In this document: positions 1 to 64,000 of the stretch, in pieces
Position numbering within the stretch: the first letter of the stretch is position 1
How the letters are laid out: each line of letters begins with the position of its first letter
Program-made: the position numbers and the translations under genes
Notes under the pieces: generated by a model
The model's input: the letters and a program-made list of their open reading frames with translations, nothing else
What the model was told of the DNA's origin: nothing
Databases searched by the model: none
Source: [Mycobacterium] vasticus
GTDB lineage: Bacteria > Actinomycetota > Actinomycetes > Mycobacteriales > Mycobacteriaceae
Direction of reading: 5' to 3'
DNA: 64,000 nucleotides
Assembly (NCBI RefSeq): GCF_020181595.1
Contig: NZ_CP084028.1
Coordinates: forward strand, 3,767,132-3,831,131

Positions 1-310
1 GATGTCGGCGCAGCGCCGGTTCCTGTCGGTGGAGAAGATCGTGCCCACCGAGGAACTGATCGCCACCTCGATCCCGCAGACCCAGGTGATCAACCGGATG
101 ATGGTGGACAAGGTTGTGGAGGCGCCGAACGGTGCCCACTTCACCATCGGCGCAGCCGATTACGGCCGCGACGAGAAGTTCCAGCGGCACTACGCCGAGG
201 CCGCCAAGTCCGATGAGACCTGGGCGGAATTCAAGGCCACCTACCTGTCCGGCAGCGAAGACGACTACCAGGCAGCGGTTAAGGCATTCGGAGCGGAGGC
301 ACAAGCATGA
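1..310 (+). CDS. ipdA: IpdA, CoA-transferase-like ring hydrolase alpha subunit (3' part only)
   Basis: The gene enters from the left edge, so only the C-terminal ~103 residues are visible; the real start lies outside the window. In the family, IpdA pairs with IpdB to hydrolyse the last steroid ring (COCHEA-CoA ring opening) in cholesterol degradation, in the cytoplasm. The visible tail (QRRFLSVEKIVPTEEL and following) matches my recollection of the IpdA C-terminus. The stop overlaps the ATG of ipdB in an ATGA junction (307-310), as expected for a co-translated heteromeric enzyme. Identity rests mainly on synteny with ipdB-ipdC, which is strong. Confidence 0.88.
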   Translation, partial: MSAQRRFLSVEKIVPTEELIATSIPQTQVINRMMVDKVVEAPNGAHFTIGAADYGRDEKFQRHYAEAAKSDETWAEFKATYLSGSEDDYQAAVKAFGAEAQA

Positions 311-1059
311 CCGACTCACCCACTCGCGCGGAGATCTGCGCAGTCGCCTGCGCCGAGCTGTTCCGCGACGCCGGCGAGATCATGGCCTCACCGATGGCCA
401 CCGTGCCGTCGGTCGGCGCCCGGCTGGCCCGATTGACCTTCTCCCCCGACCTGGTGCTCACCGACGGAGAGGCCCGAATCCTGGCCGACACCCCGGCGAT
501 CGGCAAGGTCGGGCCGCTGGAGGGCTGGATGCCGTTCAACCGGGTCTTCGAGACCCTGGCCTGGGGCCGGCGCCATGTGATCATGGGCGCCAACCAGATC
601 GACCGCTACGGCAACCAGAACCTGTCGGCGTTCGGTGCGCTTCAGCAGCCGACCCGGCAGATGTTCGGGGTCCGCGGGGCGCCGGGCAACACCATCAACC
701 ACACCACCAGCTACTGGGTGGGCGCGCACTCGTCGCGGGTGTTCTGCGAGACCGTCGACATCGTCTGCGGCATCGGCTACGACAAGGTGGACCCGGCCAA
801 CCCGGCGTTCCGGTTCTTCAACCTGGGCGGCGTGGTGACCAACCTCGGAGTGTTCGACTTCGGTGGTCCTTCGCATCAGATGCGGGCGGTCTCACTGCAC
901 CCCGGCGTCACCGCTTCCGAGGTCGCCGACAACACCTCATTCGAGGTGCACGGCCTGGCCGAGGCCGCGGTGACCCGAGAGCCGGAGATCGAGGAACTGC
1001 GGCTGATCCGCGAGGTCATCGACCCCAAGTCATTGCGGGACAAAGAGGTACGGGCGTGA
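307..1059 (+). CDS. ipdB: IpdB, CoA-transferase-like ring hydrolase beta subunit
   Basis: This 250-aa protein is the beta partner of IpdA. The complex resembles class I CoA transferases but acts as a hydrolase that opens the final ring of the steroid nucleus. The segment NQIDRYGNQNLSAFG near residue 98 and the glycine-rich RGAPGNTINHTTSYWVG around residue 125 are typical of the beta-subunit fold. The start is the ATG at 307, overlapping the ipdA stop by 4 bp; its own TGA overlaps the GTG of ipdC by 4 bp. The three genes therefore form one operon, expected to be under KstR2 control from a promoter upstream of the window. Confidence 0.93.
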   Translation: MTDSPTRAEICAVACAELFRDAGEIMASPMATVPSVGARLARLTFSPDLVLTDGEARILADTPAIGKVGPLEGWMPFNRVFETLAWGRRHVIMGANQIDRYGNQNLSAFGALQQPTRQMFGVRGAPGNTINHTTSYWVGAHSSRVFCETVDIVCGIGYDKVDPANPAFRFFNLGGVVTNLGVFDFGGPSHQMRAVSLHPGVTASEVADNTSFEVHGLAEAAVTREPEIEELRLIREVIDPKSLRDKEVRA

Positions 1060-2126
1060 GCCGCATCAAGACCCCGCTGACCGAGCTGGTCGGCATCGAA
1101 CACCCGGTGGTGCAGACCGGGATGGGCTGGGTGGCCGGTGCGCGTCTGGTCTCGGCGACCGCCAACGCCGGCGGGCTGGGCATCCTGGCCTCGGCGACCA
1201 TGACGATCGACGAGCTGGCCACCGCCATCAAGAAGGTCAAGGCCGCCACCGACAAGCCGTTCGGAGTGAACATCCGCGCCGACGGCGCAGACGCCGGTGA
1301 CCGGGTGGACCTGATGATCCGCGAAGGCGTGAAGGTGGCGTCGTTCGCGCTGGCCCCCAAGGCCGAGCTGATAGCCAAGCTCAAAGAGGCGGGCTCGGTG
1401 GTGATTCCGTCGGTCGGTGCGGCCAAGCACGCCAAGAAGGTGGCGTCCTGGGGCGCCGATGCGGTGATCGTGCAGGGCGGCGAGGGCGGTGGGCACACCG
1501 GCCCGGTCGCCACCACACTGCTGCTGCCGTCGGTGCTCGACGCCGTGGCCGGCACCGGCGTGCAGGTGATCGCCGCCGGCGGTTTCTTCGACGGCCGCGG
1601 GCTGGCCGCCGCGCTGTCCTACGGCGCCACCGGCGTTGCGATGGGCACCCGGTTCCTGCTGACCAGCGACTCCACCGTTCCCGACTCGGTCAAGCAGCGC
1701 TACCTGGCCGCAGACCTGAGCGGCACCGTCGTCTCGACCCGGGTCGACGGCATGCCACACCGGGTGCTGCGGACCGAGCTGGTGGAGAAGCTCGAAAGTG
1801 GCTCGCGGGCGCGCGGTTTCAGTGCCGCGATCGTGAATGCCGCGAAGTTCAAGAAGATGACGGGCATGAGCTGGCGCGCGATGGTCAAGGACGGCCTGGC
1901 GATGCGGCACGGCAAGGAACTCACCTGGTCGCAGGTGCTGATGGCCGGCAACACCCCGATGCTGTTGAAGGCGGGCCTGGTCGAGGGCAACACCGAAGCC
2001 GGGGTGCTGGCCTCGGGTCAGGTGGCCGGCATCCTGGACAGCCTGCCGTCCTGCGCGGAGCTGATCGAGGGCATCGTGGCCGACGCGGTCACCCACCTGC
2101 GCAGCGCCAACTCCTACGTCGTCTAG
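1056..2126 (+). CDS. ipdC: IpdC, nitropropane-dioxygenase-like flavin enoyl-CoA reductase
   Basis: This 356-aa TIM-barrel flavoprotein is of the nitronate monooxygenase/NPD family. In Mycobacterium and Rhodococcus, IpdC reduces the 5-hydroxy-methylhexahydroindanone propionyl-CoA intermediate during HIP degradation. The N-terminal VVQTGMGWVAGARL, the central QGGEGGGHTG (near residue 140) and ALSYGATGVAMGTRF (near 185) are the FMN phosphate and barrel motifs of the family. I choose the GTG at 1056, which overlaps the ipdB stop (GTGA); a much longer frame extends upstream but only shadows ipdA/ipdB. It ends 15 bp before the convergent DUF559 gene, with a palindromic repeat at the junction. Confidence 0.92.
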   Translation: MSRIKTPLTELVGIEHPVVQTGMGWVAGARLVSATANAGGLGILASATMTIDELATAIKKVKAATDKPFGVNIRADGADAGDRVDLMIREGVKVASFALAPKAELIAKLKEAGSVVIPSVGAAKHAKKVASWGADAVIVQGGEGGGHTGPVATTLLLPSVLDAVAGTGVQVIAAGGFFDGRGLAAALSYGATGVAMGTRFLLTSDSTVPDSVKQRYLAADLSGTVVSTRVDGMPHRVLRTELVEKLESGSRARGFSAAIVNAAKFKKMTGMSWRAMVKDGLAMRHGKELTWSQVLMAGNTPMLLKAGLVEGNTEAGVLASGQVAGILDSLPSCAELIEGIVADAVTHLRSANSYVV

Positions 2127-2127
2127 C

Positions 2128-2187
2128 GCCGAGTGTGAATCTCACGACGCGACACGCGGTGACCGCGTCGGGGAATTCCCACTCGCG
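2128..2187. repeat. Palindromic repeat, copy A (degenerate right arm)
   Basis: The first 34 nt (2128-2161) are identical to 3121-3154, in the same orientation. The left arm 2128-2150 is intact. The right arm 2165-2187 has about four substitutions plus a swapped terminal pair relative to copy B, so the hairpin is weaker. The copy lies between the convergent ends of ipdC and the DUF559 gene and covers the DUF559 stop codon (2142-2144). Confidence 0.9.
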
Positions 2188-3068
2188 GAGAGTCGGGCCC
2201 GACCGGACCAGCCGGCGACGTACATCGCCTCCTCCACCCGGGCGATCAGCGTCCCGCGGCGGTAGCGCAGCAGCTCCGCACTGACCCGGATGATCACCCA
2301 ACCCTGCTCGGTCAGCGCCACCTGGCGGTCGATATCGCGCTGCCGCTGCCTCGGATCGGTCCAGTGCTGCTGGCCGTCATATTCGATCCCGACCTTCAAT
2401 TCCCGGTATCCCATATCGAGCCGGGCCACGAATCCGCCGTAGCCGTCACGGACCACGATCTGTGTCTCCGGCCACGGTAGGCCTGCATCGATCAGCGCCA
2501 ACCGGGTGCGGCTCTCTTGAGGCGATTCCGCCCCGCTGTCCACCAGCGGCAGAATCCATCGCAGCCGATTCAGGTCCCGCGCCCCGGGGTGTGCGGCAAT
2601 GACGGCCTCGACCTCGGCGATCGTGACGCCGGTGGCGTTGGCCAGCGCGTCGAGCCGCCCCAGAGCCACCGACCGCGACCGGGTGTGCCGGCCGATGTCG
2701 AAGGCGGTCCGGGCCGGGGCGGTCACCACGATCCCGTCCACGGTCGTCACCTCGCCCGGCGCCAGGGCGTCGCGGTGCACGACGAGCTTGGGCGGCGTTT
2801 TGTGGTTGTCGTGCACCAGTTCGGCGTCCAGCCCGCCACTCACCCACTTCGCGCCCAGCAGCGCGGCGGCCGAGTTGCCGGCGACCACACCTCTGCGTCG
2901 CGACCACAGCCAGGCAGCCCGGGCCCGCTGCGACGCATCCAACTCAACCCCCCACGGCGCGAACACGCCGGGATAGACCGGCTCGTAGAGGGTCCGCATC
3001 GCCCGCTCGGGAATCGTCTTGTCGGCCAACGCCTCAGTCCCCAGGAACGGCCAGTCCACTTCCTTCAT
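2142..3068 (-). CDS. DUF559 / Vsr-like endonuclease-fold protein with AbiEi-like N-terminus
   Basis: This is a 308-aa cytoplasmic protein. The C-terminal ~110 residues carry the DUF559 (PD-(D/E)XK, Vsr-like) pattern: E185 in SPQESRTR, D218 in ARLDMGY, then E229 and D231 in GIEYDGQQHW, and a hydrophobic strand GWVIIRVSAELL. The N-terminal half resembles AbiEi-type winged-helix antitoxin-like proteins (GVVAGNSAAALLGAKW, residues 60-75). The start is the ATG at 3068. The last 14 codons (residues 295-308) and the stop are encoded by repeat copy A, and copy B lies 52 bp upstream of the start. Proteins of this class are widespread in mycobacteria with no settled function; nuclease activity is inference from the fold. 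Confidence 0.8.
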   Translation of the reverse strand: MKEVDWPFLGTEALADKTIPERAMRTLYEPVYPGVFAPWGVELDASQRARAAWLWSRRRGVVAGNSAAALLGAKWVSGGLDAELVHDNHKTPPKLVVHRDALAPGEVTTVDGIVVTAPARTAFDIGRHTRSRSVALGRLDALANATGVTIAEVEAVIAAHPGARDLNRLRWILPLVDSGAESPQESRTRLALIDAGLPWPETQIVVRDGYGGFVARLDMGYRELKVGIEYDGQQHWTDPRQRQRDIDRQVALTEQGWVIIRVSAELLRYRRGTLIARVEEAMYVAGWSGRARLSASGNSPTRSPRVAS

Positions 3069-3120
3069 GGCCGAATCCTGCTAGCAACGGCCAAAACGCG
3101 CATACGCCCATCCACAGCCC

Positions 3121-3180
3121 GCCGAGTGTGAATCTCACGACGCGACACGCGGTGGTTGCGTCGCGAGATTCACACTCGGC
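3121..3180. repeat. Palindromic repeat, copy B (near-perfect 23-bp hairpin)
   Basis: This 60-bp element has a 23-nt left arm (3121-3143), a 14-nt loop (3144-3157) and a 23-nt right arm (3158-3180). The outer 16 bp pair perfectly (arm begins gccgagtgtgaatctc), and only one mismatch lies in the inner part. It separates the VOC gene's 3' end from the DUF559 start. It could form a strong hairpin in DNA or RNA, and may also terminate the VOC transcript. Confidence 0.92.
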
Positions 3181-3187
3181 GCAGGGG

Positions 3188-3577
3188 TTAGACCTCCACC
3201 ACCATCAGGGTGTGCCCGGTCGGGTCGCGGAACCAGAACATCGGCGGCACGGGTTCGCCCATCCGCGCCACCTCCGCGTCCACGTCGACCCCGAGCTGGC
3301 GCATCGCGGCATGGGTGGCGTCGATGTCGGCGGTGGTCAGCGTGATCCCGGTCTGCATCGGCACCACCGGTCCACTGTCGGGCTGCGGCGGAGCCAGCGC
3401 GATGCCGGTGGTGCCGACGGGCGGATAGACCTCGATCCAGCGGTAGCCGCCGCCGAACTCGTCGTCGGTGCGCTTCTCGAAGCCCAGCGACTCGTAGAAC
3501 GCAATCGCCTTGTCCTGCTCGGGCGTCGGCACGCAGATCAGGTTGATCGTGGACAGTCCGGTGTTGACGGTGCTCAT
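3188..3577 (-). CDS. VOC (glyoxalase/bleomycin-resistance fold) protein
   Basis: This is a 129-aa single-unit VOC protein, cytoplasmic. Its beta-alpha-beta-beta-beta pattern is visible: TINLICVPTPEQDKAIAFYE at the start, GGYRWIEVYPP in the middle, and FRDPTGHTLMVVEV at the C-terminus, where the last Glu is the usual metal ligand position. The start ATG at 3577 has a strong upstream aaggaga ribosome binding site. The DUF899 gene lies upstream on the same strand (25-bp gap), so the two are probably co-transcribed. Substrate unknown; members of this subgroup are often annotated PhnB-like or glyoxalase. Confidence 0.82.
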   Translation of the reverse strand: MSTVNTGLSTINLICVPTPEQDKAIAFYESLGFEKRTDDEFGGGYRWIEVYPPVGTTGIALAPPQPDSGPVVPMQTGITLTTADIDATHAAMRQLGVDVDAEVARMGEPVPPMFWFRDPTGHTLMVVEV

Positions 3578-3602
3578 CTTTCTCCTTCTTGGTTGGGTTT
3601 AT

Positions 3603-4304
3603 CTAGGTTCCGTAAGCCCGGGCGATCTCGGCCGAGCTCGCCCAGCGGCTGTAGGTCGGGTACTGAGGCCAGCCCTGCGGCGAGTCCTGCCAGACCTCTT
3701 GGCGTCCATAGGGCAGCACGTCGATCAGACCGAACAGGTGACTGACCTGTTCGGTTCCGCGATGGTTCGTGTGCCAGGTTCGATACACCGTGTCACCCTG
3801 GCGCAGAAAGACATTCAACGCGAACTGGCCACCCGGCGGGGCGTCCATGTCAGCGCCGAACGGGCTGTCGGAGGTGCTGTACCACGCCATCCGGTTGCCC
3901 AACCGCCGCTTGTAGGAGATCACCTCTTCGATGGGACCCTGCGTGACGACGACGAACCGCGCGTCATAGGCGTCCAGAAACTCCAGCCGGGTGAACTGCG
4001 CCGTGAAGCCGGTGCACCCGGCGCACTGCCACTCCTGGCCCGGGGTCCACATGTGGTGGTAGACGATCAGCTGACGCTTCCCCTCGAAGACGTCGGCCAG
4101 CCTTATCGGCCCGCTCTCGCCGACAAGCTGGTAGTCGGGCAGGGCCACCATCGGCAGACGGCGGCGCTGCGCGGCGATCGCGTCGAGTTCGCGGGTGGCC
4201 GACTTCTCCCGGACGCGAAGCGCATCGAGTTCCCGTTGCCAGGTCTGGTGATCCACGATCGGCGGCATACCCAAGGTCTGCGTCACGATAAACTCCCCAT
4301 TCAC
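3603..4304 (-). CDS. DUF899 thioredoxin-like family protein
   Basis: This 233-aa protein matches the DUF899 family, thioredoxin-like proteins of unknown activity common in Actinobacteria. Visible hallmarks are RQLIVYHHMWTPG, then CAGCTGF (a CxxC at about residues 93-96), FNVFLRQGD-like FALNVFLRQGDTVYRTW, and a C-terminal tryptophan/proline-rich stretch. The divergent TetR gene starts 66 bp away, so this gene and the following VOC gene are plausible targets of that regulator. No signal peptide is seen. A redox role is inferred from the CxxC and fold only. Confidence 0.82.
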   Translation of the reverse strand: MNGEFIVTQTLGMPPIVDHQTWQRELDALRVREKSATRELDAIAAQRRRLPMVALPDYQLVGESGPIRLADVFEGKRQLIVYHHMWTPGQEWQCAGCTGFTAQFTRLEFLDAYDARFVVVTQGPIEEVISYKRRLGNRMAWYSTSDSPFGADMDAPPGGQFALNVFLRQGDTVYRTWHTNHRGTEQVSHLFGLIDVLPYGRQEVWQDSPQGWPQYPTYSRWASSAEIARAYGT

Positions 4305-4370
4305 ATGTGCACGGCGTCCACATTGGCTATGTTCACACCGTACACTTGGACCTCAGGGAGCTGTCAACCC

Positions 4371-4973
4371 ATGACGAAGACCGGTTACCACCACGGCGAT
4401 CTGCGTGCCGCGCTGATCGAGGCCGGCCTGGCGCTCACCCGCAGCGGCGGCCCGGAAGCCCTGACCATCCGGGAGGTCACCCGGCGGGCCGGGGTGTCAC
4501 CCAACGCCGCGTACCGCCACTTCGCCGACCGCGAAGCATTGTTGGGAGCGGTCGCGCTGGCCATCCAGGAGATGATGGCCGCCCGCATGCTCGAACCGGC
4601 CCGGCAACGCGGTTCCGCGCAGGCTCAGGCCCGCAAGCGGTTGCGCGCCGTCGGCCTGGGCTACATCGAGTTCGCGCTGGACGAGCCGGGCTGGTTCTCG
4701 GTGGCCTTCTTCGGCGGTTCGGATCTAAGCACTCTCACCGGCGACGGGATGGCGCCACCCCTGCGCGCGCTCGTCGAGGCCCTCGACTCGATGGTGGAAG
4801 CCGGTGCCCTGCAACCAGATCAGCGCGCCGGAGCCGAATGGCCGTGCTGGTCAGCGGTGCACGGTTTCGCCGAACTGGCCCTGCGCGGGCCGTTGCACGG
4901 CACCCCCCGCCAGGACCTGCAGGCACTGGCGCACAGCACGGTCGACTGCGTCGTCGCCGGGCTGGCGCAGTGA
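4371..4973 (+). CDS. TetR/AcrR-family regulator (WHG-type C-terminal domain)
   Basis: This 200-aa regulator has an N-terminal helix-turn-helix at about residues 25-60 (LTIREVTRRAGVSPNAAYRHF). The C-terminal half resembles the TetR_C_33/WHG ligand-binding domain (YIEFALDEPGWFSVAFF). I choose the ATG at 4371 because the domain begins right there; the frame extends far upstream without homology. It is divergent from DUF899-VOC. The 66-bp spacer holds the imperfect inverted repeat gtccacatt-ggc-tatgttcac near 4317-4337, a possible operator. Its TGA abuts the stop codon of the convergent TetR gene (tgatca, 4971-4976). Confidence 0.88.
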   Translation: MTKTGYHHGDLRAALIEAGLALTRSGGPEALTIREVTRRAGVSPNAAYRHFADREALLGAVALAIQEMMAARMLEPARQRGSAQAQARKRLRAVGLGYIEFALDEPGWFSVAFFGGSDLSTLTGDGMAPPLRALVEALDSMVEAGALQPDQRAGAEWPCWSAVHGFAELALRGPLHGTPRQDLQALAHSTVDCVVAGLAQ

Positions 4974-5636
4974 TCAGTCGGTGCCGAGAGGCAGGTGGAG
5001 TCCGTTGCCGACCGCAAGCACGAATGAGGTCATGTCATCGATGAGGTCCTCGATCGACCGCGACGTGTCACCGGATTCCAGGAAGTCCACGATCAGCTCG
5101 AACACACCTCCGACCGCCGCAACCGCCATCACGCGATAGTCGACGGTCGTACCGGCCGGCGCGATGCTGCGCCAGTACGACGCAACGAACCTGGCAGCCC
5201 ACCCGCGGTTCTCCCGCCTATGGGCTTCGACCCGTGGCGAGATGCCGGTGCATTCCCGGAACGCCACCACACCCACCCGGGCATCGTCGACGAACGCGTG
5301 GGTCATCGCCGACAAGACCCGCTGGACGGTTGCCGATTGCGGCTCGCCGGCGGGAGCCGCCGCCAACTGGTCTACGACCAGTCCCTCGATACGAGCGGCG
5401 GTCTCCTGCATCAGCGCGAGGTAGCAGTCTTCCTTGCTGTCGAACAGCTCGTAGAACGCCTTGTTGCCCACATAGGCCGTCTGGCAGATCTGCTCAATCG
5501 AGGTGTTGACGTAGCCCAGCCGCGCAAACAGCTCGAACGCCGCGGTCAAGAGCTGGTCGCGGCGCTGGGCACGTCGCTGGTCGGCGTCCAAACCACGGAT
5601 TCGGCGCCCCCCGCCGGCCGTCGCGGTGTCTCCCAT
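4974..5636 (-). CDS. TetR-family regulator downstream of fadA6
   Basis: This is a 220-aa TetR protein. The HTH spans roughly residues 25-65 (FELFARLGYVNTSIEQICQ, then VGNKAFYELFDSKEDCY). The start ATG at 5636 begins MGDTATAGGG; an in-frame ATG 22 codons upstream lies inside fadA6 and adds a low-complexity basic tail. It follows fadA6 on the same strand with an 11-bp gap, so it is probably the last gene of the fadE30-ipdF-kstR2-fadA6 transcript. I do not recognise an H37Rv counterpart at this position. Ligand and targets unknown. Confidence 0.85.
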   Translation of the reverse strand: MGDTATAGGGRRIRGLDADQRRAQRRDQLLTAAFELFARLGYVNTSIEQICQTAYVGNKAFYELFDSKEDCYLALMQETAARIEGLVVDQLAAAPAGEPQSATVQRVLSAMTHAFVDDARVGVVAFRECTGISPRVEAHRRENRGWAARFVASYWRSIAPAGTTVDYRVMAVAAVGGVFELIVDFLESGDTSRSIEDLIDDMTSFVLAVGNGLHLPLGTD

Positions 5637-5647
5637 AGGCGGGAAGC

Positions 5648-6826
5648 TTAATCGCCGAGCCGCTCGATGATGGTGACGTTGGCCGTGCCGCCGCCCTCGC
5701 ACATCGTCTGCAGGCCGTAGCGGCCGCCGGTGCGCTCCAGTTCGTTGAGCATGGTGGTGAACAGTTTTGCACCGGTTGCACCCAATGGGTGTCCCAAAGC
5801 GATCGCACCGCCGTTCGGGTTGACCTTCGCCGGGTCGATCGGGAATTCCTTCATCCAGGCCTGCACCACCGACGCGAAGGCCTCGTTGATCTCGACAACG
5901 TCGATGTCGTCGATGCTCAGGCCGGTCTTGTCCAAGGCGTACCGGGTGGCCGGAATCGGGCCGGTCAGCATGATCACCGGGTCGTCGCCGCGGGCGCTGA
6001 TGTGGTGGATGCGGGCACGCGGCCGCAGGCCGTGCGCCTGCACCGCGCTTTCTGAGGCCAGCAGCACCGCGGCCGAGCCGTCGCAGATCTGACTGGACAC
6101 CGCAGCGGTCAGCCGGCCGCCGTCGACGAGGGTCTTAAGGCCGGCCATCTTCTCCAGCGTGGATTCGCGCGGGCACTCGTCGGTCCCGAAGCTGTTGCCG
6201 TCCACATCAACCGGGATGATCTCGTTGTCGAAGCGACCCTCGGCGATCGCGGCGAACGCCCGCTGGTGGCTCTGCAGGGCGAAACGCTCCATGTCCTCGC
6301 GGGAGATGTCCCAGCGCTCGGCGATCATCTCGGCGCCGCGGAACTGCGAGACCTCCTCGTCGCCGTAGCGCTCCAGCCACTTCTTCGACTCGTTGGTGGG
6401 CGAGGTGAAGCCGAACTGCTCGCCGACGACCATCGCCGAGGAGATCGGGATCCAGCTCATGTTCTGCACGCCGCCGGCCACGATCAGGTCCGCGGTGCGC
6501 GACATGATGGCCTGCGCGCCAAAGGAGATCGCCTGCTGGCTGGAGCCGCACTGCCGGTCGACGGTGACGCCCGGAACGCCCTCGGGGTAACCGGCGGCCA
6601 GCCAGGCCAACCGGCCGATGTTGCCGGCCTGACCGCCGATCGCGTCCACGCAACCGGTGATCACGTCATCAACAGCGGCCGGGTCGACGCCGACCCGGTC
6701 CAGAAGGCCGCGAAATGCCAACGCGCCCAAGTCGATCGGGTGAACTCCGGCCAGGGATCCGTTGCGCTTTCCGACGGCGGTGCGAACGGCGTCGATCACA
6801 TACGCTTGTGAGACCTGTGCGGCCAT
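5648..6826 (-). CDS. fadA6: FadA6, thiolase of steroid-ring catabolism
   Basis: This 392-aa acetyl-CoA acetyltransferase-type thiolase cleaves beta-ketoacyl-CoA products after IpdAB ring opening (HIP pathway). Catalytic residues are visible: C93 in RQCGSSQQA, H346 in GGAIALGHPLGATGAK and C376 in TMCEGGGTA. I start at the ATG at 6826 with the upstream gaaggagtctgaa site; this puts the start 1 bp from the end of kstR2. The longer open frame upstream shadows kstR2. Cytoplasmic; regulated with the KstR2 regulon. Confidence 0.95.
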   Translation of the reverse strand: MAAQVSQAYVIDAVRTAVGKRNGSLAGVHPIDLGALAFRGLLDRVGVDPAAVDDVITGCVDAIGGQAGNIGRLAWLAAGYPEGVPGVTVDRQCGSSQQAISFGAQAIMSRTADLIVAGGVQNMSWIPISSAMVVGEQFGFTSPTNESKKWLERYGDEEVSQFRGAEMIAERWDISREDMERFALQSHQRAFAAIAEGRFDNEIIPVDVDGNSFGTDECPRESTLEKMAGLKTLVDGGRLTAAVSSQICDGSAAVLLASESAVQAHGLRPRARIHHISARGDDPVIMLTGPIPATRYALDKTGLSIDDIDVVEINEAFASVVQAWMKEFPIDPAKVNPNGGAIALGHPLGATGAKLFTTMLNELERTGGRYGLQTMCEGGGTANVTIIERLGD

Positions 6827-6827
6827 T

Positions 6828-7406
6828 TCAGACTCCTTCTGTGGTGATTCCGCCGAGAACGATGGCGAGATACTGTTTGCCGACTTGCTCGGCGGTGAGG
6901 GTTCCCCCGGGCCGGTACCAGCGCACCGAAACCCAGGTGGTGTCACGGATGAAGCGATAGACCAGGTCGACGTCGAGGTCGGGTCGAAAGTAGCCCTCGG
7001 CAACACCCTGTTGCAGCACGTCGAGCCACATCTTGCGTTGCTGGCGGTTGCGTTCGTCGACGTAGGAGAAGCGTTCCTGGTCCGACAACCGCTTGGCTTC
7101 GTCCTGGTATATGACGACCTGGGCGTGCCGGTGCTCGATCGCGTCGAACGAGGCCAGGAACAGCCCGGTGAGCCGGTCCAGCGGATTGGCATGGCTGTCG
7201 ATGATCTGCTGATAGCGGTCGAACAACCAGTCCAGGAAGTCGCGCAGCACCTCGTCGACCATGGCCTCCTTGGAGGCGAAGTGGTGATACAGGCTGCCGG
7301 ACAGAATCCCTGCGGCGTCGGCGATGTCGCGCACCGTGGTGGCATGAAGGCCACGCTCGGCGATCATCTCCGCGGCCAGGTTCAGGAGTTCGTCACGACG
7401 CGTCAT
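6828..7406 (-). CDS. kstR2: KstR2, TetR-family repressor of the HIP regulon
   Basis: This 192-aa TetR repressor, in the known system, binds AnCAAGnnCTTGnT motifs and is released by HIP-CoA made by FadD3. The HTH lies near residues 20-50 (TVRDIADAAGILSGSLYHHF). It sits between ipdF (4-bp gap) and fadA6 (1-bp gap), as in other mycobacteria apart from the missing PPE64. It is therefore transcribed with the operon whose head carries the operator at 9361-9374, making an autoregulatory loop. Confidence 0.93.
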   Translation of the reverse strand: MTRRDELLNLAAEMIAERGLHATTVRDIADAAGILSGSLYHHFASKEAMVDEVLRDFLDWLFDRYQQIIDSHANPLDRLTGLFLASFDAIEHRHAQVVIYQDEAKRLSDQERFSYVDERNRQQRKMWLDVLQQGVAEGYFRPDLDVDLVYRFIRDTTWVSVRWYRPGGTLTAEQVGKQYLAIVLGGITTEGV

Positions 7407-7410
7407 GGCG

Positions 7411-8199
7411 TCAGGCCCGCTGGCTGGAAACCGAGATGACCTCGCCGGTCAGGTAACTGGAGTAGTCGCTGGCAAGGAACGCGATGGTGGTGGCGATCTC
7501 CCACGGCTCGGCGGCCCGGCCGAAGGCCTCACCCTCCGACAACCGGTCCAGCAGTTCGGCGGAGCTGGTCTTCTCCAGGAACTTGTGCCGGGCGATCGAC
7601 GGCGAGACGGCGTTGATACGCACGCCGTAGTCGACTGCCTCGATCGCGCTGCACCGGGTCAGCGCCATCACGCCGGCCTTGGCTGCGGCGTAGTGGGACT
7701 GGGAATGCTGTGCGCGCCAACCCAACACACTGGCGTTGTTGACGATCACCCCGCCGTGGTCCACGCCCCGGAAGTATCGCAGCGCGGCGCGGGTCGCCCG
7801 CATCACCGAGGTGAGCGTGACGTCCAGGACGCGGTCCCACTCGTCGTCGGTCATGTCGATGACCGGGGTCTGCCCGCCCAGGCCGGCGTTGTTGACCAGC
7901 ACGTCGAGCCGGCCCATCTTGGCCACAGCCTCGTCGAACAGCGCGTCCACCGCGGCGGTGGATGTGACGTCGCAGACCACGCCCTCCACCCGGCCCAGCC
8001 CGAGGGCGGCCAGTTCGTCGCGGGTCTCGGTCAGGCGGCGCTCGTGGTAGTCGGAGACCACGACGTCGGCGCCCTCGAGCAGCGCCCGTCGCGCGGTGGT
8101 GGAGCCGATGCCGGTACCGGCGGCTGCGGTGACCAGCACGGTCTTGCCCCCCAGCAGCCCGTGTCCGGCGATCTCCTCCGGCGCTTGCGTCAGGTTCAT
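7411..8199 (-). CDS. ipdF: IpdF, SDR-family 5-hydroxy-HIP-CoA dehydrogenase
   Basis: This is a 262-aa short-chain dehydrogenase/reductase. The nucleotide site TAAAGTGIGSTTARR is near residue 30, NNAG near 110, and the catalytic Ser/Tyr/Lys appear in NNASVLG and SHYAAAKAG. In HIP catabolism IpdF oxidises the 5-OH group of the indanone propionyl-CoA intermediate. The start ATG at 8199 overlaps the fadE30 TGA by 4 bp, so it is translationally coupled to fadE30. The longer open frame reading in from fadE30 is a shadow. Confidence 0.93.
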   Translation of the reverse strand: MNLTQAPEEIAGHGLLGGKTVLVTAAAGTGIGSTTARRALLEGADVVVSDYHERRLTETRDELAALGLGRVEGVVCDVTSTAAVDALFDEAVAKMGRLDVLVNNAGLGGQTPVIDMTDDEWDRVLDVTLTSVMRATRAALRYFRGVDHGGVIVNNASVLGWRAQHSQSHYAAAKAGVMALTRCSAIEAVDYGVRINAVSPSIARHKFLEKTSSAELLDRLSEGEAFGRAAEPWEIATTIAFLASDYSSYLTGEVISVSSQRA

Positions 8200-9344
8200 C
8201 CCTTTGCCTCTCGGGGTAGGCCGAGAACCCGCTCGGCGATGATGTTGCGCTGAATCTCGTTGGACCCGCCGTAGATGGTGTCCGAGCGGGTGAACAGGTA
8301 GAGCCGCTGCCATTCGTCGAACTCGCCGTCGGCCAGCACCATCGAGTCGCGCCCGATCACATCCATGGCCAGCTCGCCCAGGTCGCGATGCCAGTTGGCC
8401 CACAACAGTTTCGAGACGTTGTCCTGCCCGGGCTGCTCCACGTCCATGGTGGCCAACGCATACGACCGCATCGACCGCAGGCCCACCCAGGCCCGGGCGA
8501 GCCGTTCGCGGATCAGCGGGTCTTCGGCGGCGCCGTTGCGCGCGGCGAGCTCGGCCAGTGCGGAAAGTTCACGGGCGTAACGGATCTGCTGGCCGAGGGT
8601 GGACACGCCGCGCTCGAAGGTGAGCGTGCCCATCGCGACCTTCCAGCCGTCGCCGGGCTCGCCGACCACCAGGTCGGCCTCGGTGCGAGCGTCGTCGAAG
8701 AACACCTCGTTGAACTCCGAGGTGCCGGTGAGCTGCACGATGGGGCGGATCTCGACTCCCGGCTGGTCCAGCGGCACCAGCAGGTAGGACAGCCCGTTGT
8801 GCCGCTTGGAGCCCTTCTCGGTGCGGGCGACCACGAAGCACCACTGCGACAGGTGCGCCAGGGAGGTCCAGACCTTCTGGCCGTTAATCACCCAGGCGTC
8901 GCCGTCAAGCACCGCGGTGGTGGCCACGTTGGCCAGGTCGCTGCCGGCGCCGGGCTCGGAGTAGCCCTGGCACCACAACTCGGTGACATTGCGAATGCCC
9001 GGCAGGAAGCGCTTCTGCTGTTCGGGAGTGCCGAACGCGATCAGCGTCGGACCGAGCAGCTCTTCGCCGAGGTGGTTGACCTTGTCCGGCGCGTCGGCGC
9101 GGGCGTATTCCTCGTAGAACGCCACTCGGTGCGCCACCGACAGACCGCGCCCGCCGTGTTCGACCGGCCAGCCCAGACAGGTCAGCCCGGCGTCGGCCAG
9201 ATGGCGGTTCCACGCGGCGCGTTCCTCGAACGCCTCGTGTTCGCGGCCCGGGCCGCCGAGGCCCTTGAGCTTGGCGAAGTCGCCGACCAGGTTGTCTGCC
9301 AGCCATGCGCGGACCTCGGCCCGGAACTCCTCGACTGCTTGCAC
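8196..9344 (-). CDS. fadE30: FadE30, acyl-CoA dehydrogenase (HIP-CoA)
   Basis: This 382-aa acyl-CoA dehydrogenase is the enzyme that dehydrogenates HIP-CoA after FadD3 activation. Typical ACAD motifs are present: WCQGYSEPGAGSDLA near residue 125, GQKVWTSLAHL near 155, and the C-terminal YGGSNEIQRNIIAERVLGLP. The start is a GTG at 9344, 17 bp from the KstR2 operator. It heads the leftward operon fadE30-ipdF-kstR2-fadA6 and is divergent from fadD3. Confidence 0.94.
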   Translation of the reverse strand: MQAVEEFRAEVRAWLADNLVGDFAKLKGLGGPGREHEAFEERAAWNRHLADAGLTCLGWPVEHGGRGLSVAHRVAFYEEYARADAPDKVNHLGEELLGPTLIAFGTPEQQKRFLPGIRNVTELWCQGYSEPGAGSDLANVATTAVLDGDAWVINGQKVWTSLAHLSQWCFVVARTEKGSKRHNGLSYLLVPLDQPGVEIRPIVQLTGTSEFNEVFFDDARTEADLVVGEPGDGWKVAMGTLTFERGVSTLGQQIRYARELSALAELAARNGAAEDPLIRERLARAWVGLRSMRSYALATMDVEQPGQDNVSKLLWANWHRDLGELAMDVIGRDSMVLADGEFDEWQRLYLFTRSDTIYGGSNEIQRNIIAERVLGLPREAKG

Positions 9345-9360
9345 CCCTGTAGGCTAACCT

Positions 9361-9374
9361 ACCAAGCACTTGCT
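9361..9374. promoter_or_regulatory. KstR2 operator between fadE30 and fadD3
   Basis: The 14-bp sequence accaagcacttgct matches the published KstR2 consensus AnCAAGnnCTTGnT at every fixed position. It lies 17 bp upstream of the fadE30 start and 37 bp upstream of fadD3, so one site can repress both directions. Confidence 0.92.
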
Positions 9375-9410
9375 CGGCTACGAGCCATCGAACACACCAG
9401 GGAGTCCCCG

Positions 9411-10952
9411 ATGTCTAGCCACCCGCGGACCACGCCTGCGGCCCTGGACCACATCGCGGGCGAACTCCCCGACCATCACGCGCTGCTCACCGACGATATC
9501 GGCCTCACCTACGGCCAGTTGCGCAGCGAGGTGCGCCGGGTCGCGGCCGCGCTGATCGCCCTCGGAGTCCAGGCCGGTGACCGGGTCGCGCTGTGGTCGC
9601 CGAACACCTGGCACTGGGTCGTCACCTGCCTGGGCACCCACTACGCCGGCGCGGTGCTGGTGCCGCTGAACACCCGCTACACCGCGTCGGAGGCCGGCGA
9701 CATCCTGGCCCGCAGCAAAGCCAAGGTGCTGGTCGGCATGGGCCGGTTCCTCAAGGCCGACCGCCTGGCGGAACTGGACCGCACCGCACTGCCGCATCTG
9801 CAGCATCTGCAGCACATGGTCCGCATTCCCATCGAAATTCAAGACGGCACCTGGGACGAGTTCATCGCCGCCGGCGCGTCGATCAGCGACGACGAGATCG
9901 ATGCCCGGGCTGCGGCCGTGCAGCCCGACGACCTCTCCGACGTCCTGTTCACCTCCGGCACCACCGGCCGCAGCAAAGGCGTGCTGTGCGCACACCGGCA
10001 GTCGCTGGCCGGGCCGGCGGCTTGGGCCGACTGCGGACAGATGACCGCCGACGACCGCTACCTGTGCATCAACCCGTTCTTCCACAACTTCGGCTACAAG
10101 GCCGGCATCCTGGCCTGCCTGCAGACCGGCGCCACCCTGATCCCGCAGCTGACCTTCGACCCGGCCGGGGCGCTGCGCGCCATCGAGCAGCACAAGATCA
10201 CCGTGCTGCCCGGCCCGCCGACCATCTACCAGACCTTGCTGGATCACCCCGAGCGCGACAACCACGACCTGAGCTCGCTGCGCTTCGCGGTGACCGGGGC
10301 GGCCACCGTGCCGGTGGTGCTGATCGAGCGGATGCAGACCGAGCTCGACATCGACATCGTGCTGACCGCGTACGGCCTGACCGAGTCCGGCGGGTTCGGC
10401 ACCATGTGCCGGGCCGACGACGACGCCGTCACCGTCGCCACCACCTGCGGGCGCCCGATCGGCGACTTCGAGCTGCGGATCGATGGATCCGATTCCGGTG
10501 AGGTGCTGCTGCGCAGCGACAACATCATGCTCGGCTACCTCGACGACCCCGAGGCCACCGCCGCGGCGATCGACGCCGACGGATGGCTGCACACCGGCGA
10601 CATCGGCACCGTGGATGCGGCCGGAAACCTGCGGATCACCGACCGGCTCAAGGACATGTACATCTGCGGTGGCTTCAACGTCTACCCCGCCGAGATCGAG
10701 CAGGTACTCGCCCGCCTCGACGGGGTGGCCGACGCCGCGGTGATCGGGATCCCCGACGAGCGACTGGGTGAGGTGGGACGGGCCTTCATCGTCCGCCGGC
10801 CCGGTGCCGAGCTGAGCGAAGAAGCGGTGATCGCTTACGCACGTGAGCATTTGGCGAACTTCAAGGCACCCCGAGTGGTGACCTTCATCGACTCCCTGCC
10901 ACGCAATCCAGGCGGCAAGGTGGTTAAACCGCAGTTGAGAGAGTGGGCCTGA
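9411..10952 (+). CDS. fadD3: FadD3, HIP-CoA synthetase
   Basis: This 513-aa ANL-superfamily adenylating enzyme activates HIP, the two-ring product of cholesterol A/B-ring cleavage, to HIP-CoA. Visible motifs are the AMP-binding loop LFTSGTTGRSKGVL near residue 180, YGLTESGGFG near 323, the hinge region LHTGDIG near 390 and the C-terminal lysine motif NPGGKVVKP. The ATG at 9411 has a gggag site 7 bp upstream; the open frame upstream shadows fadE30. Its TGA overlaps the ATG of fadE31 (TGATG). HIP-CoA is the inducer of KstR2, so this enzyme controls its own derepression. Confidence 0.95.
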   Translation: MSSHPRTTPAALDHIAGELPDHHALLTDDIGLTYGQLRSEVRRVAAALIALGVQAGDRVALWSPNTWHWVVTCLGTHYAGAVLVPLNTRYTASEAGDILARSKAKVLVGMGRFLKADRLAELDRTALPHLQHLQHMVRIPIEIQDGTWDEFIAAGASISDDEIDARAAAVQPDDLSDVLFTSGTTGRSKGVLCAHRQSLAGPAAWADCGQMTADDRYLCINPFFHNFGYKAGILACLQTGATLIPQLTFDPAGALRAIEQHKITVLPGPPTIYQTLLDHPERDNHDLSSLRFAVTGAATVPVVLIERMQTELDIDIVLTAYGLTESGGFGTMCRADDDAVTVATTCGRPIGDFELRIDGSDSGEVLLRSDNIMLGYLDDPEATAAAIDADGWLHTGDIGTVDAAGNLRITDRLKDMYICGGFNVYPAEIEQVLARLDGVADAAVIGIPDERLGEVGRAFIVRRPGAELSEEAVIAYAREHLANFKAPRVVTFIDSLPRNPGGKVVKPQLREWA

Positions 10953-12085
10953 TGGACCTGAATTTCGACGACGAGACCGAGGCCTTCCGGGCCGAGGTCC
11001 GAACGTTCCTGGAGGACAATCGGGCGTCGTTCCCGACTGACTCCTACGACACCGCCGAGGGTTTCGAGCAGCACCGCCGCTGGGACAAGGTGCTGTTCGA
11101 CGCCGGCCTGTCGGTGATCGCCTGGCCGAAGAAATACGGCGGCCGCGACGCCAGCATGCTGCAGTGGGTGGTCTACGAAGAGGAGTACTTCCGCTCCGGT
11201 GCGCCCGGCCGGGCCAGCGCCAACGGCACCTCGATGCTGGCGCCGACGCTGTTCGCCCACGGCACGCAAGAGCAGCTCGACCGCATCCTGCCGAAAATGG
11301 CCTCCGGCGAGGAGATCTGGGCCCAAGCGTGGTCGGAGCCCGAGTCCGGCAGTGACCTGGCGTCGCTGCGATCGACGGCCACCAAGGTCGACGGTGGCTG
11401 GAAACTCAACGGGCAGAAGATCTGGAGCTCGCGGGCCCCGTTCGGCGAACGCGGCTTCGGACTGTTCCGCTCCGACCCCGAAGCCCAGCGTCACCACGGC
11501 CTGACCTACTTCATGTTCGACCTGAAAGCCGACGGGATCACCGTGCGCGCCATCGAACAGCTCGGCGGTGAGACCGGTTTCGGCGAGATCTTCCTCGACG
11601 ACGTGTTCGTTCCAGACGAGGACGTGATCGGCGAGCCGAACGAGGGCTGGCGCGCGGCCATGAGCACGTCGAGCAATGAGCGCGGCATGAGCCTGCGCAG
11701 CCCCGCCCGCTTCGTGGTGGGTGCCGAGAAGCTGGCGGCGATGTGGAAAGAGCGCGGCGCCGATCCGGTGTTCACCGACCGCGTCGCCGACGCCTGGATC
11801 TCCGCGCAGGCCTACCGGTTGCAGACATTCGGCACCGTGACCCGGCTGGCTGCCGGCGGTGAGCTGGGCGCGGAATCCTCGGTGACCAAGGTGTTCTGGT
11901 CGGATCTCGACGTTGCGCTGCACCAGACCGGCCTGGACATCCGTGGCGCCGACGGGGAACTCGCCGACGCCTGGACCCACGGCTACCTGTTCTCGCTCGG
12001 CGGCCCGATCTACGCCGGCACCAACGAGATCCAGCGCAACATCATCGCCGAGCGGCTGCTGGGCCTGCCCCGGGAGAAGAAGTGA
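10952..12085 (+). CDS. fadE31: FadE31, acyl-CoA dehydrogenase subunit
   Basis: This 377-aa acyl-CoA dehydrogenase is known in M. tuberculosis to form heterotetramers with FadE32 or FadE33. Motifs: WAQAWSEPESGSDLA near residue 130, GQKIWSSRAPFG near 155, and YAGTNEIQRNIIAERLLGLP at the end. I use the ATG at 10952, which overlaps the fadD3 stop by one base, rather than the ATG three codons earlier. It ends with a GTGA overlap into fadE32. It acts late in C/D-ring degradation. Confidence 0.93.
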   Translation: MDLNFDDETEAFRAEVRTFLEDNRASFPTDSYDTAEGFEQHRRWDKVLFDAGLSVIAWPKKYGGRDASMLQWVVYEEEYFRSGAPGRASANGTSMLAPTLFAHGTQEQLDRILPKMASGEEIWAQAWSEPESGSDLASLRSTATKVDGGWKLNGQKIWSSRAPFGERGFGLFRSDPEAQRHHGLTYFMFDLKADGITVRAIEQLGGETGFGEIFLDDVFVPDEDVIGEPNEGWRAAMSTSSNERGMSLRSPARFVVGAEKLAAMWKERGADPVFTDRVADAWISAQAYRLQTFGTVTRLAAGGELGAESSVTKVFWSDLDVALHQTGLDIRGADGELADAWTHGYLFSLGGPIYAGTNEIQRNIIAERLLGLPREKK

Positions 12086-13047
12086 AATTCGATCTAGACC
12101 AAGAGCAGCGCGACTTCGCGGCCAGCATCGACGCGGCCCTGGGCGCCGCCGACGTCCCCGGTGCGGTGCGCGCCTGGTCATCGGGTGACACCGCGGCCGG
12201 TAAGCGGGTGTGGAACCAGCTGTCCGAGCTCGGCGTCACCGCCCTGGCCGTGCCGGAGGAGTTCGACGGTATCGGCGCCCACCCGGTGGACCTGGTGGTG
12301 GCCATCGAGGCACTGGGCCGCTGGTGCGTGCCCGGGCCGGTGGTGGAGTCGATCGCGGTGGCACCGACGCTGCTGGCCGGCTCGCCCGATGCCGCGGCGC
12401 AACTGGCCGGGCTGGCCGCCGGTGAGCTGATCGCCAGCGTGGCGCTGCCGCCGCACACCCCGCGGGCCGTGGACGCCGCGGCCGCCGACCTCGTTCTGCT
12501 GGCCCAGAACGGGACAGCGTCGGTAGCGCAGGCCGGTGCCCGGCACGCTTCGGTGGACCCCAGCCGCGGCGTCTTCGACGTCACCGCGACCGGCGAGTCC
12601 TGGGACGCCGACACCGCCCGTGCCTACGAGCTGGGCGCCCTGGGCACCGCCGCGCAGCTGATCGGCGCCGGACAGGCGATGCTGGACACCGCGGTCGACT
12701 ACGCCAAGCAGCGCACGCAGTTCGGCCGGGTGATCGGCGGCTACCAGGCCATCAAGCACAAGCTGGCCGACGTGCACATCGCTCTGGAGCTGGCCCGGCC
12801 GCTGGTGTACGGCGCGGCGCTCTCCCTCGCTGAGGGCTCTGCCGACACCGCCCGCGACGTCAGCGCCGCCAAGGTGGCCGCGTCCGACGCCGCCCTGCTG
12901 GCCGCGCACTCGGCGCTGCAGACCCACGGCGCCATCGGCTTCACCAGCGAATGCGACCTGTCCCTGTGGCTGCTGCGGGTGCAGGCGCTGCGCCCGGCCT
13001 GGGGCGATCCCACCGCCCACCGGCGTCGAGTGTTGGAGGCGATCTAA
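12082..13047 (+). CDS. fadE32: FadE32, acyl-CoA dehydrogenase partner subunit
   Basis: This 321-aa protein is shorter than a full acyl-CoA dehydrogenase, as expected for the partner subunit of FadE31. It retains the C-terminal helical domain (VDYAKQRTQFGRVIGGYQAI near residue 200 and LQTHGAIGFTSECDLSLWL near 280) but its N-terminal half is divergent. Start GTG at 12082, overlapping the fadE31 stop by 4 bp; the TAA is immediately followed by the GTG of fadE33. The three genes form a tight operon. Confidence 0.92.
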   Translation: MKFDLDQEQRDFAASIDAALGAADVPGAVRAWSSGDTAAGKRVWNQLSELGVTALAVPEEFDGIGAHPVDLVVAIEALGRWCVPGPVVESIAVAPTLLAGSPDAAAQLAGLAAGELIASVALPPHTPRAVDAAAADLVLLAQNGTASVAQAGARHASVDPSRGVFDVTATGESWDADTARAYELGALGTAAQLIGAGQAMLDTAVDYAKQRTQFGRVIGGYQAIKHKLADVHIALELARPLVYGAALSLAEGSADTARDVSAAKVAASDAALLAAHSALQTHGAIGFTSECDLSLWLLRVQALRPAWGDPTAHRRRVLEAI

Positions 13048-14007
13048 GTGGCCCGTAACGAAGAACGCGACCTGCTGCGCCAGACCGTGGCCGCACTGGT
13101 CGACAGGCACGCCGGCCCCGAAGCGGTACGGGCGGCGATGGAGTCCGAGCGCGGCTACGACGAGAGCCTCTGGCAGCTGCTGTGCGAGCAGGTCGGCGCC
13201 GCGGCCCTGGTGGTGCCCGAGGAACTCGGCGGAGCCGGTGGCGAACTTGGCGATGCCGCAGTGGTTCTCGAGGAGCTGGGCAAGGCACTGGTGCCCACCC
13301 CGCTACTGGGCACCATCCTCGCCGAACTGGCACTGCTGGCCGCGCCCGAACCCGACGCCGACACCCTGGAGAACCTGGCCGCCGGCGCAACGATCGGAAC
13401 CGTGGTCTTCGGCGACGACAACACGGCGCTCAACGGCGACGTCCTCGGCCCGGACGACGTCGTTATCGGCGCCCAGGACGGTCAACTGCAGCGCTGGACC
13501 GCATTTCGCGCCGAGCCGCTGGCCACCATGGACCCGACCCGGCGGCTGGGCCGGATCACCGCCGAGGCGAGCGCACCGATCGGGGCCGACCCCGGCATCG
13601 CGGACTACGCGGCGATCCTGCTGGCCGCCGAGCAGATCGGCACGGCAGCCCGCTGTTTGGACCTGACCGTGGAGTACACCAAGAGCCGGGTGCAGTTCGG
13701 CCGGCCGATCGGCAGCTTCCAGGCGCTCAAGCACCGGATGGCCGATCTGTTCGTCGCGGTCTCGGCCGCCCGCGCCGTCGTCGACGACGCGATTGCCGAA
13801 CCGACGCCGACGTCGGCGGCGCTGGCCCGAGTGGTCGCCAGCGAGGCGCTGAGCAAGGTGGCGGGCGAGGCCGTGCAGCTGCACGGCGGTATCGCGATCA
13901 CCTGGGAGAGCGACATCCAGCTGTACTTCAAACGCGCACACGGCAGTTCGCAGCTGCTGGGCCTTCCGGCAGAGCATCTGCGGCGGTTGCAGGCCGAGGT
14001 GCTGTAG
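13048..14007 (+). CDS. fadE33: FadE33, acyl-CoA dehydrogenase partner subunit
   Basis: This 319-aa partner subunit belongs to the same class as FadE32. The C-terminal ACAD domain is recognisable (VEYTKSRVQFGRPIGSFQAL near residue 210, AVQLHGGIAITWESDIQLYF near 272). Its GTG start abuts the fadE32 TAA. After it comes a 20-bp gap and then the choloylglycine-hydrolase-family gene, which interrupts the usual fadE33-aspB neighbourhood. Confidence 0.92.
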   Translation: MARNEERDLLRQTVAALVDRHAGPEAVRAAMESERGYDESLWQLLCEQVGAAALVVPEELGGAGGELGDAAVVLEELGKALVPTPLLGTILAELALLAAPEPDADTLENLAAGATIGTVVFGDDNTALNGDVLGPDDVVIGAQDGQLQRWTAFRAEPLATMDPTRRLGRITAEASAPIGADPGIADYAAILLAAEQIGTAARCLDLTVEYTKSRVQFGRPIGSFQALKHRMADLFVAVSAARAVVDDAIAEPTPTSAALARVVASEALSKVAGEAVQLHGGIAITWESDIQLYFKRAHGSSQLLGLPAEHLRRLQAEVL

Positions 14008-14027
14008 AAGCCAGTACGGTAAGGCGC

Positions 14028-15008
14028 ATGTGTACTCGCCTGGTCTACCTGGGACCAAACGGCAACATCATCACCGGACGGTCCATGGACTGGAAGGTGG
14101 ACCTGGCCACCGACCTGTGGGCATTCCCCCGCGGGATGGCGCGCAGCGGCCAGGCGGGCGCGAACTCGGTTCAGTGGACCTCCCGCTACGCCAGCGTGAC
14201 CGCCAGCGCCTACAACGTGTGCACCACCGACGGTTTGAACGAAGCCGGCCTGTCGGCCAACCTGCTGTGGCTGGCCGAATCCGAATACCCCGCCTACGAC
14301 GGCTCCCGGCCGGGGCTGTCGGTGGCAGCCTGGGCGCAGTACGTGCTCGACAACTTCGGCACGGTGGCCGAAGCCGTTGCGACCCTGAGCACCGAACCGT
14401 TCGCCGTCGTCACCGACGGAGTTCCCGGCGAGGACCGGCTGGCCACCCTGCATCTGTCGATATCGGATGCCACCGGGGACAGTGCGATCGTGGAATACAT
14501 TGGCGGCAAACAGGTCATCCACCACCATCGCGACTACCAGGTGATGACGAACTCGCCGATCTTCGACCAGCAACTGGCGATCAACGCCTACTGGGAGCAG
14601 CTCGGCGGAACCGTGATGCTGCCCGGCACCAACCGTGCCGCAGACCGGTTCGCCCGGGCGTCGTTCTACGTCAACGCGATACCGAAGGTCGAGGACCCGA
14701 TAGTCGCGCTGGCGTCGGTGCTGAGCGTGGTGCGCAACGTGTCGGTGCCGTTCGGCATCTCCACCCCTGACGAACCGAACATCTCCTCAACCCGCTGGCG
14801 CACGGTCGCCCACCACACCCGCAGGCTGTACCTGTTCGAGTCGGCGTTGACACCCAACGTGTTCTGGGTAGATCTCGCCAAGCTCGACCTCGCCGAGGGC
14901 ACCGATACCCGCAAACTCGACCTCACCGGCGGCACCGCGCTGGCCGGCGAGAGCTCGGCGCATTTCGTTGCGGCCGAACCGTTCACGTTCTTAGGACTGT
15001 CCGCATGA
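14028..15008 (+). CDS. Choloylglycine hydrolase-family (Ntn) amidase
   Basis: This 326-aa protein belongs to the linear-amide C-N hydrolase family (bile salt hydrolase, penicillin V acylase; PF02275). The Ntn nucleophile C2 follows the initiator Met (MCTRLVYLG). R18 and D21 lie in GRSMDW, N71 in DGLNEAGLSANLL, N175 in QVMTNSPIFDQQL and Arg residues 207/210 in DRFARASF. Positions of C2, R18, D21 and N175 agree with those I recall for clostridial bile salt hydrolase. No signal peptide is possible because Cys2 must be N-terminal. It lies 20 bp after fadE33 and overlaps aspB by an ATGA, so it is part of the steroid operon. Bile-acid deconjugation is an inference; penicillin V or acyl-homoserine-lactone amide activity are alternatives. 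Confidence 0.85.
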   Translation: MCTRLVYLGPNGNIITGRSMDWKVDLATDLWAFPRGMARSGQAGANSVQWTSRYASVTASAYNVCTTDGLNEAGLSANLLWLAESEYPAYDGSRPGLSVAAWAQYVLDNFGTVAEAVATLSTEPFAVVTDGVPGEDRLATLHLSISDATGDSAIVEYIGGKQVIHHHRDYQVMTNSPIFDQQLAINAYWEQLGGTVMLPGTNRAADRFARASFYVNAIPKVEDPIVALASVLSVVRNVSVPFGISTPDEPNISSTRWRTVAHHTRRLYLFESALTPNVFWVDLAKLDLAEGTDTRKLDLTGGTALAGESSAHFVAAEPFTFLGLSA

Positions 15009-16171
15009 CCGATCGTGTCGCGCTGCGCGCCGGTATCCCGCCCTTCCACGTCATGGATGTGTGGCTGGCCGCCGCCGAACGCCAGCGCAGCCACGGCGAC
15101 CTGGTGAACCTGTCGGCGGGTCAGCCAAGCGTCGGCGCACCCGAACCCGTGCGCGCCGCCGCCGCGGACGCCCTGCGGCGCAACCAGTTGGGATACACCG
15201 TCGCGCTGGGAATCCCGGAGCTGCGTACGGCCATCGCCGGCTCGTATGCCGACCGCTACGGGGTGAGCGTGGACCCGGACGACGTGGTGGTGACCACGGG
15301 TTCCTCGGGCGGTTTCCTGCTGGCGTTCCTGGCCTGCTTCGACGCCGGTGATCGGGTGGCGATCGCCAGCCCCGGCTATCCCTGCTACCGCAACATCCTG
15401 ACCGCGTTGGGCTGCGAGGTGGTGGAGATCCCGTGCGGACCGGAGACCCGCTTCCAGCCCACCGCGGCCATGCTGGCCGAAATCGAGGGGCCGCTGGCCG
15501 GGGTGATCGTGGCCAGCCCCGCCAATCCGACCGGGACCGTGCTGGAGCCGGCGGAGCTGGCCGCGATCGCCACCTGGTGCGACGACGCCGGGGTGCGGCT
15601 GATCAGCGACGAGGTCTACCACGGCCTGGTCTATGACGGCGCCCCGCAGACCAGCTGCGCCTGGCAGACCTCACGCAACGCGGTGGTGGCCAACAGCTTC
15701 TCGAAGTACTACGCGATGACGGGCTGGCGGCTGGGCTGGCTGCTGGTGCCGCCGGCGCTGCGGCGGGCGGTGGACCGGCTCACCGGCAACTTCACCATCT
15801 GCCCGCCGGTGCTGTCCCAGTACGCGGCGGTCGCGGCCTTCACGCCGGAAGCCGTCGCCGAAGCGCAGGGCCACCTGCGGCATTACGCGGCCAACCGGGA
15901 GCTGCTGCTGGGCGGCCTGCGCGACATCGGCATCGACCGGCTGGCACCCACAGATGGGGCGTTCTACGTCTACGCCGACCTTGCCGAGCACACCGACGAC
16001 TCGCTGGCATTCTGCGCCCGACTGCTGGCCGAGACCGGGCTGGCGCTGGCCCCGGGCATCGATTTCGACACCGAACGCGGCAACACCTTCGTCCGGTTGT
16101 CGTTCGCCGGCCCCACCGCCGATATCTCCGAAGCCCTGCACCGCCTCGGCACCTGGCTGCCGCTCCGGTAG
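15005..16171 (+). CDS. aspB: AspB-like class I/II aminotransferase (PLP)
   Basis: This is a 388-aa fold-type I PLP aminotransferase. Visible elements are NLSAGQPSVGAPEPV near residue 37, SPANPTGTVLEPAEL near 170 (Asn of PLP site), ISDEVYHGLVYDG near 200 and the Schiff-base lysine in NSFSKYYAMTGWRLGW near 235. The start overlaps the upstream amidase stop (ATGA at 15005-15008). The gene is the positional match of Rv3565. Its amino-acid substrate cannot be read from sequence; a link to taurine or glycine released upstream is speculative. Confidence 0.88.
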   Translation: MTDRVALRAGIPPFHVMDVWLAAAERQRSHGDLVNLSAGQPSVGAPEPVRAAAADALRRNQLGYTVALGIPELRTAIAGSYADRYGVSVDPDDVVVTTGSSGGFLLAFLACFDAGDRVAIASPGYPCYRNILTALGCEVVEIPCGPETRFQPTAAMLAEIEGPLAGVIVASPANPTGTVLEPAELAAIATWCDDAGVRLISDEVYHGLVYDGAPQTSCAWQTSRNAVVANSFSKYYAMTGWRLGWLLVPPALRRAVDRLTGNFTICPPVLSQYAAVAAFTPEAVAEAQGHLRHYAANRELLLGGLRDIGIDRLAPTDGAFYVYADLAEHTDDSLAFCARLLAETGLALAPGIDFDTERGNTFVRLSFAGPTADISEALHRLGTWLPLR

Positions 16172-16210
16172 GTTGGCTACAGGCTCGAATCGATTGAAGG
16201 GACCACACCC

Positions 16211-16609
16211 ATGCGCATAACCACGACTACTCGCCTGACGCTGGGCGCGGCAGCCGTCGGCATCCTTGGTGCGGTGGCCGCATCGACGCTGACCACCAGC
16301 ACTGCGCCCGCCGATGCCGCACCCGGCAACTGCACCGCGGCCGGTCTGGCCACCACCGCCAGCGGCGTGCTGAATCAGGCCGGTGGATTCCTCAACGACC
16401 ACCCGGAGACCAACGACGTGCTGACGTCGGCGGCCACCATGCCCGCCGACCAGGCCAAGTCCTCGGTGCAGGGCTACTTCATCGGCCACCTCGACCAGCT
16501 TTCGACCCTGCAGGGCATCGCCCAGCCGCTCACCGACCTCAAGAGCCAGTGCGGCATCGCGGTCTCGCCGACCCAGCTAGCCACGCTGCTGGAGACCGTC
16601 AGCAAGTAG
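16211..16609 (+). CDS. Secreted haemophore-like protein
   Basis: This 132-aa exported protein has an N-terminal signal peptide (residues ~1-38: basic MRITTTTR, hydrophobic LTLGAAAVGILGAVAAS, then a likely cleavage after ADA). The mature part has a Cys near 41 and another near 113, and helices such as GVLNQAGGFLNDHPE and DQAKSSVQGYFIGH. It resembles the Rv0203-type/haemophore-related family that binds haem with a four-helix fold. It starts 39 bp after aspB on the same strand. Haem binding is inferred from family likeness only. Confidence 0.75.
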   Translation: MRITTTTRLTLGAAAVGILGAVAASTLTTSTAPADAAPGNCTAAGLATTASGVLNQAGGFLNDHPETNDVLTSAATMPADQAKSSVQGYFIGHLDQLSTLQGIAQPLTDLKSQCGIAVSPTQLATLLETVSK

Positions 16610-16618
16610 GGCCCGGCG

Positions 16619-17863
16619 ATGAGCCTGGTCATCGGTGAGCACGAACGGGCCGCGCTGGCGCAGGCGGCCGGTTTCGGGCTGTTCGCCGCGATCACCGGGC
16701 GCCGGTCGCGGCGTTTCCCGGTCGGCGGAACGATCCCGTCCGGGGCGTTGGCCTACACCAGCCGCCAGCCGGTTCAGCCGCTGTCCGAAGTCGAGCGGGC
16801 GCTGCTGCTGTCGCTGATGTCCGGTGTCACCGGCTGGAACGACGGCATCGCGCACCACCCCGGATACGCCCCGGCGCTGCCGAACTATCCCGGCAGCGCC
16901 ACCGGGCGAGCCATGCCGTCGGCGGCGGGCTTTCACACCAGCCAGCTGTTCTTCACCGACGACACCGGTTGCTATCTGCTGCCCACCCGCGATCAGCCGC
17001 CGCAGGATTTCGCAAGCATCGAGGACTGGATCAGTCACACCGCGGACTCCTATGTGCGACTGTCGGAGTCCCGGCTGCAACTACCCCGCGAAGAGCCCTA
17101 CATGGAGGGCCACAACACCTGGATCGGTAACCATCCGGGCAGCCTGCTGGCGTTCGCGGTAGCCGATCTGGCCGAGCACCTGCTGGAGAACCTGTGGTTC
17201 TTCGCCGCCAACGGCTATCGGATCACCGACGACATCAACGGCCGGGAAATCCCGGGGCTGCAAGGTTTTTCCCACCTGGCGCACGCCGACGAGCCGATCC
17301 CGCTGTCGTTCGTCGAGCAGTACTCCCTGACCGAGGCCAGTGCCGAATTGTCCATCGCCGCCCACAACGGCGCCCTCGGCCTGCAGGCGATGGGCCTGGG
17401 CGGCTGGATCTACGACGGACTGGACCGCCCGTCGGTGCTGGGCGGGTTCGGCTTCGTCGCCGGCGACGACCCGCGCTGGGCGTTCCCGAACGTGACCGGG
17501 CTGCCCGGACATTTCGAGACGCTCAGCCCACCGCACGTGGCGTCGGTGGCCGACGGCGTGGACAAGTTGGTGGCCCGAAAGTTCGGCCCAGGCGGGCCAT
17601 CTCACCCCGACACCGGCGGCCCGTGGGCCGATACCCGCCAGGTACGGGCCTGCGCGCTGCCGCCGGACGGCATCGCCGAACTGGTCACGCTGCAGGCTTC
17701 GTATATCTACGACACGTTCGGCAAGCTGCCCGGCACGGTGCCCACCGTGCACGCGCTGATGTATCTGCAGGCCCAACACCTCGACACCGAGTTCTACGAC
17801 CAGTTCTACGGCCCCGGCGCGTACCTGAGCACCCACGCCGAGCACCAGGGGCGCTGGCATTGA
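16619..17863 (+). CDS. Uncharacterised 414-aa protein
   Basis: I do not recognise this protein. It has no signal peptide or clear membrane segment. Its N-terminal part (IGEHERAALAQAAGFGLFAA, then AITGRRSRRFPVGGTIPSG) is faintly reminiscent of nitroreductase-like or SagB-type proteins, with ERALLLSLMSGVTGWNDGI following, but no complete FMN motif is clear. The middle contains NGALGLQAMGLGGWIYDGLD. The ATG at 16619 lies 9 bp after the haemophore-like gene's stop, so they may be co-transcribed. Codon use matches the neighbours. It occupies part of the region where nat is found in H37Rv. Confidence 0.65.
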   Translation: MSLVIGEHERAALAQAAGFGLFAAITGRRSRRFPVGGTIPSGALAYTSRQPVQPLSEVERALLLSLMSGVTGWNDGIAHHPGYAPALPNYPGSATGRAMPSAAGFHTSQLFFTDDTGCYLLPTRDQPPQDFASIEDWISHTADSYVRLSESRLQLPREEPYMEGHNTWIGNHPGSLLAFAVADLAEHLLENLWFFAANGYRITDDINGREIPGLQGFSHLAHADEPIPLSFVEQYSLTEASAELSIAAHNGALGLQAMGLGGWIYDGLDRPSVLGGFGFVAGDDPRWAFPNVTGLPGHFETLSPPHVASVADGVDKLVARKFGPGGPSHPDTGGPWADTRQVRACALPPDGIAELVTLQASYIYDTFGKLPGTVPTVHALMYLQAQHLDTEFYDQFYGPGAYLSTHAEHQGRWH

Positions 17864-17890
17864 CGCCAGCACCCAGGCATCATTGGCCTG

Positions 17891-18028
17891 GTGAGCACAC
17901 TGGGTGGCGATGGTGATTGTGTAGCTTTCGCGTTGCCGACGCATGGCAGTGGCGGCCTTCAGCCTGGCGTGGATCTCGACGACCGCGAGGCGATCGCCGA
18001 ATTGATCGGCGACAATATCGTTCCTTAG
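17891..18028 (+). CDS. Possible 45-aa small ORF or gene remnant
   Basis: A GTG-initiated frame of 45 residues (begins VSTLGGDGDCVAF, ends AIAELIGDNIVP) occupies most of the 229-bp gap between the unknown 414-aa gene and the hydrolase gene. The C-terminal part, LDDREAIAELI, recalls the N-terminal helix of SnoaL/NTF2-like proteins, so it could be a decayed remnant. No convincing ribosome binding site is seen, and the region is less codon-biased than its neighbours. Confidence 0.25.
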   Translation: MSTLGGDGDCVAFALPTHGSGGLQPGVDLDDREAIAELIGDNIVP

Positions 18029-18092
18029 CCCTAATCGAGCAGCTCACTGTTTCGTCGACGTCAGCCCGAGTGGTCGGCTAACGTTCCGGTCC

Positions 18093-18942
18093 ATGAACCG
18101 CGCCGACGTGACGTTCCTGTCTGGAGGAACGCGGTGCGCGGGCTGGCTCTACCGCCCGGACAACGCCGCACGTGATCTTCCCTGCGTGGTGATGGCTCAC
18201 GGCTTCGGGTTGAGGCGCCACGACGGTCTGCCCGGCTACGCGGAGGCGTTGGCGCAGGCCGGTGCGGCCGTGCTGGTCTATGACCACCGGTACCTCGGTG
18301 ATTCCGAAGGAGAACCGCGACAACGGGTCCGGATGTCCGAGCAGCTTCAGGACCGGTTGGCCGCTATCGCGTTCGCGCGGACGATCGAAGGCATCGATCC
18401 CGGCGGGATCATCGTCTGGGGTTACTCCCTGAGCGGCGGGACCGCGGTGCAGGCAGCCGCTGCCGACCAGCAGGTGGCCGGCGCCATCCTGCTCTGCCCG
18501 TTTCTCGACGGCAGATGGCGGTCGAACCACGGCATGCGGATACAGCCGCGCAACGCCGCGTGGGTCACGGTACAGGCGATGCGCGACACCCTGATTCCGA
18601 TAGCCGCTGAGCCAGGCACGCATGGCGGGATGACGTTCCCGGGTGAATTCGCGGGCTTTCGCTCGATTGCAGCACCGGATTGGCGTAATGAGGTATACGC
18701 CGGAGTGACGCGGTCGTTGCCGTTCTGGCGTCCGGTAGCCCGAGCTCGAAAACTCAACTGCCCGGCCCTGATTCAGGCCGGCGAACGGGACACCTCGGTG
18801 TCAGCGCGGGCCATCGCCCGTCTGGCGCAGCGCGCACCACGGGCGACCTTGAAGAACTACGACGTCAACCACTTCCAGGCGTTCAACGCCACCCATTCGC
18901 CCCAGATCATCACCGATCAGGCGGATTGGCTCCGGGCGCTGC

Positions 18943-18968
<26 letters not shown>
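18093..18968 (+). CDS. Alpha/beta hydrolase (dienelactone-hydrolase/acetyl-xylan-esterase-like)
   Basis: This 291-aa cytoplasmic alpha/beta hydrolase has the oxyanion motif VVMAHGFGLRR near residue 34, nucleophile Ser in WGYSLSGGTA near 111, Asp in AGERDTSVS near 231 and His in VNHFQAF near 254. Its 3' end overlaps the convergent hsaB gene by 26 bp (18943-18968). It is not the missing HsaD: it lacks the HsaD-type sequence and lies on the other strand. Substrate unknown; an ester or lactone is likely. Confidence 0.82.
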
Positions 18969-21625
<2,657 letters not shown>

Positions 21626-21687
21626 TAGATTGCCTCCCAGGAGTGATCAGGTACAGGCCCGGTTTTCCAACCAGTCAAGTGTGAGAC

Positions 21688-21701
21688 TAGAACACGTTCC
21701 G
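21688..21701. promoter_or_regulatory. KstR box proximal to hsaA
   Basis: The sequence tagaacacgttccg fits the KstR consensus TnnAACnnGTTnnA except for its last base. It is 63 bp upstream of the hsaA start and is the likely operator for the hsaA-hsaC-hsaB transcript. Confidence 0.82.
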
Positions 21702-21755
21702 ATTTGTGTCGAGCGCGGTGTTCCTGCGGCTGGTAGCGATACTGGACCGGTTTTC

Positions 21756-21769
21756 TGTAACCTGTTCTA
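21756..21769. promoter_or_regulatory. KstR box proximal to kshB
   Basis: The sequence tgtaacctgttcta fits the KstR consensus TnnAACnnGTTnnA completely. It ends three bases before an in-frame ATG (21773) and 27 bp before the GTG at 21797, which bears on the choice of the kshB start. Confidence 0.88.
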
Positions 21770-21796
21770 GTTATGACCGACGATGAGGGGCAGGCT

Positions 21797-22888
21797 GTGA
21801 CGGAGACCATTCCGGACGAACCGCTCGGCAGCCACGTCCTGGAACTGCAGATCACCGACGTCATCGCCGAGACCGACGATGCGCGCTCGCTGGTGTTCGG
21901 CGTGCCCGATGGGCCCGACGATCCGCAGATCCCGGCCTCGCGGCTGAAGTACTCGCCTGGACAGTTCCTGACCCTGCGTATCCCCAGCGACCGAACCGGT
22001 TCGGTGGCGCGATGCTACTCGCTGTGCAGCTCGCCGTTCTCCGACGACTCGCTGACGGTCACCGTCAAGCGGACCGCGGACGGCTACGCGTCGAACTGGC
22101 TGTGCGACCACGCCAAAGCCGGCATGCGGGTGCACGTGCTGGCCCCATCGGGCAACTTCGTGCCGAAGTCATTGGACACCGATTTCCTGCTGCTGGCCGC
22201 CGGCAGCGGGATCACCCCGATGATGGCGATCTGCAAATCGGCACTGTCGCAGGGCACCGGGAAGGTGACGCTGATCTACGCCAACCGCGACGAGCGCTCG
22301 GTGATCTTCGCCGCCGCGCTGCGCGAGCTGGCCGCCGAGTACGCCGACCGGCTGACCGTCGTGCACTGGCTGGAGTCGGTACAGGGCCTGCCGACCCCGG
22401 CGGCGCTGGCCCTGTTGGCCGCGCCCTACACCGACCGCCAGGTCTTCATCTGCGGCCCGGGGCCGTTCATGCAGGCCTCCCGCGACGCCCTGGAGAGCTG
22501 CAAGTTTCCGGCCGAGCAGGTGCACCTGGAGGTGTTCAAGTCGCTGGACAGCGACCCGTTCGCCGCGATCAAGATCGAGGACGCCCCCGAGTCCGCCGAC
22601 GGCGCCGCTCCCCCGGCCACGGTCACCGTCGAATTGGACGGCGAAAAACATGAACTGGCCTGGCCGCGGCACGTCAAGCTGCTGGATCTGCTGCTCGACA
22701 AGGGCCTCGACGCGCCGTTCTCCTGCCGCGAGGGGCACTGCGGCGCCTGCGCCTGCGTGCTGAAGAAGGGTGACGTCTCCATGGAGGTCAACGACGTCCT
22801 GGAGCCGCAGGACCTCTCCGAGGGGCTGATTCTGGCCTGCCAGGCCCATCCCGAGACCGATTCGGTAGAAGTTACCTACGACGAGTGA
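21797..22888 (+). CDS. kshB: KshB, ferredoxin reductase of 3-ketosteroid 9-alpha-hydroxylase
   Basis: This 363-aa reductase passes electrons from NADH through FAD and a plant-type [2Fe-2S] centre to KshA, which opens ring B of the steroid. The FAD motif R72-C-Y-S, the nucleotide motif GSGITP at 136-141, CGPGPFM near 233 and cluster ligands C310, C315, C318 and C348 are all present. I prefer the GTG at 21797: it has a gagggg site upstream and aligns with the M. tuberculosis N-terminus. An ATG at 21773 would add eight residues but sits 3 bp from a KstR operator. KshA is not in this window. Confidence 0.94.
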   Translation: MTETIPDEPLGSHVLELQITDVIAETDDARSLVFGVPDGPDDPQIPASRLKYSPGQFLTLRIPSDRTGSVARCYSLCSSPFSDDSLTVTVKRTADGYASNWLCDHAKAGMRVHVLAPSGNFVPKSLDTDFLLLAAGSGITPMMAICKSALSQGTGKVTLIYANRDERSVIFAAALRELAAEYADRLTVVHWLESVQGLPTPAALALLAAPYTDRQVFICGPGPFMQASRDALESCKFPAEQVHLEVFKSLDSDPFAAIKIEDAPESADGAAPPATVTVELDGEKHELAWPRHVKLLDLLLDKGLDAPFSCREGHCGACACVLKKGDVSMEVNDVLEPQDLSEGLILACQAHPETDSVEVTYDE

Positions 22889-22911
22889 ACTCAAGGCTAG
22901 GTTGGTGCGAC

Positions 22912-23469
22912 ATGAAGCGGTTGTTGACGATCCCGGCGACGCTCACGCTGTTGGCGGCGCTGATCCCCGCCGCGACGGCGTCGGCGGCCAGTGATACCAA
23001 GACCTCGTTGTTCCCGGTGAACGAGTTCGACCAATTGCAGACCCACAGCTGGGTCGAATGCAGCGCACCGCCGTTGTGCCGGTTCACCGCCGGTGTCCAA
23101 CTGCAGACCCCCGACGGCATAACCGGTTTCCCGCCGGACCTGTGGGCGCGTCAGACCACCGAGATCCGCCCCTCGAAACGCACGGCCTATCTCGATGTGC
23201 ACACCGACGGCGGCGAAGGCTGGTTCAAAGACCGCGGCGGGCCGGGCACGAAGGTGCTCAAGGACGGCTACGGAGCGGTGATCCAGTCGATGTACTACGG
23301 CGAAGGACCGCCGGAGAAGTACCAGACCAACGGCAGCATCGACGTGCTGGACAACGCCACCGGTCGGCCCAGGACCGATGTCAACGTGATCGTCTGCGCC
23401 CACGTACAGGTCGTCTATGGCGGGATCAACCTGACCACGCCGTCCACCTGCGCCCAGACGGTGTTCTGA
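22912..23469 (+). CDS. Exported protein of unknown function (Rv3572-like)
   Basis: This 185-aa protein has a clear signal peptide (MKRLLTIPATLTLLAALIPA, cleavage near ASA, residue ~24). The mature part contains several Cys (SWVECSAPPLCRF, VNVIVCAHV, STCAQTVF) that may form disulfides, and a WFKDRGGPGTKVLKDGYG segment. It follows kshB by 23 bp on the same strand and matches Rv3572 by position and size, so it is probably co-transcribed under KstR. No function is known to me. Confidence 0.82.
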   Translation: MKRLLTIPATLTLLAALIPAATASAASDTKTSLFPVNEFDQLQTHSWVECSAPPLCRFTAGVQLQTPDGITGFPPDLWARQTTEIRPSKRTAYLDVHTDGGEGWFKDRGGPGTKVLKDGYGAVIQSMYYGEGPPEKYQTNGSIDVLDNATGRPRTDVNVIVCAHVQVVYGGINLTTPSTCAQTVF

Positions 23470-23488
23470 GGCGCGAATCCGGTCGGGC

Positions 23489-25618
23489 CTACCCGCGCGG
23501 CAGCCCCAGCAGCCGCTCGGCGGCCAGCGTCAGCAGGATCTGCTCGGTGCCGCCGGCGATCGACAGGCAGCGGGTGTTGAGGAAGTCGTGCACCTCACGC
23601 CCGGCAACCGCACCCGCACCGGCGGTGACGTCCATCCGGTACTCGGCCAGCTCCTGGCGGTAACGCACCCCGATCAGCTTGCGCACCGAGGACTCCGAGC
23701 CGGGGTCCTGCCCGCCGACGGCGAGCTGGGCGATGCGCTGGTCCAGCAGTGACCCGGCCTGGGCGGCGATGATCAGCCGGGCCAGCCGGTCGTCGGCGGC
23801 GGTGTCGGACTCCCGATTCGCCAGGGCTTTGAGCAGTTCCTCCATCGGGTTGCCCAGCGCGGTACCGCCGGCGATCGCGACGCGCTCGTTGGCCAGCGTG
23901 GTGCGGGCCAGCCGCCAGCCGTCGTTGACGTTGCCGACCACCATCTCGTCGGGCACGAAGACGTCGTCGAGGAAGACCTCGTTGAACAGTGCATCCCCGG
24001 TGATCTCGCGCAGCGGCCGGATGTCGATGCCCTCGGCGGTCATGTCGAGCAGGAAGTAGGTGATGCCCTTGTGTTTCGGCGCGTCGGCATCGGTGCGGGC
24101 CAGGCAGATTCCCCACTGCGAATCGTCGGCCCGCGACGTCCACACCTTCTGCCCGGTCAGTCGCCAGCCGCCGTCGACCTTGACCGCCTTGGTGCGCAGC
24201 GCGGCCAGATCCGATCCGGCGCCCGGCTCGGAGAACAGCTGGCACCAGAAGATCTCGCCGGTCAGGGTGGCCGGGATGAACCGCTCGATCTGTGCGGGCG
24301 TGCCGTGCTCGAGGATCGTCGGCGCCGCCCACCAACCGATCACCAGGTCGGGGCGTTCGACACCGGCCGCGGCCAGTTCCTGGTCGATCACCAGCTGTTC
24401 GCCCGCGCCGGCGGCGCGCCCGTAGGGCACCGGCCAGTGCGGTGCCAGCAGACCCGACTCGGCCAGCGCCGGCTGACGCTGTTCGGCGGGCAGCCCGGCT
24501 ATCCGGGCGGCCTCCGCGGCGATCGCGGGACGCAGGTCGGCGGTGGCGGCGTCATCGCCGAGGTCGACCTCGAGCCGGCGCCGCACCCCGGCCCGGGTCA
24601 GTGCGGCGACGCGGCGCAGCCAGTGCTCGGCGCCACCCAGCGCCTGCCCGATGCCGTAGGCCCGGCGCAGGTACAGGTGCGCGTCGTGCTCCCAGGTGAT
24701 GCCGATGCCGCCGAGGACCTGGATGCAGTCCTTGGCGTTGGCCTTGGCGGCGTCGATACAGATGGCGGCGGCGACCGCAGCGGCGATCGAGAACTGTTGG
24801 TCGTCGGGGTCAGCGGCGGCGCGAGCCACATCGGCGGCGGCCACGGCGGCCTGTTCGGCCCGGCACAGCATCTCCGCGCACAGGTGCTTGATGGCCTGGA
24901 AGCTGCCGATCGGCTTGCCGAACTGCTCGCGTACCTTGGCGTACTCGACCGCGGTGTCCAGCGCCCAGCGGGCCACCCCGGCGGCCTCCGCGGACAGCAG
25001 GGTGACCGCCAGGTTCCGCACCGGGCTGTCGAGCACCGTCGCGGGCGCATCCGACAGCGTCACCTTCGCCAGTGGCCGGGAGAAGTCGGTGGCGGTCAGC
25101 GGCTCGACCTTCACGCCATCGGTGCGGGCGTCCACCAGCACCCAGCTCTCGTCGGCCGGCAACAGCAGCAACCCGTCGGCGGTGGCGCCCAGCACGCGCT
25201 CAGCGGTGCCGGAGACCTTCCCGGCCGCAGCGTCGAAACTCAGCGCGGCGTCGGTAATGGCCACGCCCGCAACACGTTCGCCGTTGGCCAGCGCCTCGGC
25301 CAGGGCCGGGTCGGTGATCACCAGGGTGGCCAGCGCGGTGCTCGCCACCGGCCCCGGGACCAATGCCTTGGCCGCCTCGTCGACCATGGCGCACAGGTCT
25401 TCGATCCGGCCGCCGGCGCCACCGTGCTCCTCGGCGACCGCCACCCCGAACAGGCCCAGCTCCGCCAACCGGCCGAAGACCGGTTGCCACGCATCGGGTT
25501 CGCCCAGCTCCACGGCCCGAATCGCCTCGGCGCTGCCGGATGCGGCGGCCCAGTCGCGGACCAGTCCACGGGCGGCGAGTTGGTCGGCGGCACTGGTCTC
25601 GGTGGTAATCGCTGACAC
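23489..25618 (-). CDS. fadE34: FadE34, double-length acyl-CoA dehydrogenase (steroid side chain)
   Basis: This 709-aa protein contains two acyl-CoA dehydrogenase modules in one chain: an N-terminal degenerate one (VEYAKVREQFGKPIGSFQAI near residue 230) and a C-terminal one (WCQLFSEPGAGSDLAALR near 460, GQKVWTSRADDSQWG near 490, and a C-terminal GGTEQILLTLAAERLLGLP). Fused modules mimic the FadE heterotetramers. FadE34 is implicated in dehydrogenating steroid side-chain CoA thioesters. The GTG start at 25618 has a gaggag site upstream. It is divergent from kstR across a perfect KstR box. Confidence 0.93.
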   Translation of the reverse strand: MSAITTETSAADQLAARGLVRDWAAASGSAEAIRAVELGEPDAWQPVFGRLAELGLFGVAVAEEHGGAGGRIEDLCAMVDEAAKALVPGPVASTALATLVITDPALAEALANGERVAGVAITDAALSFDAAAGKVSGTAERVLGATADGLLLLPADESWVLVDARTDGVKVEPLTATDFSRPLAKVTLSDAPATVLDSPVRNLAVTLLSAEAAGVARWALDTAVEYAKVREQFGKPIGSFQAIKHLCAEMLCRAEQAAVAAADVARAAADPDDQQFSIAAAVAAAICIDAAKANAKDCIQVLGGIGITWEHDAHLYLRRAYGIGQALGGAEHWLRRVAALTRAGVRRRLEVDLGDDAATADLRPAIAAEAARIAGLPAEQRQPALAESGLLAPHWPVPYGRAAGAGEQLVIDQELAAAGVERPDLVIGWWAAPTILEHGTPAQIERFIPATLTGEIFWCQLFSEPGAGSDLAALRTKAVKVDGGWRLTGQKVWTSRADDSQWGICLARTDADAPKHKGITYFLLDMTAEGIDIRPLREITGDALFNEVFLDDVFVPDEMVVGNVNDGWRLARTTLANERVAIAGGTALGNPMEELLKALANRESDTAADDRLARLIIAAQAGSLLDQRIAQLAVGGQDPGSESSVRKLIGVRYRQELAEYRMDVTAGAGAVAGREVHDFLNTRCLSIAGGTEQILLTLAAERLLGLPRG

Positions 25619-25661
25619 GCTTGGCTCCTCGGGGTCATGGCGAACTTCAACGTCAGCTCAC

Positions 25662-25675
25662 TAGAACGTGTTCTA
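25662..25675. promoter_or_regulatory. KstR box between fadE34 and kstR
   Basis: The sequence tagaacgtgttcta is a perfect palindrome fitting TnnAACnnGTTnnA. It lies 44 bp upstream of fadE34 and about 205 bp upstream of the chosen kstR start, so it can control fadE34 and autoregulate kstR. The rest of the 262-bp gap (25619-25880) shows only the possible longer kstR N-terminus. Confidence 0.93.
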
Positions 25676-25880
25676 ATAGTGCCAGCGTCCGACCGTCAAG
25701 TCGAACCGTTGCGGCAGGACACATAGCGTCCCGAGGGTGTTGGAGGTGCGAGATTCCTCTACGCGATGCGTATCGTTACCGGCGAGTAGGTCTACTGAAG
25801 GAGCCGCCCCCCACATGCCGTCACCAGCCCACAGCAATCCGGGCCGCGAATCGGGGACCCAACCTCGCGAGGTCATCAGC

Positions 25881-26486
25881 GTGGCTGTGCTGAACGAGTC
25901 CGACCTCGGCTCCGAGGCACAGCGCGAACGCCGCAAACGCATCCTGGATGCGACCCTGGCGATTGCCTCCAAGGGCGGATACGACGCCGTGCAGATGCGT
26001 GCGGTCGCCGACCGCGCCGACGTCGCCGTCGGCACCCTGTATCGGTACTTCCCATCGAAGGTCCACCTGCTGGTCTCGGCGATGGGCCGGGAGATCGAGC
26101 GCATCGAGACCAAGATCGATCCGTCGGTGTACGCCGAAACCACTCGGCATCAGCGGCTGAACCTGGTGGTCAACAAGCTCAACCGCGCCATGCAGCGCAA
26201 CCCGCTGCTCACCGAGGCCATGACCCGCGCGTATGTCTTCGCCGACGCCTCGGCGGCCGGCGAGGTCGACCACGTTCAGAAGCTGATCGACTCGATGTTC
26301 GCCGGGGCGATGAGCGACGGCGAGCCGACGGAGGAGCAGTACCACATCTCCCGGGTGATCTCGGATGTGTGGCTGTCAAACCTGCTCGCCTGGCTGACCC
26401 GACGGGCCTCGGCCACCGACTTCAGCACCCGGCTGGATCTGGCGGTGCGGCTGCTGATCGGCGACGACGACCGCCCCACCATCTGA
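25881..26486 (+). CDS. kstR: KstR, TetR-family repressor of cholesterol catabolism
   Basis: This is a 201-aa TetR repressor of the upper cholesterol regulon, released by 3-oxo-cholestenoyl-CoA type ligands. The HTH is at about residues 35-60 (QMRAVADRADVAVGTLYRYF). The C-terminal domain contains NPLLTEAMTRAYVFADASAA. I use the GTG at 25881 (gaggt site 7 bp upstream), which agrees with the 199-aa M. tuberculosis protein. An ATG at 25815 with an aaggag 11 bp upstream would add 22 residues and cannot be excluded. Confidence 0.94.
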   Translation: MAVLNESDLGSEAQRERRKRILDATLAIASKGGYDAVQMRAVADRADVAVGTLYRYFPSKVHLLVSAMGREIERIETKIDPSVYAETTRHQRLNLVVNKLNRAMQRNPLLTEAMTRAYVFADASAAGEVDHVQKLIDSMFAGAMSDGEPTEEQYHISRVISDVWLSNLLAWLTRRASATDFSTRLDLAVRLLIGDDDRPTI

Positions 26487-26499
26487 TCGCCACCCGCCG

Positions 26500-27420
26500 A
26501 TGCGCCTCAAGCCCGGCCGTCCCGACCTCGCCGGATACGCGCACCGCTTCACAGTGCCCGCCGCCGCGCCGGGCGCAGCGCTGTCGCTGACCTGGCTGGG
26601 CGTGTCGACGCTGCTGATCGATGACGGTTCCTCGGCGCTGCTGACCGACGGCTACTTCTCCCGTCCGGGCCTGGCCCGGGTGCAGTTCGGCAAGGTGGCC
26701 CCCGCACCGGCCCGGGTCGACGGCTGCCTGGCCCGCGCCGGGATACGCGATCTGGCGGCCGTCGTCGCGGTGCACACCCACATCGACCATGTACTGGATT
26801 CGGCGTTGGTCGCCGAGCGCACCGGCGCCGTGCTGGTCGGTGGATCTTCGGCCGCCAACGTGGGCCGCGGCCACGGCCTGGCCGAGGACCGCCTGGTGGT
26901 CGCGGTGCCGGACAGCCCGATCACGTTGGGCGCCTATGATCTCACCCTGATCGAGTCGCGGCACTGCCCCCCGGACCGGTTCCCCGGTTCGATCACCGCC
27001 CCGGTCACTCCGCCGGTGCGGGTGAGCGCCTACCGGTGCGGCGAGGCGTGGTCGGTGGTGGTGGCCCATCGACCGTCCGGCCGGCGGCTGTTGATCGTCG
27101 GCAGCGCCGGATTCGTTCCTGGCGCCCTGGACGGGCAGACCGCCGATGTCGTGTACCTGGGTGTGGGCCAGCTCGGCTTGCAGCCGCGGCAGTACCTGGT
27201 CGACTACTGGTCGGAGACGGTGCGTGCCGTCGGCGCCAACACGGTGGTGCTGACCCATTGGGACGACTTCTTCCGACCATTGTCGAAACCGTTGCGCGCC
27301 TTGCCCTATGCCGGCGACGACCTGAACGTCACGATGCGGGTTCTAGATGAGCTGGCCGAGGCCGACGGCGTCGCGCTGCACCTGCCCACGGTATGGCGGC
27401 GTGAGGATCCGTGGGGCTGA
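26500..27420 (+). CDS. Metallo-beta-lactamase-fold hydrolase (Rv3577-like)
   Basis: This is a 306-aa MBL-fold protein. The metal motif HTHIDH is at residues 92-97, with ESRHCPP near 150 and LTHWDDFF near 247 as further ligand regions. No signal peptide is seen; cytoplasmic. It follows kstR by 13 bp and its 3' end overlaps the permease gene by 10 bp. In H37Rv lacI and lppH lie between kstR and this gene; they are missing here. The substrate is unknown. Confidence 0.82.
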   Translation: MRLKPGRPDLAGYAHRFTVPAAAPGAALSLTWLGVSTLLIDDGSSALLTDGYFSRPGLARVQFGKVAPAPARVDGCLARAGIRDLAAVVAVHTHIDHVLDSALVAERTGAVLVGGSSAANVGRGHGLAEDRLVVAVPDSPITLGAYDLTLIESRHCPPDRFPGSITAPVTPPVRVSAYRCGEAWSVVVAHRPSGRRLLIVGSAGFVPGALDGQTADVVYLGVGQLGLQPRQYLVDYWSETVRAVGANTVVLTHWDDFFRPLSKPLRALPYAGDDLNVTMRVLDELAEADGVALHLPTVWRREDPWG

Positions 27421-28661
27421 CGGCCGCACTTGCGCTACTGCTGCTCGCCGCGGTGCTGGGGTTCGCGGTGGCCCGTCCGCGGGGGTGGCCGGAGGTTTTC
27501 GCCGCGGTGCCGGCCGCCGGGATCCTGGTTGCCACCGGAGCGATCTCCCTGCACGACGCGGCCGCCGAAGCCACCAGCCTGCTGCCGGTGGTGGCGTTCC
27601 TGGGTGCGGTGCTGGTGCTGGCGCAACTCTGCGACGACGAGGGCCTGTTCGAGGCGGCCGGTGCGGCGATGGCCCACGGCGACATCGGCCCACCGCAACA
27701 TCTGCTGCGCCGCGTCTTCGTGATCGCCGCCGCCCTGACAGCGGTGTTGAGCCTGGACGCGACGGTGCTGTTGCTGACCCCGGTGGTACTGACGATGGCC
27801 CGTCGCCGCCGGGCACCGATCCGCCCGCACGCGTATGCGACAGCGCACCTGGCCAACACCGCATCCCTGCTGCTTCCGGTGTCCAATCTGACCAACCTGC
27901 TGGCGTTCGGCCAGGCCGGTCTGTCCTTCCTGAAGTTCACCGCACTGATGGCGGCCCCGTGGCTGGCCGCCACCGCTGTCGTGTACCTGATCTTCCGGTG
28001 GTTCTTCCGCACCGATCTGCGTGCGACACCGGTGCATCACCACGCCGGCCCGTCGCCTGCGGTTCCAGTGTTCGTGCTGGTGGTGCTGGGCCTGACGCTG
28101 GTCGGTTTCGTGGTCGCCGAGTCGCTCGGCGTCGCTCCGGCCTGGGCGGCGTTCGCCGGTGCGGCAGTTCTGGCGGTCCGCGCGCTGGCGCGGCGGCGCG
28201 CCACCGTGGCCGGGATCCTGCGGGCGGCCAACCCGGGGTTTCTGGTGTTCGTACTGGCCCTGGGCGTGGTGGTCCGCGCCGTCGTCGACAACGGGCTGGG
28301 CGATGCAATGAGCGCGGTGTTGCCGCAGGGCTGCGGGCTGGTGGCGCTGCTCGGTATCGCTACGGTCGCCGCCGTGCTGGCCAACGTGGTCAACAACCTG
28401 CCGGCGACGCTGGTGCTGGTGCCGCTGGTGGCGCCCAGCGGCCCGGTCGCGGTGCTGGCGGTGCTGATCGGTGTCAACATCGGCCCCAACCTGACCTATG
28501 TCGGCTCGCTGTCGAATCTGCTGTGGCGACGGGTGCTACATCGATATCGGGTTCCGGCCGGCGCCGGCGAGTACACCCGGCTGGGCTTGTGCACGGTTCC
28601 AGCGACTCTGCTGGTGGCGGTGCTCGCACTGTGGGCGAGCGCGCGACTGATGGGTGTCTAG
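27411..28661 (+). CDS. arsB2: ArsB/SLC13-type membrane permease
   Basis: This 416-aa integral membrane protein has about ten to twelve hydrophobic segments across its length (for example LTAALALLLLAAVLGFAV at the start and VPATLLVAVLALWASARL at the end). The signature NVVNNLPATLVLVPLV near residue 325 resembles the C-terminal repeat of ArsB/NhaD-type carriers. The N-terminal half has the equivalent SLDATVLLLTPVVLTMARRR. The GTG start at 27411 lies inside the preceding MBL gene. Arsenite export is the family label only. Its TAG shares a ctag tetranucleotide with the convergent GDPD gene. Confidence 0.82.
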   Translation: MGLTAALALLLLAAVLGFAVARPRGWPEVFAAVPAAGILVATGAISLHDAAAEATSLLPVVAFLGAVLVLAQLCDDEGLFEAAGAAMAHGDIGPPQHLLRRVFVIAAALTAVLSLDATVLLLTPVVLTMARRRRAPIRPHAYATAHLANTASLLLPVSNLTNLLAFGQAGLSFLKFTALMAAPWLAATAVVYLIFRWFFRTDLRATPVHHHAGPSPAVPVFVLVVLGLTLVGFVVAESLGVAPAWAAFAGAAVLAVRALARRRATVAGILRAANPGFLVFVLALGVVVRAVVDNGLGDAMSAVLPQGCGLVALLGIATVAAVLANVVNNLPATLVLVPLVAPSGPVAVLAVLIGVNIGPNLTYVGSLSNLLWRRVLHRYRVPAGAGEYTRLGLCTVPATLLVAVLALWASARLMGV

Positions 28662-29560
28662 CCCGCCGGATAGGCCCGCGGCAGCGGCATGCCCAGCTCG
28701 GCCAGCACCGCGCGCAGCCGGCTCGGATAGTCGGTGATGAGCCCGTCGACACCCGCGGCGATCTGCTGGCGCATGGCGCCGGGGTCGTTGACCGTCCACG
28801 GGATCACCCGGAGCCCCTCGGTGTGCGCGCGGTCCACGAACTCCCGGTCCACCACCGAGAAGTCCGGGGACACGACATCGGCGCCGGCGCCTACGGCGCC
28901 GGCGATCGGATCGGCACCCTCTTCCCACAGTGCGACAAGGGGAATCGCCGGTTCGGTGGCGCGTACCAGGGGCAGGGTCGTCCAGTCGAAGCTCTGGATC
29001 TCGACGGAATCGAGCATTCCGGCGGCGCGTACCGCGGCCAGGATCACCCCGACGATCTGGCGCTGATTGTCGGCGTCGACTTTGGTCTCGATGTTGAAAC
29101 GCACGTCGGCGCGATAGGAGTCGACGAGCGCGAAGACCTCGGGCAGTGTCGCGATCACGTTGCCCCGCACCACTTCCGCATCCGGGAACCCCGGCAACAG
29201 CTTTCCGCAGTCCAGCGTGCGTACCTGGGCCAGGGTGAGCTCTCCGACACGCTTGCCGACGTAGGGGTACTGCGGGTCACCGGCGGACGCCGGACCGGTG
29301 TCGGTGCACTTCTCCGGCTCGATCACCGGGTCATGCCAGACCAGCGGCTGATCGTCGCGAGTCAGCACGATGTCCAATTCCAGTGTGCTGACCCCTAGTT
29401 CAAGGGACTTGGCGAAGGCACGCAGCGAACTCTCGGTGGTTTCCCCGCGGCCGCCGCGATGCGACTGAAGATCGAACCCCGCCGGCAACGCCTGCGCGGA
29501 CGTCATCGGACCCAGCATCGCAGCCGCCAGCACCAGGGCAACAGCGACACCGCGAATCAC
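28658..29560 (-). CDS. Secreted glycerophosphodiester phosphodiesterase
   Basis: This 300-aa GDPD-family TIM barrel is preceded by a signal peptide ([17 protein letters not shown]... ending near SAQA, residue ~24). Catalytic elements are [15 protein letters not shown] (residues ~32-46, His and Arg), [19 protein letters not shown] (Glu/Asp/His) and NIETKVD. It is expected to hydrolyse glycerophosphodiesters from phospholipids outside the membrane. The GTG start at 29560 overlaps the tsnR stop by 4 bp, and the TAG overlaps that of the convergent permease gene. Confidence 0.87.
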
Positions 29561-30498
29561 CTTCGCTGGCGTGCGATCTCGGCGAGCACCACGCCGGCGG
29601 CCACCGACGCGTTGAGCGACTCGGTGGGCCCGGCCATAGGAATCGACACGATGGCGTCGCAGTTCTGCCGGACCAGCCGGGACAGGCCCTTGCCCTCGGA
29701 ACCGACCACCAACACCATCGGACCGGTGCCGTCGAGCTCGTCGACGACGGTGTCACCGCCGGCATCCAGGCCGACCACCTGCAGGCCGCGATCGGCCCAC
29801 GCCTTGAGGGTCTGGTTGAGGTTGGACGCACGCGCGACCGGAAGGCGTGCTGCCGCACCGGCACTGGTGCGCCAGGCCACCGCGGTGACCGACGCCGAGC
29901 GGCGCTGCGGGATGAGCACGCCGTGGCCGCCGAAGGCCGCCACCGAGCGCACGATGGCGCCCAGGTTGCGCGGATCGGAGATGTTGTCCAACGCGACCAG
30001 CAGCGGCGGCGAAACGTCCTGCCGCGCAGCGGCCAGCAGGTCGTCGGGGTGGGCATAGTTGTACGGCGGAACCTGCAGCGCGATGCCCTGGTGCAGGCCG
30101 TTGGTGGTCATCTTGTCCAGATCCGACCGCGGCACCTCCAGGATCGGCAGGCCTGAATCGGCTGCGCGGGTTACGGATTCGGTCAGACGTTCGTCGGCCT
30201 CGGCGCCGAGCGCCACGTACAGCGCGGTGGCGGGGATGCCGGCGCGCAGGCATTCCAGTACCGGGTTGCGGCCCAGGACGGTTTCACTCTCGTCGGTGCG
30301 TTTGGCGGTCCGGTAGGACCGCTGCTTGGCCACCCGCTTGGCCGCCTTGGCCGCCGGGTGGTACTCACGCTTGTGCGCGGGCGGGGTGGCACCGCGGCCC
30401 TCGAGCCCACGACGACGCTGACCGCCGGAGCCGACGGTCGGACCCTTCTTGGTTCCGGGTTTGCGCACCGCGCCTTTGCGTTTGGAGTTGCCGGCCAT
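29557..30498 (-). CDS. rlmB: TrmH-family 23S rRNA 2'-O-methyltransferase (RlmB/TsnR type)
   Basis: This is a 313-aa SpoU/TrmH methyltransferase. The basic N-terminus ([19 protein letters not shown]) is followed by a substrate-binding domain ([20 protein letters not shown] near residue 75) and the SPOUT knot with [27 protein letters not shown] and [18 protein letters not shown]. It probably methylates G2251 of 23S rRNA or a related site; it is annotated tsnR in H37Rv. Its ATG abuts the cysS stop. Confidence 0.92.
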
Positions 30499-31908
30499 CT
30501 ATGCGGTTCCCTCCACCAGCAGCGACCACTGCGGACCGTCCCCGGTGTCGGTGACGTCGATACCGGCATCCTTGAGCCGGCCCCGGATCTCGTCGGCCAG
30601 CGCCCAGTCCTGTTCGGCGCGGGCGGTCGCCCGGCGCTCCAGTTCCGCGCGCACCAACACATCGACCGCCGCCAGCGCCGCCGACGTCTCGTCGCGCGAC
30701 TCCCAGCGCTCATCGAGCGGATCGCAGCCCAGCACGCCCATCATGGCCCGGATGGCGCCGGCGGCGACCAGCGCGCCGTCGTGGTCGCCGGAATCCAGCG
30801 CCCGGTTGCCCTCGGCGCGCGTCCGGTGCACCTCTGCCAGTGCAATGGGCACCGCCAGATCGTCGTCGAGGGCGGCCGCGAAACGCTCGGTCCAGGTGGT
30901 GGGGACCACCGCACCCACCCGGCTGCGGACCCGGTGCAGGAACTCCTCGATGCCGACGTAGGCGTTGACGGCGTCGTGCAGGGCGTTCTCGGAGAACTCC
31001 AGCATCGACCGGTAGTGGGCACTGCCCAGGTAGTAGCGCAGTTCGGCGGGCCGGACCCGCTGCAGCACCGCCGACATCGACAGCACGTTGCCCAGCGACT
31101 TGCTCATCTTCTCGCCGCCCAGGGTGACCCACCCGTTGTGCAGCCAGTAGTTGGCGAATCCGTCGCCGGCGGCGCGGCTCTGGGCGATCTCGTTCTCGTG
31201 ATGCGGGAAGACCAGGTCCATCCCGCCGCAGTGGATGTCGAAGGCGGGGCCGAGATAGGCGCCGGCCATCGCCGAGCACTCCAGATGCCAGCCCGGGCGG
31301 CCCGGCCCCCACGGCGTCGGCCAGCTGGGCTCGCCGGGTTTGGCGCCCTTCCACAAGGTGAAGTCACGCGGATCGCGTTTGCCGGTAGCCGCGCCCTCGC
31401 CCTGGTGCACGTCGTCGATCTTGTGACCGGAGAGCTGACCGTATTCGGGGTAGCTGAGCACGTCGAAGTAGACGTCGCCGCCGCCGGTATAGGCGTGGCC
31501 GCGGTCGATCAGCCGCTGGATCAGTTCGACCATCTGGGTGATGTGCCCGGTCGCGCGGGGCTCGACCGACGGCGGCAACACACCCAGTGCCTCATAGGCG
31601 GCGGTGAACTCCCGTTCGTAGGTGGCGGCCCACTCCCACCAGGGCCGGCCGGCCGCGGCGGCCTTGGTCAGGATCTTGTCGTCGATGTCGGTCACGTTGC
31701 GGACGAAGGCGACGTCGTAGCCACGGGCGCTCAGCCAGCGACGCAGCACGTCGAAGGCGACCCCGCTGCGAACGTGACCGATGTGCGGTGCCGCCTGAAC
31801 GGTCGCACCGCAGAGATAGATGGACGCGTGGCCGGGCCGCAGCGGAACAAAGTCACGAACGGCGCCGGTTGCCGTGTCGTGCAGCCGCAGGCTGGGGCGA
31901 TCGGTCAC
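30499..31908 (-). CDS. cysS: Cysteinyl-tRNA synthetase
   Basis: This 469-aa class I aminoacyl-tRNA synthetase charges tRNA-Cys. The HIGH motif is at residues 42-45, and KMSKS is at 267-271. Zinc ligands C33, C211, H236 and E240 are in YLCGATV, HLECSAM and VFPHHENE. The GTG start at 31908 gives the length of the H37Rv enzyme (469 aa); the frame extends upstream without homology. It heads the cysS-rlmB-GDPD operon. Confidence 0.96.
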
Positions 31909-32045
31909 GACGGGCCAGCTTACCGGGCCGTTCACGAGTGGCCGTCCACACGGCGGCACCACGGCGCCAACACCCGCTTCTATCAGGCAATTACCAGACT
32001 GGGGCACCAGTTGCCGCATCGGTGGACAGGCGGTCACCGGTGGCA

Positions 32046-32051
32046 TATATT
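32046..32051 (+). promoter_or_regulatory. Extended -10 element for a leaderless transcript
   Basis: The hexamer tatatt fits the mycobacterial SigA -10 pattern TAnnnT and ends 6 nt before the GTG at 32058. That spacing would put the transcription start on the first base of the start codon. No ribosome binding site is present upstream, which agrees with leaderless translation. Confidence 0.6.
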
Positions 32052-32057
32052 GCGGCA

Positions 32058-32735
32058 GTGAGCAATCGTCTGGTGGCTGTATCCGGGGCACTTCTGGCTG
32101 CGGCCGCAATCGCGTCGTCCGGCTTGGCATACGCCGATGAGCCGAACCAGCAGCAGGCCCAGGGGCAGGCTGCGCCTGCGGAGGCCGGCCCTGCTGAGGC
32201 AGCCCCTGGCGAGCCCACCCCTGCCGAGCAGATGGCGCAGGTCCAGCAGGAGCAGCAGGAAGAGCAGCAGCGCCAGCAGGCCGACCAGATGGGTCAGACC
32301 GCCTCTACCGCCGGCGCCAGCGCCAGCACCGCCAGCATGGCTGCGATGGGTCCCCAGATCGGTATGCAGATGGCGATGATGGCCCCGATGCTGGCGATGT
32401 ACGCCCCGATGATGGGTATGCCGCTGATAAGCGGCCTGGCTTCCAGCGGCGCCAACGTCGCCGGTCAGGGCACATCCGACGTCGTCGATCAGGCGACGCA
32501 GGCCGGTTCGTCCATGGCGACTGATCTCTTCAGCGGTGCGGGCGACGCCGGCACAAACCTCTTCGGCGACTCGGCCGACCTCGGCACGAACCTCCTCGGC
32601 GACACGAGCGACCTCGGCCTGAACCTCGGGGCTGACACAGCCGACACCGTCGCTGCCGGCGCTGCCGACGCCGGCGCGAACGTCGGTGCCGAGGTCGCTT
32701 GCGGCGTTGTCGGTATCCTCTTCGGCGCCTGCTAG
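32058..32735 (+). CDS. Secreted low-complexity protein with Met-rich and 11-residue repeats
   Basis: This is a 225-aa exported protein of unknown function. A signal peptide ([20 protein letters not shown], cleavage near AYA, residue ~26) is followed by an Ala/Pro/Gln/Glu-rich region and a Gln-rich stretch ([16 protein letters not shown]). Next is a methionine-rich hydrophobic block ([20 protein letters not shown], residues ~103-122). The C-terminal part has approximate repeats [33 protein letters not shown], and ends with two Cys ([14 protein letters not shown]). I use the GTG at 32058, supported by the promoter above. It is divergent from cysS and convergent with ispF. Confidence 0.72.
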
Positions 32736-32751
32736 CTAGCAGTCGCGCGAC

Positions 32752-33228
32752 TTACCTCGACACCACCAGCGCGGTAGCCACCGCTGCCAGCCCTTCACCC
32801 CGGCCGGTCAATCCGAGTCCGTCGGTGGTCGTCGCAGACACCGAAACGGGTGCCCCCAGCAGTTCTGACAGCAGTCGCTGAGCCTCAACCCGGCGCGGCC
32901 CCACCTTGGGCCGGTTTCCGATGACCTGTACCGCGGCATTGCCGACCGTGAAACCGTTCTCGGCCAGCAGTCCGCGCACATGGGAGAGCATCGCGGCACC
33001 GCTGACCTGCGCCCAGCGTGGATCGTCGACACCGAACACGGTGCCCAGGTCCCCCAGCCCGGCGGCCGACAACAGTGCGTCGCACAGCGCGTGCACCGCC
33101 ACGTCGCCGTCGGAATGCCCGGCGCAGCCGTCGGCGTCGTCGAACAACAGCCCCAGCAGCCAGCAGGGCCGCCCAGACTCGATCGGATGTACGTCGGTGC
33201 CCAGACCGACCCGCGGCAGCGGCGTCAC
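32752..33228 (-). CDS. ispF: IspF, 2-C-methyl-D-erythritol 2,4-cyclodiphosphate synthase
   Basis: This 158-aa enzyme catalyses the fifth step of the MEP isoprenoid pathway. The metal ligands are in GTDVHPI (Asp and His near residues 11-13) and [12 protein letters not shown] (His near 38). The C-terminal [18 protein letters not shown] is a family signature. The start at 33228 overlaps the ispD stop by 4 bp, giving the usual ispD-ispF operon that begins downstream of carD. Confidence 0.95.
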
Positions 33229-33890
33229 CGGTTCAGCACCGCCTCGGCGAGCACCGCATCCAGCGCGGTGGTGATCTTGAAGGCCAGCGGGTCGCCCTCG
33301 ACGACCTGGACCTGGCCTCCGACGTGCTCGACCAGCGAGGCGTCGTCGGTGAACCCGGTGCCCGACCCGGCCTGCTGGTAGGCCCGCAGCAGCAGTTCGG
33401 TGGCGAACCCCTGCGGGGTCTGTACCGCCCGCAGGCCGGCCCGCTCCGGCGTGCCCAGCACCACCCCGTTGGCGTCGACCGCCTTGATGGTGTCGGACAC
33501 CGGCAACGCGGGCACCACGGCACGGTGACCGCCGCGCAACGCCTCGACCACGCGAACCACCAAGTCCGGCGGAGTCAACGGCCGTGCGGCATCGTGGACC
33601 AGAACGAATTCAGGGTCTCCGGCGCTTTGCAGGGCCAATCGGACCGATTCGACCCGGTCGGCCCCACCTGCGACGACGGTGGCCGTCTCGCCGAGGATCA
33701 GCTTGGCCTCATCGGTGCGATCCGGCGGCACCGCGACCACGACCTCGTCGATGACGCCTGAGTCACGCAGGCCGGCGACGGCGCGCTCGACCAGGGTCAT
33801 CCCGCCGAGCAGAAAGAATGCTTTCGGTAGGCCCGCCCCGAGCCGCACGCCCGATCCGGCCGCCGGAACCACGGCTACCGTGTTGGCCAC
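33225..33890 (-). CDS. ispD: IspD, MEP cytidylyltransferase
   Basis: This 221-aa nucleotidyltransferase makes CDP-ME from MEP and CTP. The CTP-binding N-terminus is [17 protein letters not shown] (residues 10-26). [12 protein letters not shown] near residue 102 and the C-terminal [14 protein letters not shown] are also typical. The start is a GTG at 33890, 32 bp after carD, so carD-ispD-ispF are probably one transcript. Confidence 0.95.
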
Positions 33891-33922
33891 GGACTTTATC
33901 CCGACCGCTCAGGACGACGCGG

Positions 33923-34684
<762 letters not shown>

Positions 34685-35233
34685 GTGAACCGGTTCAACA
34701 GGACCTTCAACAAGGCTGCCGTCGGCCTGATCGCGGCCGTGGCGCTCGCCGGATGCGGCACGGGGCAGATCTCGCAGACCGCCGACCAGGCGTCCGCGGT
34801 CAACGGCTCCGAGGCCACCGCCGGTGACCTCGCGTTGCGCGACGTGCACATCCAGGCCGTGCAGAACAGCGACCAGCTGGAGCGCGGCACGACTGTCGAC
34901 CTGGTATTCGTTGCCACCAACCAGTCGCCGGAGCGCGGCGACGAGCTGACCGGGATCACCACCCCGGTCGGCAAGGTCTCGGTGACCGGCAACAAGTCCG
35001 TGCCGCCCAGCGGCACCCTGATCGTGACCGCCCCGGCCGGCCCGGACCTGCCGACCGCACCGCTGTCCAAGGCACTGCCGGAAGTGACCGATTCGGGCAG
35101 CGGGGCCGCCACCGTGACGCTGGACGAGCCCATCCGCAACGGCATGACCTACGAGTTCACCTTCGACTTCAAAAACGCCGGCCAGATCCGGGTGGACGTG
35201 CCGATCTCGGCGGGCGTGCCGACGCGGCGCTGA
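34685..35233 (+). CDS. lpqE: LpqE, lipoprotein
   Basis: This 182-aa exported lipoprotein has a lipobox LAGC (VALAGCGTG, acylated Cys near residue 20) after a short hydrophobic leader. The mature part resembles a copper-chaperone/PCuAC-like or immunoglobulin-like beta domain (DVHIQAVQNSDQLERG, then TIRNGM-type PIRNGMTYEFTFDF). It starts at the GTG at 34685 with a ggag site 7 bp upstream. It precedes radA on the same strand and matches Rv3584. Confidence 0.88.
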   Translation: MNRFNRTFNKAAVGLIAAVALAGCGTGQISQTADQASAVNGSEATAGDLALRDVHIQAVQNSDQLERGTTVDLVFVATNQSPERGDELTGITTPVGKVSVTGNKSVPPSGTLIVTAPAGPDLPTAPLSKALPEVTDSGSGAATVTLDEPIRNGMTYEFTFDFKNAGQIRVDVPISAGVPTRR

Positions 35234-35284
35234 CCGTCGCGTCGTAAGCCCTAGCTGTCGGCCCCACCGGATACCGTTTGGCGC

Positions 35285-36688
35285 ATGGCCAAGGCTCGTG
35301 CGCTGTACCGCTGTTCGGAGTGCGGAAACACCACCACGAAGTGGGTGGGCCGCTGCCCGGAGTGCGGCGGCTGGGGCGGGATAGATCCCGTCGCCGAGGC
35401 GCCGGTATCACCGGGCGGGGTGCGTGCGTCAGCGCCGGCGCGGCCCGCGGTTCCGATCAGCTCCATCACCGTCGGCCGGGCCCGCCCCGAACCGACCGGG
35501 GTCGACGAACTGGACCGCGTGCTGGGCGGCGGGATCGTCCCCGGCTCGGTCACGCTGCTGGCCGGAGACCCCGGCGTCGGGAAATCCACGCTGCTGCTGG
35601 AGGTCGCGCATCGCTGGGCGCTGGCGGGCCGGCGGGCGCTCTACATCTCCGGTGAGGAGTCCGGCGGGCAGATCCGATTGCGCGCCGAGCGCACCGGTTG
35701 CAGCCATGACGAGATCTACCTGGCCGCTGAGTCGGACCTGCAGACCGTGCTCGGCCATATCGAGGCGGTGCGGCCCACGCTGGTGGTGGTGGACTCGGTG
35801 CAGACCATCGCCGCCGCCGACACCGACGGGGTGGCCGGCGGGGTCACCCAGGTGCGGGCCGTGACGGCCGCGCTGACCGCGGCCGCCAAGGCCGCCGATG
35901 TGGCGCTGATCCTGGTCGGTCACGTCACCAAGGACGGCGCGATCGCCGGCCCGCGGTCCTTGGAGCACCTCGTGGATGTCGTGCTGCATTTCGATGGCGA
36001 GCGTCATTCGGTGCTGCGGATGGTGCGTGCGGTGAAGAACCGCTACGGCGCCACCGACGAGGTGGGTTGTTTCCTCTTGCGCGACGGCGGTATCGAGGGG
36101 ATCGCCGATCCGTCCGGACTGTTCCTGGAGCAGCGCAGCATGCCGGTGCCGGGCACCTCGATCACCGTCGCACTCGACGGCAAGCGCCCGATGATCGGCG
36201 AGGTGCAGGCGCTGCTGGCCACCCCGGCGAGCGGGTCGCCGCGCCGGGCGGTCAGCGGTATCGACCACGCCCGGGCCGCAATGATCACCGCGGTGCTGGA
36301 CAAGCATGCCGGCATTCCCATCTCCGCAGGTGACATCTACCTGTCGACCGTGGGCGGAATGCGATTGACCGATCCCTCAACGGATCTGGCCGTCGCCATA
36401 GCGCTGGCCTCGGCCTACGCAGATCTCCCGCTGCCGGCGACCACCGTGGTTCTCGGCGAGGTGGGCCTGGCCGGCGACCTGCGCCCGGTCGCCGGGATCG
36501 ACCGGCGGCTGTCCGAGGCGGCCCGGCTCGGGTTCACCATCGCGCTGACACCACCGGGCGCCCCGGGGACCGTCGGCGGTCTGCGCACAGTGGAGGCGCC
36601 CAATATTGTTGCCGCGCTGCAGCACCTGAAGGCCATCGCCGACAATCGCAGCCGGCCGACACCGCCGCGACTGGTACGTGGCTCCTAG
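35285..36688 (+). CDS. radA: RadA, DNA repair ATPase
   Basis: This is a 467-aa RadA/Sms protein, a branch-migration helicase-like factor of homologous recombination. The zinc finger has C10, C13, C24 and C27. Walker A GDPGVGKS is at residues 94-101. The RadA-specific [11 protein letters not shown] motif (usually KNRFG) is near 255, and the Lon-protease-like C-terminal domain includes [20 protein letters not shown]. The ATG at 35285 is used. In H37Rv disA follows; here the TAG instead shares a ctag with the convergent Rv3587c-like gene. Confidence 0.95.
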
Positions 36689-37449
36689 TTGCCCGGCGGC
36701 GGCGCGTCGGGCACCGGGACGTCGGCCGGCGGCGGCGGAGGCGCATCCGGCAACGGCTCAGTCAGCATGAACGGCACGGTCGCCGAACGCAGGTTGCCCA
36801 GTTGGACGACGAGGTTGTAGGTGCCCGGCCCGATCGGCTGCCGCGGCAGCGGGCACTGCGGCGCCGAACCCATCCCGGTCCAGGTCACCGTGGTGGTCAC
36901 CTGCTCCCCCGGATCGAAGGTCTTGACCAGGGTCTCGTTCGACGGCGCGCAGTCCAGGTTCGACCACAGCCGCTGGTTGTCCAGCGTGTAGACGTAGGCG
37001 GCCAACACGGCCGCTCCCACATCCCGCTTGCAGGCGACCAGTCCGATATTGGTGACCACCATGGTGAACTGAGGCTGCTCACCCACCGCGTACTGCGGGC
37101 CGGTGATGCCCTTGACGGCCAGCGTGGAATCGGGACAGTCGTCGCCCTCCTTGAGCACCGGGGGCGGGATCACCGCGGCGGTCGGCGTCGCCGACGGCGG
37201 CGGCACCTCTTCGACTGGCGCCACCACCGGCGTCTTGGCGCCCTCAGGAGCGGGCCCTGGCGGCTTGACGTGCTGGGCGTGGGCGTTCTTGTCGGCTGCG
37301 GCACTGTCAGCGCCCGCGCTGCCGCGTACGACGGCGAAGACGATGAGCGACACCACCGCAATCACGGCGGCCGCAACACCCAGCGCCAGGCCGCGGCGTC
37401 GCCAGTAGATCTGCGAAGGCAGCGGACCCTGCGGTTCCAAATCGATCAC
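36685..37449 (-). CDS. Membrane-anchored conserved mycobacterial protein (Rv3587c-like)
   Basis: This 254-aa protein has one N-terminal membrane helix ([21 protein letters not shown], residues ~22-42), an Ala/Pro-rich linker to about residue 90, and a conserved extracytoplasmic domain ([57 protein letters not shown]) with paired Cys. I use the GTG at 37449 ([11 protein letters not shown]), the start of the H37Rv protein; upstream sequence in frame is non-homologous. Function unknown. It ends on the radA stop. Confidence 0.87.
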
Positions 37450-37528
37450 GTCCTCACGGTAGGACGAGCCCACCGAGAGTTGTCCGACGTGTCTCGGCGT
37501 GTCGTTGCCGCGTTGTGACCTTCGGAGA

Positions 37529-38146
37529 CTATTCCCCGATGTCGCCGAGATGCTCGCGCGCCTGCACCCGCCCGTCGGACAGGTGATAGGTGGCACCGAC
37601 GATCGCCAGCCTCCCGGCCTCGATCTGGTCGGCGATGACGGTGGACCGGCTCGCCAACTGCCGCACCGTCTCGTTGACGTGGTAGGTCTCGAACTCGTCG
37701 ATGCTGCTCAGGCCTTCCCGCCGGCCCACCAGGATCGACGAGGACACCCGTTCGGTGATGTCACGCAGGTAGCCGCCCGGTACGGAACCGTCGTCGAGAG
37801 CCGCCAGCGCGGCCTTGACCGCCCCGCAGCTGTCGTGCCCGAGCACGACTATCAGCGGCACGTCGAGCACCGCCACCCCGAACTCGATCGATCCCAGCAC
37901 GGCCGCATCGATGACATGGCCGGCGGTGCGGACCACGAACATGTCGCCCAGGCCCTGATCGAAGATGATCTCGGCGGCCACTCTGCTGTCGCCGCAACCG
38001 AACACCACCGCCGTCGGCTTCTGGCCCGTGGCCAGACTGGCGCGGCGTTCGATGCTCTGACTGGGATGGGCGGGCTCGCCCGCGACGAAGCGCTCGTTAC
38101 CCTCCTTGAGTGCTTTCCACGCTGATACCGGGTTCGTATTGGGCAT
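37529..38146 (-). CDS. canB: Beta-class carbonic anhydrase (CanB)
   Basis: This 205-aa beta carbonic anhydrase interconverts CO2 and bicarbonate in the cytoplasm. Zinc ligands C51, H104 and C107, and the Asp53/Arg55 dyad are visible in FGCGDSRVAAE and LGHDSCGAV, at the same positions as in the M. tuberculosis enzyme. The ATG at 38146 overlaps the mutY ATG on the other strand (gcatgc). Upstream in-frame sequence is non-coding shadow of mutY. Confidence 0.95.
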   Translation of the reverse strand: MPNTNPVSAWKALKEGNERFVAGEPAHPSQSIERRASLATGQKPTAVVFGCGDSRVAAEIIFDQGLGDMFVVRTAGHVIDAAVLGSIEFGVAVLDVPLIVVLGHDSCGAVKAALAALDDGSVPGGYLRDITERVSSSILVGRREGLSSIDEFETYHVNETVRQLASRSTVIADQIEAGRLAIVGATYHLSDGRVQAREHLGDIGE

Positions 38147-39089
38147 GCCCGATATTCTGCCTGGCGGCGGGTCCGGCCGCACGATGAGCATCGATCCGAG
38201 CGATCTACTGCACTGGTTCGACTCGTGCGAGCGCGACCTGCCGTGGCGGGCGCCCGGCGTCACGCCGTGGCAGATCCTGGTCAGCGAGTTCATGCTGCAG
38301 CAGACCCCGGTGTCGCGGGTGCTACCGATCTGGCCGGACTGGGTCGCGCGCTGGCCGACACCGTCGGCGACGGCGGCCGCCACCCCGGCAGATGTGCTGC
38401 GAGCCTGGGGAAAACTGGGCTACCCGCGCCGCGCCAAGCGGCTGCACGAATGTGCGGGCGTGCTGGCCCGGGACTTCGGCGATGTGGTGCCCGATGACGT
38501 CGACGCCCTCGAGCAGCTGCCCGGGGTCGGCAGCTACACCGCCCGGGCGATAGCCGCCTTCGCCTACCGCAAACGGGTTCCGGTGGTGGACACCAACGTT
38601 CGGCGGGTGGTGGCTCGTGCGGTGCACGGGCACGCCGAGCCGGCCGCGCCGTCGACGAAGCGCGATCACGCCGACGTCGACGCCCTGCTGGCCCTGATCC
38701 CGAAAGCCGACCGGGCCGCCCGGTTCTCCGCGGCGCTGATGGAGCTCGGTGCCGTGGTGTGCACGGCCAGAGCACCGAACTGTGCCGTGTGCCCACTGCG
38801 ATCATGTGCGTGGCGCGACGCCGACTACCCGGTGAGATCAGCGCCGAAGCGTCCCGCCCAGCGTTACGCCGGCACCGACCGACAGGTGCGCGGTCGCCTG
38901 TTGGACATCCTGCGGGACAACGATTTTCCCGTCACGAAGGCCCAACTCGACGTGGCTTGGCCGACGGATGCGGTCCAGCGTGAGCGCGCACTGGCATCGC
39001 TGTTGAGCGACGGGCTGGTCGAACAAGACGCCGGCGGCCGCTTCGCGCTGCCCGGTCAGGACAGGAACGACTCGACGGCGTCGCGGTAG
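38145..39089 (+). CDS. mutY: MutY, A/G-specific adenine glycosylase
   Basis: This is a 314-aa HhH-GPD glycosylase removing adenine opposite 8-oxoguanine. Catalytic E48 (SEFMLQQTP) and D149 (PVVDTNVRRV), the HhH LPGVGSYTARA near 125-135 and Fe-S cluster cysteines 206, 213, 216 and 221 are present. The start ATG at 38145 fits the homologous N-terminus (MPDILP) and overlaps the divergent canB start; an ATG at 38184 is an alternative. Its 3' end overlaps the convergent hydrolase by 34 bp. Confidence 0.93.
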   Translation: MPDILPGGGSGRTMSIDPSDLLHWFDSCERDLPWRAPGVTPWQILVSEFMLQQTPVSRVLPIWPDWVARWPTPSATAAATPADVLRAWGKLGYPRRAKRLHECAGVLARDFGDVVPDDVDALEQLPGVGSYTARAIAAFAYRKRVPVVDTNVRRVVARAVHGHAEPAAPSTKRDHADVDALLALIPKADRAARFSAALMELGAVVCTARAPNCAVCPLRSCAWRDADYPVRSAPKRPAQRYAGTDRQVRGRLLDILRDNDFPVTKAQLDVAWPTDAVQRERALASLLSDGLVEQDAGGRFALPGQDRNDSTASR

Positions 39090-39826
39090 ACCTGCGGGGC
39101 GTCGTCGTGCACCAGGTGCCCAGCGTTCGGGACGTGCAGGTAGGTGCTGTCCAAACCGATGCGGTGCATCTGGAGCATCTGCCCGGGCGGCGTCACCGAG
39201 TTGCCCGCCTCGATCAGTAACGCCGGCGCCCGCACCGCGCGCCACTGCGCCCAGTAGTCCCGGGTACCCCACTCCGCGGCGATCTGCACCCACTGGGCGG
39301 GCTGACCGTGCAGCCGCCAGCCTGTCTCGGTCCGATCGAAGGCCTCCAGGAAATACCGCCCGGCCACCTCCCCGAACTCGGCTATCACGTCGTCGGCACG
39401 GGTGAACTCCACCGGCAGGGCGTGCGCCCACGGCTCCCATGCGCCGGTGGTCATCCCGCGAAAATCCGGGGCCATGTCCTCCACCACCACCGCCGTGACG
39501 AGCTCGGGGCGCTGCGCTGCCAGGCACCACGAGTGCAGGCCACCCATCGAATGCCCGACCAGCCGCACCGGTTCGCCCAGCGGCTCCACCGCGGCGGCCA
39601 GGTCAGATACGAAGCGTTCAGTGCAGATCGGGTGCGGGTCTGCGACGTCACGGCCGCGGTGCCACGGCGCGTCGTAGGTATAGACCGCCCCCAGCCGGGA
39701 CAGCCATTCCCATTGCCGCGGCCAGGTGCTGCCGCGGCCCATCAACCCGTGCACCAGCACCAGCGGCGCGCCGTGTCCGCCGCGATAGGTCAACAGCTCG
39801 CTCGAGGCGGTCTCCACCCGGGGCAC
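39056..39826 (-). CDS. Alpha/beta hydrolase (Rv3591c-like)
   Basis: This 256-aa alpha/beta hydrolase has the oxyanion motif LVLVHGLMGRGSTW near residue 25, the nucleophile elbow GHSMGG (Ser near 95) and the catalytic His in PNAGHLVHDD near 237. No signal peptide is seen. The GTG start at 39826 is 14 bp from mhuD on the opposite strand. It matches Rv3591c in position. The substrate is unknown; lipid esters are plausible. Confidence 0.87.
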   Translation of the reverse strand: MPRVETASSELLTYRGGHGAPLVLVHGLMGRGSTWPRQWEWLSRLGAVYTYDAPWHRGRDVADPHPICTERFVSDLAAAVEPLGEPVRLVGHSMGGLHSWCLAAQRPELVTAVVVEDMAPDFRGMTTGAWEPWAHALPVEFTRADDVIAEFGEVAGRYFLEAFDRTETGWRLHGQPAQWVQIAAEWGTRDYWAQWRAVRAPALLIEAGNSVTPPGQMLQMHRIGLDSTYLHVPNAGHLVHDDAPQVYRDAVESFLS

Positions 39827-39840
39827 GGTAACCTAGCCGC

Positions 39841-40155
39841 ATGTCAGTGGTGAAGATCAACGTCATCGAGGTGCCCGAAGGGGCCGGTCCCGAGGTGGAG
39901 AAGCGGTTCGCCGACCGGGCCGACACCGTGGCCGACACCCCCGGCTTCCAGGGCTTTCAGCTGCTGCGGCCGGTCCGCGGCGACAACCGCTACTTCGTGG
40001 TCACCCAGTGGGAGTCCGACGCGGCCTACGAGGCGTGGGTGCGTGACCGCTCGGAGGCCGCGCACGCCGGATACGGGGCTCCGCTGTCCAAAGGCGCCGC
40101 CAACCTGGAGTTCGAGGTCGTGCTGGACGTGGCGGGAACCGCCACCCGGACCTAG
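39841..40155 (+). CDS. mhuD: MhuD, haem-degrading monooxygenase
   Basis: This 104-aa ABM-fold enzyme cleaves haem to mycobilin and iron without releasing CO. Key residues N7 (KINVIE), W66 (EAWVRD) and H75 (EAAHAGYG) are all present and match the known active site. It starts with ATG at 39841 and precedes lpqF by 3 bp. The haemophore-like gene at 16211 is a possible upstream partner in haem-iron use, though far away. Confidence 0.95.
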   Translation: MSVVKINVIEVPEGAGPEVEKRFADRADTVADTPGFQGFQLLRPVRGDNRYFVVTQWESDAAYEAWVRDRSEAAHAGYGAPLSKGAANLEFEVVLDVAGTATRT

Positions 40156-40158
40156 GCC

Positions 40159-41475
40159 GTGCGGCGCCACCTGGCGGCCTGGACGACCGCAGTTGCGCTT
40201 GCAGCCGGCTGCGCCCCCTCCCCTGCCTCACCGGCGGACCCGGGCGGGGTGACGATCTCCACCACCACCCCACCCGGTCTGCGGGCCAAGCAGACCATGG
40301 ACATGCTCAACTCCGACTGGCCGATCGGCCCGGTCGGGGTGGCGACCCTGGCCGCACCGGACAAGGTCGACCAGGTGGTCACGACCATGGAATCGCTGTG
40401 GTGGGACCGCCCGTTCCAGCTCGACGACGTCGACATCCGGGCCGGCGCGGCCACCTTGCACCTGACCACCTCCTACGGCGCCCGGCAGGACATTCGGCTG
40501 CGCACCGACGACAACGGCATGGTGAACCTGTTCAAGCCGAGCACCGAGGCACCGCCGATCCGGTCCTGGCGTGACGTCGACACCGTGCTCAAGCGCACCG
40601 GCGCGCGCTACTCCTATCAGGCGTCGCGCATCGCGGGTGGGCATTGCGAGCGGGTCGCCGGCACCAACACCGGCCAATCACTGCCGCTGGCATCGATTTT
40701 CAAGCTGTATGTGCTGTTGGCGGTCGCCAATGAGGTCAAGGCCGGAAACGTGTCCTGGGACGACCCGCTGACCATCACCGGCCGGGCCAAGGCCGTCGGC
40801 TCATCCGGCCTGGAGGAACTGCCCGACGGCGCGCACGTGTCGGTTCGCCGGGCAGCCGAGAAGATGATCGCCACCAGCGACAACATGGCCACGGATCTGC
40901 TGATCGGCAAAGTCGGCACCCACGCCGTGGAGCAGGCGCTGGTCGCCGCCGGCCATCACGACCCGGCCAGCATGACGCCGTTTCCCACCATGTACGAACT
41001 GTTCTCGGTGGGTTGGGGCAAGCCGGACCTGCGGGAGCAGTGGCAGCACGGCTCGGCGCAGGAGCGGGCAAAGTTGCTGCGGCAGGCCGAGTCCCGGCCG
41101 TATGAGCCCGATCCGGTCCGCGCGCACGACCCGGCCTCGGCGTACGGGGCGGAGTGGTACGGCAGCGCCGAGGACATCTGCCGGGTACACGTCGCGCTGC
41201 AGGCAGGCGCGGTGGGCAAGGCCGCACCGGTCCGCGACATCATGTCCGCGGTCCGCGGTATCGACCTACCTCGCAGCGAGTGGCCCTATATCGGGTCGAA
41301 GGCCGGCGGCCTGCCCGGTGACCTGACGTTCAGCTGGTACGCGTTGGACCGGGCCGGGCAGCCGTGGGTGGTCAGCTTCCAGCTGAACTGGCCGCGCGAC
41401 CACGGCAAGAGCGTCGGCAGCTGGATGCTGCAGATCGCGCAGCAGGCTTTCGGCCTGCTGCCCGTGCAGCGCTGA
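40159..41475 (+). CDS. lpqF: LpqF, beta-lactamase-fold lipoprotein
   Basis: This is a 438-aa lipoprotein with lipobox LAAGC (Cys18). It has a class A beta-lactamase-like domain: SIFK (SxxK) near residue 176, SDN in ATSDNMATDL near 239, and SKAGG near 377 where a KTG would be in active enzymes. An N-terminal NTF2-like segment precedes it. The KAG variant makes true beta-lactamase activity doubtful. The GTG at 40159 lies 3 bp after the mhuD stop; the gene is convergent with clpC1. Confidence 0.88.
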   Translation: MRRHLAAWTTAVALAAGCAPSPASPADPGGVTISTTTPPGLRAKQTMDMLNSDWPIGPVGVATLAAPDKVDQVVTTMESLWWDRPFQLDDVDIRAGAATLHLTTSYGARQDIRLRTDDNGMVNLFKPSTEAPPIRSWRDVDTVLKRTGARYSYQASRIAGGHCERVAGTNTGQSLPLASIFKLYVLLAVANEVKAGNVSWDDPLTITGRAKAVGSSGLEELPDGAHVSVRRAAEKMIATSDNMATDLLIGKVGTHAVEQALVAAGHHDPASMTPFPTMYELFSVGWGKPDLREQWQHGSAQERAKLLRQAESRPYEPDPVRAHDPASAYGAEWYGSAEDICRVHVALQAGAVGKAAPVRDIMSAVRGIDLPRSEWPYIGSKAGGLPGDLTFSWYALDRAGQPWVVSFQLNWPRDHGKSVGSWMLQIAQQAFGLLPVQR

Positions 41476-41487
41476 CCCGGCGAGCAG

Positions 41488-44007
<2,520 letters not shown>

Positions 44008-44113
44008 TGGCGGCTACCTGCTCTTCCTCACCATCGGCACTCGCTGGGCCTCGGTTCGGCCCCGCGTACCTGCCGTCCACTCTAGTGGGCGGCGCAGCGC
44101 GCTGTGACCTGGC

Positions 44114-44131
44114 TTGCAGTGCGTACTGCAA
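44114..44131. promoter_or_regulatory. Inverted repeat upstream of clpC1
   Basis: ttgcagt-gcgt-actgcaa has perfect 7-bp arms and a 4-bp spacer, about 107 bp upstream of the clpC1 start. It may bind a dimeric regulator. It does not fit the ClgR motif as I know it. No other copy was noticed in the window. Confidence 0.45.
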
Positions 44132-44221
44132 AGACCCGCACCGGCGCCGGGCCTCGAAAGACCTGGCACCGGATGCAAGAGACCAACGGTGAGACCCCGG
44201 AGTGTGATTCCGGACGATCAG

Positions 44222-44246
44222 CGGGTTCGCCAGAAGCGAAAACCCG
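44222..44246 (-). terminator. Possible terminator hairpin after lsr2
   Basis: cgggttcgc - cagaa - gcgaaaacccg forms a 9-bp stem with a two-base bulge, 15 bp beyond the lsr2 stop on its downstream side. There is no T-tract, as is common for mycobacterial terminators. It separates lsr2 from the clpC1 promoter region. Confidence 0.4.
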
Positions 44247-44260
44247 GCTGGATTGCGGCC

Positions 44261-44596
44261 CTAGGTGGCGGCGTGAAACGCGTCGATGATGTCGGCCGGG
44301 ATACGGCCGCGGGTGGAGACGTTGTGACCGTTGCGGCGCGCCCAGTCCCGAATGGCGGCGCTTTGTTCACGGTCGATGGTTCCGCGGCGGCCACCGCTGA
44401 CGCGGCCCCGGCGACGACCGCCGACCCGACGGCCCGCCTCGGCCCACTTCTTCAAATCGGCGCGCAGCTTTCCGGCATTCTTGCTGGAAAGATCAATCTC
44501 GTAGGAAACACCGTCCAGTCCGAATTCGACTGTTTCGTCGGCGGCACCCTCACCATCGAAATCATCGATCAAGGTGACGGTCACTTTTTTCGCCAT
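44261..44596 (-). CDS. lsr2: Lsr2, H-NS-like nucleoid protein
   Basis: This is a 111-aa nucleoid-associated protein. The N-terminal dimerisation domain ([20 protein letters not shown] onward) is followed by a basic linker ([18 protein letters not shown]) and the C-terminal DNA-binding domain with the RGR AT-hook-like motif in [11 protein letters not shown]. It silences AT-rich and horizontally acquired DNA. The ATG is at 44596, and the 115-bp gap upstream to lysS is comparatively AT-rich (44597-44711), fitting its own promoter and possible autobinding. Confidence 0.97.
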
Positions 44597-44711
44597 TGGT
44601 ACCCCTCGGTTTGCTTTCCTGTGCAGTAACTGAACACCAGTCGTTATCGACCCTGACGACTAATGTGCCATAAAAATACGGCGGCTTCAACACCGCGTGC
44701 CGAGGCAGCGT

Positions 44712-46232
44712 TCAGTTGCTCTGTCGACGAACAATCGGGAACAATACCGTATCGCGAATTGACAGCCCGGTCAGCACCATCAGCAACCGATCAATGCCCA
44801 TTCCGGTTCCGGTACACGGCGGCATGGCATGTTCCATAGCAGCCAGAAAGTCCTCGTCAAGTGCCATTGCCTCGTCGTCGCCGGCCGCCGCCGCGCGGGC
44901 CTGGGCGGCAAAGCGCTCACGTTGCACCACCGGGTCGACGAGCTCGGAGTAACCAGTGGCCAGTTCTACACCGCGCATATAAAGGTCCCATTTCTCGGTG
45001 ACCCCTTCGATACTGCGGTGCTGACGCGTCAGCGGCGTGGTCTCCACCGGGAAGTCCCGAACGAATGTCGGGGCGCTGAGGTGATTGCCGACGGTGTGTT
45101 CCCACAGCTCCTCGACCAGCTTGCCGTGGCCGTAGCCGCGATCGGTGGGAATCTCCACGCCCAGACGGTCGGCCACCGCCCACAGGTCGGCCACCGAAGT
45201 CGCCGGCGTGATCTGCTCACCGAGCGCGGCCGACAGCGACGGATACATTTGCACCGTCGCCCATTCACCGCCAATGTCGTAGATACTGCCGTCGGGCAGG
45301 GGCAGTTGCCTGGTCCCGATCACCTCGTCGGCGACTTCTTGAATAATTTCGCGAGTCGCCACGGCCGAGTCATCGTAGGTGCCATAGGCCTGGTAGGTCT
45401 CCAACATCGAGAACTCCGGCGAATGGGTCGAATCGACGCCCTCGTTTCGGAACACCCGATTGAGCTCGAAGACGCGATCGAAACCACCGACCACACACCG
45501 CTTCAAGAACAGCTCGGGGGCGATTCGCAGGTAAAGGTCCGTGTCTAGGGCGTTCGAATGGGTGACGAACGGCCGGGCCGCCGCACCGCCGGCCAAAGTC
45601 TGCAACATCGGCGTTTCGACTTCGAGGAATCCACGCCGCTCCAATGCGGAGCGAATGGCTCTAATCACAAAGATCCGTTGACGCGCCACGGTGCGCGCCT
45701 CCGGGCGGACGATCAGGTCCACGTAGCGCTGCCGGACCCGGGATTCCTCGCTCATGTCCTTATGCGCGACCGGCAACGGCCGCAGCGACTTCGACGCCAT
45801 CTGCCAGGAGTCGGCGAGCACCGACAGTTCGCCGCGGCGTGAGCTGATCACCTCGCCGCGCACGAAGACGATGTCGCCCAGGTCGACGTCGGACTTCCAC
45901 GCCTCCAGCACGTCCTCGCCCACACTGGCCAGGCTGATCATCACCTGCAGTTGAGTCCCGTCGCCCTCCTGCAGGGTGGCGAAACAGAGTTTGCCGGAGT
46001 TGCGGGCGAACACCACCCGCCCGGCCACGCCCACGATGTCGCCGGTGGAGGTGTCGGCGGCCAACTCCGGGTAGTTGGCCCGGATCTCAGCGAGGGTGTG
46101 GGTGCGCTGCACCTGGACCGGGTAGGGGTCACGGCCCTCGGCGAGCAGACGCGTCCGCTTGTCGCGGCGGATCCGGAACTGCTCGGGGAGGTCGGAATCA
46201 TCCTGCGGCTGGGGTGTATCGGCAGAGCTCAC
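44712..46232 (-). CDS. lysS: LysS, lysyl-tRNA synthetase (class II)
   Basis: This 506-aa class II synthetase has an N-terminal OB-fold anticodon domain ([18 protein letters not shown] near residue 65), motif 1 region ([20 protein letters not shown]), motif 2 ([17 protein letters not shown]) and motif 3 ([18 protein letters not shown]). I use the GTG at 46232, which gives the H37Rv length; the frame reads further upstream into coaX shadow. Cytoplasmic; probably follows coaX in the operon (34-bp gap). Confidence 0.95.
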
Positions 46233-46266
46233 GACATGCCAGCTTAGTTGAATACCCTGCGACGGC

Positions 46267-47079
46267 TCAGCGCGCCGGGCGCAGCCTGCCCCGCTGCCCG
46301 TCCCGATTGCGCTCGAACACCAACCGCAACCCGTCCAAGGTGAGGTTGGGGTCGTGACGGTCCACCGTTTCCAGGTCGGGCAGCAGCAGCGGTGCGGCGT
46401 GCCCGGTGGCCACCACCGTCCCGTTGTCGGCGAAGCCGGGCACCTCGTCACGCACGCGCCGCACCAGACCGTCGACCAGGCCGGCGAAGCCGAACACCGC
46501 ACCGGACTGCATGCACTCGACGGTGTTCTTGCCGATCACCGAGCGCGGCCGGGTCAGTTCGACCCGGCGCAGCCCGGCGGAGCGGGCCGCTGCGGCATCC
46601 GAGGAGATCTGGATGCCGGGCGTGATGGCCCCGCCGAGGAACTCGCCCTTGGCCGAGACCGCGTCGACGCAGATCGCCGAGCCGAAGTCGATGACGATGG
46701 CCGCCGTCTTGTACTTGTGAAAGGCGGCCAGGCCGTTGACGATCCGGTCGGCACCCACTTCTTTGGGGTTGTCCACCAGCAACGGCACACCGGTGCGCAC
46801 GCCGGGTTCGATCAGCACCGCGGGCACCGACGGCCAGTACTGGTCGAGCATCAGACGCACCTCGTGCAGCACCGAGGGCACCGTCGACAACGCGGCCGCG
46901 CCGGTCAGCTGTTCGCCGTCGTCGCCGATCAGACCGTCCAGGGTGAGCGCCAATTCATCGGCGGTGATCTCCGCCTCGGTACGAATCCGCCACTGCTGCA
47001 CGACGTTTGCATTGTCACCGGACCCGGCCAGCAGGCCGATCACGGTGTGGGTGTTGCGGACGTCGATCGCCAGCAGCAC
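46267..47079 (-). CDS. coaX: CoaX, type III pantothenate kinase
   Basis: This 270-aa protein is a type III pantothenate kinase of the ASKHA fold. The phosphate-1 loop is at the start ([16 protein letters not shown]), [18 protein letters not shown] near residue 128 and [11 protein letters not shown] near 148 are family motifs. M. tuberculosis also has CoaA, and its CoaX has been reported inactive, so activity here is uncertain: the first motif reads DVRN rather than the usual DxGN. The GTG at 47079 is 2 bp after panD. Confidence 0.92.
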
Positions 47080-47081
47080 GG

Positions 47082-47498
47082 CTACCGCACGCTTCTGGGC
47101 GACAACAGCTCGGCAGCAGTGTCGGGCACGAACGCCGGGTCGGTGCCGAGGTCGACCTGCTTGTTGTCGGCGTCGACGAACACGATGCGGGGCTGGTAGC
47201 GGCGCGCCTCGGCATCGTCCATGCTGCCGTAGGCGATCAGGATCACCAGGTCACCGGGGTGCACCAGATGTGCTGCGGCACCGTTGATCCCGATGATCCC
47301 GGTGCCCCGGTCCCCGGTGATGGCGTAGGTGACCAGCCGGTTGCCGTTGTCGATGTCGACGATGGTCACCTGCTCGCCCTCGATCAGGTCGGCGGCTTCC
47401 ATCAGGTCGGCGTCGATGGTCACCGAGCCGACGTAGTGCAGGTCGGCCTGAGTGACCGTGGCACGGTGGATCTTCGACTTGAGCATCGTCCGAAACAT
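47082..47498 (-). CDS. panD: PanD, aspartate 1-decarboxylase proenzyme
   Basis: This 138-aa pyruvoyl-dependent enzyme makes beta-alanine for pantothenate. The self-cleavage pair G24-S25 is in [11 protein letters not shown]58-type and R54-type residues lie in [12 protein letters not shown]. The ATG at 47498 overlaps the panC TGA by one base (TGATG) and has a ggagg site 5 bp upstream; the TTG one codon earlier is less likely. It is the target of pyrazinoic acid in M. tuberculosis; the C-terminal tail is present. Confidence 0.95.
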
Positions 47499-48403
47499 CA
47501 ATTCCTCCGGGTTGATACGTGATCTTCAGCTGTTCCGAGTGTGATGGCCGCGTTGTCGAGCAATCGGGTCGCGCCGACGCGGGCGGCGACCAGCAGGCGA
47601 CCGGGCCCGTCGGCGGGCGCCGGCTCCAGGCCGGGACCTCGCACCTGCAGGTAGTCGACCTCAACGGACGGGGACGCCGCCAGTACCGCGGTGGCGGCCT
47701 CCAGGACCGCGGCGACCCCGGCCGGTGCGGCGTACTCACCGGCGGCCAGCGCCGCCGACAGAACCGTGGCGGCTTCGCGTTGCGCGTCATCGAGGTAGCG
47801 GTTGCGCGACGACATCGCCAGCCCGTCGGATTCGCGCACGGTGGGAACGCCCACCACGGTCACGTTCAGGTTGAGGTCGGCGACCATCTGGCGCACCAGC
47901 ACCAGCTGCTGGTAGTCCTTCTCGCCGAAGAACACCCGGTCGGGATGCACGATCGAGAGCAGCTTGCACACCACGGTGAGCATTCCGGCGAAATGCGTTG
48001 GACGCGAGGCACCTTCGAGTTCGGATCCCAGCGGGCCGGGGTGCACGGCGGTGCGCGAGCCATCCGGGTACATCGCCGCGGCGGTCGGCGTGAAAGCAAC
48101 ATCGACACCGGCGTCGCGCAGCAGCGCCAGGTCGTCGTCGAGGGTGCGCGGGTAGGCGTCGAGGTCCTCGCCGGCACCGAACTGCAACGGGTTGACGAAG
48201 ATCGACACCACCACCACCGAGCCGGGCACCTTGCGGGCGGCACGGACCAGCGACAGATGACCATCGTGCAGGGCACCCATGGTGGGCACCAGCATCACCC
48301 GACGGCCGGTGGATCGCAGCGCATGAGAGACCCGGGTGATCTCCTCGGGCCTTGCGTAGACGTTGAGCCCACCTGGGGTGAACTTGGGCGCGTCGGGCTT
48401 CAC
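47498..48403 (-). CDS. panC: PanC, pantothenate synthetase
   Basis: This 301-aa nucleotidyltransferase-fold enzyme joins pantoate and beta-alanine using ATP. Motifs are [13 protein letters not shown] (HIGH-like, residues ~41-53), [32 protein letters not shown] and [12 protein letters not shown] (KMSKS-like). The GTG at 48403 overlaps the stop of the upstream Rossmann gene (GTGA); the longer frame above it is a shadow. Confidence 0.96.
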
Positions 48404-49293
48404 CGGGCCAGCACCGTCAAAACGTCGTCGGCGGCACCGGCGCGGTGTGCGGTGCGCAACGCATTGCTGCGGTAGGCCTCGGCCAGATCCGGGTCGACGC
48501 CGGCCAGCGCTTGCAGGTGCCGGGCCAGGGTGGCCGAATCCCCGCGGGCCACCGGGCCGGTGAGCGCAGCGTGCCCGTCGCGCAGGGTATTGGCCAGCGC
48601 GGCAGCCACCAGCGGCCCCAGCACCCGTTCGGCGATGCCGTCGGGGTCCTCGATTCCCAGGCTGGTCGGCAGCGCCGACCGCAACGCCGTCAGCGCGTCG
48701 TCGATCACGGTGACCACGTGGTTTCCGCCGTGGCAGAGCGCCGCGTGGTAGCGGGTGCGGGCGGATTCCTCGACGCGGAACGGCTCGCCGCCGATCTCGC
48801 AGGTCAGCGCTTCGGCGATGGTGTAGCCGATCTCGTCGGCGGCGGTGATGCCGAAGCAGCTCTCCGACAGCCGGGCGATGTCTTCGTCGGAGCCGGTGAA
48901 CGTCATCGCCGGGTGGATGGCCAGCGGGAGGCAGCCCTGCTCGGTCAGCGGCGCCAGCACGCCGATACCGGCGGCGCCGGAGGTGTGTACGACGATGGTT
49001 CCGGCGCGTACCGCACCGGTGGCCGCCAGGCCGGAGACGATGCCGGCCAGTTCGGTGTCGGGCACGGCCAGCAGCAGCAGTTCGGAGTCGCCGGCGACGT
49101 CGGGGGCCGGTCGCACGACGGTGTCCGGCAGCCGCCGGCGAGCGCGCTCCCGCGATTCCTCGGAGATGGCACTGCACGCCACCACCACATGCTCGGCGCG
49201 CTCCAACGCGACGCCCAGCGCGGTGCCGACGCGGCCGGCTGAGACGACGCCCACCTTGAGTCGGGCGGGCCGCAACCCGTCGAACTGCGCCAT
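48400..49293 (-). CDS. Rossmann-like/DUF2520 oxidoreductase in the pan operon
   Basis: This 297-aa protein has an N-terminal NADP-binding Rossmann fold ([20 protein letters not shown], residues ~14-33) and a C-terminal helical DUF2520 domain ([19 protein letters not shown] near 195). It matches Rv3603c. Its translational coupling with panC and panD suggests a pantothenate role; a ketopantoate-reductase-like reaction is the natural guess, but that is inference. ATG at 49293. Confidence 0.88.
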
Positions 49294-49418
49294 GCAGACG
49301 ACCTCACAGGTTCTCTTGGTTTCGTTCCAGTCCCGCGTTGCGGGTACCGGACGGTCGCCGGAGAGTCTATCCCGATCAACCCGGGTCCGGCGAGTGACGT
49401 TGATCGCAGGTAGGCGAG

Positions 49419-50849
49419 TCAGTCCTCGCGGCGGCGGCGCCGGCGGCCCTCGCCGGGGACGGTCTGCAGCCGGGCCAGCAGCTCGGCGACCGACTGACCG
49501 CCGGTGCTGGGCGCGCCGTCCGTGACCGCCTCGGCGCCGGTGGAATGCCGTGCCGACGCGGGCGGGGGGCTTGCGAGTCGGGGCGCGGGAACGGGTTCGG
49601 GGGCCGGCTCCGCTGCGGGCGCCGGTGTGGGCTCGGGTGCGGGTTCGGGCGCGGCGTGGCTGCCGGGCGACTCGACCGACTCGGCCGACTCGGCCGAGTG
49701 CCGGGAATCGGCCCGACGGCGACCGCCCGTCCCTTCCGCTGCAGACGGACCCGAGTGACGACCGTGCCGCGACGGGGTCTCGGCGTCCGTTTCCTTGGCG
49801 CCGTGCCGACCGGAGTCCCCGTGCCGACTGGACTCCACCGGTGTGGCCGACGACCAGTTGCTGCCCGGCGTGCCAGGTGGAAGCCATTCCCCTTCCGCAC
49901 CAACGGGTTTCCAGAACGGCTCCGGCTTCGGCGCCGGCGCGGCAGTCGGTGTGGGCACCGGCGCTGCCGGTGCGGCCCACGGCTGCTGCGGCGGTGACGG
50001 CGGTGGCGGCGGTTCGGGCTCGCGGTGCTGCTCCGGGGCGACGAACGGTTGCGCCGGTTGCGCCCAGCGGCCCGCGTTGGGTTGCGGCTGTTGAGGATGC
50101 GGCGGTTTCTGGGAGGGAATCTGAGGATCGTCCGCGGCCCGGTGATGCGCCCCCCGCGGTGCCGGCGGCTGCTGGGGCGGCTGATGGGGCTGGGGTGTTG
50201 AGGGCATCGGGATCGCCCCGGTCGGTATCCGCACCTCCGGAACGTCGATGATCGGGTGCTCGGACGTCTTGGTGACCGCGTCTTCGGGGTAGAACGACGC
50301 GGTGGCCGGCGCCGGTCGGGCACCGGTGACCGCCTCGGAGCCGGTGCGCGCCCAGTCGCTGTAGGCGCGAACAGTCGTGCGCCCAGAAGACTCGGTCTCC
50401 AGCGCCGGCCGGTGGCTCAGGTCGGCGTCGAACAGGATCTCCAGATTCGTCCGCAACGCCGACAATTCGGTCCGCAACGCCGCAACCTCGTCGGCGGCCT
50501 GGGCCCGCAACTCCGACGCCAGTTCGCGGCGCAGTTGCGACTCCACCGTCAGCTCGTACTCCCGGCGCGCCGAGATCTCACGGTCGAGCTGCAGGTCGTA
50601 GACCAGCTTGAGATCACGCGCCCGGGCCTGGTCCACGTCGCTTTGCCGCCGATAGATCACCGACACGAACGCCGAGGCGACCGCGGCCCACAGTGCCACG
50701 ATGACCGCGAGCTTGAGCAGCTCCACCCGACTGGTGAACACCAGTGCCGAACTCGCCGCGATCGCGAGTATCAGCAACGCGGTCAACAACGTCCAGCCCG
50801 GCCTGCGACCACCACGCCGACCCGGGGCGCGGGACAGGACCGAATTCAT
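49419..50849 (-). CDS. Membrane protein with coiled coil and Pro-rich tail (Rv3604c-like, DUF6779)
   Basis: This is a 476-aa protein. Two membrane helices lie at about residues 19-39 and 45-66, followed by a charged, coiled-coil-like region to ~145 (ESQLRRELASELRAQAADEV). A long Pro/Ala/Ser-rich tail carries EPAPEPTPAPAAEPAPEPVP and tandem SAESAESVES. The extreme C-terminus is basic/acidic (RRRRRRED). It matches Rv3604c in place. Function unknown; a cell-envelope scaffold is one possibility. Confidence 0.83.
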   Translation of the reverse strand: MNSVLSRAPGRRGGRRPGWTLLTALLILAIAASSALVFTSRVELLKLAVIVALWAAVASAFVSVIYRRQSDVDQARARDLKLVYDLQLDREISARREYELTVESQLRRELASELRAQAADEVAALRTELSALRTNLEILFDADLSHRPALETESSGRTTVRAYSDWARTGSEAVTGARPAPATASFYPEDAVTKTSEHPIIDVPEVRIPTGAIPMPSTPQPHQPPQQPPAPRGAHHRAADDPQIPSQKPPHPQQPQPNAGRWAQPAQPFVAPEQHREPEPPPPPSPPQQPWAAPAAPVPTPTAAPAPKPEPFWKPVGAEGEWLPPGTPGSNWSSATPVESSRHGDSGRHGAKETDAETPSRHGRHSGPSAAEGTGGRRRADSRHSAESAESVESPGSHAAPEPAPEPTPAPAAEPAPEPVPAPRLASPPPASARHSTGAEAVTDGAPSTGGQSVAELLARLQTVPGEGRRRRRRED

Positions 50850-50954
50850 CTGCGCCGCCCCACCTCGTCGCTTCGTCGCGTCACGCCACCGGCCCGCATT
50901 GCCCGACTGTACCTGGACAAAGTCAATCCGCGTGTCGCCTGGCTCCGGCGATTC

Positions 50955-51440
50955 TCACCCGGTTTGATTTCCGTTCACCGGCCCCGACGTGCCCGAATCC
51001 TCGGGGGACTTGCAACAGTTCTGCAGCCACAGCGCGGCGGCGAGCAAAGCCAGCGCGCTGGCCGCGGCGACCACCGCACCGCCGGTGTCCTCGGCGGCCA
51101 CACGCAGCACGGACCGCTGCCGCAGCAGGAAGCACAGCACCCCGGCCCAGAAACCCAGCACCAGCGCCCCCACCCAGGCCGACGCCTTGGCGACCACCAC
51201 GGTGCGCGCAACTGCCAGCGGATGCAGCCGCCCCGGCCCGTAGCCGATGTCGCCGGCGTCGATCCTGGTCCGCACGTAGCGGCCCCAGCCGGCCTCGGCG
51301 ACCGCCGCCACCAGCAGCGAAATCCCGCTCCAGACGGTGATCGGCGGGAACCATCGATACACCTGCCCGACCGCCAGGTAGCTGATCACGGCCACCACTG
51401 CCGCGGCGGCGGCGACGTCGCGGCCGCGGGTCGGGCCCAT
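50955..51440 (-). CDS. DUF3180 membrane protein (Rv3605c-like)
   Basis: This 161-aa integral membrane protein has four predicted helices (around residues 8-25, 36-50, 80-107 and 121-141). It is DUF3180, an actinobacterial family always near the folate genes. The start ATG at 51440 overlaps the folK TGA (TGATG), so it is the last coupled gene of the fol operon. The 105 bp between this gene and the next (50850-50954) hold nothing I can identify. Confidence 0.88.
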   Translation of the reverse strand: MGPTRGRDVAAAAAVVAVISYLAVGQVYRWFPPITVWSGISLLVAAVAEAGWGRYVRTRIDAGDIGYGPGRLHPLAVARTVVVAKASAWVGALVLGFWAGVLCFLLRQRSVLRVAAEDTGGAVVAAASALALLAAALWLQNCCKSPEDSGTSGPVNGNQTG

Positions 51441-51970
51441 CAGCGCTCACCGGCCGGGTGCAGCACCAGCTCGGTCAGCCGCAGCGAGTCGCGGTCGGCG
51501 GGTTCCAGCTCGGCCAGCAGACCGGCCACCGGGCATCGTCGTCCCGCCACCGTCAGTTCGGCGTCCGGCTCGATCTGCAGCCACGGCACCATCACGAACG
51601 CGCGCAGGTGAGCCAGTGGATGCGGCAGGGTCAGCGTGCTGTCGCGGGACAACAGTTCCGGTTCGCCGGGCTCGCGGCAGCTGATCACGTCGATGTCCAG
51701 GGTGCGCGGGCCCCAGCGTTCGCCGCGCACCCGGTCGGCCGCCTGCTCGAGTTCGTGGGCCCGGCGCAGCCAGCCGGGACCGTCGGTGGCGGGATCGTCG
51801 ACGACCAGTGCCGCGTTGAGGAAGCGGCCCTGATCGACCACGCCCCAGGCCTCGGTCTCATACACCGGCGACACCGCGCGCACCGCCGCTCCGAAGCCGT
51901 CGACCGCGGACTGCAGCCGGGCCAGCCGGTCGCCGAGGTTGGAGCCGATGGACAGCACCGCTTGCGTCAT
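51440..51970 (-). CDS. folK: FolK, HPPK pyrophosphokinase
   Basis: This 176-aa enzyme transfers pyrophosphate to 6-hydroxymethyl-dihydropterin. Motifs: [14 protein letters not shown] (residues ~6-19), [10 protein letters not shown] and [13 protein letters not shown] (metal-binding Asp pair near 98-100). The ATG at 51970 overlaps the folB stop by 4 bp. Confidence 0.95.
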
Positions 51971-52356
51971 GCCGGGATCACCGTGCCGCGCCGGTCACGC
52001 CGGGAACGCCGCGCCACCACCGCGACGTCGTCGAAGGTGAGCGGGATCGGGGCGTGTGGTTTGTGCAGCGTGACCTCCACGGCCTGCACCCGGTCATCGG
52101 CCATCACCTCCTCGGCGATCTCGGCGGCGACGGTCTCGATGAGATCGCGCGGCGGGCCGGCGATGATGTCCGCGGCCCGCTGGGCCAGCACCCCGTAGTC
52201 GTAGGTGTCGGCCAGCGCGTCGCTGGCGGCGGCCGGTACCAGATCCATCCAGACGGTGATGTCGACGACGAAGTCCTGGCCGTCGGCCCGCTCGTGGCCG
52301 AAGACGCCGTGGTTGCCACGAACCTTCAAGCCGCGCAACTCGATCCGGTCAGTCAT
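51967..52356 (-). CDS. folB: FolB, dihydroneopterin aldolase
   Basis: This 129-aa enzyme cleaves dihydroneopterin to glycolaldehyde and HMDP. Motifs include [20 protein letters not shown] (substrate-binding Glu near residue 22), [14 protein letters not shown] and the catalytic Lys in [12 protein letters not shown] near 99. The ATG at 52356 overlaps the folP 3' end by 8 bp. Confidence 0.95.
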
Positions 52357-53185
52357 CGCTGACGCCTCCTTGACTCCAAGCCTCCAGGACCCGTAATGCG
52401 TCGACCGAGGCCCGCACGTCGTGCACGCGCACGCCCCAGGCGCCGTGCAGTCCGGCCAGCGCCGAGACCACCGCGGTGGCGGTCTCGCGCTCGGCCGGGG
52501 GCCGGGGCGCGCCGTCGGCCCCGGACAGCAGCGTACCGAGGAACCGCTTGCGGGAGGCCCCGACAAGCACTGGGATGCCGGTGCCGACCAGCTGCGGCAG
52601 TGCGTGCAGCAGGGCCCAATTGTGTTGCGCTGTCTTGGCGAAACCCAGACCGGGATCGACAATCAGGTTCGCCGGGTCCACGCCGGCGGCCACCGCGGCG
52701 TCGACGGCGGCCAGCAGGTCCGCCCGGACCTCGGTGGCGACGTCGCGGTACTCGGGTACCCGATGCGGGTCCCCGGGATCCACCGGCCGCCAGTGCATCA
52801 GCACCCACCGGGCACCCGAGGAGGCCAGCAGTGGCGCCATCGCAGGGTCGGCCCGGCCGCCGGAGACGTCATTGACGATCCGGGCGCCGCAGTCCAGCGC
52901 GGCCCGGGCCACGTCGGCGTTCATCGTGTCGATGCTGACAGTTATCCCTTGGGCAGCAAGGGCTTTGACGACCGGAACCACCCGCTGCGCCTCGGCCTGC
53001 GGATCGACACGGACCGCACCGGGCCGGGTCGACTCACCGCCGACATCGATGATCGCCGCGCCCGCAGCCGCCAGTGCCGCACCGTGCTCGACGGCACGAT
53101 CAGCGCTGAGATAACGCCCGCCATCGGAGAACGAGTCGGCGGTGACGTTGACCACCCCGACGATCTGGACGCGGGTCGGGCTCAC
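52349..53185 (-). CDS. folP1: FolP1, dihydropteroate synthase
   Basis: This 278-aa TIM-barrel enzyme joins pABA to DHPP and is the sulfonamide target. Motifs are [14 protein letters not shown] (residues ~9-22), [46 protein letters not shown] and GASRKRFLG. The GTG at 53185 fits the H37Rv N-terminus (VSP..VQ) and overlaps the folE stop (GTGA). Confidence 0.96.
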
Positions 53186-53784
53186 CTGCGCCGAATGAGT
53201 TCCAGGGCTTCGGCGCGCGATGCGCTGTCGGTTTTGAACTGGCCCCGAACCGCCGAAGTCGTGGTGACCGCACCGGGTTTGCGCACCCCGCGCATCGCCA
53301 TGCACAGGTGCTCGGCCTCGACCACCACGATCACTCCGCGCGGGTTGAGTTTGCGCATCAGGGCGTCGGCGACCTGCGCGGTCAGCCGCTCCTGCACCTG
53401 CGGCCGCTTGGCGTACATGTCGACGACCCGCGCCAGCTTGGACAGTCCGGTGATCCGGCCGTCGTAGCCGGGGATGTAGCCGACGTGCGCGACACCGTGG
53501 AACGCCACCAGGTGGTGCTCACAGGTCGAGTACATCGGGATGTCCTTGACGATCACCAGTTCTTCGTGCTGTTCGTCGAACGTCGTCTCCAGCACGGTGT
53601 CCGGGTCGGTGTAGAGCCCGGCGAACATCTCCCGGTAGGCCCGGGCGACCCGCGCCGGGGTGTCGAGCAGGCCCGGCCGATCCGGATTCTCGCCAACGGC
53701 GAACAGCAGCTCACGCACGGCGGCCTCGGCGCGCGCCTGATCGAAGACCGTCGACGTCGGCGTCGACATCACGTTCTCACTCAC
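53182..53784 (-). CDS. folE: FolE, GTP cyclohydrolase I
   Basis: This 200-aa enzyme makes dihydroneopterin triphosphate from GTP. Zinc and substrate motifs are [19 protein letters not shown] near residue 85 and [14 protein letters not shown] near 155. I choose the GTG at 53784, which overlaps the ftsH stop by 8 bp and gives the usual length; the ATG at 53769 is an alternative five codons in. It leads the folE-P-B-K block behind ftsH. Confidence 0.93.
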
Positions 53785-56077
53785 CGGACGGCTTCTCCGG
53801 TTCACCGGACGGGCCGGGGTAGGGCTGCGGCTGATACGGCGGATAGTGCTGGGCGGGCGGGTAACCCTGCTGCGGCCAGTGCTGCGGCGGATACCAGTAA
53901 CCGCCCTGCTGCTGCGGCTGCTGCGGTGGCTGCTGCTGTGGCGGCGGCCAGCCGGGTGCATGCCAGCCCGCCGGCGCACCGTAGTCGGGGCCGGGCGCAG
54001 CGCCGTTGCCGCCCCCGTTGGGCGAGCCGTTGGCCGCAGTCGACACCGCGTCGCGGGAGGCCTGGGCGATGGCGGCCTTGAACGCCGGCTCGGGCTGCTG
54101 CTGCGGCCAGGGCTCACCGCGCTCGATGGCCAGCTCGCCGGGGGTCTTGATCGGCGGCTTGTCGGACGGCACCCGGCCACCGAAGTCGTCGAACGCGGTC
54201 AGTCGAGGCCGCTTGGTCACCTCACCGAAGATCCTCTCCAGGTCGACGCGGTGCAGCGTCTCCTTCTCCAGCAGTTCGCCCGCCAGCACGTCGAGGACGT
54301 CGCGGTACTCGGTGAGGATCTCCCAGGCCTCGGTGTGCGCGGCCTCGATCAGCTTGCGCACCTCGTCATCGATGTCGCGGGCCACCTCGTGGGAGTAGTC
54401 GGGCTGGGTGCCCATCGCGCGCCCGACGAACGGATCGCCGTGGTCGCTGCCGTAGCGCACCGCACCGAGCTTGGCGCTCATGCCGTACTCGGTGACCATG
54501 GCGCGCGCCACCGCGGTGGCCTTCTCGATGTCGGAGACCGCGCCGGTGGTCGGCTCGCGGAACACCAGCTCCTCGGCCGCGCGCCCACCCATCGCGAAGA
54601 CCAGCTGGGCGATCATCTCCGAGCGGGTGCGCAGGCCCTTGTCCTCCTCGGGCACGGCCACCGCGTGCCCGCCGGTGCGGCCGCGGGCCAGGATCGTCAC
54701 CTTGTAGACCGGGTCGATGTCGGGCATCGCCCACGCCGCCAGGGTGTGGCCGCCCTCGTGATAGGCGGTGATCTTCTTCTCGTGCTCGCTGATGATCCGG
54801 CCCTTGCGCCGGGGCCCGCCGATCACCCGGTCGACGGCCTCCTCCAGCGCGGCAGCGGTGATCACGGTGCCGTTCTCCCGCGCGGTGAGCAGCGCCGCCT
54901 CGTTGATGACGTTGGCCAGATCCGCACCGGACATGCCGACGGTGCGCTTGGCCAGCCCGTCCAGGTCGGCGTCCGGCCCGATCGGCTTGCCGGCCGAATG
55001 CACCCGCAGCACGGCGCGACGGCCGGCGATGTCGGGGTTGGTGACCGGGATCTGGCGATCGAAACGACCTGGCCGCAGCAGCGCAGGGTCGAGGATGTCC
55101 GGCCGGTTGGTGGCCGCGATGAGGATGACCCCGGCTCGCTCACCGAAGCCGTCCATCTCCACCAGCAGCTGGTTGAGCGTCTGCTCGCGCTCGTCGTGGC
55201 CGCCGCCCATTCCGGCGCCGCGCTGCCGGCCGACGGCGTCGATCTCGTCGACGAAGATGATGCACGGACTGTTCTGTTTGGCCTGTTCGAACAGGTCGCG
55301 CACCCGGGAGGCGCCGACCCCGACGAACATCTCGACGAAGTCCGAGCCGGAGATGGTGAAGAACGGCACCCCGGCCTCACCGGCCACCGCACGGGCCAGC
55401 AACGTCTTACCGGTGCCGGGCGGACCGTAGAGCAGCACGCCCTTGGGGATCTTGGCGCCCAGCGCCTGGTACCGGCTGGGGTTCTGCAGGAAGTCCTTGA
55501 TCTCGTAGAGCTCCTCGACCGCCTCGTCGACGCCGGCGACGTCGGCGAAGGTGGTCTTGGGCATGTCCTTGCCGAGTTGCTTGGCCTTGGACTTGCCCAT
55601 CCCGAATCCCATTCGGGCGCCGCCCTGCATCCGGGAGAACATCACGAACAGCCCGATCAGCAGCAGCATCGGCAGCATGTAGATCAACAGTGAACCGAGC
55701 ACGCTGCCCTGGTTGACGACGGTGTTGATCTCGGCTTTCTTGCTCATCAGCGCGGTGTAGAGCGGTACGGCGTACCCGGTCGGGTACTTGGTGATCAGCT
55801 TGTCGACCTGCTCGGACTTCTCCGCCCGGCCGGACTTCGACGCACCGGAGGACACGTCCACGCTGGTGATCGGCTCTTTGAGGGTCAGCCGCAGCTGCTG
55901 TTCCCGGTCGTCGATCTGGGCGCTTTTGACGTTGCCCTGGTGGATCTGGGACACCGCGACGGAGGTGTCGACGGGCTTGTATCCGCGGGTGTCGTCACTG
56001 AAATAGAAGAAGGACCAGCCGAGCAGCAGGACCACTGCGATCGCGGTGATGGTGCGGATGACGTTTTTGCGATTCAT
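53777..56077 (-). CDS. ftsH: FtsH, membrane AAA+ zinc protease
   Basis: This 766-aa protein degrades membrane and regulatory proteins. It has an N-terminal helix (residues ~7-25), a periplasmic domain, a second helix (~128-147), the AAA ATPase (Walker A GPPGTGKT 218-225, [15 protein letters not shown], second region of homology [19 protein letters not shown]) and the protease site HEGGH at 440-444. The C-terminal ~140 residues are a Gly/Pro/Gln/Tyr-rich tail, as in other mycobacteria. Start ATG at 56077; espACD genes found upstream in H37Rv are missing. Confidence 0.96.
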
Positions 56078-56175
56078 CAGACATCGGCCGTTAGCGGCCA
56101 GATCCTTCCAATACATGCAGCTGGGCAAGTTCAGGTTACCGTCCGCCCTCGACAGCGGGGAGATTCGGTGAGACG

Positions 56176-57147
56176 GTGGCCACCGTGACCCAGCGTCTTG
56201 TGGAAACCAACGGCGTGACCCTGCGGGTCACCGAGGCCGGTGAACACAACGGGCCCGGTGCTCCGGTCGTCCTGTTGGCGCACGGATTCCCGGAGCTGGC
56301 CTACTCGTGGCGGCATCAGATCCCGGTGCTGGCCGACGCCGGCTTCCATGTGCTGGCCCCCGATCAGCGGGGCTACGGCGGTTCGTCGCGGCCCGACGAC
56401 ATCGCCGCCTACGACATCCACGCGCTGACCGGGGACCTGGTCGGCCTGCTCGACGACGTCGGAGCCGACCGTGCGATCTGGATCGGCCACGACTGGGGGG
56501 CGCCGGTGGTGTGGAACGCCGCTCTGCTGCACCCCGACCGGGTGGCCGCGGTCGCGGGGTTGAGCGTGCCCCCGACACCGCGGCCCCAGCAGCGGCCGAC
56601 CCAGGCGTGGCGGCAGCTGTTCGGCGACAACTTCTTCTACATCCTGTACTTCCAGCAACCCGGTGTCGCCGACGCCGAACTCGACGGCGACCCGGCCCGC
56701 TCCATCCGCCGCATGCTCGGCAGCCTGAGCCCCACCGACAAAGCCGCGGCGCTGCAGATGGTGGCCCCCGGGCCGGCGGGCTTCATCGACCGGCTTCCCG
56801 AGCCCGACCGGCTGCCGGGCTGGATCAGCCAGGCAGAGGTGAACCACTACGTCGACACCTTCACCCGGACCGGCTTCACCGGGGGACTGAACTGGTATCG
56901 CAACTTCGACCGCAACTGGGAGAGCACCGCGCACCTGGCCGGGGCGACCACCGATGTGCCGGCGTTGTTCATCGCCGGAACCGCCGATCCGGTGCTGTCG
57001 TTCACCCGCCGCGATCGGGCCACCGAGGTGGCCACCGGGCCCTACCGCGAAGTGCTCATCGAAGGAGCAGGTCACTGGCTGCAACAGGAACGTCCCGACG
57101 AGGTGAACGCCGAACTGCTGCAGTTCCTGGCGGGCCTGCCGGCATGA
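56176..57147 (+). CDS. ephA: EphA, epoxide hydrolase
   Basis: This is a 323-aa alpha/beta-hydrolase-type epoxide hydrolase. The oxyanion motif HGFPE is at 36-40, the nucleophile D106 is in GHDWGAP, the acid in AGTADPVL near 272 and the His in GAGHWLQQE near 302. The GTG at 56176 is used; a GTG at 56185 is possible. It is divergent from ftsH (98-bp spacer) and coupled by ATGA to the following monooxygenase gene. Confidence 0.9.
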
Positions 57148-58391
57148 ACACCCGGCCTCCGCTGCGGTTCGGGGTGTTCATCACCCCGTTCCACGCCTTG
57201 GGCCAATCACCCACCGTCGCACTGGAATACGACCTGGAACGAGTCGTCGCGCTGGACCGGCTCGGCTTCGACGAAGCCTGGTTCGGCGAACACCACTCCG
57301 GCGGGTACGAGCTGATCGCCTGCCCCGAGGTGTTCATCGCGGCGGCCGCCGAGCGCACCAAGCACATCCGGCTGGGCACCGGGGTGGTCTCGCTGCCCTA
57401 TCACCACCCACTGATGGTGGCCGACCGCTGGGTGCTGCTGGATCATCTCACCCGGGGCCGGGTGATGTTCGGCGCCGGGCCGGGCGCACTGCCCACCGAC
57501 GCCCACATGATGGGTATCGACCCGGTCGAGCAGCGCCGGATGATGCAGGAGTCCCTGGAGGCGATCCTGGCGCTGCTGCGGGCCGAACCGGGTGAACTCG
57601 TCACCCGGTACTCAGACTGGTTCACCCTGCGTGATGCGGCGCTGCACATCCGGCCCTACACCTGGCCGTACCCGGAGATCTCCTGCGCGGCAATGGTCTC
57701 CCCGTCCGGCCCGCGACTAGCCGGCGCGCTGGGCACATCGCTGCTGTCGCTGTCGATGTCGGTGCCGGGCGGTTTCGCCGCCGTGGAGACGGCTTGGGAG
57801 GTGGTGCGCGATCAGGCCGCCAAGGCCGGGCGTGACGAGCCGGACCGGGGTGACTGGCGGGTGCTGAGCATCATGCACGTCGCCGACACCCGCGAGCAGG
57901 CGATCGCCGACTGCACCTACGGCCTGCAGGATTTCGCGAACTATTTCGGGGCGGCCGGATTCGTCCCCTTGGCCAGCGAAGTCGAAGGCTCACCGCAGAC
58001 GCCCGCCGAGTTCGTGGAGGCCTATGCCGCCGCCGGCAGCGCCTGCATCGGCACCCCCGACGACGCGATCGCTCACATCACCGACCTGCTCGAGCGTTCC
58101 GGCGGGTTCGGCACCCTGCTGTTGCTGGGCCACGACTGGGCCTCGCCGGAAGCCACCTATCACAGCTATGAACTGTTGGCCCGCAAGGTTATTCCACACT
58201 TCAAGGGCCAGCTCGCCGCGCCCCGGGCATCACACGAATGGGCCAGGGGCATGCGGGACACGCTCTTCGGCCGCGCCGGTCAGGCAATCCAGAACGTCAT
58301 CGTCGAGCACGTGGCCGAGTCCGGCGGTTTAGCGAGCCTCGACGAAGGAGAGGTGAAGCTGGAACCGCCGCAAGAACGGGGCCAGACCTAG
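57144..58391 (+). CDS. Luciferase-like flavin monooxygenase (Rv3618-like)
   Basis: This 415-aa LLM-class oxidoreductase has a (beta/alpha)8 barrel with FMN/F420-type elements: LDRLGFDEAWFGEHHSGGYE near residue 38, IRLGTGVVSLPYHHPLMVAD near 75 and VMFGAGPGALPTDAHMMG near 108. The start ATG overlaps the ephA stop. Paired with an epoxide hydrolase, it could oxidise a lipid or terpenoid substrate; this is inference. The TAG shares a ctag with the convergent gene. Confidence 0.88.
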   Translation: MNTRPPLRFGVFITPFHALGQSPTVALEYDLERVVALDRLGFDEAWFGEHHSGGYELIACPEVFIAAAAERTKHIRLGTGVVSLPYHHPLMVADRWVLLDHLTRGRVMFGAGPGALPTDAHMMGIDPVEQRRMMQESLEAILALLRAEPGELVTRYSDWFTLRDAALHIRPYTWPYPEISCAAMVSPSGPRLAGALGTSLLSLSMSVPGGFAAVETAWEVVRDQAAKAGRDEPDRGDWRVLSIMHVADTREQAIADCTYGLQDFANYFGAAGFVPLASEVEGSPQTPAEFVEAYAAAGSACIGTPDDAIAHITDLLERSGGFGTLLLLGHDWASPEATYHSYELLARKVIPHFKGQLAAPRASHEWARGMRDTLFGRAGQAIQNVIVEHVAESGGLASLDEGEVKLEPPQERGQT

Positions 58392-59248
58392 GCTCGTGGC
58401 TTGGGGAAGGCGCCGGCGTCGATCAGTTGCTTCGACCAACCGCCCACCAGCTCGACCAGCTCACCCAGGTTGTCGCCCAGGTTGGCCACGATCGGGGCGC
58501 AGACCGCGTCGGTGGCCACCTCGATCGCCTCGCGGGCGACCTGCCCGGCCTCGGTGATCACGCCGCCGCGCGCCAGGCCCCGTTCGGCCAGCCGCTCCTC
58601 ACCGCCGTCCAGATCCTCAGCGCTGAACGCCCGGGACCGCACGTAGCTGCGCGGCGCCAGCCCCCGGTAGAGCTCGGTGAGCAACCCGATCTGCGGCCCG
58701 TCGAAACCCGCTGAGGCCCAAGCGTTCACGTGCCCATCGCCGCGATACTCCCGCAGCTGGTCGGCCAGCTGCCAGGCCCGCGCCAGCGGATCCTCGGGAA
58801 GCCCCTCGGCGACCAGCCCGGCGAACAGCGGCTTACCGGCCACCGCCAGGCCCGCGACGGCGCGGTGCAGCAGCACCAGCGCACGGTCCAGGCCGTCCGG
58901 CGCGGCGCCGAGAACCCGGCGCAGCTGGGCCAGCGAGCCCTGCGCGCGGGCCGCCCGCAGGCTGGCCGCGTCGGTGAGCGTCCAGCCGTACTGGACCGCC
59001 GGCACCACGACGGCGGGGTTGAACACCCCGAACGTCGCGGCGATCACTTCGCCGGGCGCCTGGCCCAGGGCCGCACCGCGACTGCAGAAGTAGGCGGGAC
59101 CGTCCGGCAGCTCGACGTCCCCGGACTTGCGGGGGCTGGGCGCAAACCCCAGCGTCGCGTAGCCGCTGTGACACTCCGGGGCGAAGTACACCTGCCCGGC
59201 GAAGGCCTCGATGGCACGGGACAGTTCTCTCGACGCCGCGGCGCTCAT
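58388..59248 (-). CDS. SCO6745/SalK-family helical protein
   Basis: This 286-aa all-helical protein fits the SCO6745 family (SalK-like). The pattern is EAFAGQVYFAPECHSGYATLG-type N-terminus, YFCSRGAALGQAPGEVIAATF near residue 53, and a C-terminal ARGGVITEAGQVAREAIEVATD stretch, which looks like a winged-helix segment. The ATG at 59248 is used. It has no counterpart that I know at this position in H37Rv, where the small ESX cluster lies. Function unknown. Confidence 0.68.
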   Translation of the reverse strand: MSAAASRELSRAIEAFAGQVYFAPECHSGYATLGFAPSPRKSGDVELPDGPAYFCSRGAALGQAPGEVIAATFGVFNPAVVVPAVQYGWTLTDAASLRAARAQGSLAQLRRVLGAAPDGLDRALVLLHRAVAGLAVAGKPLFAGLVAEGLPEDPLARAWQLADQLREYRGDGHVNAWASAGFDGPQIGLLTELYRGLAPRSYVRSRAFSAEDLDGGEERLAERGLARGGVITEAGQVAREAIEVATDAVCAPIVANLGDNLGELVELVGGWSKQLIDAGAFPKPRA

Positions 59249-59311
59249 CGCACCAGTGTGCCGCACCGATCCTCCCCGGCGTCGCCGGTCGGCTCCGCTA
59301 GGGTGCCAGGC

Positions 59312-60058
59312 ATGCCCACATGCCGCGCGCAGAAGCTTCTCCGCTGGTCGACGACGTTGGCCCTGGCCGGTCTGACAGCCGTCGCAATAGCCGGATGCGA
59401 CTCGAAGCCGAGCGGCGCCGTGGAGGCGGCCCGCCAGGTCACCGTCGTCGGCGAGGGTGAGGTGCAGGGTGTTCCGGACACGCTGACCGCCGAGGCGGGT
59501 ATCGAGTTCGTCGCCGGTGACGTCACCAGCGCGATGAACCAGACCGGCGAGCGCCAGCAGGGCGTGATCGACGCCCTGATCGACGCCGGGGTGGACCGCA
59601 AGGACATCAGCACCACCCAGGTCAGCCTGCAGCCGCAGTACGGCAGCAGCCCCGAGCCGGGCGGCTCGTCGAATATCACCGGCTACCGCGCAAGCAACAC
59701 GATCCGGGTCAAGGTGGAGCGGGATTCGGCGTCGCAGGTGCTGGCCGTCATCGTGCGAGCCGGCGGGGACGCCACCCGGATCAACACCGTCAGCTACTCC
59801 ATCGAGGACGATTCACAACTGGTCAAGGGTGCCCGCGAGCGGGCCTTCAACGACGCCAAGGACCGCGCCGAGCAGTACGCGAACCTGTCCGGCCTGCGAC
59901 TGGGCAAGGTGATCGCGATCTCCGAGGTGGCCGGCGCAACTCCGCCGCCGATGCCGGTTGGAATGCCGATGCCCCGCGCGATGGCCGCCGCGCCCCCGAT
60001 GGAGCCCGGCCAGCAGACCGTCAGCTTCTCGGTGACCGCGACCTGGGAGCTCGGCTAA
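59312..60058 (+). CDS. lpqG: LpqG, SIMPL-domain lipoprotein
   Basis: This 248-aa lipoprotein has lipobox AIAGC (Cys near 29) followed by a SIMPL/DUF541 domain (VTVVGEGEVQGVPDTLTAEA near residue 43, ERAFNDAKDRAEQYANLSGL near 180). Function unknown; it is anchored on the outer face of the membrane. The ATG at 59312 gives the leader with basic MPTCRAQKLLRW. It matches Rv3623 and is convergent with hpt (4-bp gap). Confidence 0.9.
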   Translation: MPTCRAQKLLRWSTTLALAGLTAVAIAGCDSKPSGAVEAARQVTVVGEGEVQGVPDTLTAEAGIEFVAGDVTSAMNQTGERQQGVIDALIDAGVDRKDISTTQVSLQPQYGSSPEPGGSSNITGYRASNTIRVKVERDSASQVLAVIVRAGGDATRINTVSYSIEDDSQLVKGARERAFNDAKDRAEQYANLSGLRLGKVIAISEVAGATPPPMPVGMPMPRAMAAAPPMEPGQQTVSFSVTATWELG

Positions 60059-60062
60059 AGCT

Positions 60063-60665
60063 TCAGCCCTGATAGACCCGCGGGTCCAGGGTGCCGATGT
60101 AGGGCAGGTCGCGGTAACGCTCGATGTAGTCCAGGCCGTAGCCGACCACGAAGTCGTTGGGGATGTCGAAGCCCACGTAGGTGATGTCGACGCCGAGGCC
60201 CACCGCCTCGGGCTTGCGCAGCAGCGTGCAGACCCGCAGGGACCGGGGCCGGCGGGTGGCCAGGTTGCGCAACAGCCAGGACAGCGTCAGACCGGAGTCC
60301 ACCACGTCCTCGACGATCAGCACATCACGGTCACTGATGTCGCGGTCCAGGTCCTTGAGGATGCGCACCACGCCCGACGACGAGGTGGACGAGCCGTAGG
60401 AGCTGACCGCCATGAACTCGAACTGGGTGGGCAGTGGGATCGCCCGGGCCAGGTCGGTGACGAACAGCACCGCGCCCTTGAGCACGGTGATCAGCAGCAG
60501 GTCGCCGGCATCGTCGAGGTCGCGCCCCTGCGCATAGTCAGCGGCGATCTGCGCACCGAGTTCGGCGGTGCGGGCACGGATCTGCTCCTCGGTCAGCAGC
60601 ACCGATTTGATGTCACCCGCATACGACGCGGGTGTCTCCCCCGGCGAGATCGCAGCCACCAGCAC
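60063..60665 (-). CDS. hpt: Hpt, hypoxanthine-guanine phosphoribosyltransferase
   Basis: This 200-aa purine salvage enzyme has the PRPP-binding motif [15 protein letters not shown] near residue 115, [17 protein letters not shown] near 55 and [20 protein letters not shown] near the end. The start is uncertain: I use the GTG at 60665, but a GTG at 60659 also fits and in-frame codons extend upstream. It is downstream of tilS on the same strand with a 59-bp gap. Confidence 0.93.
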
Positions 60666-60724
60666 AGCGTGCCATGCGCGACGTTCGACAACCAACTCCC
60701 AGCGGGCAAAATCACGCCCGATGC

Positions 60725-61681
60725 TCAGACGGGCTCCCGCCGCAGCCGCAGCAGGCCGCCGGATCGCACCGCGAACAACCGCTCGCCCCGCAGCTGTGAC
60801 CCGATCGCCACCCCGCCCTGCCCGGTCCAGGCGGTGACCAGCCGGTCCACCGCACGGATCTGCAGGTCGGTCAGGCCCCGGCCGCCCCCGGCCAGCAGCC
60901 AGCGCCGGATCGCCGCCCGCCGCACCGGCCCGGGCAGCGACGCCAGGGTTGCCGTGTCCGGGTCGACGGTGTCGTCGGGCAGGGCGGCGGCGGCCAGCGC
61001 GTCGATCAGTTCGGTGTTCTCCCGCAGCGCGGTCGCGGTGCGGGCCAGCGCCTGGGACACACCACCGCCGAGCACGTCCTCCAGCAGCGGCAGCACCTCG
61101 GCGCGCAGCCGCACCCGGGTGTAGCGCGGATCGTCGTTGTGCGGGTCGCGCCACGGCGCCAGGCCCAGCTCCACGCAGGCGGCGACGGTCAGCTCGCGTC
61201 GCACCCCCAGCAGCGGCCGGCACCAGGGCGGGTCCCAGTCGCGCATCCCGGCCATCGATCGCGGACCCGAGCCGCGGCCCAGCCCCAGCAGCACGGTCTC
61301 GGCCTGATCGTCGAGGGTGTGGCCGAGCAGCACCGGGCGCTGTCCGCGGGCGTCGGCCAGGGCGGCGTAACGTGCGGTGCGGGCCGCCGCCTCCGGGCCG
61401 CCCACACTCCCGACCTGTACCGGAATAACCTGCGCGTCAACGCATCCCAGATCCAGCGCCTGCCGGCGGGCGGTCTCGGCCACCTGCGCCGAGCCGGCCT
61501 GCAGACCGTGGTCGACGATCAGCGCCGCGGTCGGCCGCACGCGCGCGGCCACAGCCGTCAGCGCCAGCGAGTCCGGCCCGCCGGAGAGCGCCACCGTCCA
61601 CGGCAGCGCCTCGGGCAGCTGCTGCTGCGCGAACGCCAGCAGTGCGGCACGCAGCGCGGCTACAGCACCCGGTCGATCCAC
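60725..61681 (-). CDS. tilS: TilS, tRNA(Ile) lysidine synthetase
   Basis: This is a 318-aa N-type ATP pyrophosphatase that modifies the CAU anticodon of tRNA-Ile2. The P-loop SGGPDS is at residues 33-38, with [20 protein letters not shown] near 125 and [19 protein letters not shown] near 157. The GTG at 61681 (VDRPGAV) fits homologues and overlaps the upstream metalloprotease gene by 22 bp. Confidence 0.94.
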
Positions 61682-62697
61682 CGCTGCGGCTCTTCGATCT
61701 CGGCGGGCAGGGGCAGTGTCTGCGGGCCCGTCCACACCGCGTTGAACCGGTCCATCCCGACCCGGCCGACGACGGCGTCGACGAAGGCCTTACCGCGGGT
61801 GTACTGACTGAGTTTCGCGTCCAGCCCAAGCAGTGCCCGCAGCAACCGTTGCAGCGGCGGCTGACTGCGCCCGCGGCGCGCCTCGAACCGTTCGCGGATG
61901 GTGGCCACCGACGGCACCGCGGCCGGCCCGACGGCGTCCATCACGTGGTCGGCGTGGCCCTCCAACAGGGTTCCCAGGGTGAGCAACTGGTCCAGCGCGG
62001 TGCGTTGCGGCTCGGACTGCACCGCACGCACCAGGCCCATGATTCCCGACGGCCCGGAATCCCCCTGGCCGCCCCGCAGATACTCGGCCAGCCGGCTCAC
62101 CATCTGGGTGACGTCCGGGCCGCTGTCGCCTGTCAACACCGCCAGCGTGTCCGACATGTAGCCGGCCAGCCACGGATTGACGCTGAACTGCACCCGATGG
62201 GTGACCTCGTGCAGGCACACCCACAGCCGGAAGTCGGCCGGTGTGACCCGCAGCTGTCGTTCGACGGCGACCACGTTGGGGAAGACCAGCAGCAGCTGGC
62301 CCGCCCCGCCGGTGGGATCGACGCAGAACGGGTCGTACTGGCCGAGGATGCCCGAGGAGACGAACGCCAGCACCGCCCCGGTCTGCGCCCCGGCCAGGTG
62401 CCCGCTGAGGAACCCGCTGGGCCGGTCGGTGCCACCGGTCATGACGCGCATCGACTCGGCGGCCGCGGCGATCCACTGGGGCCGGTCGATGACGCGGGCC
62501 TCGGGTACCGGGCCGTCCGCGCCCAGTCCGGTCGTCTCCCGCACCAGCGGCTCGGCGGCGCGGGCACATCGGTACAACTCGTCGATCACCTGGCCTCGGG
62601 TGTAGTCGGTCATCGGCGGCGCGGGGCGCGCCAGCCAGCCACCGACCGTCGCGGCGAATCCCCAGTCCACCGCCCGCCCGACGTCGAGGTCGCTCAT
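61660..62697 (-). CDS. DUF2342 zinc-metalloprotease-like protein (Rv3626c-like)
   Basis: This 345-aa protein has an HExxH motif in CLHEVTHRVQF near residue 160, with GTLLEGHADHVMDAVG near 255 as the probable third-ligand region. It is the DUF2342 family, actinobacterial zinc-dependent metalloprotease-like proteins of unknown substrate. No signal peptide is seen. The ATG at 62697 overlaps the stop of the carboxypeptidase gene. Confidence 0.87.
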   Translation of the reverse strand: MSDLDVGRAVDWGFAATVGGWLARPAPPMTDYTRGQVIDELYRCARAAEPLVRETTGLGADGPVPEARVIDRPQWIAAAAESMRVMTGGTDRPSGFLSGHLAGAQTGAVLAFVSSGILGQYDPFCVDPTGGAGQLLLVFPNVVAVERQLRVTPADFRLWVCLHEVTHRVQFSVNPWLAGYMSDTLAVLTGDSGPDVTQMVSRLAEYLRGGQGDSGPSGIMGLVRAVQSEPQRTALDQLLTLGTLLEGHADHVMDAVGPAAVPSVATIRERFEARRGRSQPPLQRLLRALLGLDAKLSQYTRGKAFVDAVVGRVGMDRFNAVWTGPQTLPLPAEIEEPQRWIDRVL

Positions 62698-64000
62698 GTG
62701 CAGCCGCAGGTCCGCAGCACCGCGGCCACCGAGTCGATCGCCGTTCGCCCGGTGGGCCCGGCGTCGTTGGCGATGAACGCGAACGTCAGCACCCGCCGGT
62801 CCCGGTCGGTGACGACGCCGGCCAGCGCGTTGGTGTGGGTCAGCGAGCCGGTCTTGGCACGCAGCCAGCCGGCCGCGCCCCGGCCGGTCTTCGGGTTGAG
62901 GAAGCGCTCGGACAGCGTCCCGCTGCCGCCGGCCACCGGCAACATGTCCAGCAGCGGCCGCAGTTGCGGGTTGTCAGGTCCGGCCGCCGCCTGCACCACC
63001 GCTTCGAGCGTCCGGGCCGTCAGCCGGTCGTCTTCGGACAGGCCACTGGAGTCCATCAGGGTGGTCCCGCTCAGCGAGATGTGCTCGGTGGCCAGCCGAT
63101 TGGTGATCGCGTCCACCGCGCCGGCGAAGGACCGCGGACGGCCCATCGCCTCGGCCACCTCCCGGGCGATGCATTCGGCCATCACGTTGTCGGAGGCGTT
63201 CATCATCTCGCCCAGTCGCACCCCCAGCGGCGCCGAGGAGACCGAGCCCAGTTCGCGTCCGGTCACCGAGGCGGTCGCGATGGTGACGTTCTCGGCGTCG
63301 ACCCCCAGTGCCGCGGCCAGCGCCTGCCCGGCGTCCAGCGCCGGTGTCAGCGACCGGCGGGATTCGGGCGTGGTCGGCTGGATGCGGCCGCCGTCGACCA
63401 TCACCGCCTCGATCGGGGCGATGTCGCCGCCCTCGATGTCCAGCGGGTCCCAGCCGGGCGCCAGGCTCGGCCCGCTGAACGCCGACACGTCGACCTGGAT
63501 CTCGGTGGGCGTCACCCCGCTGCGCCGGACCTGGTCGGCCAGGTCGCCGATCCGGGCGGCGTCGCGGTACCAGGTGTCCTGTCCGACTTCGGCGCTCGAC
63601 AACGTGGGGTCGCCGCCGCCGACCAGCACCACCACCCCGGGCTGGTCGCCGGAGATCACCTTGGTGGCCACCCGTGCGCCCGGGTCCAGCGCCAGCAGCG
63701 CTGCAGCCGCGGTGAGCACCTTGTTGGTGGACGCCGGTTGCATCGGCAGGTCTTCCTGCTGGGTCCACAACGTCTTGCCGGTCAGCGCATCGGTGATCCG
63801 GCCGGTGAGCTTGCCCAGATTCGGGTCGGCCAGCGCGCCGGCCATCGCGGCCGCCAGCGCACTGACCTGCGGGACCGGTGCGTCGTCGGGTACCGGGATC
63901 ACTCCGGGGTTGGCAGTCGCCACCGGTGCCGGCGGCACCGCGCGCCGACCGGCATCCGCGCTGTCCGGGAGCACGACCGCCGCCACCACCACGGCCGCGG
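62694..64000 (-). CDS. PBP4-type D-alanyl-D-alanine carboxypeptidase (5' end cut)
   Basis: At least 435 residues of a DacB/PBP4-family (class C PBP) protein matching Rv3627c are visible; the N-terminal signal/membrane region runs off the right edge, so the start is unknown. Active-site motifs are SxxK in PASTNKVLTA, SDN in NASDNVMAECI and KTG in RAKTGSLTHTNAL. It trims or cleaves peptidoglycan cross-links outside the membrane. It is coupled by ATGA to the downstream DUF2342 gene, then tilS and hpt. Confidence 0.93.
   Translation of the reverse strand, partial: AAVVVAAVVLPDSADAGRRAVPPAPVATANPGVIPVPDDAPVPQVSALAAAMAGALADPNLGKLTGRITDALTGKTLWTQQEDLPMQPASTNKVLTAAAALLALDPGARVATKVISGDQPGVVVLVGGGDPTLSSAEVGQDTWYRDAARIGDLADQVRRSGVTPTEIQVDVSAFSGPSLAPGWDPLDIEGGDIAPIEAVMVDGGRIQPTTPESRRSLTPALDAGQALAAALGVDAENVTIATASVTGRELGSVSSAPLGVRLGEMMNASDNVMAECIAREVAEAMGRPRSFAGAVDAITNRLATEHISLSGTTLMDSSGLSEDDRLTARTLEAVVQAAAGPDNPQLRPLLDMLPVAGGSGTLSERFLNPKTGRGAAGWLRAKTGSLTHTNALAGVVTDRDRRVLTFAFIANDAGPTGRTAIDSVAAVLRTCGCT

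Follow-up and report, generated by a model that had tools for sequence, protein, structure and literature searches.

The 64,000-nt stretch of DNA analysed here (the window) carries a gene for a DUF559/AbiEi nuclease that, together with its own palindrome, almost certainly forms a partnership of enzyme and DNA element. Palindromes flank related genes, are specific to protein subfamilies, recur as dispersed solo copies, follow the cognate gene in abundance and turn over at fixed genomic sites. By analogy with the REP/RAYT 'REPtrons', we consider it probable that they constitute a large family of dispersed palindromes (56-65 bp) with a dedicated nuclease partner. The same analogy, with a PD-(D/E)XK-type nuclease in place of the transposase, had been drawn in an earlier reading of the letters alone (the sequence-only reading), and the flanking copies, solo copies, specific pairing, co-abundance and turnover described below all speak for it.

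The window protein scores above the Pfam cut-off for DUF559 (23.6 bits, cut-off 20.6) and below it for MTES_1575 (PF18741; 34.5 bits, cut-off 38.2) and AbiEi_1 (17.9 bits, cut-off 22.2). Its AlphaFold2 model (mean pLDDT 90.4) supports an AbiEi-like and a Vsr-like domain, and fold comparison places the nuclease fold nearest to I-Bth0305I and 3hrl among the structures listed; a sequence match to the Hax3 TAL-effector chain was disregarded, being made up of numerous repeat matches that were each very weak. The fusion of an AbiEi-like N-terminus to a Vsr-like nuclease, proposed in the sequence-only reading, is thus backed by Pfam (for AbiEi_1 below the cut-off), the model and the fold comparison. 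The residues singled out in that reading are also conserved in a 20-row alignment, in which D218 is invariant, E185 and D231 are present in at least 90% of rows, and position 229 is occupied by E or D. NCBIfam assigned no family to either of the two proteins tried. With dN/dS values of 0.09-0.29 across 28 orthologue pairs, the window gene evolves under purifying selection. Its neighbours, at the window locus and in orthologues, are an NMO and a VOC gene, and no AbiEii-type partner gene lies next to the family gene at these loci. The genome is a single 4.55-Mb contig; Mycolicibacter species and Mycobacterium sp. UM_WGJ provide the best named matches.

The gene lies on the minus strand between the two palindrome copies, so that copy B is the upstream and copy A the downstream one (Table 1). 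As described in the sequence-only reading, the two copies of about 60 bp share their orientation: over 59 nt (2127-2185 and 3120-3178) they are 88% identical, with the first 35 nt identical, and their starts are 993 nt apart. Copy B, read there as a near-perfect hairpin with 23-bp arms, indeed has arms of 24 nt that pair with a single mismatch around a 14-nt loop; a second computation gave 27-nt arms at 93%. Copy A is a degenerate palindrome, and the gene's final 44 nt (about 14 codons) lie within it. The 16-nt arm is present exactly three times in the window, where chance would give 0.61 matches even if 3 mismatches were allowed. No Rfam family matches the element at threshold, the best score being that of mir-279 (25.3 bits; gathering threshold 56).

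Table 1. Features of the window gene and its flanking palindromes (window positions).
Feature	Position	Strand	Remarks
Palindromic element, upstream copy B	3120..3181	.	51 nt ahead of start codon
Palindromic element, downstream degenerate copy A	2127..2185	.	Orientation as B; overlaps gene 3' end
DUF559/MTES_1575 nuclease gene with AbiEi-like N-terminus	2142..3068	-	308 aa; ORF, Pfam, model, fold comparison, dN/dS
AbiEi-like part, codons 1-177	2538..3068	-	Putative palindrome-recognising part
Vsr/EDxHD-type nuclease domain, codons 182-287	2208..2525	-	

The window genome contains five family matches besides the window gene. By one fixed criterion, a palindrome adjoins all five loci tested (the window gene and four paralogues), on both sides in two; a degenerate second copy is also visible by eye at L039. 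Each paralogue has distinct arms. Two of the matches, L040 (G000:C1:4257495; residues 5-77; sequence partly masked) and L038 (G000:C1:4265807; residues 82-281), lie about 8 kb apart and look like two parts of one DUF559 gene split by an insertion; the frames just before L038 are ones that we take to be IS21-like. The window's own element class has few copies in its genome: allowing up to 3 mismatches in the arm, a full hairpin recurs just once more in the whole 4.55 Mb, in the argG-argH gap. A 400-kb sample of the same genome contains 9 strong hairpins. One is class-1-like, though its outer arms are altered (L433), two form a tandem pair of the L038 class and another is a variant of the L039 class. 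The tandem pair (L432, 18937-19132; C1 near 999 kb) comprises two direct hairpins 133 nt apart with no intervening gene, an arrangement that we liken to tandem REP arrays. The loop CTACTCGCACTTT is common to L037 (2399-2455) and L038 (2108-2162) despite their different arms, and similar loops are seen elsewhere. Although such a loop motif across arm classes is convincing by eye, its counts barely exceed those of shuffled centres and it clusters poorly, and we therefore do not claim it.

The gene-palindrome arrangement is general within the genus. Family proteins are present in 60 of 60 genomes, with 2-19 matches per genome. The sequence-only reading had proposed searching the genome and other mycobacteria for the 23-bp arm and its co-occurrence with DUF559 genes. 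Palindromes and family genes do co-occur: a palindrome adjoins 121 of 147 distinct mycobacterial family genes and is present on both sides of 65, compared with 39 and 1, respectively, of 420 control window pairs. The 147 genes are what remains of 157 loci after removal of ten that repeat another gene, and the specificity, mismatch and concerted-change tests below were redone without those ten. By the hairpin criterion, the other 26 genes have no palindrome. A direct repeat across the gene exceeds the 99% control level in 48 of 79 named loci, and across 80 loci the density of strong hairpins at distances of up to 250 nt from the genes (51 in 39 kb) is 49 times that of the remaining 1.33 Mb (35). 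Two other genomes of the genus show the same pattern, with palindromes at 9 of 11 genes tested in G006 (of 12 matches) and at 8 of 11 in G054 (of 15), the remaining matches being fragments or weak. The two copies can be strictly alike, as at L235, where they are identical over 65 of 65 nt. A further hairpin type, CAACGAAAA...TTTTCGTTG, whose loop is very short, also lies near some family genes (L069 2477-2524, L099, L134); it may represent a terminator or another kind of element.

The system is not confined to mycobacteria. The protein family was found in 155 of 197 sampled Actinomycetes genomes, 10 of which belong to the window's genus. Outside the genus, after dropping 5 of 20 loci that were cut by contig ends, a palindrome adjoins the gene at 8 of the 15 uncut loci (at 4 of them on both sides) and none was detected at the other 7. 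The sequence-only reading had suggested that the unit might not yet have been described in mycobacteria; we found no description of such a system in the open-access papers searched.

Each protein subfamily has its own elements, even where the loci compared occupy unrelated places in the genome. Across 6947 non-syntenic locus pairs, similar elements occur in 13 of 4529 pairs with protein identity below 50%, in 97 of 1952 at 50-60%, in 176 of 410 at 60-70%, and in 48 of 56 above 70%. Protein and element similarity show a rank correlation of 0.26, a value reached by 0 of 500 permutations. Solo elements resemble the flanking elements of their own genome only slightly more than those of other genomes (12.3 versus 11.2 of 16, p 0.017, 27 solos), a weak match.

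The two copies at a locus can also resemble each other more than they resemble their counterparts elsewhere. In the class-1 group (n=11), copies within a locus have a similarity of 33.8 versus 23.1 for the same copy across species, and same-side (23.1) and crossed (22.7) comparisons are equal, a pattern as in concerted evolution. Two further groups of 4 behave alike, a group of 8 does so weakly, a group of 5 gives equal values and a group of 2 reversed ones; some of these orthologue groups are defined by protein identity rather than by tested synteny. Three orthologue groups thus show clear concerted evolution of the two copies, one shows it weakly and two do not show it. Averaged over 34 loci, the second copy (27.9) is no more alike than the best orthologue (29.3, p 0.42), and an analysis that retained the repeated loci had the same outcome.

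Dispersal is most evident for the AGAC class, whose arm GCGAGCAGWCRCARA was found in 53 of 60 genomes with up to 105 matches per genome (copies beside the gene included), compared with 0-1 for a reversed-pattern control. Loci of the cognate gene type carry AGAC elements in 30 of 30 cases and at least two elements in 21, L291 having both on one side; at the 17 of these 30 loci where the gene was located by motif, elements lie on both sides in all 17. The AGAC arm count correlates with the identity of the best homologue (Spearman 0.74, n=60), and its median is 24 in the 33 genomes whose best homologue reaches 56% identity or more (a threshold for 'gene present' picked after inspection of the data) and 3 in the other 27. 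Independent contrasts on a 55-tip tree built from the adjacent NMO gene (5 of the 60 genomes lacked this marker and were omitted) gave r 0.72 with gene presence and r 0.64 with continuous identity; of the 19 nearest discordant pairs, 18 have more AGAC arms in the gene-carrying genome. The abundance of the AGAC class thus tracks the cognate gene once phylogeny is accounted for. Two exceptions, G051 (54 AGAC arm matches) and G046 (16), have only distant homologues of the cognate gene; in G051 the gene may have been lost, may lie on a missing contig, or the partner may be of another type.

Dispersal was also seen in a genome of another family, G304, where the arm GATCTTGACCTTTTCGGGG occurs 228 times at up to 1 mismatch (control 0), corresponding to about 115 near-identical copies. 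This genome has 4 family matches, including a DUF559 gene flanked by two full copies. In G304 elements (L378-L396) palindromy extends past the conserved 56 nt; the flanks differ among copies, for example at L384, and palindromes of more than 80 nt result.

AbiEi antitoxins repress their own promoters, and the palindromes could accordingly be operators of the AbiEi-like part in an autoregulated nuclease of a defence- or toxin-like system, with the solo copies as its regulon or as decoys. Consistent with this are the AbiEi-like fold, the PADLOC AbiEi models found in 3 of 3 proteins tested, and the near-constant position of the upstream copy ahead of the start codon (about -110 to -50). We nevertheless consider such an explanation unlikely: a second copy at the 3' end of 65 of the 147 genes and about 115 copies in G304 are more than an operator requires, and the genes adjoining the nuclease are NMO and VOC rather than an AbiEii-type partner.

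The sequence-only reading had raised the possibility of a small mobile or homing unit. In such a reading, gene and both palindromes would move together, and solo copies could be remnants of recombination between the two copies. The history of the window locus argues against this. The locus groups with 12 other loci in a cluster of both-flank synteny, 11 of which match the window directly on both flanks, and the gene is vertically inherited at this position. Among 72,556 plasmid records only 6 match the window protein, all below 60% identity, and viral contigs yielded 3 partial matches. Vertical inheritance and this rarity indicate that the gene is not a jumping unit, and the synteny, purifying selection and scarcity on plasmids and viral contigs leave the earlier proposal unsupported for this gene; on account of synteny and scarcity, a whole gene-plus-ends transposon was rejected as the main reading of the window locus.

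An empty-site comparison, as proposed in the sequence-only reading, covered twenty orthologous NMO sites and revealed gene-less sites, but not a clean jump of the unit. At four sites (G086, G101, G069 and G071) the gene and at least one detected palindrome lie between NMO and VOC, like in the window, and at three (G045, with the neighbours about 13 nt apart, G073 and G078) the gene is absent and VOC still adjoins. The gene-less site of G078 instead has a solo hairpin, which belongs to a different class, the one seen at the window-genome paralogue L037. VOC was not found at the remaining 13 sites, which include G108, where the gene lies 2 kb further on.

Other sites reveal turnover of the elements themselves. 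The argG-argH gap is occupied by the solo element in the window genome, by a different hairpin in G022, by none in the 93% identical G016, and by an element of the AGAC class in G006, G007, G010, G018 and G023; this site (L200-L222) looks like a hot spot for palindrome exchange. Likewise, a solo element is common to L076 and L079 and missing from L075 and L089. Hence, sites gain, lose or exchange elements between species. At the compared sites, solo insertions had no exactly definable ends, and no target duplications were found.

Joint movement of gene and palindromes would fit the architecture, the identical copies at L235, the gene-less sites with their one solo hairpin, and a nuclease fold shared with a homing endonuclease. 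Set against the syntenic locus and the rarity on plasmids and in viral contigs, it appears improbable. Moreover, two complete copies persist beside the gene, unlike in a homing gene that splits its site, and about 115 copies in G304, two of them at the one located gene, fit mobilisation in trans better than remnants.

The positions of individual copies bear on a further interpretation. According to gene calls from a crude script, 20 AGAC copies (one beside a family gene) comprise 9 between convergent, 4 between tandem and 3 between divergent genes, 2 in-frame and 2 unclassified ones, and 19 solo G304 copies comprise 6 convergent, 7 tandem, 1 divergent, 4 inside a predicted frame and 1 unclassified. 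Altogether, 6 of the 39 located copies lie inside a predicted frame and 3 are unclassified; the palindromes are mostly extragenic. No conserved GTAG tag was present in the 39 copies, which were examined with their flanks. Among the stem mismatches of 186 elements, read on the gene's strand, A-C (166) is as frequent as G-T (148; p 0.34), so that palindromy is not maintained for a gene-strand RNA hairpin alone. That the palindromes are I-shaped intergenic terminators incidentally close to DUF559 genes is the least likely explanation, a poor fit despite the many copies 5-50 nt from stop codons, the convergent AGAC copies and the mycobacterial terminators of this shape within 50 bp of stop codons described in a review (PMC12288462), because element sequence is specific to protein subfamilies, abundance tracks the gene, the G-T excess predicted for RNA pairing is missing and upstream copies precede start codons.

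We therefore return to a nuclease partnered with dispersed palindromes. In the model that we propose, the gene would stay at its place, be inherited vertically and serve the dispersed elements, its product recognising cognate palindromes in trans. A resident gene serving dispersed elements has been described for TnpA_REP, for which the mechanism of REP dissemination is called unresolved (PMC8266576). We judge it rather likely that the elements spread in trans with the protein's help. The AbiEi-like part may read the arms and the nuclease may cut or nick cognate palindromes; repair after cutting, as the putative driver of spread, would then disseminate and homogenise the elements. The protein would most likely act on duplex DNA in dimeric form, each subunit engaging one arm. 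A review states that I-Bth0305I forms a dimer on a target that measures nearly 60 bp (PMC3943268), which matches the length of these palindromes and suggested the dimer to us; cutting in this form is a tentative proposal. The chances appear balanced that Actinomycetes possess a separately evolved REP-type system comprising many subfamilies of DUF559/AbiEi nucleases whose fold is related to that of homing endonucleases and Vsr, each dimerising on and cutting its own palindrome of about 60 bp and seeding and homogenising up to 100 or more copies per genome.

The spread of REP sequences has so far been linked to a single kind of enzyme, the HuH transposases, by a mechanism that is not yet settled. 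If a differently folded enzyme shares this gene-element architecture, general features of such repeats could be told apart from the specifics of HuH chemistry. Such an enzyme would also suggest a role for the widespread actinomycete protein family and account for some of the strong hairpins between mycobacterial genes, with consequences for reading these as terminators. Since dozens of protein-palindrome pairs can be read from genomes, their DNA specificity becomes predictable and testable, and if nuclease and palindrome co-diverge, the arm sequences would be a ready record of changing DNA specificity. We found no link between DUF559 genes and palindromes in the open-access literature searched, most subscription papers being outside its scope; judged by titles and the beginnings of abstracts, no open-access paper naming DUF559 is about adjoining palindromes. 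The main text of a Mycolicibacterium mobilome paper contains none of the terms DUF559, palindrom, MITE, RAYT and inverted repeat.

Comparison with known systems places the partnership beside several of them. It shares the EDxHD/Vsr-type catalytic fold with the homing endonuclease I-Bth0305I and with Vsr, but has an AbiEi-like N-terminus and a gene outside any intron; in contrast to an EDxHD homing gene that splits its target, the gene is flanked by two near-complete copies. Unlike the AbiEi antitoxin of AbiE, the AbiEi-like part is fused to a nuclease and has no adjacent AbiEii toxin gene. The nuclease belongs to the same domain family as the MTES_1575 REase domain (PF18741, below the cut-off), which is described in PMC3710099 inside giant HEPN-helicase proteins, whereas here it is found in a stand-alone 308-aa protein with palindromes. 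CGTC-tagged REPs are likewise dispersed palindromes and are said to lack a dedicated transposase (PMC3733652); they differ in having a tag at one end, and neither mycobacteri- nor actinobacteri- occurs in their description there. The closest likeness is to REP sequences and TnpA_REP/RAYT, for which dispersed and mostly intergenic palindromes, copies flanking the partner gene, rare mobility of that gene, correlated abundance (here for the AGAC class only) and joint divergence of enzyme and palindrome are likewise described in PMC8266576. The differences are these: the partner is an AbiEi-like and Vsr-type nuclease unrelated to the HuH tyrosine transposase, several subfamilies coexist per genome, and the elements are full palindromes of 56-65 bp. 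With neither a HuH enzyme nor a conserved GTAG tag, the partnership is REPtron-like but stands outside REPtron membership.
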